Positions 1 to 64,000 of a DNA stretch of 64,000 nt are shown in pieces. Both the position numbers and the translations under genes were made by a program. The number at the start of each line of letters is the position of its first letter. The first letter of the stretch is position 1. The notes under the pieces were generated by a model. It searched no databases. It worked only from the letters and a program-made list of their open reading frames with translations, and was not told the origin of the DNA. This stretch comes from Glycomyces luteolus (GTDB lineage Bacteria; Actinomycetota; Actinomycetes; Mycobacteriales; Micromonosporaceae), in NCBI RefSeq assembly GCF_027622875.1, contig NZ_JAPZVP010000011.1, positions 62,001 to 126,000 on the forward strand, in the 5' to 3' direction.

Positions 1-1
1 C

Positions 2-451
2 GCCGCAGCCTTGGGATTCGACTCGCCCGAGAAACTCCCCGACCGGTTTCGGTCCCTGATCCCCGAGGACCTCGTGTCGCTGCTCAGCCAGGAGTTCGAT
101 CCGGCCCTGCTCATGGAGCGCGACATGGACCTGGGGGAGTTCGGAGCACTGTGGTCGGAGTCGATCGTGCGCGGCCTCCGCAACCTCGCCGCGCTTCCTG
201 GAGGCCGGATCGGAAGCCTGTCCTATGAAGACCTTCTCGACGAACCGCGCGAGCACCTGACCGCGCTGGCGGACTTCATCGGCGTCGAACCTCGCGAGGA
301 CTGGCTCCGACTTGGCATCGGCATGCTGGATCCGAGCCGCCGAGGCGCAGCACGTCGACTCCCACCGGCCGAGTTCGCGGCTCTCGACCGGGCCTGCGAA
401 CCAGGCCGGACAGCCTTGGCGGGGACCCGAACACACCTCACTGCGAGTTGA
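2..451 (+). CDS. Sulfotransferase family protein, C-terminal part (runs off left edge)
   Basis: The reading frame is open to the first base of the window, so the gene starts outside it and only about 149 C-terminal residues are visible. The stretch reading SYEDLLDEPREHLTALADFIGV is the typical C-terminal motif of PAPS-dependent sulfotransferases (Sulfotransfer_3 type), in which a conserved Y/F-E-D-L segment contacts the PAPS cofactor and is followed by the 'P...l..i..FlGv' helix. The 5'-PSB loop that would confirm the family lies outside the window. The acceptor cannot be predicted. TTG at 11 is a possible internal start but is unlikely to be the real one. Confidence 0.6.
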   Translation, partial: AAALGFDSPEKLPDRFRSLIPEDLVSLLSQEFDPALLMERDMDLGEFGALWSESIVRGLRNLAALPGGRIGSLSYEDLLDEPREHLTALADFIGVEPREDWLRLGIGMLDPSRRGAARRLPPAEFAALDRACEPGRTALAGTRTHLTAS

Positions 452-528
452 CGGAGCATGACGTCGGCGACGGTTCGGTAGTGCGCGATGACGTCAGCTT
501 TGGTCACGCTCTCGCCAGGGTAGAGCCG
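445..528 (-). pseudogene. Remnant of a LigD-type (NHEJ) polymerase domain
   Basis: A short minus-strand stretch reads RLYPGESVTKADVIAHYRTVADVML. This resembles the N-terminal signature of the LigD primase/polymerase domain ('vLyPe.gvTKadv..YY..vad.mLphl'). It is flanked by unrelated sequence and has no surrounding domain, so I read it as a gene fragment left by rearrangement. The match is short and this is an inference from motif memory. Confidence 0.4.
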
Positions 529-692
529 GCCTGTTCTCCGTGCTCGCGTGTGATGCGGGGCAAGTCGGACAACGGTCGCGAACGTTCTGGGCGTCACGTT
601 GGTGGTGATCCGTTGCGGGGGTTCCTGTTGGGCATCCGTAGATCACCTGCCTCATCAGTGGTACGGCCCTGCCGTGCGTGAAAGGAGTCTGC

Positions 693-1115
693 ATGTTCGG
701 AATCAAGTCGAAGGCCAAGCGGCGCTTGACGCAGGTCGCCGCTCTCGGTTTCGCCGCGTCTGCCGCGGTCGTCACGCTCAGCGCCGCCCCGGCGCAGGCC
801 GCCGGGGCGCCGAACTGCCCGAATGGCAATATCTGCATGTGGGAGGACACCAACTACCAGGGCGACCGGTGGGTCAACTGGAAGCCGGACGGCCCCAACG
901 ACAAGCACAACATCGACGGCTGGGACGGCGACAACGAGATCAGCTCGGTGTGGAACGACTCGAACTACGCCGTAATCCTCTACGGCAACGACGACTACAC
1001 GGACTACCTGCTCTGCATCCCTGCGCAGAGTTCTGCCCGTGCGTCGTTGGGGTCCGGGTGGAACGACGAGGCGGAGAGCGCGAAGACCCGTACCGTCGAC
1101 CACTGCTACAACTAG
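693..1115 (+). CDS. Secreted peptidase-inhibitor family I36 protein
   Basis: The product is about 140 residues with a Sec signal peptide: a basic N-terminus (GIKSKAKRR), a hydrophobic alanine-rich core and an AQA cleavage site near residue 34. The mature part begins with the I36 pattern C-P-x-G-x-I-C-M-W-E-D-x-N-Y-x-G, typical of the SMPI-like beta/gamma-crystallin fold, with four Cys that probably form disulfides. Family members are small secreted actinobacterial proteins, some of which inhibit metalloproteases. ATG 693 is chosen over GTG 678 because AAAGGAG at 681-687 sits five bases before it and the signal peptide starts there. Confidence 0.85.
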
Positions 1116-1275
1116 GCCTGTCCTGTGAATCGTTGAGCCAGATCATGGTCGCGGCGATGATCAGGCCGGCGTGCTGGATGGTCGCCCGTTCGCGTCGCGG
1201 GTGGCCAGGTCCCGCCACTGCTTGAGCCGGTTGCAACACCGCTCGACGACATTGCGTTGCTGGTAGGCCGTCCGA
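1115..1275 (-). pseudogene. IS5-family transposase C-terminal remnant
   Basis: Read on the minus strand, the segment encodes QQRNVVERCCNRLKQWRDLATR and then, in a shifted frame, RATIQHAGLIIAATMIWLNDSQ. These are consecutive parts of the DDE C-terminus of IS5-type transposases (…RN.VER.f.rLK.fR..ATRyd…a…la…iWL). The catalytic Glu lies in 'NVVER'. The frame change between the halves and the absence of the upstream DDE domain show a decayed fragment. It abuts the 3' end of the I36 gene. Confidence 0.7.
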
Positions 1276-1488
1276 GGAGCGCCGCCAGCGCCCGCGCCGC
1301 AACCGCGAACGCGCGGCGCGGCTGCGCACCCGCGCCGACACCGTCCGGCCGCATGTGGGCCAAGCGAGCTCGACCACCGCCGACTCCAGCTCGTCCGGAG
1401 GGCGGCGCAGCATCACCCGCGACCGCTTGAACCCCTCAACGTCAACCTGTCCGGCCGCGGCGGCAATGGAGTGGTTGCGGTGCACCTC
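1276..1488. other. Intergenic stretch beside the IS remnant, nothing identified
   Basis: This is GC-rich DNA between the transposase remnant and the end of the SDR gene. Several frames are open because of base composition, but none gave a recognisable protein and I see no clear signal. Confidence 0.4.
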
Positions 1489-2433
1489 TTACTGCGCGAA
1501 AGGGTCGAGTCCGGTGAGATCGACGCAGGCGGTCCACAGTCGAGCGGCCAGCGCGGTGTCGGCCAGCGCTCCCCGCACCGGTTCGAGCCGAGGTCGACCG
1601 CGAAGCCCGAGCATCCGGGGACCCCACATCTGCCCGCCGCGGACGGCTGGATCGAGGACCGCGCGGACCGCGGGCCATGCGGCGGCGTGCTTGCCCTGCA
1701 GGAGGATGCTTGCTGGCAGGCCGCGCAGCCATTGGCCCTTGGTCCGCGTATGGACCGGCGGGCGGGACGGGGTGAGGAGGTCCAGCGCGCCGCCGGGATG
1801 GTTCACGACGCTCGCGGTCGTGCTTCCCGCCGCCCGCAGACGTCGGTCGAGTTCGAAGGCGAACAGCATCTGTGCCAGCTTCGAACGGGCGTAGGCGTCC
1901 TTCGGCTCGTACCCGCTGGTGACCTGAAGGTCGGCGAGATCCAGTCGTGCCGATTTCGCCACGAAGCTGCCTGTGGTGACGACCCGGCCGGCTGGGGCCG
2001 CCGACAGTAGCGGTGCGAGCCACCCGGTCAACGCGAAGTGCCCGAGGTGATTGGTGGCGAACATCAGTTCGCGTCCGTCCAAGTCTGCACGCCGTTGCGG
2101 ATGGTCGAGCAGTACTCCGGCGTTGCACACGATCGCATCGAGTCGATCGAGTTCCAGTGCGTCCACAGAAGATTTGAGCCCGGCCAGTTCGGCGAGGTCT
2201 AGTCGGAGGTGACGAACGCGGGCATCCGGGACGCGGGAACGGATCGCCGCCGCGGCGGAAGCGGCCTTGGTGCTGTCGCGGCTGCCCAGGATGACCTGGG
2301 CCCCGGTGCTGGCGAGCTGTTCGGCGACGAAGTAGCCGATGCCAGCGTTGCCGCCGGTGACCAGGAAGTTCTTGCCCTCGGCGGAGGGGAGTCTATGAAC
2401 GTCCCAGTCTTGCGTGGCGGTGCGGTATGGCAT
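1489..2433 (-). CDS. Short-chain dehydrogenase/reductase (SDR), protochlorophyllide-reductase-like
   Basis: The protein is 314 residues and probably an NAD(P)-dependent oxidoreductase. The Rossmann fold shows the cofactor glycine motif TGGNAGIG (residues about 25-32), the NAG motif (IVCNAG), the catalytic Ser in VTTGS and the YxxxK motif as YARSK, so the catalytic set is complete. The substrate is unknown. ATG 2433 is chosen because GGGGAG lies five bases upstream; longer readings of the frame would run through the divergent tetR gene. It is transcribed divergently from tetR across a 121-base gap holding a perfect inverted repeat, so it is almost certainly repressed by that regulator. Confidence 0.85.
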   Translation of the reverse strand: MPYRTATQDWDVHRLPSAEGKNFLVTGGNAGIGYFVAEQLASTGAQVILGSRDSTKAASAAAAIRSRVPDARVRHLRLDLAELAGLKSSVDALELDRLDAIVCNAGVLLDHPQRRADLDGRELMFATNHLGHFALTGWLAPLLSAAPAGRVVTTGSFVAKSARLDLADLQVTSGYEPKDAYARSKLAQMLFAFELDRRLRAAGSTTASVVNHPGGALDLLTPSRPPVHTRTKGQWLRGLPASILLQGKHAAAWPAVRAVLDPAVRGGQMWGPRMLGLRGRPRLEPVRGALADTALAARLWTACVDLTGLDPFAQ

Positions 2434-2480
2434 GTCGGCTCCCCTGAATCGGCGATCGCGCGGGACGTTCGGCCCCAACA

Positions 2481-2505
2481 CATAATCGAACTGACTTCGA
2501 TTATG
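2481..2505. promoter_or_regulatory. Probable TetR operator
   Basis: CATAATCGAA at 2481-2490 and TTCGATTATG at 2496-2505 form a perfect 10-base inverted repeat around a 5-base spacer. It lies between the divergent SDR and tetR starts. The size, symmetry and place are those of a TetR dimer site controlling both genes. Confidence 0.8.
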
Positions 2506-2554
2506 CATGCGCTTCGATTTCGGAGTAGAGCCGGTGGGATGATAATCTGACGCC

Positions 2555-3145
2555 ATGACGGAGACGGAAGCGCGGGCACCGGGTCGACGTGAGCGCAAGA
2601 AGGCCGCCACCCGCCAGGCCTTGGCCGCCGCGGCGCGGCGGCTGTTCTTGGAGCGGGGGTTCGACGAGGTCACCGTCACCGAAGTCGCCGACGCCGCCGA
2701 CACGGCGGTCTCGACGCTGTTCGCGCACTTTCCCGGCGGGAAGGAGGCGCTGATCCTCGGTGACGGCAAGGAACGTGAGCAGTCCTTGACGGCCGCGGTG
2801 CGACAACTCCCGTCGGGTGCCTCTGTGCTGCAGGCACTGCGGGACTTCCTCGCCACGCGAGGGCCGTTCGACCCCGACCCGGAGCCGGAAGCGCGTCGGA
2901 TCGCCAACCTCGTGATCGCCACACCGGCACTGCGGGCCTACGCAAGGGCACTGTGGACCGGCTGCGAAACCTCGCTCGTGCGAGTCATCGCTGAGCAGAC
3001 CGGCCGTGACGCGGACGACTTGTCCCTTCGCCTGCTCGTCCGCTACGTCTTGGAGATTCCCGATCTCGCCGGAACGGATCCGGACCCGGCAGCCGCTCTG
3101 GACACCGCTTTCGCCCACCTCAAGCGCGGCTGGCCCGACCTATAA
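2555..3145 (+). CDS. TetR/AcrR family transcriptional regulator
   Basis: The protein is 196 residues. The N-terminal helix-turn-helix spans about residues 12-60 (RERKKAATRQALAAAARRLFLERGFDEVTVTEVADAAD, then VSTLFAHFPGGKEAL in place of the usual 'tlYrhFpsKe.L'). The remaining helical part is the ligand and dimer domain. The gene is divergent from an SDR enzyme with a perfect palindrome between them, so it probably represses itself and the SDR until a ligand binds. Confidence 0.9.
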   Translation: MTETEARAPGRRERKKAATRQALAAAARRLFLERGFDEVTVTEVADAADTAVSTLFAHFPGGKEALILGDGKEREQSLTAAVRQLPSGASVLQALRDFLATRGPFDPDPEPEARRIANLVIATPALRAYARALWTGCETSLVRVIAEQTGRDADDLSLRLLVRYVLEIPDLAGTDPDPAAALDTAFAHLKRGWPDL

Positions 3146-3573
3146 CTCAACCATGTTGCATCCGCTCTACTGATGGGCACCTTTGACGACGGCGCTGTAG
3201 CGGTCAGCGAATCTATGCCGAAGCTCCTTGAGTTCAAAGGCCGCTTCAGCTGTCATGGTCTCGCTCAGCAGTGGATCGCGCCTGTCCAGGGTTCACGATC
3301 TCAGCATGACATTGCTCCTCGGAGGAGGTGGGACTGGATTCCGGTCCTGCTCATTTCGAGTTCCTGGTTCGTTCGCGCCTGGGCGTGGGTTGCCGTCTGA
3401 TCCCTTGGCGGGGGCGCGGTCGGCTGGGATGAAGGGGTTCAGCAAGCTGAAGTCGATACCCCTGTAGGGTATATGATAGATCCGAGGACGGCCCGCATGT
3501 CCGCCGTCCTGGATTGCCGCATGCTCTGTAGGGCAGGCGGTTCAAGCGCCTTGAGAGCCGATTGGACGGTGCC
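3146..3573. other. 428-base gap: copper-type operator and a possible small remnant
   Basis: The right part holds the copper-type operator annotated separately. On the minus strand near 3165-3255 a short open frame (MTAEAAFELKELRHRFADRY…) is seen, about 29 codons, with no recognised homologue. It could be a remnant or chance. No RNA gene was seen. Confidence 0.4.
3456..3477 (+). promoter_or_regulatory. CsoR-type copper operator overlapping a -10 element
   Basis: ATACCC (3456-3461), CTGTA, GGGTAT (3467-3472) is a perfect inverted repeat of the form bound by CsoR copper-sensing repressors (ATACCC…GGGTAT). TATGAT at 3472-3477 is a good -10 hexamer overlapping its right arm, so bound repressor would block polymerase. 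It lies about 100 bases before the DUF6153/multicopper-oxidase operon. No csoR gene is in the window. Confidence 0.75.
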
Positions 3574-3987
3574 ATGGTTCGCAGACTCGCGCGCATTGCG
3601 CTGGTCGCGGTGCTCATGGTGGGCGTGGTCGCGATGCACTCATGGGGCCACCGCGGGCACGGCGACGAAGCCGAACCCGAGACCGCCGCTGCCGCGATGC
3701 ACCACCACGCCGGCATGGTGCACCACGACGCGGCGGAGCCCGACCCCGACTCCGATGAGGACCCGTCCGGCCTCCTGTCGCTGCTGGGATTCATGGTCTG
3801 CGGCGGCGTGATCCTGCGCGCCGCCGTATCAATCCTGCGTCCTCTGATCACCCGGGTGCTCAGTCTCATTGCGGTGCCCACGTCGGCGATCGAGGCCGCA
3901 CCCGTTCGAACCCGCCAGTGGCCCCCACCACTCAGGCCCAGTCCGACCTCGTTGCTGCTCAATCGGATCGTGGTGCTGCGGATCTAG
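3574..3987 (+). CDS. DUF6153-like His-rich membrane protein of a copper operon
   Basis: The protein is 137 residues. The first membrane segment (ARIALVAVLMVGVVAM) is followed by a His/Met/acidic stretch (HSWGHRGHGDE…MHHHAGMVHHD) that could bind copper, then a second hydrophobic segment (LLSLLGFMVCGGVIL) and a basic, Pro-rich tail. This layout matches the actinobacterial DUF6153 family found beside copper genes. ATG 3574 is preferred to TTG 3562 because it directly precedes the basic membrane-leading segment VRRLAR. It is first in an operon with the multicopper oxidase, 66 bases away, downstream of a copper-type operator. A copper-handling role is inferred from context. Confidence 0.65.
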   Translation: MVRRLARIALVAVLMVGVVAMHSWGHRGHGDEAEPETAAAAMHHHAGMVHHDAAEPDPDSDEDPSGLLSLLGFMVCGGVILRAAVSILRPLITRVLSLIAVPTSAIEAAPVRTRQWPPPLRPSPTSLLLNRIVVLRI

Positions 3988-4053
3988 ATGCGGCCCCCGA
4001 CAGGGGATAAGCGTCCGCTTCCAGATTCACCGCAAACCGAAAGGCAATTCATC

Positions 4054-5568
4054 ATGCGTGCACTGACACGTCGATCCGTGCTGCGCGGCGGAGCCGCCGC
4101 GCTCCCCGTCGCCGCCCTCACCGCTTGCGCCGACGACGAACCCGCCGTCCCTTCGTTCGTCACTCCGAACTCCGAGCGGGTCGCCGCGTCCGAGGCCGCC
4201 CGCAACCCCGGCACGGTCCGGGAGTTCCAGCTGGGCCCCGTCGCCACCGAAGTCGACCTCGGCGGCCTGGTCGTCCCGACCTGGTCCTACGGCGGCCAGA
4301 TCCCGGGATCGCCGATCCGCGTGAACCGCGGCGAGCAGGTGAAGGCGGTCGTGGTCAACGGCCTGCCCGAGCCCACGACCGTGCACTGGCACGGCCTCCA
4401 GATGCGCTGCGACGCCGACGGCGTCCCCGACCTCACTCAGGCCCCGATCCAGCCCGGCGCCACCTACACCTACCAGTTCACCGCTCCCGACGCGGGCACG
4501 TACTGGTTCCACCCGCACATGGGCACCCAGCTCGACCGCGGGCTCTACGCCCCGCTCATCGTCGACGACCCCGACGAGGATGTCACCTGGGATCTGGAGT
4601 GGACGGTGGTCCTCGACGACTGGATGGACGGCGTCACCGGCACCCCCGACGACGTCCTCGCCGAACTCGCCCAAGGGATGGACATGGACGAGGTCGGCTC
4701 CGACGGCGGCCACACCGGCCACGGCCAAGCCCCCACAAGCGACTCGTTCCTGCTGCACGGGGCCGAGTCGGACCTCCTGGGCGCCGAGGCCGGAGATGTG
4801 CGCTACCCGCACCACCTCGTCAACGGCCGCGTCCCGGCCGACCCCGAAGTGTTCGCGGCCGAACCCGGTGCGCGCGTGCGCATCCGCATCATCAACGCCG
4901 GAGCCGACACCGCCTACCGAGTCGCGCTCGCAGGGCACCGGCTCACCGTGGCGCACACCGACGGCTTCCCCTGCGAGCCGGTCGAAGCCGACGCGATCCT
5001 GATCGGGATGGGCGAGCGCTACGACGTCCTCGTCACGCTCCACGATGGCGTGTTCGCACTCGTCGCCGAGGCCGAGGGCAAGAACGCCCGCGGTCGGGCC
5101 CTCGTCCGGACCGGAACCGGCGAGGCCCCTGCGGCCGACTTCGCGCCCGCGGAGCTGACCGGGCACGTCCTCTCCTATGCCGAACTCGCCCCGGCCGAGC
5201 CCGTTGCGCTACCCGGCAAGGCACCCGACCGGACCATCGACCTGGAGCTCACCGGCTCCATGGAGCGATTCGACTGGGCGATCAACGGCCGCCCGCACGA
5301 CCTCGCGAACCCCTACCCGGTCGAGGAAGGCGAGCGAGTCCGGCTGCGGTTCATCAACGGCGATGCGATGTGGCACCCGATGCACCTCCACGGCCACACC
5401 TTCGCGCTCGCCGACACGGGCCTTCGCAAGGACACCGCAATCGTCCTGCCAGGGCAGACCCTTGAAGTCGACTTCGACGCGGTCAACCCCGGGCTGTGGA
5501 TGCTCCACTGCCACAACCTCTACCACGGCGAAGTCGGCATGATGGCCGCCCTCGGCTACCTCGCCTAG
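4054..5568 (+). CDS. Tat-exported multicopper oxidase (CueO/laccase-like), likely copper tolerance
   Basis: The protein is 504 residues, comprising cupredoxin domains. Copper ligands are all present: HWHG (H111, H113), HPH (H153, H155), HPMHLHGH (H441, H444, H446) and HCHxxxH with an axial Met (H485-C486-H487, H491, M496). Such enzymes oxidise Cu(I) or phenols with oxygen. The N-terminus has a twin-Arg motif (TRRSVLRGG) and a lipobox-like LTAC, suggesting a Tat-exported lipoprotein. A Met/His-rich insert (MDMDEVGSDGGHTGHGQ, about residues 209-225) resembles Cu(I)-binding loops. ATG 4054 is chosen for the AAGG at 4041-4044 and the signal peptide; the frame extends to 3988. It sits between the DUF6153 gene and an MFS exporter. 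Confidence 0.9.
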   Translation: MRALTRRSVLRGGAAALPVAALTACADDEPAVPSFVTPNSERVAASEAARNPGTVREFQLGPVATEVDLGGLVVPTWSYGGQIPGSPIRVNRGEQVKAVVVNGLPEPTTVHWHGLQMRCDADGVPDLTQAPIQPGATYTYQFTAPDAGTYWFHPHMGTQLDRGLYAPLIVDDPDEDVTWDLEWTVVLDDWMDGVTGTPDDVLAELAQGMDMDEVGSDGGHTGHGQAPTSDSFLLHGAESDLLGAEAGDVRYPHHLVNGRVPADPEVFAAEPGARVRIRIINAGADTAYRVALAGHRLTVAHTDGFPCEPVEADAILIGMGERYDVLVTLHDGVFALVAEAEGKNARGRALVRTGTGEAPAADFAPAELTGHVLSYAELAPAEPVALPGKAPDRTIDLELTGSMERFDWAINGRPHDLANPYPVEEGERVRLRFINGDAMWHPMHLHGHTFALADTGLRKDTAIVLPGQTLEVDFDAVNPGLWMLHCHNLYHGEVGMMAALGYLA

Positions 5569-5577
5569 ACACCCGTC

Positions 5578-5621
<44 letters not shown>

Positions 5622-5651
5622 CCGCGAACTCCCTCGGCAGAAAGTCCATCC

Positions 5652-6884
5652 ATGCGCGCATTCCGTACCCCGCTCCTGGCCAAGCTCCTCGTCGCCGGCG
5701 CAGGGATCATGAGCCTCGCCAACTCGGTGACGATCCCGTTCCTGGCCGTGTTCCTGCGCCGCGAACTCGGACTCGAACCGGCCGCCGTCGGCCTGGTCAT
5801 CGGCTCCTCGGTGTTCTTCTCGATCGCCGCCGCGTTCTTCGGCGGCACCCTCTCCGACCGCTTCGGCCGCGCTCCGGTCCTCCTCGCCGGACTCGGCGGG
5901 GTTGTGCTGTCCTTCGCGGGCTTCGCCGCTGCCGAGCACCTCGCCGCCGTCATCGCCGCCAACGCCGCACTCGCCTTGTCCAGCAGCGTGTTCGCGCCCG
6001 TGAGCAAGGCGATGCTGGGCGATCTGCTACCCGAGGGCACCCGCGTGCGCTGGTTCTCCCACCAGTACCTGGCCACCAACGCCGGATACGCCCTCGGCCC
6101 GCTCCTGGGCGTCGCTCTCGGTCTCTCCGGTGCCCGCGTCGCGTTCGGCGCGGCCGCGGCCGTGTACGGCCTCTACCTCGCCGCACTCGCGGTCGCCGTC
6201 AGGGTCGCCCCGGCCCTGCCCGCCTCGGCAGCGAAGACCGAGGGCCCGCGCGGATCTGACCGGTTCCTGGGGAGCCTGCGCGCCGTCGCCACCGATCCGC
6301 GTCTGCTGATCCTCCTGTTCGCCGGGCTGCTCCTGGAGTCGGTGCAGCTGCGCATCTCCGCGCTCCTCGCCCAAGACCTCGACATCGGCTTCACGAACGG
6401 CACGCAGATCCTCGCCGCGGTCATGACCGCCAACGCCGTCACTGTCGTCGTCTTCCAGCTCCTCGCCGCCCGGTTCGTGCTGCGACTCGAGGCGGTCACC
6501 GCCATCACCGTCGGCGGGCTGCTGCTGTTCGCGGGCATGGCAGGGTTCGCGTTCTCGGCTTCGTTGTGGCACTTCGTTGCCGCGATGGTCGTGTTCAGCT
6601 TCGGGGAGGTGTTCATCGTGCCCTCCGAGTTCGCCCTCATCGACCGCATAGCCCCGCCCGCGGCCCGCGGCGCCTACTTCGGCGCGCAGTCCTTCACCCA
6701 GCTCGGCGGCTTCGCCGGACCTTTCCTCGGCGGCCTGCTCCTCGCGCAATGGGACGGCACCGTCATGTACCTCGGGATCGGCGCCCTCGCCCTCGCGGCC
6801 GTCTCCGTCTACCTCGTCCTCGGCCGCCGCGTCCCAGGGCTTGCGCGCAAAGCCGTGACCGCAGCCAGCAGCGACACCCGCTGA
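5652..6884 (+). CDS. MFS transporter (probable drug or metal efflux)
   Basis: The protein is 410 residues with about 12 hydrophobic segments. The MFS motif A is present between segments 2 and 3 as GGTLSDRFGRAPVL, and a long basic cytoplasmic loop (SAAKTEGPRGSDRFLGSLRAV) separates the two six-helix halves. The family exports small molecules by proton antiport; the substrate here is unknown. ATG 5652 is taken as start, since the upstream part of the open frame is a shadow of the oxidase gene plus the poly-C tract translated as prolines. As the third gene after a copper-type operator it may act in copper stress, but the gap with the homopolymer may separate its expression. Confidence 0.85.
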   Translation: MRAFRTPLLAKLLVAGAGIMSLANSVTIPFLAVFLRRELGLEPAAVGLVIGSSVFFSIAAAFFGGTLSDRFGRAPVLLAGLGGVVLSFAGFAAAEHLAAVIAANAALALSSSVFAPVSKAMLGDLLPEGTRVRWFSHQYLATNAGYALGPLLGVALGLSGARVAFGAAAAVYGLYLAALAVAVRVAPALPASAAKTEGPRGSDRFLGSLRAVATDPRLLILLFAGLLLESVQLRISALLAQDLDIGFTNGTQILAAVMTANAVTVVVFQLLAARFVLRLEAVTAITVGGLLLFAGMAGFAFSASLWHFVAAMVVFSFGEVFIVPSEFALIDRIAPPAARGAYFGAQSFTQLGGFAGPFLGGLLLAQWDGTVMYLGIGALALAAVSVYLVLGRRVPGLARKAVTAASSDTR

Positions 6885-6910
6885 AGTTCACGGCGAGCCG
6901 CGGGTGCTTG

Positions 6911-7075
6911 TCACTTGCGTCGTCTTGCGGTGTTGCCGGCGTGCGCTGCGGACAAGTCGAGGGCGACGGCCAGGATCAACGTGCCCGTCCAGGCGTTGAC
7001 CGGGTCGAAGCGCAGCGGTTCGCTGCCGCCCACGAGATTGGCGATGAACCAGACTATGAACCAGATGAGTGTCAC
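6911..7075 (-). CDS. Small two-segment membrane protein, unknown function
   Basis: The product is 54 residues starting at GTG 7075, which has AAAGGAG eight bases upstream. Two hydrophobic segments (TLIWFIVWFIANLVGG and WTGTLILAVALDLSAAH) are joined by a short polar loop, and the tail is basic (RRRK). It resembles the small uncharacterised membrane proteins common in actinomycetes. It ends 26 bases from the end of the convergent MFS gene and follows the universal stress gene on the same strand, about 100 bases downstream. Confidence 0.55.
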   Translation of the reverse strand: MTLIWFIVWFIANLVGGSEPLRFDPVNAWTGTLILAVALDLSAAHAGNTARRRK

Positions 7076-7174
7076 GACCGGTGCTCCTTTCGGGCTGCAC
7101 GGTATAGGTGCGGGTCTCCGTGTCATTCCATTGAGGACGCGGCAGGTGATGCACGCCGCCGTCCGGCTGAGCCC

Positions 7175-7621
7175 TCATACAGGGTCGGGAACGACGACCA
7201 CCGGGCAGGTCGCGTGGTGCACGCAGTGGTTGCTCACCGAACCGAGCAGCGCGCCCATGAACCCGCCGTGGCCCCGGCTTCCCACGACGAGGAGATCGGC
7301 GCCCTCGGCCTGCTCCAGCAGCACTGCAGCCGGATGTCCCTCGATGACCCGCTGCTCGATCGGCACGTTCGGCCACCGCGCGGAGAAGGTCTCGACGGTC
7401 GAATAGAGAGCGGCCCGGGCCTCCTCGGCCCACTCGACGCCGGGCATGACCATCACCCCGGTTCCGTACCTGGTGGGCGGGCGCCAGGCGTACACCGCCA
7501 CGATTTTCATGCCGGTCGCCTCGGCCTGCCGAACTGCCCACCGCAGCGCCCGCCGCGAGGGTGGCGACCCGTCGACACCGACGACGACCGCGCCCTGCTC
7601 CGGTTTCTTCCGATCGGACAT
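7175..7621 (-). CDS. Universal stress protein (UspA family)
   Basis: The protein is 148 residues, a single UspA domain. It begins with the strand AVVVGVDGSPPSRRALRWA and carries the ATP-binding motif G-x2-G-x9-G-(S/T) as GSRGHGGFMGALLGSVS near residues 118-134, so it should bind ATP. ATG 7621 has GGGGAG upstream and is preferred to an in-frame start 15 bases earlier. It is divergent from the lacI-type gene. Confidence 0.9.
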   Translation of the reverse strand: MSDRKKPEQGAVVVGVDGSPPSRRALRWAVRQAEATGMKIVAVYAWRPPTRYGTGVMVMPGVEWAEEARAALYSTVETFSARWPNVPIEQRVIEGHPAAVLLEQAEGADLLVVGSRGHGGFMGALLGSVSNHCVHHATCPVVVVPDPV

Positions 7622-7760
7622 GTCGCTCCCCCTCAAGCCGACTCTAGATCGATTGACGGATCGCCACCTGACGGAGCGGAAAGTCCTTGCCCGAGCCGCC
7701 GAGGTCTTTGGGGGCGACGCTGACTGGCGACCGTTTGCCGGAGGTGGCTGATATCGTTAT

Positions 7761-7774
7761 CGTGAACCTTCACG
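7761..7774. promoter_or_regulatory. LacI-family operator upstream of its own regulator gene
   Basis: CGTGAACCTTCACG is an inverted repeat (CGTGAA/TTCACG) about 97 bases before the LacI-type start. The same core occurs twice at 8908-8942 before the transporter operon, so this is probably the autoregulatory site. It may also affect the divergent stress gene. Confidence 0.8.
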
Positions 7775-7870
7775 AATTCGGTCCCATCCCGCTCGGCGTG
7801 CCGCGCCCCCACGCCCGTCCGCGCCGCAAGTGGTCGATCGCATGAGGATGTGCAACGGAATGGTGGCTCA

Positions 7871-8857
7871 ATGAGCAAGCGCGTGACGATCCTCGATGTC
7901 GCCGCGGCGGCCGGAGTTTCACGGCAGACGGTGACGCGTGCGATGAACGACATGGGGGACATCAGCGAAGCCACGCGGCTGAAGGTGCTCGAGGCCGCCG
8001 GACGGCTCGGCTACCGGCCGAGCCGTTTCGCAAGGAACCTCGTCAACCGCCAGAAGACCCACGCGATGGGCCTCGTGGTCGCCTCCTTCCGCAACCCGTA
8101 CTACACCGACATCGCCGCGGACATGCTCTCGGTCGCCGGCGAGCGCGGCTGGCAGCTCATGATGGCCGCCTCCGAGGGCGAGCCCGCCGAAGCCGTGCAG
8201 CTCTTGTCTTCGGAGGTCGATGTGGTGGTCGGGCACTTCGAGGCCACCCCCGCCCTGGTGAAGGCCGCCGGCGCCCTGCCGCTGGTCTGCCTAGAATCGG
8301 CGAGCGACATGCCGGGGGTCCACTCAGTCCAGATCGACATCGAGTCCGGGATAGTCGACGCGGTCCAGGCACTGCGTGAACGCGGTGTCCGCCGGTTCGG
8401 CATGGTCGACTCGGGCTACTCCGTGCAGGTCCGCGGCGTCTACGAGCCCACGCCGAAGCGGGAGTGGTTCGAAGCGGCGGTGGGCGCCGAGCTCACCGGC
8501 GTCATCGTGGGGGAGGAGACGATCTCCGGCGGCGGCCGCGCGTTCGCGGACCTCATGCGGATGCACCCGGACACCGAGGCCGTGCTCATGTTCAACGACC
8601 TCATGGCACTGGGAGCGGTCCAGAACGCGCATGCCACCGCTATCGAGGTCCCCGGAGACGTCCGGATCATCGGCGTCGACGGCCTGGCCCTCGGGGAAGC
8701 GGTCGACCCGAAACTCACCTCCATCTCCCTCGACCGTCACGAGCTGGCGTCGAAGACCTTCGACATCGTCGAGATCCTGGCGAAGGCCGATTTCGCCCAG
8801 CTCGACCCGATTCATCGCACTGTGCCCTCCATGATTCTGTGGCGCGAGTCCGCCTGA
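7871..8857 (+). CDS. LacI-family transcriptional regulator of the polysaccharide locus
   Basis: The protein is 328 residues. The N-terminal LacI helix-turn-helix and hinge occupy residues 1-55 (VTILDVAAAAGVSRQTVTRAMND…RLKVLEAAGRLGYRPSRFARNL), followed by a periplasmic-binding-protein-like sugar domain with the closing motif DVRIIGVDGLALG. Such proteins repress catabolic operons and release DNA on binding a sugar. ATG 7871 places the HTH at the N-terminus; the frame opens 21 bases earlier. Operators with the same core lie before this gene and before the transporter operon that follows. The inducer is probably an oligosaccharide taken up by that transporter. Confidence 0.9.
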   Translation: MSKRVTILDVAAAAGVSRQTVTRAMNDMGDISEATRLKVLEAAGRLGYRPSRFARNLVNRQKTHAMGLVVASFRNPYYTDIAADMLSVAGERGWQLMMAASEGEPAEAVQLLSSEVDVVVGHFEATPALVKAAGALPLVCLESASDMPGVHSVQIDIESGIVDAVQALRERGVRRFGMVDSGYSVQVRGVYEPTPKREWFEAAVGAELTGVIVGEETISGGGRAFADLMRMHPDTEAVLMFNDLMALGAVQNAHATAIEVPGDVRIIGVDGLALGEAVDPKLTSISLDRHELASKTFDIVEILAKADFAQLDPIHRTVPSMILWRESA

Positions 8858-8881
8858 GCTGAGATTCCTCGTTTCCGGCGC

Positions 8882-8943
8882 TTGACAAGATAGACCCCGG
8901 TCATTACCGTGAACCTTCACGGATTCACCGTGAAGGTTCACGG
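8882..8943 (+). promoter_or_regulatory. Transporter-operon promoter with double LacI operator
   Basis: TTGACA at 8882-8887 is a consensus -35 hexamer; at 17-base spacing the -10 position (about 8905-8910) runs into the first operator. CCGTGAACCTTCACGG (8907-8922) and CCGTGAAGGTTCACGG (8928-8943) are separated by ATTCA. Each is nearly symmetric and each is the exact reverse complement of the other. Binding would cover the -10 and start-site region. Confidence 0.85.
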
Positions 8944-8962
8944 AACGATTCGCGAAGGAGCG

Positions 8963-9028
8963 ATGGTGCAGGTCATGAACGGGGAGCGCCGCCATACGGT
9001 GCACAGGACATCGAGGGCGGATCGATGA
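8963..9028 (+). CDS. Putative 21-residue leader peptide coupled to the permease gene
   Basis: An ATG at 8963 is preceded by a strong GAAGGAG at 8954-8960 and opens a 21-codon frame (MVQVMNGERRHTVHRTSRADR) whose TGA (9026-9028) overlaps the ATG of the first permease gene (9025-9027). The permease start has no good ribosome site of its own, so the leader probably delivers ribosomes to it by translational coupling. The peptide is basic and has no recognised homologue. Confidence 0.5.
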   Translation: MVQVMNGERRHTVHRTSRADR

Positions 9029-9978
9029 CCGCGACGGTCGAGGCGCGGACGGCCGCGGAGCTTCGTGGGCGCCGTCGCGATACCCGCCGGCGGAATCTGC
9101 GCCGGCATTGGCAGTTGTACGTGCTGCTGGTGCTTCCGGTGGCGTACTTCGTGGTGTTCCAGTACATCCCGATGGCGAACAACGTGATCGCGTTCAAGGA
9201 CTACAACGTGGTCGACGGGATCTGGGGCAGCCCTTGGGCGGGACTGGAGCACTTCGAGCGGTTCTTCGCCAACCCGGTCGCCTGGGACCTGATCCGCAAC
9301 ACGCTGATGCTGAGCCTCTACGGCTTCCTGGCCGGGTTCCCGATTCCGATTCTGCTGGCGTTGGCGCTCAACGAGGTTCGGGTCCGGTTCTTCAAGCGCA
9401 CCGTCCAGATGGTGACCTACGCGCCGCACTTCATCTCGACGGTGATCGTGGTATCGATGCTGATCCTGATCTTCTCGCCCCGGATCGGATTCATGGCGAA
9501 CTTCCTGGGGTTCTTCGGGATGGACTCGAACCTGCTCGCTGACCCAGACGCGTTCCGCAGTGTGTATGTCTGGAGCGACATCTGGCAGTCGGCCGGCTAC
9601 TCGGCGATCATCTACATGGCCGCGCTGGCGGGGATCGATCCGACTCTGTACGAGGCCGCGAAGCTGGATGGCGCCAGTCGCCTGCAGAAGATCTGGCATG
9701 TCGACCTGCCGGGCATCGCACCCACGGTCGTCGTGGTGATGATCCTGAGCGTCGGCAGTGTCATGGCGATCGGGTTCGAGAAGGCGTTCCTGCTGCAGAA
9801 CCCGCTGAATCTCTCGCAGTCGGAGATCATCGCGACCTACACGTACAAGATCGGCCTGCTCAACGCCGACTTCAGCCTGGCGACGGCGATCGGGCTGTTC
9901 AACTCCGTCATCAACCTCGTCCTCCTCCTTGCGGTCAACACCGTCTCCAAACGCGTGACCGGCAACGGCCTGTGGTGA
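9025..9978 (+). CDS. Carbohydrate ABC transporter permease (YteP/LplB type)
   Basis: The protein is 317 residues with six predicted membrane segments after a basic N-terminus (RRRDTRRRNLRRH). The ATPase-contacting EAA loop is present (YEAAKLDGASRLQKIWHVDLPGI). The short form and sequence are of the CUT1 subgroup containing YteP/LplB, which imports plant cell-wall oligosaccharides in Bacillus. The gene overlaps the leader ORF and is followed 14 bases later by the second permease and then the binding protein. No ATPase gene is in the locus, as is usual for this subgroup, which shares an MsmX/MsiK-type ATPase encoded elsewhere. Confidence 0.9.
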   Translation: MTATVEARTAAELRGRRRDTRRRNLRRHWQLYVLLVLPVAYFVVFQYIPMANNVIAFKDYNVVDGIWGSPWAGLEHFERFFANPVAWDLIRNTLMLSLYGFLAGFPIPILLALALNEVRVRFFKRTVQMVTYAPHFISTVIVVSMLILIFSPRIGFMANFLGFFGMDSNLLADPDAFRSVYVWSDIWQSAGYSAIIYMAALAGIDPTLYEAAKLDGASRLQKIWHVDLPGIAPTVVVVMILSVGSVMAIGFEKAFLLQNPLNLSQSEIIATYTYKIGLLNADFSLATAIGLFNSVINLVLLLAVNTVSKRVTGNGLW

Positions 9979-9992
9979 AGGGAGCCCCTGCA

Positions 9993-10958
9993 ATGACACT
10001 CACAACCGCCGCCCGGGCCGGGTCCGCGACCGAATCCCCGGAAGCCAAGGCCCGCAGGCCGAAGCGCCGCCGCGCCCCTCAGGTGCAGGACACTCCTGCC
10101 GACCGGATCTTCATGGTGGGCGTCTACATCCTGTTGACCACGTTCCTGCTGATCGTGCTCGTGCCGCTGATCAACATCGTGGCCAGCTCCTTCTCCAGCC
10201 CCGCGGCGGTGTCGGGCGGCCGGGTGTTCCTGTGGCCGGTCGACTTCACGCTCATCGGCTACGAGGCGGTCCTGTCGAATGAGGACATCCTCACCGGTTT
10301 CGGCAACTCGCTCTTCTATGCCGTAGTGGGGACCTTGGTGAGCATCACCCTCACTGTGATGATCGCCTACCCCCTCTCACGGGCTGAACTCGTGGGCCGG
10401 AAGGTCCTCATCGGCGGGGTCCTGTTCACGATGCTGTTCTCGGGCGGGCTGATCCCGACCTACATGGTCGTCCGGGCCCTCGGGCTGCTGGACACCCGCT
10501 GGGCGATCATCATCCCGGCCGCGATCGGGGCCTGGCAGGTGCTCATCGCGATGACGTTCTTCCGCTCCTCGATCCCGGCCGAGCTGTACGAGGCCGCGCA
10601 GCTCGACGGCGCTTCGGACTTCCGGTTCCTGTGGTCGGTCGTGCTGCCCTTGTCGAAACCGCTGCTGGCGGTCATCGCGCTCATGTACGGCATCGGGCAG
10701 TGGAACTCCTACTTCAGCGCCCTGATCTACCTGCGTAGTGAAGAGCTGTATCCGCTCCAGCTGGTATTGCGGAACATCTTGGTGCTGAACAACAACAGCG
10801 GCGGATCGGATCTGGCGAACCAGATGGCGGCCGAGCAGATGGCCGACCTCATGAAGTTCTCCCTGATCGTCATCTCCACCGTCCCAGTGCTGCTCGTGTA
10901 CCCGTTCGTGGCTCGGCACTTCACCAAGGGCGTGATGCTCGGCTCCGTCAAGGGCTAG
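9993..10958 (+). CDS. Carbohydrate ABC transporter permease (YtcP type)
   Basis: The protein is 321 residues. After a basic cytoplasmic start (KARRPKRRRAPQ) it has six membrane segments and the EAA loop (YEAAQLDGASDFRFLWSVVLPLSKP). It belongs to the YtcP group that pairs with YteP-like permeases. ATG 9993 has AAGGGAG at 9978-9984; the open frame begins earlier but overlaps the previous gene. It forms the channel with the preceding permease. Confidence 0.9.
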   Translation: MTLTTAARAGSATESPEAKARRPKRRRAPQVQDTPADRIFMVGVYILLTTFLLIVLVPLINIVASSFSSPAAVSGGRVFLWPVDFTLIGYEAVLSNEDILTGFGNSLFYAVVGTLVSITLTVMIAYPLSRAELVGRKVLIGGVLFTMLFSGGLIPTYMVVRALGLLDTRWAIIIPAAIGAWQVLIAMTFFRSSIPAELYEAAQLDGASDFRFLWSVVLPLSKPLLAVIALMYGIGQWNSYFSALIYLRSEELYPLQLVLRNILVLNNNSGGSDLANQMAAEQMADLMKFSLIVISTVPVLLVYPFVARHFTKGVMLGSVKG

Positions 10959-11022
10959 TGCACCCGCCTCCCAAGGTTCTCCCCTCAAAGCCCATCAACT
11001 CCTCAATGAAAGGCAGTCAACG

Positions 11023-12660
11023 ATGACCAGCAGATTCACCCGAGCGGCAGCGGCCGGAGCGGCGCTCGCCGTGTCGGCCAGCGCGTTCGCCGCGTGCTCC
11101 TCGGAGCCGGAGACCACTCCGGACGACGTGATCACCATCTTCGCGCCCGAGAACGCCGACATGGACATGGACAGCAACGCGTTCACCAAGGTGATCGAGG
11201 AGAAGTTCGACGTCGACCTCCAGTTCGAGACGACCACCTACGACGGTGCCGCCGCGGGCGAGAAGCGCCAGATCTCCCTCGCCAGCGGGGACTACCCGGA
11301 CGCTTACATGATGATTCCGTGGGTCGACCAGTTCAACAACGACGAGCTGCTGGAGCTCGGCGGCCAGGGCGTGATCGTGCCGCTCGACGACCTGATCGGC
11401 GAGGACACCCCGAACATCGCCGCCGCGTTCGAGGACGAGCCCGACTTCAAGAACGCTGCGACGGCATCGGACGGCAAGATCTGGGGCCTGCCCCAGTGGA
11501 ACGAGTGCTTCCACTGCTCGTACGGCACGAAGCTGTGGATGAACTCGGCCTGGCTCGAGGCGCTGAACCTCCAGCAGCCGACCACGCCCGAGGAACTGCG
11601 CACGGTACTCGAGGCCTTCAAGACCCAGGACCCCAACGGGAACGGCAAGGCCGACGAGATCCCGCTCTCCAGCAACGTCGGCGGCACGCTCCTGCCGTAC
11701 CTGATGAACCCGTTCATCTACACCTCGGGATTCAACGCCGAGGGCACCACTCCGGCATCGCTCGCGGCCGTCAACGGCGAGGTCGTGCTGCAGCCGACTC
11801 GCGACGAATGGCGGACCGCCATCGAGTACGTCAACTCCCTGTACGAGGACGGCCTCATCGACGAGGCGGCGTTCACGCAGAACGGCGAGGCGCTCTACGC
11901 CAAGGGCAACAGCGCCGAAGGCGTGATCCTCGGATCGGTCTCCATCCTGCACCCCGCGGCCTTCGTCGACCTCGCCGCCGCTGACGGCCGCGCCAACCAG
12001 TACGACGCGGTCCCGCCGCTGACCGGACCGAACGGCAGCGACACGTCCTGGGGCGGCTCCGGCGGCGCCGCCGGAGCTTCGTTCGTGATCACCAACCGGG
12101 CCAGCGAGGCCAAGCAGAAGAAGCTCATGCAGATCATGGACTTCATCTTCTCGACCGAGGGTCACATCCAGGGCGAGTTCGGCGTCGAAGGCGTCAACTG
12201 GGAAGGCCCGGGGGACGACGACGTCGCTCTCGACGAGTCCATGGAGCCGCTCTACGAGATGCTCGCGGCACCGGAGGCCGTGAACAACGCCTGGGGCGCG
12301 ATGACGCAGTACTTCAGCGACGAGACGTTCCGCGGCAGCCAGATCGTCGGCACCGACATCTACACCCAGTCCGGCTACGAGCGCCGCCTGTTCGAGGCCA
12401 CGAAGCTCTACGAGGGGCACGAGTCCGACGAGGCGTTCCCGCACTGGGACGTCCCGATCACCGGTGACGCGGCCACGGAGCTCGCGACGATCCAGACCAA
12501 TGTGGAGAGCTTCGTCATCCAGGCGTCGGCGGAGTTCGCGACCGGCAGCCGCGACATCGAGAGCGACGAGGACTGGGCCGAGTTCCAGCAGAACCTGACC
12601 GACCTCGGCGCCGACCGCTACGTCGAGATCTACCAACAGGCCTGGGACGAAACCAAGTAG
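11023..12660 (+). CDS. Extracellular solute-binding lipoprotein (YtcQ/LipO type)
   Basis: The protein is 545 residues. A lipoprotein signal peptide ends in the lipobox AFAAC (Cys about residue 26), followed by an acidic linker and a long type-I solute-binding domain of the size typical for YtcQ-like oligosaccharide receptors. A segment DPNGNGKADEIPL resembles the calcium-binding loop common in this subgroup. It would sit on the outer face of the membrane and deliver oligosaccharides to the two permeases. A perfect hairpin follows 17 bases after the stop. Confidence 0.9.
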   Translation: MTSRFTRAAAAGAALAVSASAFAACSSEPETTPDDVITIFAPENADMDMDSNAFTKVIEEKFDVDLQFETTTYDGAAAGEKRQISLASGDYPDAYMMIPWVDQFNNDELLELGGQGVIVPLDDLIGEDTPNIAAAFEDEPDFKNAATASDGKIWGLPQWNECFHCSYGTKLWMNSAWLEALNLQQPTTPEELRTVLEAFKTQDPNGNGKADEIPLSSNVGGTLLPYLMNPFIYTSGFNAEGTTPASLAAVNGEVVLQPTRDEWRTAIEYVNSLYEDGLIDEAAFTQNGEALYAKGNSAEGVILGSVSILHPAAFVDLAAADGRANQYDAVPPLTGPNGSDTSWGGSGGAAGASFVITNRASEAKQKKLMQIMDFIFSTEGHIQGEFGVEGVNWEGPGDDDVALDESMEPLYEMLAAPEAVNNAWGAMTQYFSDETFRGSQIVGTDIYTQSGYERRLFEATKLYEGHESDEAFPHWDVPITGDAATELATIQTNVESFVIQASAEFATGSRDIESDEDWAEFQQNLTDLGADRYVEIYQQAWDETK

Positions 12661-12676
12661 TCCCGCCGCATTCCGG

Positions 12677-12705
12677 GGCGGGCCGCACGCACCATGCGGC
12701 CCGCC
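12677..12705 (+). terminator. Perfect hairpin after the binding-protein gene
   Basis: GGCGGGCCGCA (12677-12687) pairs exactly with TGCGGCCCGCC (12695-12705) across a 7-base loop, with no T-run. In the middle of the operon it may act as a partial terminator or protect the upstream transporter mRNA from 3' decay. Confidence 0.7.
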
Positions 12706-12735
12706 TCCTGAACACCCATGTGCTGAGAGGTCCAC

Positions 12736-15162
12736 TTGATTCGCGAACAGCGCTTCATCAACGACGACTGGACGTTCGCCTTCGGCGAGCACCCCGGTGC
12801 GGAGGCCGAGGCTCCGGATCCGGAATGGTACGACGTCGGTCTGCCGCACTCATTCGACCTGCCGGACTTCCGCGAGCAGCGGTTCTACGTCGGCCACGGC
12901 TGCTACCGCCGCACCGTCGAGGTCCGTCCCGAGTGGATCGGGCACTGGATCGCCCTGGAGTTCCTCGGCGTCTTCCAGGCCGCCGAGGTCTACATCAACG
13001 GGCGCTTCATCGGACGCCACGAAGGCGGCTACACGCCATTCACAATGGACATCTCCAGTGCGGTGGTCGAGGGACTGAACGACGTGTTCGTCCGCGTCGA
13101 CAACCTCTGGAACCCGCGACTGGCGCCGCGCGCCGGCGATTACAGCTTCAACGGCGGCATCTACCGCGACGTGAGCCTCATCGTCGCCGACCGGGTGCGC
13201 ATCGACTGGTACGGCATCGGTGTCACCACACCCGAGGTGAGCCGTGAGCGCGCCGCAGTGGCCGCCTCCGTGGAGGTGGTCAACGACGAGCCTCGCCCGA
13301 TCCAGGTGAACGTCGCGGCGGTGCTTTCCGACCCCGAACGCTCGGTCGCGTCGCTGCCGACCGTGCGCCGCACGATCCCCGCCCGGTCTCGCGTGGTCGT
13401 TGAACTCGAAGGGGCCGTGGCGAACCCGATCCTGTGGCACCCCGACCAGCCGCACCGCTACAAGCTGACCGCCGCGGTCTCGGTCGACGGCATCGCCAGG
13501 GACTCCCAGCAGACCTCGTTCGGCTTCCGGTGGTTCGAGTTCACCGCCGACCGCGGCTTCTTCCTCAACGGCGAGCACCTCGACCTCCACGGCGCCAACG
13601 TCCACCAGAACCGGGGCGGCTGGGGCGATGCTGGAACGCGGGCGTCCATCCGCCGCGACGTCGCCATGATCAAAGACCTGGGGATGAACCTCATCCGCGG
13701 CTCTCACTACCCGCACCACCCTTACTTCGCAGAGGAATGCGACCGGCAAGGCCTGCTGTTCTGGTCCGAGCTCCACTTCTGGGGCATCGGCGGTGAGAAC
13801 GTCGAGGGCTTCTGGTTCGCCAGCGCCTACCCGATCGACGAGGCTGACGAACCGGACTTCGGGGAGAGCCTGCGCCGGGCCCTGCGCGAGATGATCCGCA
13901 CGCACCGCAACCACCCGAGCATCATCACCTGGAGCATCGGCAACGAGGCGTTCTTCAGCGATGACAAGGTGATCGGCAAGGCCAAGGCGCTCACGAGCGA
14001 GCTCGTGGCGCTCGCCAAGGGGCTTGACCCGACCCGCCCGGTGGCGGTCGGGGGCGCGCAGCGCAAGGGCTTCGACGTGCTCGGCGACATCGCCGGCTAC
14101 AACGGCGACGGCGCGGAGCTCTTCATGGACCCCGGTATCCCGAGCGTCGTCTCGGAATATCACGGCGTGCGCGGTGAGGGACCGGGGGAGTACGAAGTGG
14201 AGTGGGAGCACGGCGTCGAGGCCGACTACCCGTGGCGCTCAGGGAAGATCTTCTGGTGCGCGTTCCACTACAAGTCGATCGCGGACGGTGCCGGGCTGCA
14301 AGGCCTGGCCGACTACTGGCGGATGCCCCGGCGCTCCTATCACTGGTACCGCGAGCGGTTGCGCGGAATCGCCCCGCCCGTCTTCCCCGAGCCGGGCAGG
14401 GCGGTCGCGCTGCGGCTGACCTCCGACACCGAGACGATCCCGACCGACGGCACCGGCGATGCCCGGCTACTGGTCGAGCTGGTGGACGAGCACGGGATCC
14501 GTGTCGTCGACGACCGGGCCGTGCACTTCACCGTGGTCGAGGGCGAGGGCCTGTTCCCCTCCGGTCGGAGCATCACGCTCGGGCCTGAGTCCCACAGCCT
14601 GTGGGGCGGTGCGGGCGCGATCGAATTGCGCGCCTATGCGCCTGGGACGCAGCGCATCAGGGCGACCGCTGAAGGATTGACCGCCGCCGAACTGGTCCTG
14701 GCGGCGATTGGTCCGCGCAAGGCACCGCGTGCTTGGCGCCTGCCGCCGGCCGCGCCGTCCGTGGCCGAGCCGCCCAGCGGGCAGGGCGAGGCCTCGCTGG
14801 CCGCGTACCGGCCGGTCGCGGTGAGCAGCGCCGAGCCGGCGCATGAGGGCGGGAACGCCACGCTCACCGGGAGCGGCACGTATTGGCGGGCGGCCACTCG
14901 GGACCCGGGCGAATGGCTCGCCGCGGACCTCGAGTTCCCGTACGAGATCAAGCGGGTCGAGGTCGTCTTCGCCGAGCCGCCCGCGCATCCGTGGACGGTC
15001 GAGACGAGTGTCGACGGGCGCGACTTCGAACGCGTGCACCGCGGCGAGCCCGAATCCCAGGCGCTCTCGGCGTACCTGGCGTTTCCGGCGCGGACCGCCC
15101 GGCTCGTGCGGATCTCCTTCCCTGAGAAGCCGATCGACGTGGAGGAGCTCCGCGTGTACTGA
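12736..15162 (+). CDS. Glycoside hydrolase family 2 enzyme
   Basis: The protein is 808 residues with no signal peptide, so it is probably cytoplasmic. It has the GH2 order: sugar-binding jelly roll (about 1-150), immunoglobulin-like domain (about 160-265) and TIM barrel (about 270-560) with catalytic acid/base E404 in WSIGNEAFF and nucleophile E474 in VVSEYHG. After these come an Ig-like region and a C-terminal discoidin-like module (about 670-808, ending PIDVEELRVY). The family includes beta-galactosidases, beta-glucuronidases and related exo-enzymes; which activity applies here is not resolved. TTG 12736 is chosen for GAGAGG five bases upstream. It probably trims imported oligosaccharides. 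Confidence 0.88.
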   Translation: MIREQRFINDDWTFAFGEHPGAEAEAPDPEWYDVGLPHSFDLPDFREQRFYVGHGCYRRTVEVRPEWIGHWIALEFLGVFQAAEVYINGRFIGRHEGGYTPFTMDISSAVVEGLNDVFVRVDNLWNPRLAPRAGDYSFNGGIYRDVSLIVADRVRIDWYGIGVTTPEVSRERAAVAASVEVVNDEPRPIQVNVAAVLSDPERSVASLPTVRRTIPARSRVVVELEGAVANPILWHPDQPHRYKLTAAVSVDGIARDSQQTSFGFRWFEFTADRGFFLNGEHLDLHGANVHQNRGGWGDAGTRASIRRDVAMIKDLGMNLIRGSHYPHHPYFAEECDRQGLLFWSELHFWGIGGENVEGFWFASAYPIDEADEPDFGESLRRALREMIRTHRNHPSIITWSIGNEAFFSDDKVIGKAKALTSELVALAKGLDPTRPVAVGGAQRKGFDVLGDIAGYNGDGAELFMDPGIPSVVSEYHGVRGEGPGEYEVEWEHGVEADYPWRSGKIFWCAFHYKSIADGAGLQGLADYWRMPRRSYHWYRERLRGIAPPVFPEPGRAVALRLTSDTETIPTDGTGDARLLVELVDEHGIRVVDDRAVHFTVVEGEGLFPSGRSITLGPESHSLWGGAGAIELRAYAPGTQRIRATAEGLTAAELVLAAIGPRKAPRAWRLPPAAPSVAEPPSGQGEASLAAYRPVAVSSAEPAHEGGNATLTGSGTYWRAATRDPGEWLAADLEFPYEIKRVEVVFAEPPAHPWTVETSVDGRDFERVHRGEPESQALSAYLAFPARTARLVRISFPEKPIDVEELRVY

Positions 15163-15183
15163 GGTCCGCCCAAAGCTCCGAGC

Positions 15184-15213
15184 AGGGGCGGGGGAGTCTC
15201 GGCCCCCGTCCCT
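15184..15213 (+). terminator. Hairpin after the GH2 gene
   Basis: AGGGGCGGGGG (15184-15194) pairs with CCCCCGTCCCT (15203-15213) with one mismatch across 8 bases. It lies 22 bases after the GH2 stop and before a separate promoter for the lyase gene. Confidence 0.55.
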
Positions 15214-15252
15214 GATCGGGTGTGCGGAAATGTCGAGTATCGGATTTTTTCA

Positions 15253-15319
15253 TTGAAAGATGGAGATATGTTGTGCTACAATGATGTGGACGGGACACGT
15301 TCCAACATGAACCGTCACG
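15253..15319 (+). promoter_or_regulatory. Lyase-gene promoter with degenerate LacI operator
   Basis: TTGAAA (15253-15258) and TACAAT (15277-15282), 18 bases apart in an AT-rich patch, form the best-looking promoter in the locus. CATGAACCGTCACG at 15306-15319, just past the expected start of transcription, matches the upstream operator CGTGAACCTTCACG at 12 of 14 positions. The secreted enzymes thus seem to form their own transcription unit under the same regulator. Confidence 0.6.
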
Positions 15320-15372
15320 AGTTCGCGGTGGCATTCCCCGGCATCGCACACCGCATGGCGCAAAGGAGCTCC

Positions 15373-16596
15373 ATGCTCATCGGACAACAGGATCAACCCC
15401 GCCCGCGCGCGGGCCTCAACCGCCGCAACCTCATCAGAGGCGCGGTGGCCGCGGGCGGCATCGCCGCCCTCGGCGCCCCCGGCACCGCCTACGCCCAGAA
15501 CGGCGTCCACCCCGGCATGCTCCACACGCAAGCCGACCTCGACCGCATGCGCCAGAAGGTCTACGCCAGGGAAGAGCCCTGGATCTCCGGCTGGAACCGG
15601 CTCATCGCGAACAGCCACTCCTGGCCCGGCTGGACCCCGCGGCCGGTGGCGACGGTGGTCCGCGGGGGCGGCACAGGCGAGAACTACTCGCTGCTCTACA
15701 ACGACATGCACGCCGCCTACCAGAACGCGCTGCGCTCGAGGATCCAGAACAACACCGCCCACCGCGACACGGCCGTCAACATCCTCAACGCCTGGTCCGG
15801 CACGCTCCAGGAGATCACCGGAAGCGCCGACCGCTGGCTGGCCGCCGGCATCTACGGCTACCAGGCGGCGAACGCGGCGGAGCTGGTCCGCGACGCCCCC
15901 GGCTTCGACCGCGGGCGCTTCCAATCGATGCTGCGGAACATCTTCTACCCGATGAACGAGGACTTCCTCGTGCGCCACAACGGCGCCTGCATCACCAACT
16001 ACTGGGCCAACTGGGACCTGTGCAGCATGGCCTCGATCATGGCGATCGGGATCTTCAACGACGACGACGCGCTGTTCGACCGGGCCGTCGACTACTTCTG
16101 GAACGGCGCGGGCAACGGGTCGATCAAGAACGCGATCCCGTTCATCCACGGCGCCCTCGCCCAATGGCAGGAATCGGGCCGGGACCAGGGGCACTCCATG
16201 ATGGGCATGGGCCTGATGGGCTCGATCATGGAGATGGCCTGGAACCAGGGTGTCGACCTGTACTCCGCCCGCGACCACGCCTTCGCCCGGACGGCCGACT
16301 ACGTGGCCCGCTACAACCTCGGCTACGACGGCCTCCCGTTCACGAAGTACACGTGGGGCTCCGGTGTCAACTGCAGCTACAACGAGCACACGGTGATGGG
16401 CGCGGGCGGGCGCGGCCAGGCCCGGCCGGTGTGGGCGCGCGTCTACGGCCACTACATCTCGCGGTGGGGCTTCACCCTGCCCAACCTGAAGCAGATGGTC
16501 GAGCAGAGCGGCGCCGAGGGCGGCGGCGGCGATTACGGCACCACCTCCGGCGGCTTCGACGACCTCGGATTCGGGACGCTCACGCACTCGCGCTGA
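15373..16596 (+). CDS. Secreted alginate-lyase-superfamily protein
   Basis: The protein is 407 residues with a Tat signal (NRRNLIRGA, alanine-rich core, AYAQN cleavage region). The mature protein begins HPGMLHTQADLDRMRQKV, a pattern seen at the start of actinobacterial Alginate_lyase (alpha/alpha-toroid) proteins, and continues through an all-helical domain containing NYWANWDLCS and GRDQGH motifs. Such proteins cleave uronic-acid polysaccharides by beta-elimination; a PL38-like glucuronan or alginate lyase is one possibility. ATG 15373 is chosen with AAAGGAG at 15362-15368; ATG 15355 is an alternative. The lyase domain in the protein two genes downstream is a divergent paralogue. Confidence 0.8.
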   Translation: MLIGQQDQPRPRAGLNRRNLIRGAVAAGGIAALGAPGTAYAQNGVHPGMLHTQADLDRMRQKVYAREEPWISGWNRLIANSHSWPGWTPRPVATVVRGGGTGENYSLLYNDMHAAYQNALRSRIQNNTAHRDTAVNILNAWSGTLQEITGSADRWLAAGIYGYQAANAAELVRDAPGFDRGRFQSMLRNIFYPMNEDFLVRHNGACITNYWANWDLCSMASIMAIGIFNDDDALFDRAVDYFWNGAGNGSIKNAIPFIHGALAQWQESGRDQGHSMMGMGLMGSIMEMAWNQGVDLYSARDHAFARTADYVARYNLGYDGLPFTKYTWGSGVNCSYNEHTVMGAGGRGQARPVWARVYGHYISRWGFTLPNLKQMVEQSGAEGGGGDYGTTSGGFDDLGFGTLTHSR

Positions 16597-16638
16597 CCTC
16601 TGGGATCCGCCTCCAGCGGCGTTCGGCCGCGACCACAG

Positions 16639-16665
16639 GCGGGGCCGGAACCGTTCCGGCCCCGC
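16639..16665 (+). terminator. Perfect hairpin between the first lyase and GH28-like genes
   Basis: GCGGGGCCGGAA (16639-16650) pairs exactly with TTCCGGCCCCGC (16654-16665) around a 3-base loop. It follows the first lyase gene and resembles the other hairpins in this locus. Confidence 0.7.
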
Positions 16666-16698
16666 GACCTTCCCTTCCCTTGCAACGAATGAGGAACC

Positions 16699-18465
16699 AT
16701 GACTGAGAACCCTTCAACCCCCAGCCTGTCCCGTCGCACCGTGCTCCAGGCGACCGGTGCCGCGGCCGTCGCCGGATACCTGGCGACCGCCGCGGGTCCC
16801 GCCGCCGCCCAGGAGGCGCCGGCGAACGCGATCGTCACGTACCCGGTCCCGGCGGGGATCGCGCAGAACGGCAGCTTCGAGGTGAGCGTCCGCAACGGCC
16901 AGAGCGAGTGGCAGCGGCTCGGCGTCTACAACACCCGCCTGAAGCTGATCGACGCCTCTACCGGCGCCGGTCCCCTCTACAACTCCGCAGTGGCCTACTT
17001 CGACTTCTCCGGCGAGGTCGAAGTGAAGGTGCGATACGTCAAGAGCGCCATCGAGAAGGCGCGCATCCGCCCCCTCTCCTACGACATCGAACCGGTCGTG
17101 GAGGAGGACACCGTCGAGTTCACGCTCACCGAGCCCCGCAAGATCGTCGTCGAGGTCAACGACGAACTGTACGACTGCCTGCACCTCATCGCGCACCCCA
17201 TCGAGACCGACGTGCCCGACCCCGAAGACCCTTCCGTGGTCTACTTCGGACCCGGCGTGCACACCGGTGAGTCCGTTGCCGTCGCGAGCGGCCAGACCGT
17301 CTACATCGCCGGCGGCGCGGTGGTCAAGCGCAACATCACCTTCGACAACGTGGCGAACGCGACCCTGCGCGGCCACGGCATGATCTACGGGGTCCAGTGG
17401 GGCGCGGCGCCCGTCAGGAACTCGAAGAACATCCTGATCGACGGCATCACGATCATGAACAACCCCACCGGCAACGCGCTCGACATCGACGAGTCCGAGC
17501 AGGTCACGGTCCGCAACCTGAGCTACTTCAGCTCCGGCAGGTGGGGCGACGGCATCGACGTCTTCTGCAGCAGCGAAGTGCTCCTCGAAGGCCTCTTCAT
17601 GCGCAGCTCGGACGACTGCATCGCCCTCTACGGCCACCGCAACCAGTGGTACGGCGACGTCCGGAACATCACGATCAGGGACTCCTCGCTCTGGGCGGAC
17701 GTGGCGCACCCGATCAACGTCGGCACGCACGGGAACACCGACGCGCCCGAAGTGCTGGAGAACATCACCATCAGCAACGTCGACATCCTCGACCACCGCG
17801 AGCCGCAGCTGAACTACCAAGGCTGCATCGCGCTGAACCCCGGCGACAGCAACCTGGTCCGCAACGTGCGCATCCAGGACGTGCGCGTCGAGGACTTCCG
17901 GTGGGGCCAGATCATCCACATGCGCGTGGCCTACAACAAGACCTACAACACCTCGGCCGGCCGGGGCATCGAGCAGGTCTTCGTCAAGAACCTCAGCTAC
18001 GAGGGCGACAACGCCGGGCTCGGGATCATGCTCGGCTACGACGCCGAGCACGCCATCAAGGACGTCGTCTTCCAGAACTTCACCGTCAACGGCAAGCTCA
18101 TCGCCGACAACATGCGCAAGCCCGGCTGGTTCAAGACCTGGGACATGATCCCCATGCACGTGAACGAGCACGTGACCGGACTGCGCTTCCTCGACTCGGC
18201 CACCGCCCCGTCCACGACGGCGCCGACCCTCGTCGCCGCCGACGCCCTGGCGACCACCGCGGGAGCGCCGACGCTCTACACGATCAGCGCGACTGGCTTC
18301 CCCGAGACGTTCGCCGCCTCGGGTCTGCCCGAAGGGCTCGCGGTCGACGCGGCCACCGGCGTCGTCTTCGGAGCGCCCGCCAAGGCCGGCACGTACGAGG
18401 CGGTCGTCAGCGCCGCCAACGCGAGCGGGACCGCCGAGAAGACCGTCACGATCACGGTGCAGTGA
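16699..18465 (+). CDS. Secreted GH28-like right-handed beta-helix protein
   Basis: The protein is 588 residues: Tat signal (SRRTVLQATGAAAVAG, cleavage after AAAQ), an N-terminal beta domain, then a parallel beta-helix built from repeats (ILIDGITIMNN, VTVRNLSYFSS, ITIRDSSLWAD, ITISNVDILDH). The segment GRWGDGIDVFCS…SSDDCIALYG is the counterpart of the GH28 polygalacturonase catalytic 'NtDGid…DDciai' region, so acid residues for hydrolysis are present. About 85 C-terminal residues form a putative-Ig (He_PIG) domain (GLPEGLAVDAATGVVFGAP). It probably cuts a uronate-containing polysaccharide, as GH28 or a related beta-helix family. Its stop overlaps the next ATG by one base. Confidence 0.82.
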   Translation: MTENPSTPSLSRRTVLQATGAAAVAGYLATAAGPAAAQEAPANAIVTYPVPAGIAQNGSFEVSVRNGQSEWQRLGVYNTRLKLIDASTGAGPLYNSAVAYFDFSGEVEVKVRYVKSAIEKARIRPLSYDIEPVVEEDTVEFTLTEPRKIVVEVNDELYDCLHLIAHPIETDVPDPEDPSVVYFGPGVHTGESVAVASGQTVYIAGGAVVKRNITFDNVANATLRGHGMIYGVQWGAAPVRNSKNILIDGITIMNNPTGNALDIDESEQVTVRNLSYFSSGRWGDGIDVFCSSEVLLEGLFMRSSDDCIALYGHRNQWYGDVRNITIRDSSLWADVAHPINVGTHGNTDAPEVLENITISNVDILDHREPQLNYQGCIALNPGDSNLVRNVRIQDVRVEDFRWGQIIHMRVAYNKTYNTSAGRGIEQVFVKNLSYEGDNAGLGIMLGYDAEHAIKDVVFQNFTVNGKLIADNMRKPGWFKTWDMIPMHVNEHVTGLRFLDSATAPSTTAPTLVAADALATTAGAPTLYTISATGFPETFAASGLPEGLAVDAATGVVFGAPAKAGTYEAVVSAANASGTAEKTVTITVQ

Positions 18466-21400
18466 TGGATCGATACCAGACCACCCGCCGCACGCTCCTG
18501 CGAGGCGCGGCGGGCTCCCTCATCGCGGTCACCGCCGCGAACGCGCTTCCCGCCCAAGCCGGACAGGCCGCGCCCCCCACTTCGACCGCCGGTGCGGCGT
18601 TCGCGCACCCCGGCCTGCTGCACAGCGCGGCGGACCTCGAGCGCATGCGCACTGCAGTTGCGGCGCAAGAGGCTCCGATCCACCAGGGGTTCACCGCGAT
18701 GGCCGCGCACGCCCGCTCCTCATTCGACTACCGGATCCGCAACACCGGCCAGATCACCTCGTGGGGCCGCGGCCCCACCGACAACACCGCCGAGGCGGCC
18801 GAGGACGCCGGCGCCGCCTACCAGAACGCCCTGATGTGGGCGATCACCGGCGACGACCGGCACGCGGACAAGGCCCGCGACATCCTCAACGCCTGGTCGG
18901 CGAGCCTGAAGACCATCACCGGCGCCGACGGCCAGCTCGGCGCGGGCCTCCAGGGCTTCAAGCTCGTCAACGCCGCGGAGATCCTGCGGCACGGCGAGTA
19001 CGACGGCTGGGCCGACGCGGACATCGCCAGGTGCGAGCGGTCCTTCAAGGACGTCTGGTACCCGTCGGTCTCCGGGTACGCGCTGTTCGCCAACGGCAAC
19101 TGGGACGTCGCCGCCCTGCAACTGGTCATCGCGATCGCGGTGTTCTGCGACGACCGCGTCATGTTCGAGGACGCGGTGCGCTACGCCGCGGGCGGGGCCG
19201 GGAACGGCTCCATCACCGGCATCGTCGTCGACGAGTCCGGCCAGGGGCAGGAGAGCGGCCGCACCCAGGCCTACGCCCAGCTCGCGATCGGCCTGCTCAC
19301 CGATGTCGCCGAAGTAGCCTGGAACCAGGGCGTGGACCTATACGGCCACAAGGGCAACCGCATCCTCGCGGGGTACGAGTACGTCTCGCGCTACAACCTC
19401 GGCGAAGACGTGCCGTTCACCGCCGACCTCGACCGGACCGGCAAGTACCTGAAGACCGTTGTCGCCACCGGGAACCGGGGGCAGTGGCGACCGATCCACG
19501 AACTCGCATACGGCCACTACGCGACCCGGATGGGGCTCGCAGTGCCCTACACCGAGCGGGTCGTCTTCCGGGGGACCGGTGGCACCCGCTTCATCGAGGG
19601 GCACAACGACGACCACCCGTCCTGGGGCACCCTCACTTTCGCGCGCTCGCAGGCCGACACCTCCGTCCCGCAAACGCCACCGCCCGCACCCGCAGGTCTC
19701 GCCGCTCATGGTTCCCCAGAAGGGATCACCGTCAGCTGGGTCGGCTCGGTCGATCCGGCCAGTATGGCCGCCGCAGACGGCTATACCGTCAAACGCGCGG
19801 CCCTCGACGAGGACGAGTACGAGGTGATCGCCACCGGAATCGCGTCCACTTCGTACACCGATGAATCGGTCGAGCCGGGCCGCACCTACCTCTACGTCGT
19901 CGCCGCCGCGAACGAGGCCGGCACGGGCCCGGACTCGCTCGGCATCGCCGTCTCCGCCGGGCTGCCCGCACCCTGGGAGGCCGCCGACATCGGCGACTCG
20001 GCCCCAGCGGGCGGCACCGACTTCGACGGGCAGGCGTTCCGCATCAAGGCCGGCGGCAACGACATCGCCGGCGTGGAGGACCGGTTCCGGTTCACCCACC
20101 TGCCGCTCACCGGCGACGGCACCATCACCGCTCGGATCGCCCACCCCGTCAGCTCGCAGTACGCGAAGGTCGGCCTGATGATGCGGGAGAGCCTGGAACC
20201 CGACGCCGCGCACGCGTCGATGCTCATCCAAGGCCTGCCGCTCCACACCTGGAGCGGCGTCTGGACCACCCGCACCACCACAGGAGGCGACACCGCCGGA
20301 ACCGGCAGTACCCCGGTCCCGCCCACACAGCAGACCGAGATCACTGTCAACGCAGGGTTCCCCATCGCCGATCACGGGTCCCTCCCGTCCTCGGCGACGC
20401 CACTGCCCGCGCCCTACGTCGAAGGCGCGAGTGACGGCTACCGCTGGCGGCGCCCCTACTGGGTCCGCCTGCGGCGCAAGGGCACCAAGTTCACCGGGTG
20501 GATCTCGCCGAACGGCGAGGACTGGGAGAAGGTCGGCACCTCCGAACTGGACCTCCCGGAGGACCTCTACATCGGCCTGGCCGTCTGCTCGGTGCTCGGC
20601 GGCGACGCGGACCACCCCGAGACCACCTCGGCGGTCTTCGACAACGTCACCGCACCGGGCTGGTCCGTCGGCGCCCCCGCCGCCCAGGTGGGGGACCTGC
20701 GTGCCTGGACGGGCGCGAGCGCCGTCGAACTCGCGTGGAGCGCAACGGACCTCTCCGGCCGCTACACCGTCAAGCGCGCCCCGGCGAACGGCGGCCGGTA
20801 CACCGTCCTCGCCTGCGGCATCGGTCCGGTCGGATTCGGCGTCCAGGTCCGCTACGCGGATCCGACCGGCGCGCCCGGAACCGAGTACCGCTATATCGTC
20901 TGCGCCTCGAACACCGACGGCGACGGTCCGCCGTCACTGGAGGCCCGCGCGGTCATGCCGACCCCGCCGAAACCGGAGATCACGGCAGCGGCAACGGCGT
21001 TCGCCAACGCTGGCAAACCCTTCCACTATTTGATACGCGCCGCCAACGACCCCGCCGGGTTCACCGCGACGGGTCTGCCCGACGGGCTCCACCTCGACGC
21101 GACCACGGGGACCATCACCGGAACCGCCACGGCCGCAGGCGCATTCACCGTCGAAGTCGGCGCGGTCAACGCGACCGGCTCCGCCGCCGGGAGCCTCGCG
21201 ATCACCATCGGCTCCCCGCCGCCCGCGCCGTGGACCTACCGGGACATCGGCGACCGGGTACCCGACGAGCGGATGCTGGGCTCACGGAGCGTCGTCGCGA
21301 TCCGCGCGCCCGGCATCACCGGCCACGACGCCGACACCGGCACCTTCACCCTCCGCGGCGCCGGTGCCGACCTCAATGTCATCAACCAGGGCATGACCGC

Positions 21401-21842
21401 CCACTTCGCCTCCGTGCCAATGGAAGGCGACGGCACGATCACCGCCCGCCTCTCCAGCTGGACCGGCGCGTCCGCGAACGGCCGCGTCGGTCTGGCGATG
21501 GCCAAGTCGCTCAACCCGTTCGACCAGATGACCGCCACAGTCCTCGGCGCGAACGGCACCGTCCAGTTCTTCCGACGCACCCGTGTGGCCTTCCGCCCCA
21601 ACACGACGGACGGGCCCAATAACGTCGGCGCCCCGATCTGGCTGCGGCTCAGCCGAACCGGCGACGCCTTCGCGGCGGCGACCTCCGCCGACGGGCAGAC
21701 CTGGACGCCCATCGGCGAACCGCACGCGATCCCGGCCTTCGGGACCGCGCCTTACCACGTCGGCCTGGCCGTCGTCTCCGGCGATCCGACCGCGCTCAGC
21801 ACCGCGGTCTTCGACCAGGTGACGGTGACCGGCTCCGGTTGA
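18465..21842 (+). CDS. Large multi-domain secreted alginate-lyase-superfamily protein
   Basis: The protein is 1125 residues. Order: Tat signal (TRRTLLRGAAG), lyase domain of about residues 43-400 starting HPGLLHSAADLERMRTAV and related to the protein at 15373, fibronectin type III (about 405-500), a concanavalin-like sandwich (about 505-740), a second fibronectin III (about 745-825), a putative-Ig domain (GLPDGLHLDATTGTITGTA, about 845-910) and a second concanavalin-like sandwich (about 915-1125). The accessory parts probably bind substrate. ATG 18465 shares its A with the preceding TGA, so translation is coupled; the frame open far upstream of it is a shadow of the GH28-like gene. Confidence 0.82.
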   Translation: MDRYQTTRRTLLRGAAGSLIAVTAANALPAQAGQAAPPTSTAGAAFAHPGLLHSAADLERMRTAVAAQEAPIHQGFTAMAAHARSSFDYRIRNTGQITSWGRGPTDNTAEAAEDAGAAYQNALMWAITGDDRHADKARDILNAWSASLKTITGADGQLGAGLQGFKLVNAAEILRHGEYDGWADADIARCERSFKDVWYPSVSGYALFANGNWDVAALQLVIAIAVFCDDRVMFEDAVRYAAGGAGNGSITGIVVDESGQGQESGRTQAYAQLAIGLLTDVAEVAWNQGVDLYGHKGNRILAGYEYVSRYNLGEDVPFTADLDRTGKYLKTVVATGNRGQWRPIHELAYGHYATRMGLAVPYTERVVFRGTGGTRFIEGHNDDHPSWGTLTFARSQADTSVPQTPPPAPAGLAAHGSPEGITVSWVGSVDPASMAAADGYTVKRAALDEDEYEVIATGIASTSYTDESVEPGRTYLYVVAAANEAGTGPDSLGIAVSAGLPAPWEAADIGDSAPAGGTDFDGQAFRIKAGGNDIAGVEDRFRFTHLPLTGDGTITARIAHPVSSQYAKVGLMMRESLEPDAAHASMLIQGLPLHTWSGVWTTRTTTGGDTAGTGSTPVPPTQQTEITVNAGFPIADHGSLPSSATPLPAPYVEGASDGYRWRRPYWVRLRRKGTKFTGWISPNGEDWEKVGTSELDLPEDLYIGLAVCSVLGGDADHPETTSAVFDNVTAPGWSVGAPAAQVGDLRAWTGASAVELAWSATDLSGRYTVKRAPANGGRYTVLACGIGPVGFGVQVRYADPTGAPGTEYRYIVCASNTDGDGPPSLEARAVMPTPPKPEITAAATAFANAGKPFHYLIRAANDPAGFTATGLPDGLHLDATTGTITGTATAAGAFTVEVGAVNATGSAAGSLAITIGSPPPAPWTYRDIGDRVPDERMLGSRSVVAIRAPGITGHDADTGTFTLRGAGADLNVINQGMTAHFASVPMEGDGTITARLSSWTGASANGRVGLAMAKSLNPFDQMTATVLGANGTVQFFRRTRVAFRPNTTDGPNNVGAPIWLRLSRTGDAFAAATSADGQTWTPIGEPHAIPAFGTAPYHVGLAVVSGDPTALSTAVFDQVTVTGSG

Positions 21843-21853
21843 CCGCAGTAAGC

Positions 21854-21883
21854 CCCCGGCGCGGCGCACCCGCCGCGCCGGGG
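21854..21883 (+). terminator. Perfect 13-base hairpin before the fucosidase gene
   Basis: CCCCGGCGCGGCG (21854-21866) pairs exactly with CGCCGCGCCGGGG (21871-21883) around CACC. It lies in the 65-base gap between the large lyase gene and the fucosidase gene. Confidence 0.7.
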
Positions 21884-21907
21884 CACACACCAAGAAGGAA
21901 ACAGCAC

Positions 21908-23167
21908 ATGGAACACCGCTTCAGCGAGCACACCCGAGCATCCCTGCCCGACCGCGTCAGAGCCTGGCAGCAGGCCAAGTTCGGCATGTTCATCCACTGG
22001 GGACTCTATGCGATCCCGGCGCGCGGCGAATGGGTCCAGTTCGCCGAGGGCCTCCCGGCCGAGGAGTACGGGCAGTACGCCCCGCAGTTCGACCCGAGCG
22101 GCTTCGACGCCGCCGAATGGGTCGCGCTGGCCAAGGCCGCCGGCCAGAAGTACCTGGTCTTCACCGCCAAGCACCATGACGGCTTCTGCATGTGGAATAC
22201 CGCGCTCACCGACTACAACATAGTCAAGGCCTCGCCGTTCGGCCGCGACCCGATCGCCGAACTGGCCGCCGAATGCGAACGCCAAGGGCTCACCTTCGGC
22301 GTCTACTACTCCGTCAAGGACTGGCACCACCAGGACTACCCCACCCGGTACACCTACCGGACAAAGCGGCACCCGGACGGCTTCCACGGCCGCCCGAAAA
22401 CCGACGCCGACTTCATGAAGTACATGGACTACATGGAAGGCCAGCTCCGGGAACTGATGACCGGGTACGGGCGAATCGGGACGCTTTGGTTTGACTGGTA
22501 CGGCGACGCGTTCGAACGCGAGGACGAGCGCGAGCGCGCCCGGCAGATCATCGACATGGTCCATGACCTGCAGCCCGACTGCGTCGTCAACGACCGCCTC
22601 GGCGGCGTCGGCGCGGACTTCACGACCGCCGAGCAGACGATCCCCGGCAGCGCCGGGGACCGGCCGTGGGAAGCATGCATGACCGTCGCCGGCAGCTGGG
22701 GATACTCGGCGAACGACACGGTCAAGGACGGCCCCACGCTGATCCGCGACCTGGTCGACATCGCGGGCAAGGGCGGCAACTACCTGCTCAACGTCGGTCC
22801 GAACGAGCAGGGCCGCATCGGTGAGGCCGAAGCGGCGTCCCTGCGCGAAGTCGGACGCTGGCTGGAGGCCAACGGCGAGTCGGTGCACGGAACCGCGGCC
22901 GGCCCGTCGATGCGCTGGGAGCCGAACCTAGCCGCGGCCACCCGCCGCCCCGGGAAGGAGTACCTGCACCTCGACTCGTGGCCCGAGGACGGCCGGATCT
23001 TCTACAACCAGGCCCTCCGCACCGTGACCGGCGCATACCTGCTCGCCGACCCCGAGTGCACGCCGCTCCCGGTCGACGTGCACCACCGGAGCGTGATGAT
23101 CCGCCTCCCGGCCGAGGCCCCCGCGTCGGTCGGCAACGTCATCGTGCTTTCCTACGAGGAGCACTGA
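21908..23167 (+). CDS. Alpha-L-fucosidase (GH29)
   Basis: The protein is 419 residues without a signal peptide, so probably intracellular. It begins with the GH29 pattern WQQAKFGMFIHWGLYA and has the TAKHHDGFCMW motif of the active site. The predicted nucleophile is D196 in GTLWFDWYG, and GKGGNYLLNVGPNEQGRI ends the catalytic barrel. It removes terminal alpha-L-fucose by a retaining mechanism. ATG 21908 has GAAGGAAA just upstream. As the last gene of the locus it implies a fucose-bearing substrate. Confidence 0.92.
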   Translation: MEHRFSEHTRASLPDRVRAWQQAKFGMFIHWGLYAIPARGEWVQFAEGLPAEEYGQYAPQFDPSGFDAAEWVALAKAAGQKYLVFTAKHHDGFCMWNTALTDYNIVKASPFGRDPIAELAAECERQGLTFGVYYSVKDWHHQDYPTRYTYRTKRHPDGFHGRPKTDADFMKYMDYMEGQLRELMTGYGRIGTLWFDWYGDAFEREDERERARQIIDMVHDLQPDCVVNDRLGGVGADFTTAEQTIPGSAGDRPWEACMTVAGSWGYSANDTVKDGPTLIRDLVDIAGKGGNYLLNVGPNEQGRIGEAEAASLREVGRWLEANGESVHGTAAGPSMRWEPNLAAATRRPGKEYLHLDSWPEDGRIFYNQALRTVTGAYLLADPECTPLPVDVHHRSVMIRLPAEAPASVGNVIVLSYEEH

Positions 23168-23576
23168 CCCGATCACGTCGGCTGGAGCGGGGGTCGGGTC
23201 GCAGGCAGGCGCGAACGCCTAGGTCGGCGGCTTGGGCGGTACGCCGGGAACGGCTGAGCGCCGCGCCTGTCCGGGCGGCGTTTTCTGGCCGTCTGTCCGG
23301 ATCGCGTTCCCCCTCGGCCGCTGCGGTGTGCGCGGTCACATTAACGTTGCGGCGATCTTGACCTGCCCGAAAGGATGAGTTGAACCCGGTACCACCGTAT
23401 AACCGGGGTCTGCGATAACACGGATGAACGGTGAGGAAGCGGATGGCGAACGCTTCACCATAACTTCCTGGCGAAGATCTCAAGGAAAACCAGTCCATCC
23501 TGAATCGCTTGCGGATTCGGAGCCGCCTGGAAATGACGAACGTCGCCCCTCGTAGCTCCACCCTTACGTTTGGTCA
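23168..23576. other. 409-base gap after the polysaccharide locus
   Basis: GACCCGA near 23166 and TCGGGTC near 23194 could pair as a weak terminator for the fucosidase gene. The right half is less GC-rich and should hold the promoter and leader of the secreted gene at 23577; TTGACC near 23357 is a possible -35. I looked for a ydaO-type leader because of the cell-wall gene downstream but did not find its conserved core. Confidence 0.4.
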
Positions 23577-24680
23577 GTGCGAAACCGCCAGACGAATGAA
23601 GGCGTGACTGGCCTGGACCAGAGCGCCGCCCCTTCCATCCGCAAGCGAACCGACTCACAAATCAGCGTGCTGCTCGAGCAGCTCCGGAGCTGGACAGTCC
23701 GGGTAGGACTGGCCGTAGCGGCCGTCGCCGGGCTCCTCTGGGACAGCGCGAGTCCTGTTGTGGCGACGCTCGCTGGACGACTCCGCAACGCCGCGGCTCC
23801 CGCCATCGAGCGAATCAAACGATCGATCGCCTGGTCGGCCGAGCGCGTCCAACCATGGATCGCCCTGCTGAAGGACGTCGCGATCGTCGTCGACGAGTCG
23901 GCGAAGCCGGTGGTCTCCAAGGTCGCCGACCCCGTGAGGCGCCTGGTCGCCAAGGTCATCGATCGATTCGGTCTGCGGGCGACCGTCATGGGCGCGGCCA
24001 CCGCGATCTTCCTCGGTTCCACCGGCAGCGCCGCGGTCGCCATTACCAGCCTGGACACCGAACCCACCATGGGGTCACAGAGCGCCGTCGTCGCAGCCGA
24101 TGCCGCACTCTCCGAGGAGGCCGCATCGGCGGCCGCCACGCAGATCGCAAATGACCAGCGTGAGGCGGCTGCGGCAGCGGCTGCAGCGGCTGCGGCGGCT
24201 GAGGCGGCTGCGAAGGCCAAAGCCCAGGAAGCAGCCGAGCCCAAGCCGGTCGGCGGGCTCAGCAAGCTTCAGATGTCCAACGCCATCGCCATCATCGAGG
24301 CCGGCAAGGACGAAGGCCTCAACCAGAAGGCCTGGGCGATCGCCTTGGCGACGGCGATGCAGGAATCCAAGTTCAGGAACTACGCGAATGTGAACGTCGC
24401 GGAGTCCTATGACTACGAGTACCAGGCCGAAGGCTCTGACCACGACTCGGTCGGCCTCTTCCAGCAGCGCCCCTCCTCGGGCTGGGGCAGCGTCAAGGAA
24501 CTCATGGACCCGAAGACCTCGGCTTCCAAGTTCTACGACTCGCTCAAGAGGGTCGACAACTGGGAGGACATGCCCGTCACCAAGGCCGCTCAGACCGTCC
24601 AGGTCTCGGCGTTCCCGGACGCCTACGCCCAGTGGGAAGACCTGGCCTGGGACATCATCGCCGCTTACAAGGGCGAGTAA
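23577..24680 (+). CDS. Secreted or membrane-anchored lysozyme-fold-like protein
   Basis: The protein is up to 367 residues. Residues about 40-65 and 125-150 are hydrophobic (RVGLAVAAVAGLL; ATVMGAATAIFLGSTGSAAVAI), the second looking like an internal signal anchor. Next comes an Ala-rich coiled segment (about 180-220). The C-terminal 140 residues contain AIALATAMQESKF and SVGLFQQRPSSGWG, which resemble the catalytic Glu helix and 'S.GLfQ' motif of lytic-transglycosylase/lysozyme folds, so peptidoglycan cleavage is possible. GTG 23577 and GTG 23604 are both possible starts. An 18-base perfect hairpin follows downstream. Confidence 0.6.
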   Translation: MRNRQTNEGVTGLDQSAAPSIRKRTDSQISVLLEQLRSWTVRVGLAVAAVAGLLWDSASPVVATLAGRLRNAAAPAIERIKRSIAWSAERVQPWIALLKDVAIVVDESAKPVVSKVADPVRRLVAKVIDRFGLRATVMGAATAIFLGSTGSAAVAITSLDTEPTMGSQSAVVAADAALSEEAASAAATQIANDQREAAAAAAAAAAAAEAAAKAKAQEAAEPKPVGGLSKLQMSNAIAIIEAGKDEGLNQKAWAIALATAMQESKFRNYANVNVAESYDYEYQAEGSDHDSVGLFQQRPSSGWGSVKELMDPKTSASKFYDSLKRVDNWEDMPVTKAAQTVQVSAFPDAYAQWEDLAWDIIAAYKGE

Positions 24681-24764
24681 AGGGCCGAGGGCTACTCCAA
24701 GCGCTTCTCGTCGAAACCAGTCGGGCGTTCCTGAAACGCCGTGAGCACAGGCGAATGACGGGAT

Positions 24765-24803
24765 CGAAGGGCCGCAGACCATGAGATGGTCTGCGGCCCT
24801 TCG
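24765..24803 (+). terminator. Perfect 18-base hairpin
   Basis: CGAAGGGCCGCAGACCAT (24765-24782) pairs exactly with 24786-24803 around a GAG loop. It lies 85 bases after the lysozyme-fold-like gene and is its likely terminator, though without a T-run. Confidence 0.85.
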
Positions 24804-24869
24804 GCTATGCAGCGGCGGGCGTGCGCTTGATGCGGCGCGGTAGCTGGGCGCTCAGGGCGACCACGATCA

Positions 24870-24986
24870 TGGACGGACAACGAGGTCGTCCACAGCGATG
24901 ACGATCCGGGCCCGGCCATGGACCGCTTCTACACAGCCGACATCGTCCAATACGCCGACGGCGTCCGCCTCGCGCTCGGAGACTAG
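24870..24986 (+). pseudogene. Possible remnant of a SnoaL-like/NTF2-fold gene
   Basis: The plus-strand frame ending at 24986 reads TDNEVVHSDDDPGPAMDRFYTADIVQYADGVRLALGD. The 'FYtaDivqY.dGvrl' part resembles SnoaL-like polyketide-cyclase proteins. There is no upstream domain or start, so it would be a decayed fragment. Low certainty. Confidence 0.25.
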
Positions 24987-25621
24987 ACCAAAGTGGAGGA
25001 GTAGTAGGTGTAGACCTCCACGTCCCAGGAATTCAGCAGCGCCATCTCGATGACGGCGCCCTCGACCTTTTCGCTTTCGATGACGACGCATCGGTTGGCG
25101 GTGAAGGTTTCGCCGGGCGCGACTTCGTCGACGTCGAGGACGTCATTGGGGACGAGGCCGCAGTCGCTTTGGTAGGTCCAAGATCCGTTGCGGAGGCCGA
25201 CCAGGAGGTCTGTGGGCGCGGCGGCGGCGTCGGCCTTGTTCGTGCCGGTCAGCGTGATCATGAGGTACTGGGAGCCCTCGGCGGGGGCCGCGTTGGTGGC
25301 GTCGGCTTTCAAGATCGTCTCGGTCGCGTCGACTTCCACGGCGGTGACGGCGATGTCCCACGTGTCGACCTTGCCGGGCGTGCACATGTCGAGCGGGGCG
25401 TCGATGCTCTGGCCGGCTTGGGGATCGGCGTCGGCGGGCGCGTAGTCGCATTCGATGACCACTGGGGCGGCCTCGGCCTTCGCCTCGGCGGTGGCCTCGG
25501 CGTCGGGGTGTTCACTGGAATCGGCGGCGGTGCACGCGGTGAGGCCGGTGAGTCCCACGAGACCGATCCCGGCGACGGTGAGGAGTCTCTTGGCGGCCAG
25601 TGCGGTGATGAACGGGTCCAC
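24983..25621 (-). CDS. DUF4352-like lipoprotein
   Basis: The protein is 212 residues. The lipoprotein signal (AAKRLLTVAGIGLVGLTGLTAC) is followed by an acidic Ala/Glu linker and then a beta-rich immunoglobulin-like domain (VDTWDIAVTAVEVDATE…YLMITLTGTNKADAAA…RNGSWTYQ), which is the DUF4352 layout. GTG 25621 is chosen because GAAAGG lies upstream and the signal peptide begins there. These proteins sit on the outer membrane face; the role is unknown. Confidence 0.7.
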   Translation of the reverse strand: MDPFITALAAKRLLTVAGIGLVGLTGLTACTAADSSEHPDAEATAEAKAEAAPVVIECDYAPADADPQAGQSIDAPLDMCTPGKVDTWDIAVTAVEVDATETILKADATNAAPAEGSQYLMITLTGTNKADAAAAPTDLLVGLRNGSWTYQSDCGLVPNDVLDVDEVAPGETFTANRCVVIESEKVEGAVIEMALLNSWDVEVYTYYSSTLV

Positions 25622-25945
25622 GATCGGCCTTTCGGGCGGAGGCGGGTGTGACGCCTGTGAATCTACTTGACTAGTGCCACGCCCCGATTCCAAGCGGCGA
25701 CGGCCGGGGTCGGTGCCGAACTACGCGGCCGACGAGTCGGGTTGCAGCGGAGGGGAGATTCGTACCAGCCGCCCGTCCCTTGGACCGCGCAGTAAGCAAA
25801 GTGGACACATCCACCGTTTCCGTTCCGGTGACGGCAACTCGGGCATCTGCCTCTGATAGCCTCACGGAACACCCGGCAGGAGGTTCCCCATGCCATCTGC
25901 AGACACCTCCGTTTCCCCCTGATTCCAAGGTGCACAAGGCAGGCG
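25622..25945. other. 324-base divergent intergenic region
   Basis: It separates the minus-strand lipoprotein gene from the plus-strand methyltransferase gene and must contain both promoters. I see no clear -10/-35 pair, repeat or RNA. Open frames here are short shadows. Confidence 0.4.
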
Positions 25946-26809
25946 ATGAACTTGAGGATCCCTTACCGCACCATCGTCGTCGGTGCTGCGGCATTTACCC
26001 TCGGGATGGTGTGGCAGGCCCAGCGGCGGCGGGGGGCGGAGGTTTCCGAGCTCACCGAGCGGGTCGCGCGGTACCAGGAGGCCCAAGAGGCCTCTCACCG
26101 AGAGCTCGAGTCGATGCCCAGGTCGACCAAGCGGCTGATCCGCGAGTGGTCTCGCGTCGTCTACGCGGAGTTCGAGGACCTCATGGCCCTGTACCGGGAC
26201 ATCGGCCCGGAGCAGGCGCTGCCCCCGATGCACGGGTGGGCGGCCGGGCCGGACCTGGCCAGGTTCCTCTACCGGGAGGTAGTCGAGCACGGCCGGACCT
26301 CGGTGCTCGAATGCGGTTCGGGAAGCACCACGGTGATCCTCGCGTACGCGTGCCGCGCGATCGGGGCGGGACGCGTCGTCGCGCTCGAGCATGACGCCCG
26401 GTTCGCCGCCGCCACAAGGAAGATGCTCGACGAGCGCGGGCTCTCGAAGTGGGCCGAAGTCCGGGACGCCCCGCTGACCGAAGTGCGAATCGGCGATGCG
26501 ACATGGCGTTGGTACGACCCGGCGGGCCTGGTCGATGGCCCGTTCGACCTGGTGCTTGTGGACGGACCTCCCGGCAGCACCGGGCCCGAGGCCCGCTACC
26601 CGGCGGTGCCGATGCTCCTCGACCGTCTCGCGGACGACGCATTGGTCGTGCTCGACGACGCCAGGCGAGCCGACGAGCGAGCCATCGGTGAACGCTGGGT
26701 CGCCGAATTCGACGGGTTCTCCCTCGAATGGCTCGCCCACGACCACGGCACCCTGCTGCTGCGTCGGGGCGCCGACGCGGGCACGGAGGGGCAAGGCGCT
26801 CAGTCCTGA
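25946..26809 (+). CDS. SAM-dependent class I methyltransferase, membrane-anchored
   Basis: The protein is 287 residues. An N-terminal hydrophobic segment (YRTIVVGAAAFTLGMVW) and a charged helical stretch precede a Rossmann methyltransferase domain. SAM motif I is VLECGSGSTTVILA (about residues 118-131), the acidic motif II is VVALEHDARF, and FDLVLVDGPPGSTG is a post-I motif seen in small-molecule and glycan methyltransferases. The acceptor is unknown. The N-terminal anchor suggests action at the membrane. ATG 25946 follows AGGCAGG. Confidence 0.8.
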   Translation: MNLRIPYRTIVVGAAAFTLGMVWQAQRRRGAEVSELTERVARYQEAQEASHRELESMPRSTKRLIREWSRVVYAEFEDLMALYRDIGPEQALPPMHGWAAGPDLARFLYREVVEHGRTSVLECGSGSTTVILAYACRAIGAGRVVALEHDARFAAATRKMLDERGLSKWAEVRDAPLTEVRIGDATWRWYDPAGLVDGPFDLVLVDGPPGSTGPEARYPAVPMLLDRLADDALVVLDDARRADERAIGERWVAEFDGFSLEWLAHDHGTLLLRRGADAGTEGQGAQS

Positions 26810-26990
26810 CGAGTGCGTCTGGGCATGGAGGACTGTCCTGTCGGCAGTGCCGCGCAGGTACGGGTCGAGTACGGGTTTCAGCGTCATTCTCGTGCAACCG
26901 GGGGCTTCTAGGGTCGAATGCAGGTCGGAACTCCTCCCTTGAGGAGGCCGGCCGCACTCCCGAAATCAGACCAGAGAAGCGGAGACCCCC

Positions 26991-27530
26991 ATGGCCTCGC
27001 AACCCGAACAACCGAACCTCTCCCGACGCCGCCTGCTCCGGGCAGCGGCCATCGTTCCCGCGGTGGCGATCCCGACGCTCGCCGTCGCAAGCCCAGCCCA
27101 CGCCGGCTACCTGGGGAACATCTCGCGCTCGAACGTGATGACCCGAGCCCGCGACTGGTACGACCGAAACATCCAGTACAGCTACGACTACCGCGCCAGG
27201 GCCACTGACAACGACGGGGACCACGAGTACCGCCGCGACTGCTCCGGGTTCGTGTCAATGGCCTGGCACAGCGCGACGCCCGGGCACAGCACCCGCGACC
27301 TCACCGCCATCTCGCACCCGATCTACTGGAGCAGCCTCAAGCCGGGAGACGCCCTCAACCACTACGACGACCACTGCATGCTGTTCCACAAGTGGATCGA
27401 GGAAGGCGTTTCGTTCAAGGTCTACCACCTGGTCGACCCGGATCATGACATGGAGTACGACACGAAGTACGTGTCCAGCCTGAAGGACGCCGGCTACAGC
27501 CCTCTCCGCTACGACAAGATCTTCGACTGA
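26991..27530 (+). CDS. Tat-secreted NlpC/P60-like cysteine hydrolase
   Basis: The protein is 179 residues. The Tat signal is SRRRLLRAAAIVPAVAIPTLAVASPAHA. The mature part has the NlpC/P60-type catalytic Cys in RRDCSGFVSMAWH and a candidate catalytic His in YDDHCMLFHKW, after the LKPGDALNHY turn typical of the fold. It is shorter than usual peptidoglycan endopeptidases. A cell-wall or amidase role is inferred. Confidence 0.75.
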   Translation: MASQPEQPNLSRRRLLRAAAIVPAVAIPTLAVASPAHAGYLGNISRSNVMTRARDWYDRNIQYSYDYRARATDNDGDHEYRRDCSGFVSMAWHSATPGHSTRDLTAISHPIYWSSLKPGDALNHYDDHCMLFHKWIEEGVSFKVYHLVDPDHDMEYDTKYVSSLKDAGYSPLRYDKIFD

Positions 27531-27571
27531 GCCACAGCGGTCAGCCGGTGCATCGAGCACGGTGCACCGGC

Positions 27572-28455
27572 TCACTGGCTCTGGCGCGAATGCTCCGTCT
27601 CGACCCGTGCGGCCATGGGTTCCGCACCGGCGGCCCGGTACAACGTGACGGCCGCGGCGGCGAGCCGTGCGGCCGCCGCCGGGTCTTCGGTTGCGACACA
27701 GCGGGCCTGCGTCGACAGCGCGTCGGCCTCAAGGACAACGTATCCGCGTCGGCGTGCCTCTTCCAGGGCGCGTTCCACATGTCGCCGCGCACCGGCGTTG
27801 CCGCCCAGCGCCAGCAGCGCATTCGCCGTGCCGATGGTCGCGCGCGTGGTGAGGAACGGGAACTCCTCGGCGAGTGCGAGCACCCGCTGGAACGCTTCCT
27901 GTGCCGAGGGAACGTCACCGGCGCCCAGTTTTGCTTCGCCGAATGCGATCAACAGCGCCGCCTGCGCGCGCTGGTCCCGGGCGATCACCGCGAGGTCGTA
28001 CCCTTGCTCCGCGGCGCTCACCGCTGCGGCGCTGTGGCCGCGTTGCGCGTGCAGCAGGCTCAGTTCCTCCAGCGCGGCCAGCTCACCGTTGATATTGGAG
28101 GTTCGCCGGTGCCCGTCCAACGCGGCGCGCAAGTGCTCCTCGGCAGCCGACTCGTGCCCGAGTTGGCGGAGCACCATGCCGAGGTTCGAGCGGTTGGCCA
28201 GGAGGGATTTCTGCCGCCCCGTCTTCTGGTTGATGCGCAAGGCGGCGCCGAAGTACTCCGCCGCCTCCGCGAGTCGGCCCTGGTCGAAGCAGACATAGCC
28301 CAGGCCGTTGAGCGTCACCGCGCGTACATGCCCCAGTTCGTCGTCGCTGAGTTCGAGCGCGAGGTGGAAGGATCGCTCCGCCTCGGCCAGTCGGCCCTGT
28401 TCGGCCAGCACCCAGCCGATGTTGTGCCGCAGGTAGGCCGCCGCCTGCCGCCATC
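27572..28455 (-). pseudogene. Truncated TPR region of an NB-ARC/AfsR-type regulator
   Basis: About 290 codons encode tandem tetratricopeptide repeats (AEAERSFHLALELSD, AEAAEYFGAALRINQ, AAEEHLRAALDGHRR, SAQEAFQRVLALAEE). This matches the C-terminal half of actinobacterial DNA-binding/NB-ARC/TPR regulators, as in the intact gene at 44250. The frame continues upstream only as far as RQAAAYLRHNIGWVLAEQGRLAEAE and then meets a stop, so the regulatory and ATPase domains are missing. GTG in 'GWV' could start a TPR-only protein, but a 5'-deleted gene is more likely. Confidence 0.65.
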
Positions 28456-28483
28456 ACCGCCAGCCAGGCAGTAGCCCGACACA

Positions 28484-28513
28484 ACGCTGCCGGACCCGTA
28501 GGTCCGGCAGCGT
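28484..28513 (-). terminator. Perfect 13-base hairpin
   Basis: ACGCTGCCGGACC (28484-28496) pairs exactly with GGTCCGGCAGCGT (28501-28513) around CGTA. It lies directly after the stop of the minus-strand gene at 28520 and is its likely terminator. Confidence 0.8.
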
Positions 28514-28519
28514 ATGCGG

Positions 28520-29203
28520 TCACAGTCCCTTGACCTGCAAGGGGAACTTGACGATCGAGGCCTTGTACCCCAGAGGCAGCCCTGACGCCGTGAGCTCAAT
28601 GCGCTCGTTGAGCTTGTACTGCGCACGGTCGTCGGGGAATCCCGACGGCTTCCCCGACAATTCGACCGGGACGGTCGCGGCGAGCGCCAGGGGCTCGTCG
28701 ATGCCAGCGGGCAGGCCGAGCGCCTGCGTGTTCGCGATCGTGATGATGCACGGCAGCGCGAGCGTGTGCTGGAATCTGGGCGAATCCGCCGAAACGCGGC
28801 GCAGCCTCGAGGCGACGTGCCGGATCCCGGTGCGCTGCTCGAGGTCGACGGTTACCGTGATGCCTTCGCGAAGACTCGTAGTGGCGAGGTGGAACGCCTT
28901 GATCCTGGTTCGCACCGCGGACGGGTCGGTCTGGTTCGCCTCGATCTCGAACGCGGCCCGTCCCTGGAGCGGTCCGGTCCGGATCTTCCGGCCCGCCACG
29001 ACCAGCTCGATGCCCTTCGAGAGCAGCTCGGCCTCGGTGGTCGCGCCCGGTGCCGGAAGCTTGGGAATGACCCGCTCGGTGCGGTTGGCCGCCACGGCGA
29101 CCCCCGCGACCGCCAGGCCCACGGCCGTACCGGCGGCCACGCCGGTCGTCACTCGTCGCAGCGTTTTCGCCCGCCGCTTCTTTCGCGTGTTGATCATGGT
29201 CAT
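28520..29203 (-). CDS. Secreted or anchored protein of unknown function
   Basis: The protein is 227 residues. A strongly basic N-terminus (RKKRRAKTLRR) precedes one hydrophobic segment (VTTGVAAGTAVGLAVAGVAVAA), giving a signal anchor or signal peptide. The rest is a beta-rich domain with no recognised motif. GAGGAGG lies upstream of ATG 29203. It is followed by a perfect hairpin, so it forms a single-gene unit. Confidence 0.65.
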   Translation of the reverse strand: MTMINTRKKRRAKTLRRVTTGVAAGTAVGLAVAGVAVAANRTERVIPKLPAPGATTEAELLSKGIELVVAGRKIRTGPLQGRAAFEIEANQTDPSAVRTRIKAFHLATTSLREGITVTVDLEQRTGIRHVASRLRRVSADSPRFQHTLALPCIITIANTQALGLPAGIDEPLALAATVPVELSGKPSGFPDDRAQYKLNERIELTASGLPLGYKASIVKFPLQVKGL

Positions 29204-29417
29204 CGCTTTCTGTGCCTCCTCTGGAGTCGGAAAATGACTCCCTGAGGCTAAGTCGTGGATGCGGAAATCTCACCTAAATGCGTGAAATTCGCTGGTTCAC
29301 CTGGGCCCCTACGCGGCGAATTGCGGGACTTGAACCCCCTGCCGCTCGCCGCCAGCGTCGCGAAATCCGCATCGCCCGAGCGCTTTACTCATCAGGGTCC
29401 ACCTGGGACACCGGGCA
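29204..29417. other. Intergenic region upstream of the 28520 gene
   Basis: This holds the promoter region of the minus-strand secreted gene. No clear promoter hexamers or repeats were seen. Confidence 0.3.
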
Positions 29418-29882
29418 TTGCGCGGCCTTTCCGATCCGTTGCGCCGCAAGACGCCTCGGCGCGATGCGCCCTCGACATTCCAAGGACGACCGGGATTGGA
29501 ACAGCCAGGTCCCCGTGCCAATCCGCCCGAGGCCGGGCGACGGACGCGGCCGAGCCGCCCGACCGTACGACTGGCCGCATGCGCCGTGCTGGGCGCCGCA
29601 GTCCTCGTGCACGGGTCGGCGGGCAGCTGGAAGTACTTCGGCTTCGTCCTGCCGCAGGCGTGGAGCGTCTTCGCGCTCGCCGTGGCACTCGTCGCGGGCC
29701 GCCGGATTCCGCGGACGGCGATGCGGTGGCTGCGATGGTCGACGCTACCGGGGATGATCCTCCAGCAGCTGGCGTACATGGCCGATCACCAGCGCGGGGA
29801 CCTGCTGGTCCTCATCGCCGGGCCATCGGCCTGGAACTGGCCGAGAACACCCCCCGCACGGCTGCGCGGAACCTGGGCTTAG
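29418..29882 (+). CDS. Possible small membrane protein, degraded or mis-started
   Basis: The central part (codons about 50-135) has strongly GC-biased third positions and encodes two or three hydrophobic stretches (LAACAVLGAAVLVHG, WSVFALAVALVAG, GMILQQLAYMAD, LLVLIAG), so it looks genuinely coding. The N-terminal 45 residues are Pro/Arg-rich and look like non-coding sequence, and the tail after LLVLIAG changes character as if a frameshift had occurred. It may be a decayed gene. The start is not resolved. Confidence 0.35.
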   Translation: MRGLSDPLRRKTPRRDAPSTFQGRPGLEQPGPRANPPEAGRRTRPSRPTVRLAACAVLGAAVLVHGSAGSWKYFGFVLPQAWSVFALAVALVAGRRIPRTAMRWLRWSTLPGMILQQLAYMADHQRGDLLVLIAGPSAWNWPRTPPARLRGTWA

Positions 29883-29901
29883 GAACCGGCTGGGGTGGCG
29901 C

Positions 29902-30726
29902 TCAATCGGAACCTTCGCCCATGCCCCGGGCACTCCCCGCCGCCATGAAGTGGTATCGCCGCGCCAACTTGAAACCGGCGGACTCGGCCGTCCGGTACGA
30001 CCCTGGATTGTCATCGTTGCAGTGCCAGCCGACCTCGGTCAGCCCACGGTCGAACGCGAGGGCGACCGCGGCCGCGGCGACCTGGACGGCCAGACCGCGG
30101 CGGCGATGTCCGGGGGCGGTGTGGATGCCGATCTCGGCGCGTTCGGCGACGATGCAGTCGGCCAGACTCCAACTGACGACGGCCTCGCCGTGCACCGCCG
30201 CCGCCCCGAAACCACGGGCGAGAAACGCGTCTGCCCCTCCCCAGTTGCCCTCGATCCATTCCCATACATGGTCGGGAACCTGCTGGTGCTCCAAGAGCGC
30301 GGCGTCGATCGGCGCGATCCGGTAGCCGGGCGGCAGGTTCGGCTCCAGCTCGGGCCGCTCGCCGCGATACAGGTAGTGCCTCCGTGTCACCTTGAACAGG
30401 AACAGATCGGGCACGATCGCCGCCGCGACTGACTGCCAGCCCTCATGGTCGAAGGACAGCACCAGGTCGCCGTCGCGTTCGGCATCGAAGACCGCAGCCA
30501 GGTGCGCACAAAGGTCGGTGACGAAGCGGTCGTTGGTCGGGTCGCCGCCGACGAAATTGCCCTCCGGGGAATGCACGAAGACCGCGCTGGGCCGTGCGGG
30601 GTCGTCGACGAACACCGCCCCCGGCATCGCACCGGCCAGGACCGCCCCCGCGCTCAGCTGGTAATCGAGTCCGGTCAGCAGATCCGCAGCCCTGCCATAC
30701 GTGGACGGAGCGAGTCGAGTGAGCAA
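29902..30726 (-). CDS. GNAT family N-acetyltransferase
   Basis: The protein is 274 residues. The C-terminal half carries the acetyl-CoA-binding GNAT signature: AEIGIHTAPGHRRRGLAVQVAAA contains the R/Q-x-x-G-x-G/A loop, followed by VGWHCNDDNPGSYRTAESAGF, the usual closing motif. The N-terminal half is a second, degenerate domain. TTG 30726 is chosen because AGGAGG lies four bases upstream (30731-30736 on the opposite strand). The acceptor amine is unknown. Confidence 0.8.
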   Translation of the reverse strand: MLTRLAPSTYGRAADLLTGLDYQLSAGAVLAGAMPGAVFVDDPARPSAVFVHSPEGNFVGGDPTNDRFVTDLCAHLAAVFDAERDGDLVLSFDHEGWQSVAAAIVPDLFLFKVTRRHYLYRGERPELEPNLPPGYRIAPIDAALLEHQQVPDHVWEWIEGNWGGADAFLARGFGAAAVHGEAVVSWSLADCIVAERAEIGIHTAPGHRRRGLAVQVAAAAVALAFDRGLTEVGWHCNDDNPGSYRTAESAGFKLARRYHFMAAGSARGMGEGSD

Positions 30727-30887
30727 TATGCCTCCTGATGCCGCTACCCGCACCGGGAACACGCCTTCCGCGACCCTGGCTGCGGCAGCCGACAGGAAGC
30801 TAGCACCGCATCGAACCGCAGAACAAGCGAAATAGTCCTAGCGCGCTCTCGGCTGTCCCGGCGCCATGACGGCGCTGGCGCCCGGGC

Positions 30888-32201
30888 TCAGCTCCAAGAC
30901 GCCACCGCCGCTTGCCAGTGGTCGGGAAGCTCGTCGAGGCCGGGCATCGCCGGGTCAAGCGTGAAGCAGACCGTCGCGGTGTCGTCGTAGGTCAGCAGCA
31001 CCACCGCCACCGGGACGCCGAGCGGCGCCCACATCACCGGCGAGACACGAGTGACGCGTGCGCCCTGGAAGCCGAGTCGCCGCGGCAGCGCCAGGCTGGA
31101 GGCGAGCGTCGCCGCGTGGGCGGGTCTTGACACCTGTCTGCGCCCCTTGGCCATCACGGCGGTCGGGGTCAGGGCCGTGATGCGGCGCATGGCTTCGCGC
31201 AGGCGCGCCGACTTCAGCACGCCGGTCGCGCCCGGCGTCAGGGCGAGCCGCTCCTCGGCGCCGCCCCGCCCGCCGGGGACGACGATGGAGGCTAGGACGA
31301 CCCGGTTGCCAGGTGCGTCCTCTTCGCCGGGGCGGCGCAGGTTCACCGGGACCAGGAACGGCACCGCAGCCGGGGCCGAGGGCAGCTGCCGTGCGGCCTC
31401 CGTCAGTGCGTGGGCGAGTGCGGCGAGGTAGACGTCGTTCACGCTGGCGCCGCGGGCGCGCGCGACGCGGCGGAGCCGGTCGACCGGCACCTCGCACCAG
31501 CGCGGCATCCGCTCTCCGGAGAACCCGGCCGGATACGACGCCCAGGTCCCAGCCCGCCGCATCCCGCCCAGGAACGCGCCCGCGGCGGTGACCATGTCCC
31601 GCAACGAGACCCGTGGCACCTCGGCGATCACCGGGCGCTCCGCGGACGAGGGAGCCTCGGCACCGTCCGCGAACAGCGCCTCCAACGTGTGGACGACACC
31701 GCCGCCGTCTTGCAGCGAGTGGTGGACCCGGTAGAGCAGCGCGAACCCGTCCTCGGTGTGGCCGTGCAGCAGATGGAGCTGCCACGCGGGGGCGTGCTCG
31801 GGCAGCGGTGCGCGGATGAGGTCGCCCACCGCCGCCTCGAGTGATGCCGGTGCGGGCGCGATACGCCGCTCGACCACGTGCGGCTCCAGGTCGAGATCGG
31901 CCGCGATGCGCCAGCGCTTCCCGGCCGGAAGGCTCCGCAGCGCCGGGACCATCGGCAGCCGCTCCCTGACGTGGGCGGCGATCCGCTCCAGGCTCGGTGG
32001 CGCGCCCGCACAGTGCAGCACCACGCCCACATGCGGCCGCGTCGCCGGCGAGACCGCCGGGGTGGACCACAGTGCCCGGTCCATCGACCTCCGCGGCGCC
32101 GAGGCCCGCCTACCGGACCCGCGGGCCGCCGCCGTTCCAGTCTCGTTCACCACCGGATGATAAGCGGCGACAAAGCGCCTACTCGGCACCAAAGGCTGCA
32201 C
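30888..32201 (-). CDS. WS/DGAT-type wax ester synthase/acyltransferase family protein
   Basis: The protein is up to 437 residues. The catalytic HHxxxDG motif is present as RVHHSLQDGGG (about residues 163-173). The N-terminal part matches the WS/DGAT acyl-CoA fold and the C-terminal part (NDVYLAALAHAL, PVNLR, SPVMWAPLGVPVAVVLLTYDD) matches the conserved 'ND..la' and SNVPGP-like regions, though SNVPGP itself is not conserved. Family members esterify alcohols or diacylglycerol with acyl-CoA to make storage lipid. GTG 32201 lacks a clear ribosome site and GTG 32153 is an alternative start. Confidence 0.75.
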   Translation of the reverse strand: MQPLVPSRRFVAAYHPVVNETGTAAARGSGRRASAPRRSMDRALWSTPAVSPATRPHVGVVLHCAGAPPSLERIAAHVRERLPMVPALRSLPAGKRWRIAADLDLEPHVVERRIAPAPASLEAAVGDLIRAPLPEHAPAWQLHLLHGHTEDGFALLYRVHHSLQDGGGVVHTLEALFADGAEAPSSAERPVIAEVPRVSLRDMVTAAGAFLGGMRRAGTWASYPAGFSGERMPRWCEVPVDRLRRVARARGASVNDVYLAALAHALTEAARQLPSAPAAVPFLVPVNLRRPGEEDAPGNRVVLASIVVPGGRGGAEERLALTPGATGVLKSARLREAMRRITALTPTAVMAKGRRQVSRPAHAATLASSLALPRRLGFQGARVTRVSPVMWAPLGVPVAVVLLTYDDTATVCFTLDPAMPGLDELPDHWQAAVASWS

Positions 32202-32288
32202 CGCGCCGCGTCGGTTGCGAGGCCTGACCTGCTAGGCGAGTCGGGCGCACCGGGTGCTCGCGCCCTGCCGGGGGACCTTTGCAGCGGT

Positions 32289-33698
32289 TCAGGCGACGGG
32301 CAGGCCGGCGAGCCCGGCGATGAGCCCGAGGGCGGCGCAGACGCCGAGGACCCGCAGGACCGACCAGCGCAGGGCGAAGACCAGCACGAGGGCGACCGCG
32401 GTGATCGCGACGGCGACCGGCCGCACTGTGGCCAGTTCCGGGACGGCGAAGTGGAACGGGCCGGAGTCGACGGCGCGGCTCTGGGCGAACAGGGTGTTGA
32501 CGGCGAAGTAGAGCGCGAGGTTGGCGATGACGCCGACGACCGCGGCGGTGATGCCGGTGAGGGCGGCCGAGAGCCGCTGGTTGTTGCGGAGCCGCTCGAT
32601 GTAGGGGGCGCCGAGGAAGATGAACAGGAAGCAGGGCACGAACGTCACCCAGGTGGTGAGGAGCGCGCCGAGGACGCCTGCGGCCCATGGGTTCATGTCG
32701 CCGGGGTTGTTGTAGGCGCCGAGGAAGGCCACGAACTGGACGACCATGATGAGCGGCCCGGGTGTGGTCTCGGCCAGCGCCAGGCCTTTGACCATGTCGC
32801 CGGCGGAGAGCCAGGCGTAGTGCTCGACGGCTCGCTGGGCGACGTAGGCGAGGACGGCGTAGGCGCCGCCGAAGGTGACCACCGCGGTGCCGGAGAAGAA
32901 CAGTCCTTGGGCGGTGAGCACCGAGTCGGTGCCGGTCAGCAGGACGACGGCGAGGACCGGTGCGGCCCAGAGGATGAGGCCGATGACGATGACTCGGGTG
33001 GCGCGTTTCGCGCTCGGGGGCTCGTGGTGGAGGGCGTCGTCGGCGATCAGCGGTGCCGGACCGTCGTCGGTCGTGCCGTGCCCGCTGTTCTTCAGGATCC
33101 CGGGGTTCCAGTGCCCGATGGCCCATCCGGCGATCGCGGCTGCGGCGATGACGATCGGGAACGCGATGCCGAACAGCGCCAGGGCGGCGAAGGCCGCGAC
33201 GGCGAGTGCGATCAGGATCGGGTGGGAGAGGGCGCGCCTGCCGACGCGGTGGACCGCCTGCGCGACGATCGCGACCACTGCGGGGGCGAGGCCGGCGAAC
33301 AGGGCGGTCACGACCGTGGTGTCGCCGAAGGCGACATAGACGATCGAGAGGGCCAGGAGCGCGAGCATGCCGGGGAGGACGAACAGGATGCCCGCGGCGA
33401 GGCCGCCCCTGACGCCGTTGAGGAGCCAGCCGACGTAGATCGCGAGTTGCTGGGCTTCGGGTCCGGGCAGGAGCATGCAGTAGTTGAGGGCGTGGAGGAA
33501 CCGCTGCTGGCCGATCCAGCGGCGTTCGTCGACGAGGGTGCGCTGCATGACCGCGATCTGCCCGGCAGGCCCGCCGAAGGTCTGGAGCGAGATGAGGGAC
33601 CAGGCTTTCAGTGCGGTCCGGAAGGGGACCACGTCGCCGCGGATCGCTTGCGGCGGCGCGCCGGGAGTCGGTCGAGCCTCGTCGGGTTGTGCACTCAC
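32289..33698 (-). CDS. chrA: Chromate transporter ChrA (two-domain form)
   Basis: The protein is 469 residues, with two homologous halves each of about five or six membrane segments, joined near residue 230 by a charged loop. Each half has the family motif: FGGPAGQIAVMQR near residue 41 and FGGAYAVLAYVAQ near 285, followed by LLPGPEAQQLAIYVG and ETTPGPLIMVVQFVG-like segments. ChrA expels chromate by proton-linked antiport. It is the last gene of an operon with two chrB-type genes, 22 bases after the second. GTG 33698 is the start, with AAAGGA upstream. Confidence 0.93.
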   Translation of the reverse strand: MSAQPDEARPTPGAPPQAIRGDVVPFRTALKAWSLISLQTFGGPAGQIAVMQRTLVDERRWIGQQRFLHALNYCMLLPGPEAQQLAIYVGWLLNGVRGGLAAGILFVLPGMLALLALSIVYVAFGDTTVVTALFAGLAPAVVAIVAQAVHRVGRRALSHPILIALAVAAFAALALFGIAFPIVIAAAAIAGWAIGHWNPGILKNSGHGTTDDGPAPLIADDALHHEPPSAKRATRVIVIGLILWAAPVLAVVLLTGTDSVLTAQGLFFSGTAVVTFGGAYAVLAYVAQRAVEHYAWLSAGDMVKGLALAETTPGPLIMVVQFVAFLGAYNNPGDMNPWAAGVLGALLTTWVTFVPCFLFIFLGAPYIERLRNNQRLSAALTGITAAVVGVIANLALYFAVNTLFAQSRAVDSGPFHFAVPELATVRPVAVAITAVALVLVFALRWSVLRVLGVCAALGLIAGLAGLPVA

Positions 33699-33720
33699 TG
33701 CGTGGGTGATCCTTTGCGTC

Positions 33721-34152
33721 TCAGGCGGGTTCGCGGCCGAGAAGGGCGGCGCGGCGGTAGTACTCGTAGAGGCCGTCGAACAGCGGCCGGGTGTGCGCGA
33801 TGGTCTGCTCGTCGTCGCACACCATCGACATTGCGCGCAGTGCGATGTCGATGCCGTGGGCTTCGGGCACGTCGAAGCGCTCGTCGTCGAGGTCGGCCTC
33901 GTGGACGGTCTCGGCGATGCGCCACAGCACCGGGTCGGTGATCTCGTAGCGGCGCAGGATCGTCTCGAAGGAGCAGTCGCCGCCCTGGTGGCCGAGGTCG
34001 ACGCCGCGCATGTCGAACGCCGTCGCGTCGGCGGGGACGTGGGCGGGGTCGGCGACGAACACGAACTCGGCGTCGGGGTCGATGGCGCGCTTGATGAGCC
34101 AGACGCACGCAGCCCGGTCGATGTGGAGGTTCGCCCGCGTCGCCCACCTCAT
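33721..34152 (-). CDS. chrB: ChrB, C-terminal domain as a separate protein
   Basis: The protein is 143 residues and matches the C-terminal domain of chromate-resistance protein ChrB: MRWATRANLHIDRAACVWLIKRAIDPDAEFVFV…FDMRGVDLGHQGGDCSFETILRRYEI. ATG 34152 overlaps the stop of the preceding gene (ATGA), so the two are translated together. In many bacteria ChrB is one chain; here the halves are separate. Confidence 0.88.
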   Translation of the reverse strand: MRWATRANLHIDRAACVWLIKRAIDPDAEFVFVADPAHVPADATAFDMRGVDLGHQGGDCSFETILRRYEITDPVLWRIAETVHEADLDDERFDVPEAHGIDIALRAMSMVCDDEQTIAHTRPLFDGLYEYYRRAALLGREPA

Positions 34153-34634
34153 GCGCGGGCCTCTTCGGAGGTGCCGCTCAGGGCCGCGACCGCGCGGCGG
34201 GCCTGCTCCCGCTCGGGCGGCGGGAAGTAGTCGCGCCGCCCGATGCGCTGCAGTTCGGACCGCAGGCGCCGCACCGCGGCGGCGCGTTCGCCTTCCGGCA
34301 GCCCGGCGGCGGCAGCGGCGGTTTCGAGGACGGCTCGGTACTCGGCGGCCCGGGCCTCGGCCATCGCGGCGGCGAGCTCGCGTTCCTGCGCGAGTGCGGC
34401 GGGACGGGCGATCCAGATCCCCGCCGTACCGCCGCCGTCCTGGACTTCGTCGGCCATCCACTCCAGGTGCTCGCGCGTCCGGGCGTCTGCGGGGAGCGCG
34501 ACCAGACCGTCCGAGATCTGCGCGACCCCGAGCCGTTTCAACTTGCGCCACACCGCGATCCGAGGACTCGAGGGTTCGCGCGGCAACCGGTACGAGAGCA
34601 GCACCCAGTCACCGGGTCGCATCGCCTCATTCAT
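34149..34634 (-). CDS. chrB: ChrB, N-terminal domain as a separate protein
   Basis: The protein is 161 residues and matches the N-terminal domain of ChrB (WVLLSYRLPREPSSPRIAVWRKLKRLGVAQISDGLVALP), a winged-helix-like module linked to chromate-responsive regulation, followed by a helical region rich in Ala/Glu/Arg. It is the first gene of the chrB(N)-chrB(C)-chrA operon and is likely the chromate-sensing regulator. Confidence 0.85.
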   Translation of the reverse strand: MNEAMRPGDWVLLSYRLPREPSSPRIAVWRKLKRLGVAQISDGLVALPADARTREHLEWMADEVQDGGGTAGIWIARPAALAQERELAAAMAEARAAEYRAVLETAAAAAGLPEGERAAAVRRLRSELQRIGRRDYFPPPEREQARRAVAALSGTSEEARA

Positions 34635-34831
34635 GCAACCATGGTTACATCAAGCCGGGATCATGCGCAGCCTGATCCCGTCCAGTGGGATTCGCGGGGT
34701 GTTCGTACCCCGCTGTCCAGGCCCGCAACGGCGTCGACCGTGGCGCGGATGGCCTGGGCGAACGAGGCGACGTTGCCCGCGTCGGCAGGTCGCCGAAGCT
34801 GTTGGGCGGGGATTGCGACCAGCGCCACCGC

Positions 34832-35305
34832 TCAGTCCGACCGCACCGGGTGCTCGCTCATGACCGAGACCCGGTTGAGCGCGTTGATAGCGATCGCCAA
34901 CCAGATCACCGCGGAGATCTGGTGCTCGGTCAAGGCGCCGCGAGCGGCCTCGTAGGCGTCGTCGCGCGCCTTGGCGTCGGCGAGATCCGTCGTGGCCTCG
35001 GCCAGTGCGAGCGCGGCCCGCTCCGCAGGCGAGAACACCTCGGTGCCGCGCCAAGCCGCCAGCACCGCCAGCCGCTGGGCGGACTCGCCGGCTTTCAGCG
35101 CGGCCTTCGTATGGCGGTCGAGGCAGTAAGCGCAGCGGTTGACCTGCGAGATGCGGAGTTCGACCAGTTCCACCAGGATCCGGTCGAGCCCGGCCTCGGA
35201 CGCGGCTTTGCGGGCCGCGCGCGAGGTCTCCCGCATCGCCTGGAACACCTCCGGGGTCTGCTTGTCGATGTAGATCTTCGGAACTGCGGACCCGTGCGTG
35301 CTCAC
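34832..35305 (-). CDS. Carboxymuconolactone decarboxylase/AhpD-like protein
   Basis: The protein is 157 residues. The redox motif is RCAYCLDRHTKAAL near residues 57-70, a CxxC followed by a His three residues later, as in AhpD-type alkylhydroperoxidases. Such small all-helical proteins reduce peroxides using the Cys pair. The gene stands alone between the chromate operon and the divergent pirin-type gene. Confidence 0.9.
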   Translation of the reverse strand: MSTHGSAVPKIYIDKQTPEVFQAMRETSRAARKAASEAGLDRILVELVELRISQVNRCAYCLDRHTKAALKAGESAQRLAVLAAWRGTEVFSPAERAALALAEATTDLADAKARDDAYEAARGALTEHQISAVIWLAIAINALNRVSVMSEHPVRSD

Positions 35306-35435
35306 GTCTGATCCTCCTCCTCGCGGCGCCTTCTACAAGAATGGCCGCTGGCCGAGTGCCCCGCGTACATGATGGGGGCTATGCTCGAGGAAATTTAGAT
35401 GATGTGACAACTAGTTCGGATTGCGGGTGGTCCCG

Positions 35436-36758
35436 ATGAGCAATGTCGAAGCGGCTCCGGAGGCGATGCAGTGCGCGGCCGAGGCCGACGGCGCGACCGG
35501 GGTCGAGGTGCTCACGCCGCGCGAGGTGCCGCTCGGCGGTCCGCGCGCCCTCGAAGTGCGGCGCACGCTGCCGCAGCGGGCCCGGACCCTGATCGGGGCC
35601 TGGTGCTTCGCCGACCACTACGGCCCGGTGCGGGTCCCGGCCACGGGCGGCATGGACGTCCCGCCGCACCCGCACACCGGACTCCAGACCGTGAGCTGGC
35701 TCTTCGCCGGCGAGGTCGAGCACCGCGACACCCTGGGCAGCCACGCGATCATCCGCCCCGGCGAGCTGAACCTGATGACCGGCGGCCTCGGCATCGCCCA
35801 CTCCGAGGTCTCCACTCCGGACACCGCCGTCCTCCACGGCGTCCAGCTCTGGGTCGCGCTGCCCGAAGCCGACCGCGACGCCGGCCGCGACTTCCAGCAC
35901 CACGTGCCCGAGCCGGTGCGGCTCGACGGCGCCGAGATCCGGGTCTTCCTCGGCTCGCTCGCGGGCGACACCTCCCCGGTCCGGACGTACACGCCGCTGC
36001 TGGGCGCCCAGGTCGACCTCGAACCGCACGCCGCGATCACCCTCGACGTCGACGCCGGATCCGAGCACGGCCTGCTCGTCGACAGCGGCGAGATCCGCCT
36101 GGGCGGCACGGTGATCCGCCCGGCCGAACTCGGCTACCTGGCCTCCGGCGTGGAAGTCCTGACCCTCTCGAACTGCTCGGACGAACCGGCCCGCGCGATC
36201 CTCCTCGGCGGCCCGCCGTTCGAGGAGGAGATCGTCATGTGGTGGAACTTCATCGGCCGCAGCCACGACGACATCGTCCAGGCCCGCGAGGACTGGGAGG
36301 CCGGCTCCGACCGCTTCGGGACGGTCGAGGGCTACCCCGGCCGCCGCCTCCCGGCGCCGCCTTTGCCGAACGCGGTCATCATGCCGCGGCGCAACCCTCC
36401 GGCCCGAGAGCGGGCCGAGGCGCCGGGCGAGCCGGTGGTGCGACGGGTCGACGCCGAACGGCTCTACGAGATCGCCGTGGACGGTGTCCGCGCCGGACTG
36501 ACCGCCTATCGCGACCGCGGAAATCAGCGGATCTTCTACCACACCGAAGTGGACAAAGCGTTCGCCCGCAAGGGCCTCGCCTCGGCACTGGTCGAGGAGG
36601 CCCTGGCCGATACGCGGGCGGCCGGGAAGCGCACCGTCCCCGTCTGCCCTTACGTCGCTCGGTTCATCAAGAAGCACTCCGAGTTCGACGACGTCGCCGA
36701 CCCGGTCGCGGCCGAGCTTCTCCAGTGGCTGGAAGTCGAACTCGCCTCGCAGGGCTGA
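35436..36758 (+). CDS. Pirin family protein fused to a GNAT (Acetyltransf_CG-like) domain
   Basis: The protein is 440 residues. Residues 1-300 are a pirin bicupin; metal ligands are expected in PPHPHTGLQTVSWL and GEVEHRDTLGSH, and LNLMTGGLGIAHSE is the usual second motif. After a Pro/Arg/Glu linker (about 310-335), the last 100 residues contain RIFYHTEVDKAFARKGLASALVEEALADTRAAGKRTVPVCPYVARFIKKHSEF. This is the short NATD1/YidJ-type GNAT domain, with the R/K-G-L-A/G CoA loop intact. Pirins are iron proteins with quercetinase or regulatory roles. The frame is continuous with no stop between domains. ATG 35436 is preferred to the TTG upstream. Confidence 0.85.
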   Translation: MSNVEAAPEAMQCAAEADGATGVEVLTPREVPLGGPRALEVRRTLPQRARTLIGAWCFADHYGPVRVPATGGMDVPPHPHTGLQTVSWLFAGEVEHRDTLGSHAIIRPGELNLMTGGLGIAHSEVSTPDTAVLHGVQLWVALPEADRDAGRDFQHHVPEPVRLDGAEIRVFLGSLAGDTSPVRTYTPLLGAQVDLEPHAAITLDVDAGSEHGLLVDSGEIRLGGTVIRPAELGYLASGVEVLTLSNCSDEPARAILLGGPPFEEEIVMWWNFIGRSHDDIVQAREDWEAGSDRFGTVEGYPGRRLPAPPLPNAVIMPRRNPPARERAEAPGEPVVRRVDAERLYEIAVDGVRAGLTAYRDRGNQRIFYHTEVDKAFARKGLASALVEEALADTRAAGKRTVPVCPYVARFIKKHSEFDDVADPVAAELLQWLEVELASQG

Positions 36759-36767
36759 GGAGGCGGG

Positions 36768-37250
36768 CTAATCGCCGGGCCCCTTGAGCCCGGCGAGGTG
36801 GTCGCGGAGGGTCTCGGCGATGTCCCGTGCGGCGGCCAGCTGCCCGGGGGTGAGCGCGTCGATGAAGAGCTCGCGGATGGCATGGAAGTGCGGGACGCTC
36901 GACCGGCGCAGGGCATCGTGGCCCTCGTCGGTGAGCACGGCCTCGGCACCGCGGTTGTCGCCCGCTGCCGTGTCGCGCGTGAGGAGTCCGCGCTTCTCCA
37001 TGCGGCCCAGGTGATGCGAGAGTCGACTGCGCTCCCAGCCGATCGCGTCCGCCAGGTGCGAGGACCGGAGCCGCCGGCCCGGGGCCTCGCTCAGCTCCAG
37101 CAGCACCCGGTAGTCCCCGACCGAGATCCCGCTTTCGGCCTGGAGCCTTCCGGCGAGGGCCGTGCGCAGGTCCTCGGTCGTCTCGATGAACACGCGCCAG
37201 CTGTCGAGCTCGGTACGGGTGAGCGCGCTGCGGCCCTTCCGCTGGGACAT
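36768..37250 (-). CDS. MarR family transcriptional regulator
   Basis: The protein is 160 residues. The winged helix-turn-helix lies at about residues 40-110 (GISVGDYRVLLELSEAPGRRLRSSHLADAIGWERSRLSHHLGRMEKRGLLTRD), with the basic/acid wing (DNRGAEAVLTDEG). It is a dimeric repressor. ATG 37250 has GGAGG six bases upstream. The symmetric site ATTGACACGTCAAT lies 22 bases before the start, and its core recurs three times before the next gene (doxX), so both are probable targets. Confidence 0.9.
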   Translation of the reverse strand: MSQRKGRSALTRTELDSWRVFIETTEDLRTALAGRLQAESGISVGDYRVLLELSEAPGRRLRSSHLADAIGWERSRLSHHLGRMEKRGLLTRDTAAGDNRGAEAVLTDEGHDALRRSSVPHFHAIRELFIDALTPGQLAAARDIAETLRDHLAGLKGPGD

Positions 37251-37271
37251 CGGAACCTCCGGAGATACCTG

Positions 37272-37285
37272 ATTGACACGTCAAT
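37272..37285. promoter_or_regulatory. Probable MarR operator (autoregulatory)
   Basis: ATTGAC-AC-GTCAAT has perfect 6-base arms. It lies just upstream of marR and contains the TGA-N4-TCA core found three times before doxX. Confidence 0.65.
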
Positions 37286-37348
37286 GTTAGGCGCCCCGCG
37301 GTGGGCGCCGGACGAGGTCGCGACGAGGCTCGGCCGGTGGTTCGCGGA

Positions 37349-37726
37349 TCAGAAGGCGTGGGGTCCGAAGCGGCCCCAGGCCAGGACGGTGGCCAGGACC
37401 AGCAGGATCACGTTGAAGACGATCGCTTGGCCCTCCTTGCGGCGGCCGTGCGTGATGGCCGCGCCGGCCATCAAGACCGCCAAGCCGGCGGCCGCCAGCG
37501 GCACGAGCACGGTGGCGAAGTCGATCACCGCGGGAACGATGAGCCCGACGGCGGCCAACACCTCCAGGGCACCGATCAGCTTGATCACCCCGGGGTCGAA
37601 ATCCGCGGCCCAGCCCATGCTGGGGGAGGAGAGCAGCTTCTCCTTCGACTGCGCCAGCTTGTTGAAGCCCGCGAAGGCGAAGAACAGGGCGAGCAGGCCC
37701 GCCAGGATCCAGAGGACGATGTTCAT
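37349..37726 (-). CDS. DoxX family membrane protein
   Basis: The protein is 125 residues with four hydrophobic segments (LWILAGLLALFFAFAGF; GVIKLIGALEVLAAVGLIVP; VLVPLAAAGLAVLMAGA; IVFNVILLVLATVLAW) and the DoxX signature FNKLAQSKEK after segment 1. Members are small redox-linked membrane proteins of uncertain activity. Three copies of a TGA-N4-TCA operator lie upstream, suggesting control by the adjacent MarR. Confidence 0.88.
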   Translation of the reverse strand: MNIVLWILAGLLALFFAFAGFNKLAQSKEKLLSSPSMGWAADFDPGVIKLIGALEVLAAVGLIVPAVIDFATVLVPLAAAGLAVLMAGAAITHGRRKEGQAIVFNVILLVLATVLAWGRFGPHAF

Positions 37727-37750
37727 CGGTCACACCTCACGATAGTTATT

Positions 37751-37823
37751 TGATGCATCATGTATCCGATCTCGAAGATGCATGACGTATCAATTACCCT
37801 AGCGCTTAATAGATGATGCGTCA
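37751..37823. promoter_or_regulatory. Three phased MarR-type operator copies before doxX
   Basis: TGATGCATCA (37751-37760), TGACGTATCA (37783-37792) and TGATGCGTCA (37814-37823) fit the consensus TGAYGYRTCA. Their centres are 32 and 31 bases apart, about three helical turns, so the sites face the same side of the DNA. The site before marR (TGACACGTCA) shares the outer bases. Confidence 0.65.
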
Positions 37824-38180
37824 ACTAAGAGGTGCTGTAGGCAACTGGAGTCCCCGCAGGCGTTCGACCCGGCCGTCGAATCCGAGACCCGCACCGATAC
37901 CATGCCCTCTGAGCGACGCCATCCAGGTGCCGTGCGAGGGGACTCGCGATTGGGAATCCGTTCGCATTGAGGAACACCTTGCATCCGTTGACGATCGCTC
38001 TTCACCGCCTCTCGGCCCCCAGTCAAGGGCTGCCGCAGACGCGTACCTTCCGAGGCGAGCACCGCGCCCATCAGCACCCGCAACCGTTGCCGGGCATGGC
38101 CGTGCCGCGCCCCGCGCTCGACGGACCGCGCTGAGTCCGGGACGCGATCCCAAATGAACCCTGAAATCGAGGTGAGTACC
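37824..38180. other. Gap upstream of the glycyl-tRNA synthetase gene
   Basis: About 355 bases without a supported gene. I searched for a T-box (the TGGNACCGCG antiterminator core) because a tRNA-synthetase gene follows, and found none. No clear promoter pair was seen. GAGGTGAG at 38169-38176 is the ribosome site of the synthetase. Confidence 0.5.
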
Positions 38181-41162
38181 GTGACCGACCTGACCATGCA
38201 AGACGCCCTGGCACGCCTGACTACTTTCTGGAGTGGCCACGGTTGTCTCACCGTTCAGCCGATGAACACCGAGGTCGGAGCGGGAACCCTGAACCCCGCG
38301 ACGTCACTGCGGGTGCTCGGACCGGAGCCGTGGAAGGTCGCCTACGTCGAGCCGTCCGTGCGGCCCGACGACGCCCGGTACGGCGACAACCCAAACCGCA
38401 TCCAGATGCACACCCAGTTCCAGGTCATCCTGAAGCCCGAGCCCGGGAACGCCCAGGAGCTGTACCTGGAGTCCCTTGCGGCACTGGGCATCGACACCAG
38501 AGCCCATGACATCCGCTTCGTCGAGGACAACTGGGCCTCGCCCGCCCTCGGCGCCTGGGGGCTGGGCTGGGAGGTCTGGCTCGACGGGCTGGAGATCACC
38601 CAGTTCACGTACTTCCAGCAGTCGGGCGGCGTCGCCCTGGACCCGGTCTCCGTGGAGATCACCTACGGAATGGAGCGCATCCTCATGGCGCTCCAAGGGG
38701 TCACGCACTTCAAGGAGATCGCCTACGCCCCCGGGATCAGCTACGGCGAGATCTTCGGCCAGGGCGAGTACGAGATGTCGCGCTACTACCTCGACGACGC
38801 CGACATCGCCACCCACCGGGAGCTCTTCGACCGCTACGGCGACGAAGCCGCACGCATGGTCGAGCTCGGCCTGCCGATCCCCGCGCATGTCAACGTACTG
38901 AAGATGTCGCACGCGTTCAACGTGCTCGACGCCCGCGGAGCGGTCTCGACCTCCGACCGCGCCACTGCCTTCGCCCGGATGCGGAGCCTCGCCCACGAGG
39001 TCGCCGAGCAGTGGATCGCCAAGCGCGGCCAGGAGGGCTTCCCGCTCGGCACCGTCGCATCTGAGGGCAAGGCGGCCGCGGGGTCCGTCGTCGTTCCCGC
39101 CGACACCGATCCGCAGACCGCGGTGTTCGAGATCGGCGTCGAGGAGATGCCGCCCGCCGAAGCGCACGCGGCCAGAACCCATGTCGAGCAGCGCCTCCGG
39201 GCACTGCTCGACGCCGCGCACCTCGATCACGGCGACGTGGCGGTGCATGCGACCCCGCGTCGGATCGTCGCCCGCATCGAAGCGGTCGCGGCGTCCGAAC
39301 CCGACCGGACAGTGACCGTGCGCGGGCCCAAGACCGCCGCCGCATTCGACGCGGACGGGAACCCGACCAAGGCGGCCCTCGGCTTCGCGCGTTCCAACGG
39401 CGTCGACGTCGCCGACCTGACGACCGTCGAGGCCGCGGGAGCGACCCATGTCGCGGTGGTCCGCGTCCAAACCGGCCGCCACGCGCTCGAGGTCCTCGCG
39501 GACCTCATCGGCGACATCGCCGTCGGGCTGCGTTCCGGCAAGAACATGCGCTGGTCCGACCCGAACCTGACCTTCACCCGTCCGATCCGCTGGCTCGGCG
39601 CGATGTGGGGACCGCATGTCGTCCCCGCCGTCGCCTCCGGGCTGGCCGCGGCGGACCTGACCCGGGCCCACCGCTCATCAGATGAACCGGTCCTGCGGAT
39701 CGCCCACGCCGACGACCTCGCTTCGGCATTGGAGCGCAACGGCATCGTGCTCGACGAGAGCCTTCGGCGTCGCATCATCGTGGAGCAGGCCGCTGACGCG
39801 GCGCGCGCGGTGGACGGCACGATCGATTTCGATGCCGAGGCGGCACTGGTCGATCAGGTGACATTCCTGGTCGAGCAGCCCGTGGCGGTCCTGGGGTCCT
39901 TCGAGGAGTCCTACCTGGACCTTCCTGACGAGGTCCTCACCTCGGTGATGCGCAAGCATCAGCGCTATTTCCCCGTTCGCGGCCAGGACGGGGCGCTGCT
40001 GCCGCACTTCGCGGCCGTCGCGAACGGCCCGATCGACGAGCCGACCGTCCGTGCGGGCAACGAAGCCGTGCTCCGTGCCCGCTTCGAGGACGCCGCGTTC
40101 TTCTACCGCGCCGACCTGAAGACGCCGATCGAGGAGATGCGGCAGCGGCTCGGCCGGCTCGCGTTCGCCGACCGGCTCGGCTCCATCGCCGACCGTGCCG
40201 ACCGCATCAAGGCGATCGCCCTCAGCCTGGCCGACGCCGCGGGCATCGCGGACGACGACCGGCGCGTCCTCACCGAAGCGGCGGCGCTGGTGAAGTTCGA
40301 CCTCGGCTCGCATCTGGTCACCGAGATGACCAGCCTCGCCGGGACGCTCGCACGCACCTACGCCCGGGCGGCCGGCAGGGACGACGCCGTCGCCGAAGCG
40401 CTTTTCGAGGCTGAACTGCCCCGCCACGCCGGGGACCTGGTCCCCGCGAGCACGGCCGGGGCGTTGCTGGCGCTGGCCGACCGCCTCGACTTCTTCGTGG
40501 GCCTCGGCTCGACGGTGGGCATGCCGACCGGCTCGAAGGACCCCTTCGCGCTGCGCCGAGCCGCATTGGGCCTCATCGCCGTCCACCGCTCCGCCGCTCC
40601 CGCGGTCGCCGGTGTGTCGCTGCGCGAGGGCATCCGCGTGGCGGCTTCGGCGCAGCCGGTCGAGGTGACCGCCGCGCATGCGGACGTCATGGAGGGGTTC
40701 CTGCGGGATCGACTCGCGCAGCAGCTCATCGATGAGGGTCACCGCTTCGATCTGGTCGCCGCGGTGCTGCCGCTGGCCGACCGCCCCGCTCTCGCGGAGG
40801 TGCGCCTCGGTGAGCTCGAATCCGAGGTCGGCACGGACCGCTTCCGTCGTCTCGCCGCCGCGATCCAGCGCGTCAGCCGCATCCTGCCCTCGGACGCCGC
40901 ACCGGTGTCGGAGTTCGGTCTCCTCACGGCCGCAAGCGAACAGCGGCTCATCGCCGAATTCGATCGCTCAGCGGGCGCCGATGGCGGACTGAGCGACTGG
41001 ATCGCACTCGCCGCCGGTCTGCCCGAGGCCGTGGACGCCTTCTTCGAGGAGGTCCTGGTGATGGACCCGGATCCGCAGATCCGGTCCCAGCGCCTCGGCC
41101 TCCTGTCCGCCCTCGACCGGAACGCGGCCTCCCGCCTGGACTGGAGCGCCGTCCAGCTCTGA
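38181..41162 (+). CDS. glyQS: Glycyl-tRNA synthetase, single-chain alpha-beta fusion
   Basis: The protein is 993 residues. Residues 1-290 are the class II catalytic alpha subunit: MQDALARLTTFWSGHGC, QPMNTEVGAGTLNPATSLRVLGPEPW, QMHTQFQVILKPEP and GVALDPVSVEITYGMERILMALQ. After a short linker (about 290-315), residues 316-993 are the beta subunit, beginning FEIGVEEMPP and including VMRKHQRYFPV, the HD-like domain and the C-terminal tRNA-binding region. It charges tRNA-Gly. Most bacteria with this type use two genes, and many actinobacteria use the unrelated alpha2 enzyme. GTG 38181 with GAGGTGAG is chosen; the frame starts at 38154. Confidence 0.93.
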   Translation: MTDLTMQDALARLTTFWSGHGCLTVQPMNTEVGAGTLNPATSLRVLGPEPWKVAYVEPSVRPDDARYGDNPNRIQMHTQFQVILKPEPGNAQELYLESLAALGIDTRAHDIRFVEDNWASPALGAWGLGWEVWLDGLEITQFTYFQQSGGVALDPVSVEITYGMERILMALQGVTHFKEIAYAPGISYGEIFGQGEYEMSRYYLDDADIATHRELFDRYGDEAARMVELGLPIPAHVNVLKMSHAFNVLDARGAVSTSDRATAFARMRSLAHEVAEQWIAKRGQEGFPLGTVASEGKAAAGSVVVPADTDPQTAVFEIGVEEMPPAEAHAARTHVEQRLRALLDAAHLDHGDVAVHATPRRIVARIEAVAASEPDRTVTVRGPKTAAAFDADGNPTKAALGFARSNGVDVADLTTVEAAGATHVAVVRVQTGRHALEVLADLIGDIAVGLRSGKNMRWSDPNLTFTRPIRWLGAMWGPHVVPAVASGLAAADLTRAHRSSDEPVLRIAHADDLASALERNGIVLDESLRRRIIVEQAADAARAVDGTIDFDAEAALVDQVTFLVEQPVAVLGSFEESYLDLPDEVLTSVMRKHQRYFPVRGQDGALLPHFAAVANGPIDEPTVRAGNEAVLRARFEDAAFFYRADLKTPIEEMRQRLGRLAFADRLGSIADRADRIKAIALSLADAAGIADDDRRVLTEAAALVKFDLGSHLVTEMTSLAGTLARTYARAAGRDDAVAEALFEAELPRHAGDLVPASTAGALLALADRLDFFVGLGSTVGMPTGSKDPFALRRAALGLIAVHRSAAPAVAGVSLREGIRVAASAQPVEVTAAHADVMEGFLRDRLAQQLIDEGHRFDLVAAVLPLADRPALAEVRLGELESEVGTDRFRRLAAAIQRVSRILPSDAAPVSEFGLLTAASEQRLIAEFDRSAGADGGLSDWIALAAGLPEAVDAFFEEVLVMDPDPQIRSQRLGLLSALDRNAASRLDWSAVQL

Positions 41163-41193
41163 TCGCGGGCACCCTCGGTCCGGGGGGGCTGGA

Positions 41194-43768
41194 TCAGGTT
41201 TCGGACTCGACCGTCCAACTGCGACGGTGCAGTCCGGGAGGCAGCACTTCGGTGCCTCCGGCGGGGTCTTGGAGGAGCCCCTCGGCGCCGATCGGCACTC
41301 GAATCTCGGCCTTGACGAGGTCCTCGGTCCGGGACCAGTCGATCGACGCCCGCCCGTAGGGGGTGTCGCAGGCGGCCTGCGCCGCAGTGACACCGGTGTC
41401 GAATCCCGGTCGGTACCGGATCGAGCGCCAGCCGGGGGCCGCGGCGCTCATGCCCGCGATCGTGCGGTGCATCCAGTCGGCGACGGCGCCGAACGCGTAG
41501 TGGTTGAAGGAGGTCATGTCGCCGGGGTTGACCTCGCCGCTGGGCAGGAGGCTGTCCCACCGCTCCCAGATCGTGGTGGCGCCCATGGTGACCGGATAGA
41601 GCCACCCGGGGGCGGTGCGCTGCTGGAGCAGGGCGAGCGCCACGTCCAGGTGGCCGGTGCGGGTGAGCGCATCGAGCAGGACGGGGGTTCCGAGGAATCC
41701 GGTGGTGAGGTGGTCGTCGGCTTCGCGGACGAGTTCGGCGAGACGCCGCCCGGCCGCGGCCTCCTCCTCGGGATCGAGCAGGTCGAACATGATCGCGATC
41801 GCGTAGGCGGTCTGGGAGTCGGAGGACAAGCGCCCGGGGCCGGTGCGGTAGCGCGAGCGGAACCCGTTGCGCGCCAGGGACGCACGTTCGGAGAGGTCGG
41901 CTTCCTGCTCGAACCGCAGTTCGGCCGCCATCGCGGCGAGGACGGCGGCCGAACGCGCGTAGTAGGCGGTCGCGACCAGGTGCGGGTCGGTCAGGCCGTT
42001 CGCCGGGTCGTCGGGCGGGGCGGTCGGGTCGAGCCAGTCGCCGAGCTGGAAGGAGCCGTCCCACACGTGGTCGTCGCCGGCGAGTCGATGTTGGAGGTCG
42101 GCCCAGGCGGCCGCGCTCGGCCACTGCCGACGCAGGAGGTCCGCATCGGCGAAGCGCTGGTGCAGCGCCCACGGGACGAGCACGGCGGCGTCACCCCAAC
42201 CGGCTCCCGGCTCCGGCTTCCAGCCGGGGATGGAAGGGACGTACCAGGGCACGGTCCCGTCGTCGTGCTGCTCGGCGGCGACGTCCTGGAGCCAGGAGCC
42301 GAGGAGCCCCGCGCAGTCGTAGAGGAACGCCGCGGTGGGGGCGAACACCTGGATGTCACCGGTCCAGCCGAGGCGCTCGTCCCGCTGCGGGCAGTCGGTG
42401 GGCAGGTCGACGAAGTTCCCTCGCATGCTCCAGACGACGTTCTCGTGGAGGCGGTCGAGCAGGGGGTCGGAGGAGGAGAACCAGCCGGTCCGTCGCATGT
42501 CGGTGTGCAGGACCCGCGCGGTGATGCGGCCCTCGACGGGCGCATCGCCCCAGCCGGACACCTCGGCATAGCGGAAGCCGTGGATGGTGAACCGGGGCTC
42601 CCACGTCTCGGTCGGCCCGCCCTTGCGGGTGTACCGGTCGGTGGCGAAGGCGCCGCGAAGCGGCCTCGTGCACAGTTCGCCGTCCTGGTCGAGGACTTCG
42701 GCGTGGCGCAGCTGCACCGTTTCGCCCGCCGCGCCCTCGGTGGTGATCCGGATGCGGCCCACCAGGTTCTGACCGAAGTCGAGGATGAGGCGGCCGTCTG
42801 CGGTGCGGCGGATGTCGACCGGTTCGATGGCCTGCGTGCATCGCACCGGGGGACCGGTCGGCGCCACAAGAGCGTCGAACGCGAAGTCGCGCTTGGCGAC
42901 CGGGGCCCACCCGGTGAGGCCGGCGCCGGGGCTCGACCACTGCGGGACTTCGTCACGGGCGTCATAGGCCTCGCCCTCGAGCAGTCCGCTGGTGAGGATG
43001 GGGCTGCGCTCCGCCCACCAGTCGGGGCCGGTCGCGATCACGGTCCGGGTGCCGTCGACATGGGTCACTTCGAGTTGGGCGGCGAAGGCGGTCCGCTCTC
43101 CGTAGAGGTTCGTGTGCCCGCCGCCGAATCCCAGTCGGCCGCGGAACCAGCCGTCGGCCAGGAACGCGCCGATGGCGTTGCCGCCCTCGCGGACCAGCCC
43201 GGTGACGTCGTAGGTGTAGTACCGCAGCCGGTGCCCGTAGCTCGTCCATCCGGGGGCTCAGCTCGTCGTCGCCGACGCGTCGGCCGTTGATCTCGGCCTG
43301 GTAGAGGCCGTGAGCGGTGGCGTAGAGCCGGGCCGAGGCCACGGGCGAGGAGAGTTGGAACTCGCTGCGCAGCAGCGCGGGTCGGCGCATCGCCTCGGGG
43401 TCCTCGTCCCAGGCCGGTCCGATGGCGACGGCCTGCCAGTCGGACGGCTCGAGCAGCCCAACCTCTACTGTGGTCGGCGGGCTCCATTCGCTCGCTTCGC
43501 CGTCGGCGCCGAGGACGCGGACGCGGACCGACGCGCGCTGCCGGGAGCGGAGCGGCTCGAACGGCCAGTCGAGCAGCACCGATCCGCCGCCTTGCACCGC
43601 TCGGGTCTGCGGCCGGCCGTCGAGATCGAGTTCGATCAAGGCCTGCTGCTGTCGCCAGCCTTCAGGGGCGGCGGAGACGACCCAGCTGATCCTGGGACGG
43701 GCCTCGCCGATGCCCAGCGCCTCTCGATGGTGTTCGAAGGTCGGTGCTTCGACGACCGGGTGGTTCAC
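41194..43768 (-). pseudogene. Alpha-L-rhamnosidase (GH78) with one-base frameshift
   Basis: Two overlapping minus-strand frames together make one GH78 protein of about 857 residues. The N-terminal frame (GTG 43768, AGGAG upstream) gives the Ig-like and jelly-roll domains up to GRRVGDDELSP. The second frame continues from YYTYDVTGLVREGGNAIGAFLADGWFRGRLGFG to the end and holds the (alpha/alpha)6 barrel with DCPQRDERLGWTGD, including the general acid Glu. The break is at 43252-43256, where five G stand; with four G the frames join as DELSPGWTSYGHRL. The enzyme would release L-rhamnose. It is either a recent pseudogene or a sequencing error. Confidence 0.88.
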
Positions 43769-43886
43769 GGGATGGCTCCTGTCGGGGGTGGGACACGCGG
43801 GGGATCGGGGCCGGGTCGGGTACGGGGCAGGACCCGCCGGTTGAGGAAAAGATACAGCAGCAAGTTACCGGTGACATCGGTGCAGA

Positions 43887-44069
43887 TCACGGCGCGATGA
43901 GACCCCGGCCGGTCGCTTCCACGACGTGGAGGTCGTCGTTGTACTCGGTGGCGCTGAAGGTCATCTCGGGCATGGTCGGAGGCGTTCCGGCGCCGGAACC
44001 CTCATCCGGCTGCTGACCGCAGCCGCTCAGCAGGAGGACGGCCGCGGCAAGGACGGTGAGTCTCAACAT
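43887..44069 (-). CDS. Small lipoprotein of unknown function
   Basis: The product is 60 residues from ATG 44069. The signal LTVLAAAVLLLSGC has a clear lipobox, followed by an acidic and Thr-rich tail ending EYNDDLHVVEATGRGLIAP. Starts further upstream in the same frame (44120, 44138) are possible. It is divergent from the NB-ARC regulator. Confidence 0.5.
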   Translation of the reverse strand: MLRLTVLAAAVLLLSGCGQQPDEGSGAGTPPTMPEMTFSATEYNDDLHVVEATGRGLIAP

Positions 44070-44249
44070 GCGTCTGAGACGCGCCCACGGCGATCGCGGT
44101 TCCCGCCACTCCGGCATTTGAGCCGATCGGATCATCGGCTGCGCAATTCGAGTCAAATGCGAGTACGCTCCTTGACTCCGGTCCGAACCCGTGCATAGCA
44201 TCAGTCCCGCAAGGGAAATGCTCTGAAATCCACCTGATTGGACGAAGAC

Positions 44250-46691
44250 GTGCCTGATCGAGCATCCGGCACTGCCGGCAGTCTCCGCCCGCTTCGGCTG
44301 CGGGCGCTGATGACGCAGGAGGAGCTCGCCTCGAAAGCGGGCGTGGGGATCCGAACGATCCGCGACATCGAGTCCGGAAAAGTGCGCCCCCAGCCGCGGA
44401 CCTTGCGCCTGCTCATCGAGGCGCTGGGGCTGGACGAGGGGGATCGGGCGCTGCTCACCGCGTCCCCGGGCCGGACCGCGGCGGCGGCTCGCGAGCTGCC
44501 GCACGCGCTCGCCGGTTTCGCGGGCCGGGAAGCGCACTTGGACGCGATCGTGACCGCGGCGGGCGACGGCGCCGCAGTCGTCGCGGTGCACGGCATGGCA
44601 GGCGTAGGGAAGACCTCGCTCGTAGTGCAGGCCGCCCACGCACTCGCTCCTCGGTACCCCGACGGGCAGCTCTTCGTCGACCTCCACGGCTTCACATGCG
44701 CCCCAGGGCCGCGCCCGGGCCCGGCGTCGATGCTGACGCGCCTGCTGCGCCGCCTCGGCGCGCACGAGCGAGACCTCCCCGAAGCGATCGACGAACTCAC
44801 CGCGCGCTACCGCAGCGCCGTCGCCGACCGCCGTGTGCTCCTGGTGCTCGACAACGCCGCGAACGCGGAGCAGGTGGAGGCACTGCTGCCGGGGACGCCG
44901 GGCAGCCTCGTGCTGGCGACCAGCCGCCGCGATCTGTCCGTCCTGTCCGGCGCCTACTCGGTACCGCTCGAACCGCCGCCCATGCGCGAGGCCGTGGCGA
45001 TGCTCGGCGCCGGAATCGACCGGATCACCGAGGAGGAGGCCGCCGCGATCGCGGAGCGCTGCGGGCGCCTGCCGCTGGCCATCGGTCTGGCGGCGGCCCG
45101 CCTGCGCAGCCGCCCCCTCTGGCGGGCCGCGGACCTGCTGGCGCGGCTCGACCACGAGGACCGGCTGTTCAGCGAACTCGACATGGGCCACCGCGGTGTC
45201 GCCGCGGCGCTGCGCGCCTCGTACCTCGAACTCGACCCAAACCATCAGCGCCTGCTCCGCCGCCTCGGCCTGCTCCCCGGCGACGACCTGGACGTCCACG
45301 CGGCCGCCGCGCTGTGCGGGGACGACGAGGAGCGCGCTTCGGCGATGCTGGAGTCTCTTGTGGACATCCACCTGTTGGAGACCCGTACACCCGGGCGGTA
45401 CCGGCTGCACGACCTGGTGCGGCTCTTCGCAAGCCGACTCGCCAAGCTGGAGGACACCAAAGCCGAACTGGACGCGGCCTCCGTCCGGCTGCTCGGCGTC
45501 TACCTGCACTTCGCCTACCAGGCCGCGGCGAAGCTGCATCCGAACAAGCGCCGATTCACCGAAGGCGCGGCCGCGCACGACACGGGCCTCTCCGGCTTCG
45601 CGGACCAGGCAGGCGCGCTCTCCTGGTTCCAGGCAGAGCGCAGCAACCTGGAGGCCGCCGTCACCGCCGCGGCACACGCGGGGCGAAACGAGCAGGCCTG
45701 GTACCTGGCCGCGGCGTTCAACGCGTTCTTCGTGCACGACTCCGACATCGGCCCGCACGCCACGGTCAACCGGATCGCGCTCGACATCGCCCGTCGCACC
45801 GGGGACGGCCGAAAGGAAGCGTTCACGCTCGGAGACGCGGGGCGGCAGCTGCTGGCGGCCGGCAGGCACCGCGAGGCGATCGACTGCCTCGAACGGTCCG
45901 TCGCGCTCAAGCTCGACCTGGGCGAGAACGGCGACGCGGCCCTGACACTTGCCAACATCGGCATCCTCTACCGGCGCTCCGGCCGGTTCGCCGAATCGGT
46001 GGCGGCGCACGAGACCGCGCTGGCTCAGGCGGAAGCGGCCTCGGACACGGCTGCTGCCGCGCTCATCAGGACGAACATGGTCGTCCCGCTGCTGCGGCTG
46101 GGGCGCTTCACAGAAGCCGAACTCCAGTTGGCGGAGGCGGAGCGGCGGCTCGACGCCGGGGACGACCACTACCGCATCCGCATCGAGGTCTTCCGCGGAG
46201 TGCTGGTCCGCGAGCGCGGCGCTCCAGCGGAAGCCGCGACCGTGCACGCCGAATGCCTTGAGGCCTACCAAGGTGAGAGCATCAAGGCCGATATCGTCGC
46301 AACGCTCATCGAACTGGCCGAGGACCTGCTGCGCCTCGGCCGCGTCGACGAGGCCACCGCCCACCTGGACCGGGCCGTCGAGAACGCGGTGAAGCTGGCC
46401 GACCCGTCGCTGGAGCGGACCGCCCGGAACGGCCTCGGCCGCGCGCTCACCGCCGCAGGCCGCCCCGAAGCCGCGATCAGCGAGCACGAGCGGGCGGCAA
46501 TGCTCGCCGAGTCCCATGAGGACACCTACGAACTCGCTCGGGCGCACCACGGCCTCGCCGAAGCCCAGCGGCTTCGAGGCGACCAGCCCGCGCTGCGGCG
46601 GCACCTGGCCCTCGCCGTCCGGGGGTACGCCCACTGCGGGGTGCCGGAGGCAGCGGTCGCCGAACAGCCGGACCTCGTCGCATTGGGGTGA
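44250..46691 (+). CDS. XRE-HTH / NB-ARC ATPase / TPR regulator
   Basis: The protein is 813 residues. An N-terminal Xre-type helix-turn-helix (RLRALMTQEELASKAGVGIRTIRDIESGKVRPQPRTLRLLIEAL, about 10-60) is followed by an NB-ARC/STAND ATPase with Walker A GMAGVGKTS (about 115) and Walker B RRVLLVLDNA (about 198-207). A winged-helix region follows and then TPRs over the C-terminal 350 residues (EAIDCLERSVALK, ESVAAHETALAQAE). These actinobacterial proteins act as ATP-dependent transcription switches, often of secondary metabolism. GTG 44250 with GAAG upstream is chosen over TTG 44238. The target is unknown. Confidence 0.85.
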   Translation: MPDRASGTAGSLRPLRLRALMTQEELASKAGVGIRTIRDIESGKVRPQPRTLRLLIEALGLDEGDRALLTASPGRTAAAARELPHALAGFAGREAHLDAIVTAAGDGAAVVAVHGMAGVGKTSLVVQAAHALAPRYPDGQLFVDLHGFTCAPGPRPGPASMLTRLLRRLGAHERDLPEAIDELTARYRSAVADRRVLLVLDNAANAEQVEALLPGTPGSLVLATSRRDLSVLSGAYSVPLEPPPMREAVAMLGAGIDRITEEEAAAIAERCGRLPLAIGLAAARLRSRPLWRAADLLARLDHEDRLFSELDMGHRGVAAALRASYLELDPNHQRLLRRLGLLPGDDLDVHAAAALCGDDEERASAMLESLVDIHLLETRTPGRYRLHDLVRLFASRLAKLEDTKAELDAASVRLLGVYLHFAYQAAAKLHPNKRRFTEGAAAHDTGLSGFADQAGALSWFQAERSNLEAAVTAAAHAGRNEQAWYLAAAFNAFFVHDSDIGPHATVNRIALDIARRTGDGRKEAFTLGDAGRQLLAAGRHREAIDCLERSVALKLDLGENGDAALTLANIGILYRRSGRFAESVAAHETALAQAEAASDTAAAALIRTNMVVPLLRLGRFTEAELQLAEAERRLDAGDDHYRIRIEVFRGVLVRERGAPAEAATVHAECLEAYQGESIKADIVATLIELAEDLLRLGRVDEATAHLDRAVENAVKLADPSLERTARNGLGRALTAAGRPEAAISEHERAAMLAESHEDTYELARAHHGLAEAQRLRGDQPALRRHLALAVRGYAHCGVPEAAVAEQPDLVALG

Positions 46692-46859
46692 GCGACCGCC
46701 GGCCCGCGGCGACAGTGATGTTGCGCCACATCGGCATCAACCTGGAGGCGAAGGCCGCCTCCCGTCATGGCGCCGACCCGATCCCGCGTCCGTAGCCCCG
46801 ACGATCGGGGTCCCGGTCAGGTTCGCAGCGGTGGTCGGGGCGAGCGTCGGCGACGGATA

Positions 46860-46892
46860 GCCGCCTTCATGCACCGAGAGGTGCATGGCGGC
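46860..46892 (+). terminator. Bulged hairpin after the NB-ARC regulator
   Basis: GCCGCC-TTC-ATGCACC (46860-46875) pairs with GGTGCATGGCGGC (46880-46892) with a 3-base bulge and a GAGA loop, 169 bases after the regulator stop. Confidence 0.4.
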
Positions 46893-47136
46893 CAACGGAT
46901 CCAGCGGCGCCCGGTGATCTCGGACTGACCGATATTCATCCTACTTGTCGGTAATAGCGCGATTTACCGTGATCTGGATCATGGGCAATTGACATTCATT
47001 CTCGGCTTGATTGAAACTTCTAGTACTCCGAAACTTCCGCTCGCCTAATGGGAGAGCGGACCGGGCGCGGCCGCGGTTGGGTCGGCCGCGCCTACGGCTC
47101 CCCGCCGTGGCAGTCGACCGCCGACCCCACAGCCGG

Positions 47137-47182
47137 CCCCGCCTCCGAACCTCACGCTGCCGGGTTGCGGTCGGAGGCGGGG
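47137..47182 (-). terminator. Long inverted repeat in convergent region
   Basis: CCCCGCCTCCGA (47137-47148) pairs exactly with TCGGAGGCGGGG (47171-47182) across 22 bases, and TCTTT follows on the plus strand. It lies about 95 bases beyond the stop of the NlpC/P60 gene and could end transcription from either side. Confidence 0.65.
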
Positions 47183-47277
47183 TCTTTCGCACGCCACTCC
47201 CGCAACCCGGGCCCACCGAGTCCCCGCCGATGCGGCTCCGCATCAAGCGCTGCCGAGGCCGATCGGTGCTGCGCGGA

Positions 47278-48273
47278 TCAGTCCCCGACACGTCGATAGC
47301 CGTCGACGGGCAGGTAGTCGAGCGAGGTGACCTTCACCGTGTCGCCCGGTTTGGAGGCGTGGACGACCTGATTCCCGCCGACATAGATCGAGACGTGGCC
47401 CAACCCGTGTGAGAAGACCAGATCTCCCGGAGCCAGCTCACCGCGGCTGACCGGTTCGGACTGAGCCCATTGCGATTGGGACGTGCGGGGAAGGGACACG
47501 CCCGACCGCGAATAGGCGGCTACGACCAGCCCCGAGCAGTCGTAGGCGTTCGGGCCGGTCTTCCCTGAACCGTACGGCTTCCCCACCTGGTCGTATGCGA
47601 ACCCGACGACTGAGCCCGTGTTGGCCGGGGCCGGTCCGGGGTCCGATGAAGTCGCGCTCGAGCGGACGGCCGCCTCCTCGCGGTCGCGGTCGCGGTCGCG
47701 GTCGCGGTCGCGTTCGCGCTCCTCTGCCTCCTTGAGCGCGCGTCGCGCGGTTCGAATGTCCGCGGACAGGTTTTCGGACCGGTCGGTGAGCCGGGTGAGC
47801 ATTGGAGCGATCACGTCGAGGCGCTCGCCGGCCCGCTCGGAGGCCTCGTAGCGGAGCGCTTGCTCGGTCCGCAGGTCCGCCAGCGGCTCGAACTTGCTCG
47901 AGAGGTCATCGCTCGCGGCGTCGATCGCTTCGGTAGCCAGCGTGAGCTGGGCCTCGATCGTGCCGAATTCCTGATTGGTCTGCTCGATGAGAGCGCTCAG
48001 TCTCGACTGTTCGGCGGTGAGTCGTTCCGCTTCATCCTTGACGGAGGCGCGGTCTTGCACGAGATCGTCTACGTATGCCCGGATCTCGGAGCTGTCGGCC
48101 CGGGCGAGGTCGATGTCGTCAGCGTGCGCCGGTGTCGCCGCGACGACCATTGCCGCCGTGACGTGCGCCAACGTCAGCGCGGTCATCCTGCGGACCGTCG
48201 CGGCCCGCGCGAGTGATCGACGCGGCCGCGGATCGAGATCGGGTTCGATGTGTTTCAACACGGAGATAGTCAT
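47278..48273 (-). CDS. NlpC/P60 peptidoglycan endopeptidase (RipA-like)
   Basis: The protein is 331 residues. A signal peptide ending in AHA (about residue 50) precedes a long coiled coil (about 55-210) and then the NlpC/P60 domain: catalytic Cys in YDCSGLVVAAY, His in GHVSIYVG and a third polar residue in VVHASKP. It cuts peptide stems in peptidoglycan, as RipA does in cell separation. Between coil and domain is a tandem Arg-Asp run (RERDRDRDRD…) encoded by a hexamer repeat. The ATG has GAAGG directly abutting it, too close for a normal ribosome site, and is preceded by a 27-codon ORF. Confidence 0.88.
   Translation of the reverse strand: MTISVLKHIEPDLDPRPRRSLARAATVRRMTALTLAHVTAAMVVAATPAHADDIDLARADSSEIRAYVDDLVQDRASVKDEAERLTAEQSRLSALIEQTNQEFGTIEAQLTLATEAIDAASDDLSSKFEPLADLRTEQALRYEASERAGERLDVIAPMLTRLTDRSENLSADIRTARRALKEAEERERDRDRDRDRDREEAAVRSSATSSDPGPAPANTGSVVGFAYDQVGKPYGSGKTGPNAYDCSGLVVAAYSRSGVSLPRTSQSQWAQSEPVSRGELAPGDLVFSHGLGHVSIYVGGNQVVHASKPGDTVKVTSLDYLPVDGYRRVGD
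47679..47718. repeat. Hexanucleotide tandem repeat inside the NlpC/P60 gene
   Basis: The unit GCGGTC is repeated about six times (last copy altered), coding for Arg-Asp pairs in the hinge between the coiled coil and the catalytic domain. Gain or loss of a unit keeps the frame, so the hinge can vary in length. Confidence 0.8.
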
Positions 48274-48276
48274 CCT

Positions 48277-48360
48277 TCAGGCGCCTCGCAGGGGACTGTC
48301 GGCGGATCCGGATGGCACGCAAGGTGATTGGATTGCGCGTTCGATTGCGATGGTATTCAT
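48277..48360 (-). CDS. Putative 27-residue leader peptide before the NlpC/P60 gene
   Basis: ATG 48360 is preceded by a strong AGGGAGGA six bases upstream and opens a 27-codon frame (MNTIAIERAIQSPCVPS…). Its TGA is followed by AGG and then the ATG of the endopeptidase gene. Because the endopeptidase lacks a spaced ribosome site, reinitiation or coupling from this leader is likely. No homologue recognised. Confidence 0.5.
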   Translation of the reverse strand: MNTIAIERAIQSPCVPSGSADSPLRGA

Positions 48361-48614
48361 GAATGTCCTCCCTGTCGCGATCCGGCAGGCCCTCGGATGA
48401 GGATGCCGCTCGCTCCCTACGCTGACGCGGGTGTGAGACATTGGAAGGAGTTTTCGGAAGTTCGATACGCCGAGTGCCAGTCGTCGTATTGTGACCGGTT
48501 TGCAACACTTCACACGTTTGCTCAGCTCGCCTGGGCAGGAGGTGTGCATTGTTCGCGACATTTGATTCGCGAGGGTCACTTGCGCTTCGGAGGCCGGCGG
48601 GCCGTCCTGAAGTG

Positions 48615-49445
48615 CTAGAGCGCCTGCGGCTGTTTGAACTGGCGGTAGGGCTCGCACTCGCCGGTCGAGGAGTAGACGAGCTTGTAGCCGTTGCCGGAGA
48701 GCGTGTCGAACCCATCGCCGGGGCAGACCTCCTGGAAGCGTCCCCAGTCCCCACCGGAGTAGCCGACCAGGTAGTAGTCGGGCGCCAGGAGCGCCTCCTC
48801 GATCGCGGCGATATCGGCCTCGGGCAGGGCCGGGAGTCCGGCGGTGCCGGCGCCGTTCGGGAGTCCCTTGAAGACCTCGGGCGTGATCGTCGCGCCGGGC
48901 TCGAGGGTCTGCTCGATCCTCCAGAACGACTGCACGATGCCGCAGCCGACCTCGGGGTCGGTGATCTCGATCGGATCCCCGAAGATGATGTCGAAACCGT
49001 TGTCGCAGATGACGGACCCGTTGTTCCAACCGGTGACGAGGAAGAACGTCGGCGTGCTGAGCGGCGCGGTGACGCCGGCGACCGGTGCGAGCTCGATCGC
49101 GCGGCCCTCGGTCCGGTTCACCATCTCCACGTTGGTATCGACACCCAAGTACAGCGAGGCCTCCCCGGGCTTGTCGGCGACCGCGTCCTGGACGACCTCG
49201 GTGACGTCGTGGTCGATGACGAAGTCGAACTGGTAGCCGTCGATGTCGGTGACCGTGACGGTCTCGGAGAACGTGGCGAGCGCAGCAGGTTCGGGCGGAG
49301 GGGCGGAGGACTCTGCGGCCGTGGACGACTCGGCTTCGACCGGGCTCGCGGACTCGATCTGGCCGGGGGGATGGGAGGTGGAGCAGGCGGCCAGGAGGGC
49401 AGCGGAGAGCAGGACGGGCATGGGCAGGAGCCATCGGCGTGGCAT
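48615..49445 (-). CDS. Lipoprotein of unknown function
   Basis: The protein is 276 residues. The signal LLPMPVLLSAALLAAC ends in a clear lipobox, then a Ser/Glu/Ala/Pro linker (about 22-58) leads to a beta-rich domain with four or more Cys in two pairs (VICDNGFD, VGCGIVQSF, EVCPGDGF, GECEPYRQ). No family is recognised. It lies 93 bases downstream of the protease-STAND gene on the same strand and could be co-transcribed, but nothing shows a shared function. Confidence 0.7.
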   Translation of the reverse strand: MPRRWLLPMPVLLSAALLAACSTSHPPGQIESASPVEAESSTAAESSAPPPEPAALATFSETVTVTDIDGYQFDFVIDHDVTEVVQDAVADKPGEASLYLGVDTNVEMVNRTEGRAIELAPVAGVTAPLSTPTFFLVTGWNNGSVICDNGFDIIFGDPIEITDPEVGCGIVQSFWRIEQTLEPGATITPEVFKGLPNGAGTAGLPALPEADIAAIEEALLAPDYYLVGYSGGDWGRFQEVCPGDGFDTLSGNGYKLVYSSTGECEPYRQFKQPQAL

Positions 49446-49538
49446 GGGCGTTCCCTAACGTTGTGAGTGCCGGCTGGGCCGGGTCGGGCTTTTCGAGGAT
49501 CGTGTTCGAAGGAGCGGGCGTCGGGTTGCGCGCCCGCT

Positions 49539-52500
49539 TCAGACTTTGTAGAGGATCGATGTCGCGGCCGCAACGCCTTCGATATCGCTGGGCAGCAATG
49601 AGTCGAAGTACTGGAAGTAGACGGTGCCGCCCTCTCGGTGCTGCAGTGAGATCAAGCTGCCCTCGGCGCATCGGCTGTCAGGGTCGTCGGTGATGGTCTG
49701 CTCGAGGACCAGCGTCGCCTCCTCCGCGTCGATCGATTCCATGGTGAGGGTGCCGCTGCAGCCGAGTCCCGGGTAGCGGATGGTGCCGACCTCCCCTTCG
49801 GCATACTCGCCGAGGCTGAGGTCGACCTCGTATGCCGTCGCGGCGTCGGGATCGAAGACTTCGCCGTGCCAGTCGCCGGGGTACGGGGCGTAGATCTCCG
49901 CGTTCGTGGGCGGAACGGCGGCCGCGGATTCGGCGCTTGCGACTTCCGGGTCTATCAGAGCGAGGCAGTAGAAGACGTCTTGATCGGTCTCTGGCCGTAC
50001 CCGGCGGTCGACTCCTGTGGCGGAGCAGATGTTGCTGCCGTCGTCGTCGTCGATGCCGACGATCTCGTAGTCGTCCGCCGCCGCGTCAGCGCATTCGATG
50101 AACTCGTGGGAGTCCTCACCGACGCGGACGCAGTCGCCGACGCCCGGCAGCGCGTTGTATCGAACGATCGCGATGCCGACGGCGGCGGCGATGACCGCGA
50201 TGCCCGCTGCCGCGGCGAGATACCGGCGGTTCTTGGTCTTCTTGGTGGATCGCATCAGACCGTGCAGGGCCGACTGCGCCTGCCCGCTCAGACCGGGGGC
50301 GGCCGCCCCCGGCGCGTGCCGTGATGCTCGGTCGAGCATCACCGCATGCTGCAGGCCCGCGCCCTTGTATTCGCCGGACGCGGCCTTGGCCAGTTCGGCA
50401 AGCATGCCGGCGTCGCCGAAGTAGGGCTCTCGCAATCGCGAGTACGGCGGTGCACCGGCGTTGAGCTCGAGCACCGCGGCCGGGCCGCGTACCGTGCGAT
50501 CCGAGGTCAGGGACGTCTGGAGTCTGGCGGCCGCGTTGAAGGACTCGACCGCCGCGGTGCGGTTGTTCGCGCACCACTGGGCTTGCGCGAGCTTTTCGTG
50601 GGCCTCCGCGAGTTCGACGCGACGCTCGATCTCCGAGCCTTCGCGGGCGTCGATGTCGTTGCTGACGCGCTTGAACCACCTGATGGCGGCCTCTCGGCTC
50701 CCGTTGGTCCACAGTGCGACGGCGAGGTCTTTCATGATCTGGATGTGCTCTGGCGGTTTGACGCCGACCAGCGGCGGCTGCTCGATGTTGAGGGACCTGA
50801 CGGCCTCGTGCAGGAGTTCCGCGGCCAGCACGGTTTCGCGCAGGCGCCAGACATGAAGCGCCAGCATCTCGAGTTCGGAACCGTATTCGGGCAGAAACTC
50901 CTTGCGGGACTCCGCAATCAGACGGCGCAGGCCACAGAACGCACGAATCTGGTCTACTTCGGAGAGGTCTCCTACGGTCGTCTTTGCGAGGAACTGGGCG
51001 GACTTGACACGTGCGACGATCTCGCGGAGCGTCGAGCCGGCGATGTTCGGGTAGTCGAGGCGGAGACGGACGGCGTGGCGGACCGCGGTGAAGCCGTCCG
51101 CTTTGCGGCCCCGGAGCATGCTCTGCTCGGCGAATGCGTCGAGGAGCTCCAGGTATCCGTTGCAGAGGACGGCGAAGTGCTCATCTGCTCCGTGCTCCCT
51201 GACGCCGTCGGTCAACCGCGTCGCGAGTTCCGCGAAATCGCCGGACGCCGCCATCGCGGTGAAGCGTTCCAGCCCCCAACCGATGGGGCGCGATGCGGTG
51301 ACGCTCTCTCGATCGCGTCCCGCGAGTTCCGCGGTGATCAGTTCCAGCGCGCGTTCAGGTTCGTCCGTCCGGAGGAACCCGTGGAATACGGCGTCGACGT
51401 GCTCCCCGTACTGCGGGTACGGATCGAGGTCGCCGGACCCGTTGATCCACGAGACCTGCTGGAGCGCGGTCCGCGCGGGGAGCCACGCTTCCTCGTCGAT
51501 CAGGGTTTCGACGAGCGATCGCAGGCCGGCGCAGAGCGCGGCCTCGTCACCGGCATTGCGGTGGTGCTGGTTCGCGAGCTCGAGGAGGGCGCGCTTGAGA
51601 TCGGCGAGCTCGGGGCGGTCGAGTCCTTGCGGCAGGGCGGTCTTCGCGATGACCCTGACCGCGGTCGCGTCGTCGTGGAGTTCCCGGAGTTGGGCGGTGA
51701 GGAGTTGCGCGACGGTCAGATCGTCGTGGCGCACGGCTTCGTCGACGGCCGTCTCGATCAGCTTGGGCAGGCTCTGGCCCAGCACTTCCGAGATCGAGCC
51801 GAAGGACTCGCCTCTGCGGGTCAGCGTCTCGAAGGTCAGGCGCAGGGCCTTCTGGAAGTGCGCTCGCGCATGCGGGTAGTGGTCGCGGGTGAGCGACAGG
51901 ATGTGGAGCATCCTGGTGAAGTGCCGGTCCTCGAGCGGGAACTCGAAGAGGTCTTCGAGGATCTGGTCGAGGTCCTCGACGCTGACCAGGAGGTGCTCGG
52001 AGACCAGGTCGGGCTCGATGGGGGCCGCGCGCATCGGCGCCATCGCTTCGAGCGGGCCGAAGCCGGGGTAGAGGCGGATGACCGCGGCGGCGGCTTCGCG
52101 GCGTGCGATGTTGTCCTGATCGGACCATAGGCTCGACGCCTTGAGGAAGTCCTGGGCCTGTTTGGCGGTGGGTTCGGTCAGCGTCATGATCGCGACCGCG
52201 TGCAGGGCCTGCGAGCTCTGGTCGGGGCGGTGGCCCGCCGTGACAGTCAGGTTCGGTTCGCCCGTCCAGCGCATGGTCCGCTCGCGTTGGACGAGGTAGT
52301 CGAGCAGTTCGTTCTGGAGCCGGCCGGCGGGGGCGCCATAGGGCAGGTTGGATTCCCGGGCGGCGAGGAGCGCGGCTATGTGGACCAGGAGCGGCGATTC
52401 GAACCGCTGGTCCAGTATCGGGAAGAAGTGTTCCGCCGGGGGGCGCCCCTCGGCGTCGGCCGGGAGGAACTGCCGGTACGCCGCGGCGAAATGCAAGCGG

Positions 52501-53726
52501 CGCATGGTGTCGTCGAAGGCCTTCTCCGAGAGCCGGGTCTCCTTCTGAATGCGCATCTGGCGGGCCATGCCGGCGTTGACCTGTTCGAGCCAGTTCGCGG
52601 TCGAACGCGAGACCAGGAGGATCCGGACGGAATGGGCCACACGGGAACCCAGTGCGTCGAGGCGCGAGAGGAGCCGCGCGACCTTGGACGCGATCGTCGG
52701 GCGCTCGACGTAGTCGAACACGATGAGCGTCGGACGGCGGGGCACGTACCCGTCCCAATCGGCGAGCTCGTCCTCCCGGGCGAACCCGGCCTCCCAGCCT
52801 TTCGACGCGGCCTGGAGGCGGCAGCACAGCTCGGACGCGAGCCGGGTCTTCCCCGCACCGCCTCGGCCCGTGAGGATGCGGACGGAGACATCGCTCCCGG
52901 CGTCGTCGGGGCGGTCGCACCAAGCCTCGAAATCCGCGAGGGCCTCGCCGTGGCTCTCCTCGATGAAGTCGACCTGCCCGTACCGCGCCGTGATGAGCTT
53001 GAAGTCGGTCTCCTCGCCGAGCTGCTCGACCGCGGGCTTGATGACGGGATGGTCGGCGGAGACGGACCGCAGTCGGGGTGTGCCCAGGTGGGCGCGGATG
53101 CCGGGCTCTCGCAGGATGACCGAAGCGGGCACGATGCCGAACCGGCCGACCCATTTGGTCGCGACTGAGGCGACGACGCCGAGTAGCAGCCCCGCCTCGT
53201 CGCGGACGACGGCGCCGGAGAGGCCCTGCCAGTCCTGCAGGGCCGTCGGCTGCGGCGATGTCACATTGAGCACCATCCGGTTCAAGGACATGCCTTCACC
53301 GGGCGTGAAGGTCCCTTGGACGGCGGTGAGGTGATACGAGAGGTCGTCCTCCATGGACGCCCGCGGGAACCCGATGCAGGACACCGGCACGGCCCCGATG
53401 AACCCGTCGTATTCCGCCCACACGGGCGGGGGACCGAACGCGGACCGGAGGCCCTCCACGCGGAGCAAGGCGACATCGGGTGCCTCGGCGGACCGCTCAT
53501 TCGATGGCGGCCAGAGCACTTCTGCCACCCGCCAGCCGTCGTCATCGGAAGCGCGCTTCACAAGGGGAGGCTGATCGCCGAGGAGGCCGTGGGCGGAGGT
53601 GATCACCAATTCGTCGGTGAGGATGCATCCCGACTGCGTTCGCTCCCGCCGCTCATTGCCGGAACGGTAGGGGATCTTGATCTCGACGATGCGGACGGCC
53701 TCGTCGCTGAGGTTCAGATCGGGCAT
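49539..53726 (-). CDS. Trypsin-like protease / STAND NTPase / helical repeat / TM / extracellular region protein
   Basis: The protein is 1395 residues. Residues 1-210 are a trypsin-fold protease with an apparently intact triad: H46 in VITSAHG, D84 in PDVALLRV and S170 in QGLSGAVV. Residues about 240-480 are a STAND-type P-loop NTPase with Walker A GRGGAGKTR (287-295) and Walker B TLIVFDYVE (333-341). Residues about 480-1150 are a long alpha-helical, TPR-like region. One membrane segment follows (YLAAAAGIAVIAAAVGIAIV, about 1168-1187). About 204 residues lie beyond it and by topology are outside the cell: a Cys-containing LppU-like part (GDCVRV…FYCLAL) and a beta domain (GDWHGEVF…GTIRYPGLGCSGTLTM) like those on actinobacterial sensor kinases. 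It follows a Trypco2 gene by 19 bases. Function inferred: a conflict or stress switch. Confidence 0.85.
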   Translation of the reverse strand: MPDLNLSDEAVRIVEIKIPYRSGNERRERTQSGCILTDELVITSAHGLLGDQPPLVKRASDDDGWRVAEVLWPPSNERSAEAPDVALLRVEGLRSAFGPPPVWAEYDGFIGAVPVSCIGFPRASMEDDLSYHLTAVQGTFTPGEGMSLNRMVLNVTSPQPTALQDWQGLSGAVVRDEAGLLLGVVASVATKWVGRFGIVPASVILREPGIRAHLGTPRLRSVSADHPVIKPAVEQLGEETDFKLITARYGQVDFIEESHGEALADFEAWCDRPDDAGSDVSVRILTGRGGAGKTRLASELCCRLQAASKGWEAGFAREDELADWDGYVPRRPTLIVFDYVERPTIASKVARLLSRLDALGSRVAHSVRILLVSRSTANWLEQVNAGMARQMRIQKETRLSEKAFDDTMRRLHFAAAYRQFLPADAEGRPPAEHFFPILDQRFESPLLVHIAALLAARESNLPYGAPAGRLQNELLDYLVQRERTMRWTGEPNLTVTAGHRPDQSSQALHAVAIMTLTEPTAKQAQDFLKASSLWSDQDNIARREAAAAVIRLYPGFGPLEAMAPMRAAPIEPDLVSEHLLVSVEDLDQILEDLFEFPLEDRHFTRMLHILSLTRDHYPHARAHFQKALRLTFETLTRRGESFGSISEVLGQSLPKLIETAVDEAVRHDDLTVAQLLTAQLRELHDDATAVRVIAKTALPQGLDRPELADLKRALLELANQHHRNAGDEAALCAGLRSLVETLIDEEAWLPARTALQQVSWINGSGDLDPYPQYGEHVDAVFHGFLRTDEPERALELITAELAGRDRESVTASRPIGWGLERFTAMAASGDFAELATRLTDGVREHGADEHFAVLCNGYLELLDAFAEQSMLRGRKADGFTAVRHAVRLRLDYPNIAGSTLREIVARVKSAQFLAKTTVGDLSEVDQIRAFCGLRRLIAESRKEFLPEYGSELEMLALHVWRLRETVLAAELLHEAVRSLNIEQPPLVGVKPPEHIQIMKDLAVALWTNGSREAAIRWFKRVSNDIDAREGSEIERRVELAEAHEKLAQAQWCANNRTAAVESFNAAARLQTSLTSDRTVRGPAAVLELNAGAPPYSRLREPYFGDAGMLAELAKAASGEYKGAGLQHAVMLDRASRHAPGAAAPGLSGQAQSALHGLMRSTKKTKNRRYLAAAAGIAVIAAAVGIAIVRYNALPGVGDCVRVGEDSHEFIECADAAADDYEIVGIDDDDGSNICSATGVDRRVRPETDQDVFYCLALIDPEVASAESAAAVPPTNAEIYAPYPGDWHGEVFDPDAATAYEVDLSLGEYAEGEVGTIRYPGLGCSGTLTMESIDAEEATLVLEQTITDDPDSRCAEGSLISLQHREGGTVYFQYFDSLLPSDIEGVAAATSILYKV

Positions 53727-53745
53727 GGTGTTCCGCCCGGTCCGT

Positions 53746-54090
53746 TCAGTTGTTCAAAGGATCGTGCGTGACGATTCGCCTTTCGGGCGGTGCCGCGCCG
53801 TCCGCCGCCAATGCCAGTGACGCGGTCGTGCCGTCGCCCTTCCTTGTCATCGGCGCCAGCGTGAGACGCAGGCGATGGGTGTTCGCGCTGTTCTTCGAAC
53901 CGTTGGCCCCCAGGTTGACGAACCATGCCGCGAAGGTCCCGTTCGCGCCGCGGGACGAGCCCGCTTGGACGGTGAGTTCGAGTTCGAGATCGCGGATTTC
54001 GAAGACCAGTTCCTCGTCCTGATCGGCAATCGCCTTCTTGAGTTCTTCGCGCAAGCCGGCAATGGCCGAGCCCAAAGGGATTTGTTCCAT
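53746..54090 (-). CDS. Trypco2 (trypsin-co-occurring domain 2) protein
   Basis: The protein is 114 residues. It has the Trypco2 layout: IPLGSAIAGLREELKKAIADQDEELVFEIRDLELELTVQA, a short loop, then AWFVNLGANGSKNSANTHRLRLTLAPM. The family is known from its co-occurrence with trypsin-STAND genes, and here the next gene is exactly such a protein. Its biochemical role is unknown; it may be a partner or inhibitor of the protease switch. ATG 54090 fits the domain start; the longer open frame upstream is not coding-like. TAATAT on the minus strand at 54185-54190 is a possible -10. Confidence 0.82.
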   Translation of the reverse strand: MEQIPLGSAIAGLREELKKAIADQDEELVFEIRDLELELTVQAGSSRGANGTFAAWFVNLGANGSKNSANTHRLRLTLAPMTRKGDGTTASLALAADGAAPPERRIVTHDPLNN

Positions 54091-54355
54091 TGGAAGGAAT
54101 CCGATCTGAAGGAGGGGTGGGCGACCTTCGAACTCCAGGCAGTCCTGGATCGTCGAGCCGCTGCGGTTTCGAAGCCGGGAGGCAATATTAACCGCTCGCG
54201 TTCGTGTCGGCGGTACGCGGATCCCGCAATCGTCGCCACGTGAGGACGGAATGTAATCATGGGGGCCAAAGCGATCCAGAGTGAATGGCAGTGGCAGGGC
54301 GGCACCGTTCGATGCCGCCCGGCCGCTTCGGTCCTTCAGCGGTTCCCCGCTTGCC

Positions 54356-55753
54356 TCATCCGGCCGCTGGAGGGATGTTCTGGTTGGCGTGGAAGAAGTT
54401 CTCGGGATCGTAGGCGTGCTTGATCGAGGCGAGCCGGTCGTAGTTGCCGCGGTATGTCGATTGCACGCGCTCCGGACTCTCTTTGGACCCGAGGAAGTTG
54501 ACGTAGGAACCGCCCATGGAATGCGGATGCAGATCCGTCGAGTAGTCAACGGCCCATTGGCGGATCAAGGCGGCGTTGGCCGGGTCGGGGTCGATTCCGC
54601 CGATCACCGCGGACCAGACGGCGTCCCGGTACGCCCAAGCGGTCTCGTCCGCACCCACCCGGTGGGCGGCCCCGTCCACCGGGTAGAGGTGCATGGTCGA
54701 GGACTCGGTGGGCAGGCCGTGGCCGTACCGCTCGTGCACCTCGATCGCCTCGTCGGAGATCGTGTCGAAGAAGGCGCCGCGCCAGTACCATTGCAGCCCT
54801 TTCGGAATCAGCTCGTCGAACATGCTCTGCAAGGCGGGGTAGGGCATCGGCGCGGTGAAGTGGAAGGCCGGCGGAGCCGGATCGTTCGCCACCGCCAGGA
54901 CTTCCTCGAGGCGGCCCTCTTCCAGATCGCCGGTGTAGCACCAGACCACCGCGCACATCTTCTGCCCGTGGATCGGCTCCGGGAACGGCGGCCCGGGCGG
55001 CACCGTCAGGAGGGCGAAGAACCCGTTGAGCTCTTCCGGCGCGGCGGGGAGGAACTCCCGGTACCACCGGAGGATCTCCTGGGTGCGGTCGACGGGCCAG
55101 ACGGTCAAGCCGACCCCGACGTTGCTGACCTCGTTCAGCCGGAAGGTGAACGACGTGACGACGCCGAAGTTCCCGCCTCCGCCTCGCAGCGCCCAGAACA
55201 GGTCCGGATGGTTCTGTGCGGAGGCGGTCACGAAGGTGCCGTCGGCGAGCACGACATCGGCGGCCATCAGGCTGTCGATCGTCAGGCCGTACTTGCGGGT
55301 CAGGTGGCCGTGCCCGCCGCCCAGCGTGAGACCGCCGACTCCGGTCGTCGACATGATGCCGGAGGGTATGCCGAGGCCGAACGTATGCGCCGCATGGTCG
55401 AGAGCGCCCAGCTGAGCACCGCCGCCCACTTGCGCGATGCCCGCACCGGGGTCCACCCGAACCCAGTTCATGGGGGAGAGGTCCAGCGTGAGTCCGTCGT
55501 CCACCAGGCACAGGCCCGGACCGCTGTGCCCGCCCCCGCGTACGGCGAGATCGACCTCGACGTCCTGCGCGAAGGCGATCGTGGCCCGCACGTCGGCGAC
55601 GTCGGCGCATTGCGCGAACGCGGCCGGGCGTCGGTCGATCATGGCGTTGTAGATGCTGCGGGCATCGTCGTAGCCTGGATCCCCTGGGGCGATAACGGGT
55701 CCGCGCAACGCTTCTCGCAGCCTGTCGAGGTTGGTCCCGTTGATGCTGCCCAT
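54356..55753 (-). CDS. FAD-linked oxidase with BBE domain
   Basis: The protein is 465 residues. The PCMH-type FAD domain has RGGGHSGPGL, whose His is the usual 8-alpha FAD attachment, and GVGGLTLGGGHGHLTRKYGLTID. The Cys used for a second covalent link in berberine-bridge-type enzymes is replaced there, so binding is probably single. The C-terminal BBE segment is YDPENFFHANQNI. Related enzymes oxidise sugars, alkaloids or polyketides. ATG 55753 has GGAGG ten bases upstream. Confidence 0.9.
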   Translation of the reverse strand: MGSINGTNLDRLREALRGPVIAPGDPGYDDARSIYNAMIDRRPAAFAQCADVADVRATIAFAQDVEVDLAVRGGGHSGPGLCLVDDGLTLDLSPMNWVRVDPGAGIAQVGGGAQLGALDHAAHTFGLGIPSGIMSTTGVGGLTLGGGHGHLTRKYGLTIDSLMAADVVLADGTFVTASAQNHPDLFWALRGGGGNFGVVTSFTFRLNEVSNVGVGLTVWPVDRTQEILRWYREFLPAAPEELNGFFALLTVPPGPPFPEPIHGQKMCAVVWCYTGDLEEGRLEEVLAVANDPAPPAFHFTAPMPYPALQSMFDELIPKGLQWYWRGAFFDTISDEAIEVHERYGHGLPTESSTMHLYPVDGAAHRVGADETAWAYRDAVWSAVIGGIDPDPANAALIRQWAVDYSTDLHPHSMGGSYVNFLGSKESPERVQSTYRGNYDRLASIKHAYDPENFFHANQNIPPAAG

Positions 55754-56064
55754 GGTCGAATGCCTCCATCGGGATTTCGGATGACGAATGGCGGTCCGAT
55801 TGCGCCGCGTACGCCTCGGCTCAGGCGGGGAGAGCGATCGTTCGTGCCGCGAATCATCCGACCTGAGTAGGTCTCGGCTCCCGGCCTGGCGATATTGACG
55901 CTACTTCACGTTCGGGGATCCAGTCCCGCATTTCGGCACAATGCCCGGCCCCGCCGACGTGGGCGACCTGGAACTTTGCGGCCTTGAAGGCGTCAATGCA
56001 CTGCAGTTCCGGTTGGCCTCGGCCGGTCGGGCGGGCAGAATCGGGGAGTCGAGGAGGACTGAGG
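55754..56064. other. 311-base divergent gap
   Basis: This lies between the FAD oxidase (minus) and the small plus-strand gene and should hold both promoters. GGAGG at 56052-56056 belongs to the plus-strand gene. No further signal seen. Confidence 0.4.
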
Positions 56065-56421
56065 ATGAACGTCAATGTGGACCGATCGAGCGTCGCCATG
56101 GGCGACGACGTGTACGCGCACGCCGAGACGATCGACCTGCCGGAGTCGAGCACGATCGCCGAGGCGGTCGCCTACCTGCGGCAGCGGCGGTTCCTCGCCG
56201 CTATCGCCGGCGGGCGCGCGACCTGGCTTCTCGAGGTCAACGGCAGCCCCGCGGCCGTGATCGCGCAGCAGTGGGCGGAGCCGAAGTTCCTCACCGACCC
56301 CTCGGACACGCTCGGCTCCTTCGGAAGCGAGGTCTCGCTCATGTTCCGCTACCGCGCGCAGATCGACCCCGATGACCTCTTCGACACCCTCGAGGCAGGA
56401 GAGGCCGGGCCTGAAACCTGA
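56065..56421 (+). CDS. Hypothetical protein
   Basis: The protein is 118 residues and begins MNVNVDRSSVAMGDDVYAHAETIDLP, a start seen in uncharacterised small actinobacterial proteins. It is acidic and soluble, with no signal peptide or membrane segment and no catalytic motif I can name. ATG 56065 is strongly supported by GAGGAGG just upstream. It ends 7 bases from the convergent deacetylase gene. Confidence 0.65.
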   Translation: MNVNVDRSSVAMGDDVYAHAETIDLPESSTIAEAVAYLRQRRFLAAIAGGRATWLLEVNGSPAAVIAQQWAEPKFLTDPSDTLGSFGSEVSLMFRYRAQIDPDDLFDTLEAGEAGPET

Positions 56422-56428
56422 GATGGCG

Positions 56429-57202
56429 TCATTTCAGGTAGTCCTCGAGCAGCGCGGGGCGCAGACCGGATCGCTCGGCCTCTTCGACGAAGCGTTCGAC
56501 GTCCTCGCGGAAGGCCTCCCTGAAGTGCATCAGGACGATGTCGCCCGAAGTCAGGCGGTCACCCGCGGCGTACTCGATGGCGCCTTCGTCGATGACGGCT
56601 GACCAGTGGACGACATGCCGCACCCCGCTGTCCTCCGCCGCGCGCAGGGTGTCGTCGTTGAACTCGCCGTAAGGCGGTCGCAAGAGCGTGGGACGGCGGC
56701 CGAACTCCCGCTGGTAGCGGTCCGAGGTCTCGCCGATCTGCCGCTGCTGCCCCTCGAGGGGCAGGGTGGTGAGATCCGGGTGGTCGAGCGTGTGGTTCTC
56801 GATGAGCGACCCGGTGCGGTCGCGCAGGTCGCGGAAGAAGCCGGGGTCCTGCCGCACGTACTGGTCGGTGAGGAACAGGGTGGCTTTGAGGTCGTGTTCC
56901 TTGAGGATGTCGGCCGTGTCGGGGTGGCGCGTGACGCCGTCGTCGATCGTCAGGAAGACGACGGGATCGTCGGTGTCCACTTTGAAGGTCACGTCGTCGA
57001 TGGCGGTCTTCACATCGGGTTCGGGTGCGGGCCGGCCGGGGGCGTTCCGCGGGGAGGGCTTGGGCGCGGGACTGCGGGCGGCGTCGGTTGCGGTGCGCTC
57101 CGCCGTCGTGGTCGACCCGCATGCGGCGGCACCGAGCAATCCGGTACCGAGCAGGGAGCTCATCAGCAGGAAGCGTCGTCGTGAGGTGCTGTCTCGATTC
57201 AT
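56429..57202 (-). CDS. Polysaccharide deacetylase (NodB/CE4), exported lipoprotein
   Basis: The protein is 257 residues. The N-terminus has twin arginines (SRRRFLLMSS) and a lipobox (LGAAAC), so it is probably a Tat-exported lipoprotein, followed by a Pro/Ala linker. The NodB domain has motif 1 as TIDDGV (usually TFDDG), motif 2 H-T-L-D-H (metal His pair), motif 3 RPPYGEFN and the late DIVLMH motif. It should remove acetyl groups from peptidoglycan or another polymer. Confidence 0.9.
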   Translation of the reverse strand: MNRDSTSRRRFLLMSSLLGTGLLGAAACGSTTTAERTATDAARSPAPKPSPRNAPGRPAPEPDVKTAIDDVTFKVDTDDPVVFLTIDDGVTRHPDTADILKEHDLKATLFLTDQYVRQDPGFFRDLRDRTGSLIENHTLDHPDLTTLPLEGQQRQIGETSDRYQREFGRRPTLLRPPYGEFNDDTLRAAEDSGVRHVVHWSAVIDEGAIEYAAGDRLTSGDIVLMHFREAFREDVERFVEEAERSGLRPALLEDYLK

Positions 57203-57306
57203 GGCGGGGACGCTATGCGCGCAGTTTCTCGGTCGCCCCTATCCGCTGTTGCGGTCCTCCAGCGGAAACCCATCGGTTCGGTAACAGCCGTTCTTCCAGC
57301 GGTAGC

Positions 57307-57897
57307 ATGGCGGACGTGCAGGTCAGGAGATGGATTTCAGCGGGCGCCGTCGTGTGCGCGCTCTTCGCGGCGGGCGGCTGCGGCATCGCGGGCGGCGGGG
57401 TGCGGGTCGCCGAGGACGCCGGCGAAGGCACCACCGGTCCCGTCCCCGATTCGCAGCCGCACCCAGCCGAAGGCGAGGCGTTCAGCATCGACCCGGTCGC
57501 GGTCCTGCGCGAGGATCCCGAAGTGCGCCAGGACATCAAGGACCTGGTCGCACGCCCCTGCACCGGCGAGGGCTACGACGGGAGCTTCTTCCCAGTGGAG
57601 ACGGCCTACGCGACCGTCGCCGGGACCGACGTCCAGGTCGTCGTCGTCAACGTCCTGGGCTGCACCTCCCCGTACCTCTGCGCCTCCGGTTACGCCAGCT
57701 ATGTCTACCGGCTCTGGCAGGACGGGCCCGAGCAGGTCTTCGCCGCCGAGGAGGTCTCCACGACCGTCATGGTGACCGAGGGCGAGTTCACCCTCGAACG
57801 GCAGGTCTGGTTGCCCGGTGACACCGCCGACTGCCCGACCGGCCTGGAGTCGGTGCCCCTGACCTGGGACGGCGACGCTCTCGCGGGAGGCGGGTGA
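57307..57897 (+). CDS. CseA-like lipoprotein of a two-component operon
   Basis: The protein is 196 residues. The signal AGAVVCALFAAGGC ends in a lipobox, and the mature part has several Cys (RPCTGEG, LGCTSPYLCASG, ADCPTG). It is directly upstream of a response regulator (3 bases) and kinase, the order of cseA-cseB-cseC in Streptomyces, where the CseA lipoprotein tunes the envelope-stress kinase. Homology to CseA itself is inferred from place and size rather than from a motif. Confidence 0.65.
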   Translation: MADVQVRRWISAGAVVCALFAAGGCGIAGGGVRVAEDAGEGTTGPVPDSQPHPAEGEAFSIDPVAVLREDPEVRQDIKDLVARPCTGEGYDGSFFPVETAYATVAGTDVQVVVVNVLGCTSPYLCASGYASYVYRLWQDGPEQVFAAEEVSTTVMVTEGEFTLERQVWLPGDTADCPTGLESVPLTWDGDALAGGG

Positions 57898-57900
57898 GCG

Positions 57901-58589
<689 letters not shown>

Positions 58590-58593
<4 letters not shown>

Positions 58594-59795
58594 GCCTGCG
58601 CTGGAAGATCACCGCCACGATCACGCTCGTGAGCGTGCTCGTCGCGGTGGCGCTCAGCCTGATCGTGCACTTCGCCTTCGCCCACCGCCTCGCCGACGAG
58701 GCCCGCGAAGTCCAAGAGGAGCGGATCGCGCTGGTGATGCGGGAGTTCGACCGCACCGGGCAGGCCGCGCTCGGCGGCGTGCTGAACGACCCGGACCTGC
58801 CCGAAGACCTGCGGGCCGCGGTCGACGGCGATCGGACGGCGACCCTGATCGAGGACACCGGGGACGGCGCCTACGTCTGGGCCGCGGCACCCGTCGGCGA
58901 CGGACGGATCCTGTCGCTGCGCGACACCTACGAGGACCACCTCGACTCGCTCGCGTCGCTCGACCGGGTGCTGGTGGGAGGCGCCGCCGCGGTCGTCGCG
59001 GCCGGGGCGGGATCTGGGGTCCTGATCGGCGCGCGCATGTCGCAGCGCCTCCGCCGGGCCGCGGCCGCCGCGGGACGGGTGGCCGACGGCGACCGCACCA
59101 CCCGGGTGAGCGCCGCGATCGGCGGCAGGTCGCGCGACGAGGCCGCCGAACTGGCGCAGGCGATCGACGCGATGGCCGACGCCCTGCAGGCCAGGCTGGA
59201 GGCCGAACGGCGGGTCACCGCCGACATCGCCCACGAACTGCGCACCCCGATCACCGGGCTGAACACGGCCGCGGAACTCCTGCCGCCCGGCCGTCCGTCC
59301 GAACTGGTCCGCGACCGCGTCAGCGCGCTGCGCGCCCTGGTCGAGGACGTCCTCGAGGTGGCGCGCCTGGACACCGCCAGCGAAAGGGCCGACACGACCG
59401 ACGTGCCCATCGCCGAGTTCACCACCCGGCGCGTCGCCGCCTTCGGGCCGGAAGTCCAGGTGCGCGTCGTCGCCGACGCCGTCGTCGAGACCGATCCGCG
59501 TCGACTCGAGCGGATCCTCGTCAACCTGGTCGCCAACGCGGTCAGGCACGGCGCACCGCCGGTGCTGGTGGAGGTCGACGGGCCCCGCATCACCGTCCGC
59601 GACCACGGGCCCGGCTACCCCGAAGCCGTGCTCCGCGACGGGCCGATCCGGTTCCGCATCGGCGCGGAGGACAACGGCGGGCACGGCCTCGGACTCACCA
59701 TCGCTCTCGGCCAGGCCCGGGTGCTCGGCGCCCGGCTCGACCTCGCCAACGCCCCGGACGGCGGTGCACTCGCCACAGTGGACCTGAGGCCGTAA
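58590..59795 (+). CDS. Sensor histidine kinase (CseC-like)
   Basis: The protein is 401 residues. Two membrane segments (about 8-30 and 128-148) flank an acidic extracellular sensor of about 95 residues. A HAMP region follows, then the HisKA box DIAHELRTPITG with H215, and an ATPase domain with the N box LVNLVANAVRHG and G boxes (HGPGYPE, GGHGLGLTI). ATG 58590 overlaps the regulator's stop (ATGA), so the pair is coupled. The set with the lipoprotein resembles the Streptomyces cell-envelope stress system CseABC, but no sigE gene is adjacent. Confidence 0.92.
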
Positions 59796-59901
59796 CCGGA
59801 TCCCACGGGACTCGGCGAGGACCGATCATGCGATGACGTCATTATGGCGTCTCTATGGCACAATGATGCATACAATTGCGCGCCTTGAGATCGGAACCCC
59901 A

Positions 59902-60435
59902 ATGACCCCGGAACACGTCCGCGATGCCGCTGCGGTGGCGGCGATCTTCGGCTTCTTCGCGATGGCCTGGTTCGGCTGGGCCCAAGAGGCTCCGCCGGCT
60001 CGCTGGGTCAAGTGGCTCGCGGCCGGATCAGCGGCCGGCATTCTGACATTGATCATCGGCGGCCTCCTCGTCTGGCGGCACTGGTCCGACGGGACGGTGT
60101 TCGACGATCAAGTGAGCCCGCGGTTCGGCCTGGTCGTGGGCATCGAGTTCGCGTCCGCCGGCATCGGTGCGGCGCTGCTGGCCTGGCGCAAGCGCGCCGA
60201 TCTGATCTCGGCGTGGATCGCCTTCGTCGTCGGCGTTCACTTCGTCCCCGTCGCGATGGTGCTCTCGATCCCGGCCCTGCACATCGTGGCCGCGGCGGTG
60301 ACGGTCGCGTCGGCGGCCTCGGTCTTGGTCGCAAGGGCCAAGGGCCTCATCGTGAGTGCCGTGGTCGGTCTGAGCGTGGGCGGACTGCTGCTCGGGGCCG
60401 CGGTGCTGTCGCTGGTCGACGCGCTGACGCGGTAG
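59902..60435 (+). CDS. Hypothetical membrane protein
   Basis: The protein is 177 residues with about five or six hydrophobic segments (AAVAAIFGFFAMAWFGWA; GSAAGILTLIIGGLLVW; GLVVGIEFASAGIGAALLAW; WIAFVVGVHFVPVAMVLSI; IVAAAVTVASAASVLVA; LIVSAVVGLSVGGLLLGAAVL). No known domain. ATG 59902 is preferred; earlier in-frame starts at 59833 and 59866 would lie in an AT-rich patch (TACAAT near 59871) that looks like the promoter. Confidence 0.7.
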   Translation: MTPEHVRDAAAVAAIFGFFAMAWFGWAQEAPPARWVKWLAAGSAAGILTLIIGGLLVWRHWSDGTVFDDQVSPRFGLVVGIEFASAGIGAALLAWRKRADLISAWIAFVVGVHFVPVAMVLSIPALHIVAAAVTVASAASVLVARAKGLIVSAVVGLSVGGLLLGAAVLSLVDALTR

Positions 60436-60439
60436 CAGG

Positions 60440-60476
60440 CGATCGAGGCGCCCGCTCGCCGCGGGCGCCTCGATCG
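60440..60476. terminator. Perfect bidirectional terminator hairpin
   Basis: CGATCGAGGCGCCCGC (60440-60455) pairs exactly with GCGGGCGCCTCGATCG (60461-60476) around TCGCC. It fills the 45-base gap between two convergent genes. Confidence 0.85.
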
Positions 60477-60480
60477 TGTG

Positions 60481-61902
60481 TCAGGCCTTTCCTGCGTGGG
60501 TTTCGAGGTAGGCGCGGATGGCGGCGGGGTCGTCCTCGCCGGCCCAGCCGATGTAGGCGTCGGGCCGGATGATCTTGGCGGTGCCGTCGGGGGCGGCCGA
60601 ATCGGCGTCGGCGACGAAGCGGGCCGCGTAGGACTCGGCGCTGTCGAGGACCACGAACCTGCCGCCGCGCAGGGCCTCGTAGAGTCGGGTGCCGTCGGCG
60701 AGGGCGATGTCGTTGGCGCGGTGGCCGACGAGCTGGTCCTCGTCCTTGCCGTGTCCGTAGTGGAATCCGACGCCGGAGATGACGCCCATGGCCCTGGCCT
60801 CGATCGGCTTGATGTGCATGGCCGCGCCGAAGGCGAGCCCGCCGATGGCGGCCTTGATCTTCGAGCGTTCGGCGGCCAGGCGGATCATGGTGCCGCTGGA
60901 GCGCAGCACCATCTTGCCGACGGGGTGGCGCTCGGAGTGGTAGGTGTCGAGCAGGGCCGGGTCGGCTCCCCTGAGGACGGCGGCGAGCTTCCACGCGAGG
61001 TTCGCGGCGTCCTGGAGGCCGGTGTTCATGCCCTGGCCGCCCGCGGGGGAGTGGCAGTGGGCGGCGTCGCCGGCGAGGAAGACGTTGCCGTCGCGGTAGC
61101 TCGGGACCTGGCGCTCGTCGGAATGGAAGCGCGAGATCCAGCGCGCGTCGTGCATGCCGAAGTCGGAGCCGAAGACCAGGCGGGTGGCCTGCTTGATCTC
61201 GTCGAGGTCGATCGGGTCGTCGTCGTTCTTCTGCTCGGCCGAGTTCCAGGCGAAGATCCGCCAGTACTCGTCGCCGAAGGAGGCGATGAAGCAGAAGGCG
61301 CCGTTGATGCCGTGGATGGCGGGGCTCTCGGCGGGCGGCTCGGCGAGCTTGACGTCCGCGAGCATGATCGACTTCAGGACGGCCTCGCCCGGGTAGGGCA
61401 TGCCGATCGCTTGGCGCACAGCGGACTTGACGCCGTCGGCGCCGACGGCATAGGTCGCCCTGTAGTCGCCCTGCGCGGTGCCGACGGTGACCGCGCCGTC
61501 GGCCTGCTCGAGGCCGGTCACCTTGTGGTCGTACAGGATCGAGGCGCCGGCGGTGAGGGCGCGGCGGCGCAGGACTTCCTCCACTGTGTACTGAGGGGTC
61601 ATGAGCAGGTAGGGGAAGCGGGTCTCCAGGTCGGAGAGGTTGAGGGTGACGCGGTTGAACAGGCGGATGCCGGGCAGCTGCGCGCCGCCGTAGGCGATGA
61701 GCTCGTCGGCCATGCCGCGCGCGTCGAGCTCTTCGAGGGTGCGGGCGTGGACCCCGAAGGCGCGGGAGAGGTTCGAGAGGTGCTCGCCGCGGCCTTCGAG
61801 GACGAGGACGTCGACCCCGGCTTTGGCGAGGTCGCCCGCCAGGAGGAGCCCGGTGGGGCCGGCGCCGACGACGATGACGTCGGCTTGCTGCTGGTTGGAC
61901 AT
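60481..61902 (-). CDS. FAD-dependent aromatic hydroxylase (Rox/PgaE-like)
   Basis: The protein is 473 residues, a class A flavin monooxygenase. Motifs: N-terminal dinucleotide fold VIVVGAGPTGLLLAGDL, the middle AVGADGVKSAVRQ (DG motif), and the FAD ribityl site VFLAGDAAHCHSPAGGQGMNTGLQDA. Length and pattern fit rifampicin monooxygenase (Rox) and polyketide hydroxylases. The reaction is NADPH- and O2-dependent hydroxylation of an aromatic ring; the substrate is not fixed by sequence. AATTCA-N8-TGAATT lies just upstream and may be an operator. Confidence 0.85.
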   Translation of the reverse strand: MSNQQQADVIVVGAGPTGLLLAGDLAKAGVDVLVLEGRGEHLSNLSRAFGVHARTLEELDARGMADELIAYGGAQLPGIRLFNRVTLNLSDLETRFPYLLMTPQYTVEEVLRRRALTAGASILYDHKVTGLEQADGAVTVGTAQGDYRATYAVGADGVKSAVRQAIGMPYPGEAVLKSIMLADVKLAEPPAESPAIHGINGAFCFIASFGDEYWRIFAWNSAEQKNDDDPIDLDEIKQATRLVFGSDFGMHDARWISRFHSDERQVPSYRDGNVFLAGDAAHCHSPAGGQGMNTGLQDAANLAWKLAAVLRGADPALLDTYHSERHPVGKMVLRSSGTMIRLAAERSKIKAAIGGLAFGAAMHIKPIEARAMGVISGVGFHYGHGKDEDQLVGHRANDIALADGTRLYEALRGGRFVVLDSAESYAARFVADADSAAPDGTAKIIRPDAYIGWAGEDDPAAIRAYLETHAGKA

Positions 61903-62274
61903 ATCAGTCTCCCTAGGGGTGTCTCGGTGACCTTAATTCATCATCTGCTGAATTTATTGTATGGCAAGGGTCGTGTGGTGAGAAGCCTTCGGCCGCAGTG
62001 TGACGCGATCGAAAATCCGGAAGCGGGCGGTGGTCCGGCTAGGGATAAAGCGTAGTGATCACCGGTCCGCATCCGAAGCGCTCTCGGGGAATCAGGTCGA
62101 CCGGGACAGCGAACACCGTGCGTCGGGCCTTGGCAGAGCGATCGGGGAACGGATGGACCTGTCACGGCGCCAGTCACTCGACCTAAGCGGCTGCGCAGAC
62201 GGGCCGATCCGACCATGAACGCTACGGAAGCGGCGAGGCCGCCGAGCGATCTAGGGTCGCCTCCATGGCGGTGA
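61903..62274. other. Upstream region of the Rox-like gene
   Basis: It separates two minus-strand genes. An AT-rich patch near 61933-61965 contains AATTCA TCATCTGC TGAATT, an inverted repeat with 6-base arms, and TACAAT on the minus strand that could be the -10 for the monooxygenase gene. I did not recognise a rifamycin-associated element. Confidence 0.45.
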
Positions 62275-64000
62275 CTAGCGATCGGTGGCGAGGCTTCCCA
62301 GTTCCGTGCGGGAGGTGATGCCCAGCTTCGGGAACGCCTTGTACAGGTGGTACGCGACCGTGCGCGGGCTGAGGAAGAGCTGGGCGCCGATGTCGCGGTT
62401 GGTCGCCCCCGTGACGGCCAACCGGACCACTTGCAGCTCTTGCGGTGTGAGTACGGCAAGGGGGTCGTCGGCGACGCGTCCGGGCACGGAGACTCCGGCC
62501 GCGCGCAGCTCACCTGCCGCTCGGGTCGACCACGGCGCAGCGCCCAGCCGGTCGAACCCCTCCTTCGCGGCCTCGAGCTGCAGGCGGGCTTCGCTCCGCC
62601 GCCGGTGGCGGCGGAGCCACTCGCCGTACGCCAGCCGGGTGCGGGCGAGGTCGAACGGCTGCTCGTGCTGGAGGTGGAGCGCAAGCGCCCGTTCATAAAG
62701 CCGCTCCGCCGAATCGTCACCGGCCATCATGGCCCGCGCCCGGTGCAGGACCGCGAGCGTCCCCACCTGTCCGGTGGAGTTCGCCCAGGCCGCATACCGC
62801 TCCAGCACCGCCGTCGCCTGATGCGGCTCGCCCGCTTTGACCGCCGCCTCGACGTAGTCCGGCCAGGCGTACCGCCACACGAACGCGTGCCGGGACGGCC
62901 CCGCCGCCTGGTCGATCCGCTCGGTCGCGGCGGCATACCGGCCCGCGCCCAGGTCCAGCATCGCGCCCGCGTACTCGGCCCAGCAGCGGCTCGGCATCCA
63001 CGCCAGGGAGTCCGCGCTCCGCATGGCCTCGGACGAAAGTGCCGCATACGCGTTCTCGTCGCCTGCTACGGCTGACAGCCAGGCGTGCACGCCCGCCACA
63101 TAGCCGCGCCATACGGGCTGATCCATGTCCGCTGCCAGCTCGAGCCCCTCGGCCGCCGTGGTGCGCGCGGCGTCATGCCGGCCGGCTAGCGCCTGGGCGA
63201 TCGCAAGGGTCGTCATCGCCTGCGGGATCCGACCCAGTCGGCCCTCGGTCCGGCAGTCCTGGATGAGCGCTTCCGCGTCGGCGATCATCCCGTCGCGGTC
63301 GGCGCGGACGAGCGTGTGCATGGTGACCAGGAACCGCAGGTCGGAGGGCATCGCCTTCGGCGGGGAGGGGAGGGAGGTGGTCACCGAGGTGCCGCCTTCG
63401 ATGGTCACGCGGAAGTCGCGGATGACCGCCTCACCCGCTGTGAGGTCGTTGCCGCCCTTGGGGGTCAGGGCCTCGATGCGACGGGCCAGCTCGACTTGAT
63501 CGGGGTGTGCCGTACTGGTCCACGCGTAGTACGCGGCCAGTCCTAGAAACGAGAGTCTCGTGAGGTCGGCCGCGACCGTCCGTGCGATTTCCAGCAGGAT
63601 CCGGGCGGCCTCCAGCGGCCGCCCTTCCTCAAAGGCCAGCCGCGCTCGCACTTGGGCTAGTTCCGCCGCGACGGCGGGATCCAGCGATGCGGTGTCGGTG
63701 CTTCGGCCTGCGCGCTCGACCAGTTCGGTGGCGCGCTGGCGCAGACCGGCCTCCGCGGCGCTGAACGCGGCGGCCGTGTATCGCCGGGCGGCGTCCTCGG
63801 GCTGGGGTGACAGCACTGCGGCCCTTGCATAGGCGGCCGAGACCGCGGCCTGTCCGCCCCGCTGGCGGGCGCGCTGCGCGAGGCGTTCGAGGCCCATGGC
63901 CACCTGCTCGTCGGCCCCCATGGTGACGGCGGCGAGGTGCCACGGCCGCCGGTCGTCGTCGACCGCGTCCGCCAGCGCCCGGTGCGCGGCGATCCGCGCG
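62275..64000 (-). CDS. LuxR-family regulator with TPR region (runs off right edge)
   Basis: The frame is open to the last base, so the N-terminus, presumably an AAA ATPase, lies outside. The visible 575 residues begin AHRALADAVDDDRRPWHLAAVTMGADEQVAMGLE, the typical start of the helical-repeat part of LAL-type regulators. They end with a LuxR helix-turn-helix (LTPQELQVVRLAVTGATNRDIGAQLFLSPRTVAYHLYKAFPKLGITSRTEL). Such proteins activate transcription in response to ATP and an inducer. It reads toward the Rox-like gene and may regulate it. Confidence 0.88.
   Translation of the reverse strand, partial: ARIAAHRALADAVDDDRRPWHLAAVTMGADEQVAMGLERLAQRARQRGGQAAVSAAYARAAVLSPQPEDAARRYTAAAFSAAEAGLRQRATELVERAGRSTDTASLDPAVAAELAQVRARLAFEEGRPLEAARILLEIARTVAADLTRLSFLGLAAYYAWTSTAHPDQVELARRIEALTPKGGNDLTAGEAVIRDFRVTIEGGTSVTTSLPSPPKAMPSDLRFLVTMHTLVRADRDGMIADAEALIQDCRTEGRLGRIPQAMTTLAIAQALAGRHDAARTTAAEGLELAADMDQPVWRGYVAGVHAWLSAVAGDENAYAALSSEAMRSADSLAWMPSRCWAEYAGAMLDLGAGRYAAATERIDQAAGPSRHAFVWRYAWPDYVEAAVKAGEPHQATAVLERYAAWANSTGQVGTLAVLHRARAMMAGDDSAERLYERALALHLQHEQPFDLARTRLAYGEWLRRHRRRSEARLQLEAAKEGFDRLGAAPWSTRAAGELRAAGVSVPGRVADDPLAVLTPQELQVVRLAVTGATNRDIGAQLFLSPRTVAYHLYKAFPKLGITSRTELGSLATDR

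Follow-up and report, generated by a model that had tools for sequence, protein, structure and literature searches.

A Trypco2 gene and a trypsin-STAND gene form a closely spaced pair

The window, i.e., the whole 64,000-nucleotide stretch of Glycomyces luteolus DNA that was analyzed (source genome size 5.7 Mb), carries on its minus strand a gene for a Trypco2 protein, followed after a gap of 19 nt by a gene for a large protein in which a trypsin-like domain is joined to a STAND NTPase module, helical repeats, a membrane segment and a C-terminal beta-barrel (Table 1). Both open reading frames had been proposed in a first-pass annotation of this DNA and were found, both on the minus strand, with the same positions and spacing. 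The smaller protein matches Pfam family PF19631 with an E-value of 1.2e-19 and 70.8 bits, above the curated cut-off of 24.2, and is therefore a member of the Trypco2 family, as annotated. The third-position GC content of the larger gene lies between 0.82 and 0.91 in all seven segments, including those covering the membrane segment and the tail, and is even across the junction. A PADLOC search gave no match.

Table 1. Positions of the gene pair and of the features of its two products in the window.
Feature	Position	Strand	Basis
Trypco2 gene, 114 aa	53746..54090	-	PF19631 match, residues 4-80
Trypsin-STAND-membrane-barrel gene, 1395 aa	49539..53726	-	Open reading frame and translation; third-position GC
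Trypsin-like domain, ~residues 13-205	53112..53690	-	Trypsin_2, family profile, model
Catalytic H46	53589-53591	-	Triad residue
Catalytic D84	53475-53477	-	Triad residue
Catalytic S170	53217-53219	-	Triad residue
STAND NTPase module, ~residues 241-640	51807..53006	-	nSTAND_NTPase5, motifs, model
P-loop, residues 286-296	52839-52871	-	GRGGAGKT
Helical (TPR-like) repeats, ~residues 641-1162	50241..51806	-	AlphaFold secondary structure; weak TPR_2
Basic flank ahead of membrane segment, residues 1158-1169	50220..50255	-	Charge count
Predicted transmembrane segment, residues 1170-1188	50163..50219	-	Hydropathy
LppU/SCO3897-like stretch, residues 1197-1256, four Cys	49959..50138	-	NF049863 match below cut-off
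Predicted eight-stranded beta-barrel, residues 1276-1395, Cys1323 and Cys1353	49542..49901	-	AlphaFold

The trypsin domain and the STAND module keep their motifs

The N-terminal region of the 1395-residue protein scores 27.5 bits against Pfam Trypsin_2, just under the cut-off of 27.6. The profile of A1, a core alignment of the trypsin-STAND family with 17 rows, matches the solved serine protease 3k6z (E 6.6e-9), and the AlphaFold model matches the Rv3671c protease (3k6y; E 7.2e-7, target TM 0.63) as well as Deg/HtrA proteases. The H46/D84/S170 triad named in the first-pass annotation is present, and its three residues are aligned in 15 of the 17 rows of A1, one of which (L050) has an N-terminal half that looks non-homologous; the two other rows (L014 and L015) show a different N-terminus where the trypsin domain would be. 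In a wider set, in which one protein may give more than one row, the full triad was found in 50 of 60 aligned rows, while six carry another residue and four are gapped. The expectation that the triad would not be disrupted in homologues thus holds for all closest relatives with a trypsin domain, but not for some of the wider ones. Judged from its sequence, the domain keeps the intact triad of active trypsin-fold proteases, and protease activity is predicted.

The P-loop (GRGGAGKT), likewise as annotated, and the Walker B motif (VFDY) are kept in all 17 rows of A1, and GK[ST] together with D338 was found in 56 of 61 rows of the wider set, the remaining five being gapped there. The Pfam nSTAND_NTPase5 match reaches 24.6 bits, under the cut-off of 34. 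An AlphaFold model of residues 1-1165, built from 16 sequences (mean pLDDT 78, pTM 0.56), matches a STAND-TPR protein (6mfv; E 6.6e-7) with a low target TM of 0.25, and EfAvs5 (9jap; E 4.5e-6) with a low target TM of 0.19. The helices of this model span residues ~640-1162, in agreement with the helical repeats proposed earlier, and a weak Pfam TPR_2 match covers residues 1040-1070. The P-loop and Walker B motif within a fold modeled as STAND-type place the protein among the STAND NTPases, with a predicted use of nucleotide. With 6mfv and 9jap it shares, at low TM, the STAND module and the helical repeats, and with Avs5 also the presence of an N-terminal effector; it differs from both in its trypsin effector, its membrane segment and a barrel that is probably outside the cell. 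Avs proteins are regarded as soluble.

A membrane segment precedes a tail that ends in a two-cysteine barrel

Residues 1170-1188 have a mean Kyte-Doolittle hydropathy of 2.62 over 19 residues, compared with a best value of 1.45 elsewhere in the chain. The 30 residues before this segment contain six K+R and no D+E, and the 30 residues after it two K+R and seven D+E, a charge bias that points to an N-terminus inside the cell. A chance hydrophobic stretch was rejected on hydropathy and charged flanks, and the membrane segment annotated near residues 1168-1187 stands with slightly shifted borders. The tail beyond it, previously given as about 200 residues, comprises 207 and contains six of the 15 cysteines of the protein (Cys1199, 1212, 1234, 1254, 1323 and 1353).

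The last 127 residues were modeled by AlphaFold as eight strands with block means of 70-97 pLDDT (mean ~92), and the first 80 residues of the tail with low pLDDT values of 44-61 (44-53 in the LppU-like stretch). This stretch matches NCBIfam NF049863 (LppU/SCO3897) with 20.3 bits and an E-value of 5.9e-4, under the cut-off of 25, and we refer to it as LppU-like rather than assign it to the family. A joint alignment of the LppU-like stretch and the barrel (A3) was discarded, as the LppU rows landed on the barrel. The structure was run on the barrel alignment A2, which leaves the LppU-like stretch without alignment support. A literature search on SCO3897 found nothing.

Cys1323 and Cys1353 are invariant in all 21 rows of the barrel alignment. 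Only two PDB matches of the barrel model had an E-value of at most 0.001, both of them nitrobindin mutants with rmsd values of 8.7-9.0 (best E 6.8e-4, rmsd 9.0). The barrel also resembles Cap15 (7n34; E 8.6e-3, target TM 0.61), designed barrels (6czi; target TM 0.70), GID4 and lipocalin-like proteins, and among the 50 matches listed the query-normalised TM was at most 0.40. If the model is right, the nearest folds of the barrel are binders of small ligands or peptides.

The barrel is a module of actinobacterial membrane proteins

A single-sequence search with residues 1168-1395 matched 25 of 394 class genomes, and the barrel profile matched 6 of 121 relatives, 23 of 397 order genomes and 13 of 396 phylum genomes, the window genome being included in each count; in the order and phylum searches ten candidates were scored per genome. 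The five other matching relatives all lie outside the genus, which is represented by 22 genomes in the collection. Open reading frames sharing a 40-residue stretch were counted as one group, which merges close orthologues. With all loci pooled, the barrel occurred in 55 such groups, 46 of which have a hydrophobic segment (at least 1.6) in the 160 residues preceding the first barrel, and 12 of which have a kinase motif. Exactly two cysteines were found in each of the 59 barrel domains. Among the nine groups that have no segment at this place, five start with a lipoprotein-like signal as judged by eye (L364, L359, L376, L369 and L357), one (L393) is a kinase in which a hydrophobic stretch follows the kinase domain, and the other three (L037, L394 and L398) are long open reading frames with an uncertain true start. 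The barrel module is accordingly usual in membrane and lipoprotein-like proteins.

The kinase domain was confirmed by Pfam in L157, L162, L176, L393 and L397, and L164 and L352 combine a kinase motif, a membrane segment and the barrel. The Ser/Thr kinases L157, L162, L176, L397, L164 and L352 resemble the window protein in having one membrane segment and then the two-Cys barrel, and differ from it in having a kinase in place of the trypsin-STAND part. The first-pass annotation had likened the C-terminus to sensor modules of kinases and to Cys-rich lipoproteins, and this likeness is borne out for the barrel, which is common to actinobacterial membrane kinases and lipoprotein-like proteins. By profile and model, the barrel of the window protein is of the two-Cys type of these kinases, and export is predicted for it. 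Since 46 of the 55 groups have a membrane segment, 12 have kinase motifs and all have the two cysteines, the tail very probably lies outside. A single-pass topology with the enzyme and the switch inside and the barrel outside is highly probable and is the strongest claim we make.

Two further arrangements were seen among the barrel proteins. In L034 (2220-4625, plus strand), a Pfam Hsp70-like domain leads into a linker of low complexity, after which come a membrane segment and a two-Cys barrel, and L167, L377, L378, L385 and L386 carry tandem barrels with their own Cys pair in each copy.

Trypsin and STAND are joined to the barrel in one of the 55 groups, solely in the window protein, and among the relatives collected the full trypsin-STAND-membrane-barrel architecture is present in one genome only. 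This rarity, the existence of short stand-alone membrane-barrel proteins (L153, L156, L175 and others) and the lack of any other genome of the genus among the barrel matches would be expected if the STAND gene had recently been fused by chance with a small membrane-barrel or LppU-like gene, with a tail that is passive or has no receptor function. However, the gene is one continuous frame with an even third-position GC content, and the triad, the P-loop and the barrel cysteines are all intact. An internal start at the ATG of residue 1158, which would give a separate membrane-barrel protein, is also unlikely, as no ribosome site is visible there by eye. We regard such a chance fusion as improbable.

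Late membrane segments are rare and Trypco2 is frequent among trypsin-STANDs

In a search with the A1 profile at E 1e-3, 349 of 354 family genomes gave a match, a count that says little since many of the listed matches span the STAND part alone. At most three candidates were scored per genome, and 40 were fetched, better-scoring ones first and then those reaching the trypsin domain. Loci were picked by similarity of the core and not of the tail, and one locus collection kept 80 of 105 loci. Trypsin and STAND were combined in 55 groups among the fetched loci, with a complete 3' end in 51. Hydropathy thresholds were 1.6 for barrels, 1.9 for nSTAND1 proteins and 2.2 for trypsin-STANDs, and 1.6-2.2 (including 1.75 and 1.8) in other scans. 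A segment of at least 2.2 after the STAND module was found in 3 of the 51 groups, namely in the window protein, L320 and L326.

L320 (2151-6230, minus strand) and L326 (1539-5051, minus strand) share the core family and the late membrane segment with the window protein. Unlike the latter, they end in a low-complexity Pro-rich tail without a barrel, their catalytic Ser is changed to Ala, and Trypco2 was not found in the fetched flanks; they are possibly membrane-bound pseudoprotease STANDs.

The core of the family is conserved while the C-termini differ. L002, a paralogue in the same genome that has no membrane segment, is homologous over residues 4-1064 of the window protein, and L031 and L032 align with it up to residue ~744. 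The tails of the relatives read as repeats, and L002 and L014 give weak matches to TPR. As the homology to L002 ends at residue 1064, the membrane segment and the tail occupy the place of the last repeats of the paralogue. The retention of ~500 residues of repeats and the reach of the paralogue homology up to residue 1064 would be in line with a sensor that is the cytoplasmic repeat array, as in the relatives, and with a membrane segment and outside module that serve merely as an anchor to the membrane or wall; the tails of L320 and L326, only Pro-rich and of low complexity, are anchor- or stalk-like as well. In contrast, the tail of the window protein ends in a confidently predicted barrel with conserved cysteines, whose nearest folds appear to bind small ligands or peptides, and the kinases carry this barrel in the sensor position. 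A role as an anchor only is possible but rather unlikely.

Trypco2 adjoins 33 of the 55 trypsin-STAND groups (31 upstream, 2 downstream, the latter being L329 and L336) vs. none of 60 STAND groups without trypsin. Fisher's test gives 2e-14 for this difference, a value that is uncorrected for kinship and partly confounded by taxonomy, many of the trypsin-less STANDs being from other phyla. These counts and the spacing of 19 nt in the window support the pairing of Trypco2 with a trypsin protein that had been proposed for this locus. In the other 22 groups Trypco2 was not found in the searched flanks. L002 was scored as having no Trypco2, yet one lies ~1.1 kb downstream, past the fetched end. In 23 genomes, 21 Trypco2 matches were obtained, six of which are not beside a STAND of the trypsin-STAND family; in G021, Trypco2 and the trypsin-STAND are on different contigs. 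No Trypco2 match was found in the genus genomes G001 and G012, whose best match has no trypsin domain, nor in four more of the 23 genomes. L014 and L015 have the STAND core of the family with another N-terminal domain in place of trypsin, and their genomes have no Trypco2 match.

Among the nSTAND1 loci L288-L304, 16 of 17 have a mid-chain hydrophobic segment (at least 1.9), including L299, the sole nSTAND1 protein whose Pfam boundaries were checked. In actinobacteria, STANDs that cross the membrane may be common.

Relation to known systems

Pairs of trypsin with Trypco1 or Trypco2 are described as NTP-dependent conflict systems in the accessible text of PMC7159879, alongside ternary systems of VMAP that have MoxR and vWA parts. 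As in these pairs, a Trypco2 protein identified by Pfam here lies beside a trypsin fold fused to an NTPase-type switch; the present locus differs from that description in being a two-gene unit with a STAND that has an intact P-loop, and in that a Pfam scan of nine neighbouring proteins, which covered the small open reading frames in part, found no MoxR, vWA or VMAP.

Extracellular domains behind membrane segments are described in PMC7159879 and PMC8195603 for iSTAND, EACC1, EACC2 and GAP1-N2 systems, and a periplasmic NACHT and lectin target is predicted in PMC10907252. L299 (genome G024) has trypsin, STAND, a strong membrane segment and then a C-terminal sensor-like domain, as does the window protein, but it belongs to the nSTAND1 clade, has WD40 instead of the barrel and lacks a long repeat region ahead of its membrane segment. 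Given the published systems, L299 and the 16 of 17 nSTAND1 loci, an outside or membrane part is not new in principle. The proposal of an undescribed variant stands insofar as none of the other relatives collected showed this architecture, and not for the outside part, which those papers already report for related systems and which L299 also has. The literature searched, which consisted of text accessible outside subscription journals and preprint servers, did not describe an outside barrel for any pair of trypsin-STAND and Trypco2.

A possible receptor that reads the cell exterior

Bacterial STAND receptors have mostly been studied as detectors of intracellular molecules. We consider it an even chance that the window protein is an NLR-like receptor that crosses the membrane once and has a dedicated partner in Trypco2, the outside barrel having taken the place of the last helical repeats. 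The trypsin domain, the STAND switch and the helical repeats would lie in the cytoplasm, with one membrane crossing and the N-terminus inside, and the outside part would consist of the LppU-like stretch and the barrel with its two cysteines. Close relatives have a TPR array without a membrane segment, the last part of which would here have been swapped for a membrane segment and a kinase-type outside module. A ligand or damage signal outside would act at the barrel and shift the repeats, the STAND module would exchange nucleotide and cluster beneath the membrane, and clustering would switch on the trypsin domain against a cytoplasmic target, while Trypco2 may dock on the trypsin domain or restrain it. 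We infer this flow of the signal, the nucleotide use, the clustering, the protease target and the role of Trypco2; a trigger role of the barrel is suggested by analogy with its use in kinases. The protease release proposed in the first-pass annotation found no support in the analysis, and clustering would be enough for activation.

As trypsin and tail are on one chain, the outside module could conversely be an output, with trypsin activation cutting or shedding the tail or signalling to the wall, and autoproteolysis has been proposed for EACC1, a related membrane-associated system, in the accessible text of PMC7159879. However, in the predicted topology the membrane would separate the trypsin domain from the tail, and the barrel kinases hold the module where receptors hold their sensors, which makes an output function very improbable.

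The more specific reading of an NLR-type receptor for the cell exterior, in which a ligand-binding barrel borrowed from kinases switches the STAND module and trypsin inside and exchange of the C-terminus shifts a modular immune core from sensing in the cytoplasm to sensing at the surface, is put forward tentatively, at somewhat less than an even chance. The architecture suggests that an alarm system usually read as internal was rewired to watch the cell surface, and signalling from outside, if true, would be of high interest. A discrete, swappable outside module on a trypsin-STAND would make the transmembrane driving of a STAND switch directly testable, and the exchange of the barrel with kinases points to chimeras that could readily be made. 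The association with trypsin-STANDs offers a concrete handle on the role of Trypco2.

Genomic neighbourhood

The neighbours of the pair include an FAD/berberine oxidase, a polysaccharide deacetylase, a response regulator with a histidine kinase, an NlpC/P60 protein and an HTH-NB-ARC-TPR regulator (44238-46691, plus strand), among others. The last is a second STAND-type protein, ~3 kb from the STAND gene.

An orphan gene for a lipoprotein-like protein of 276 residues (48615-49445, minus strand) starts 93 nt past the stop of the STAND gene. It was rejected as a third component of the system: besides itself it has matches in 2 of 61 genomes, one of them over only 41 residues. A 40-residue piece of this protein is 77% identical in G005 (L287).

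The FAD gene adjoining the pair has 82-92% protein identity in five relatives, and DNA homology stops at its 3' end. No STAND or Trypco2 match (1e-6) was found beside the FAD gene of these relatives in the 13-14 kb fetched. The five share little around this gene, although two share a further 2.5 kb, and since they also differ among themselves, the comparison shows a variable locus rather than a clean insertion site. The idea that the pair is kept together in variable loci of neighbouring genomes is therefore supported as to the variable surroundings of the FAD gene in the five relatives, but the pair was not found there. In G021 (L286, G021:C2:78000-97900), a partial FAD-gene match lies ~7 kb from a trypsin-STAND gene of its own that encodes no membrane segment, and the window locus and this trypsin-STAND locus may share a location.
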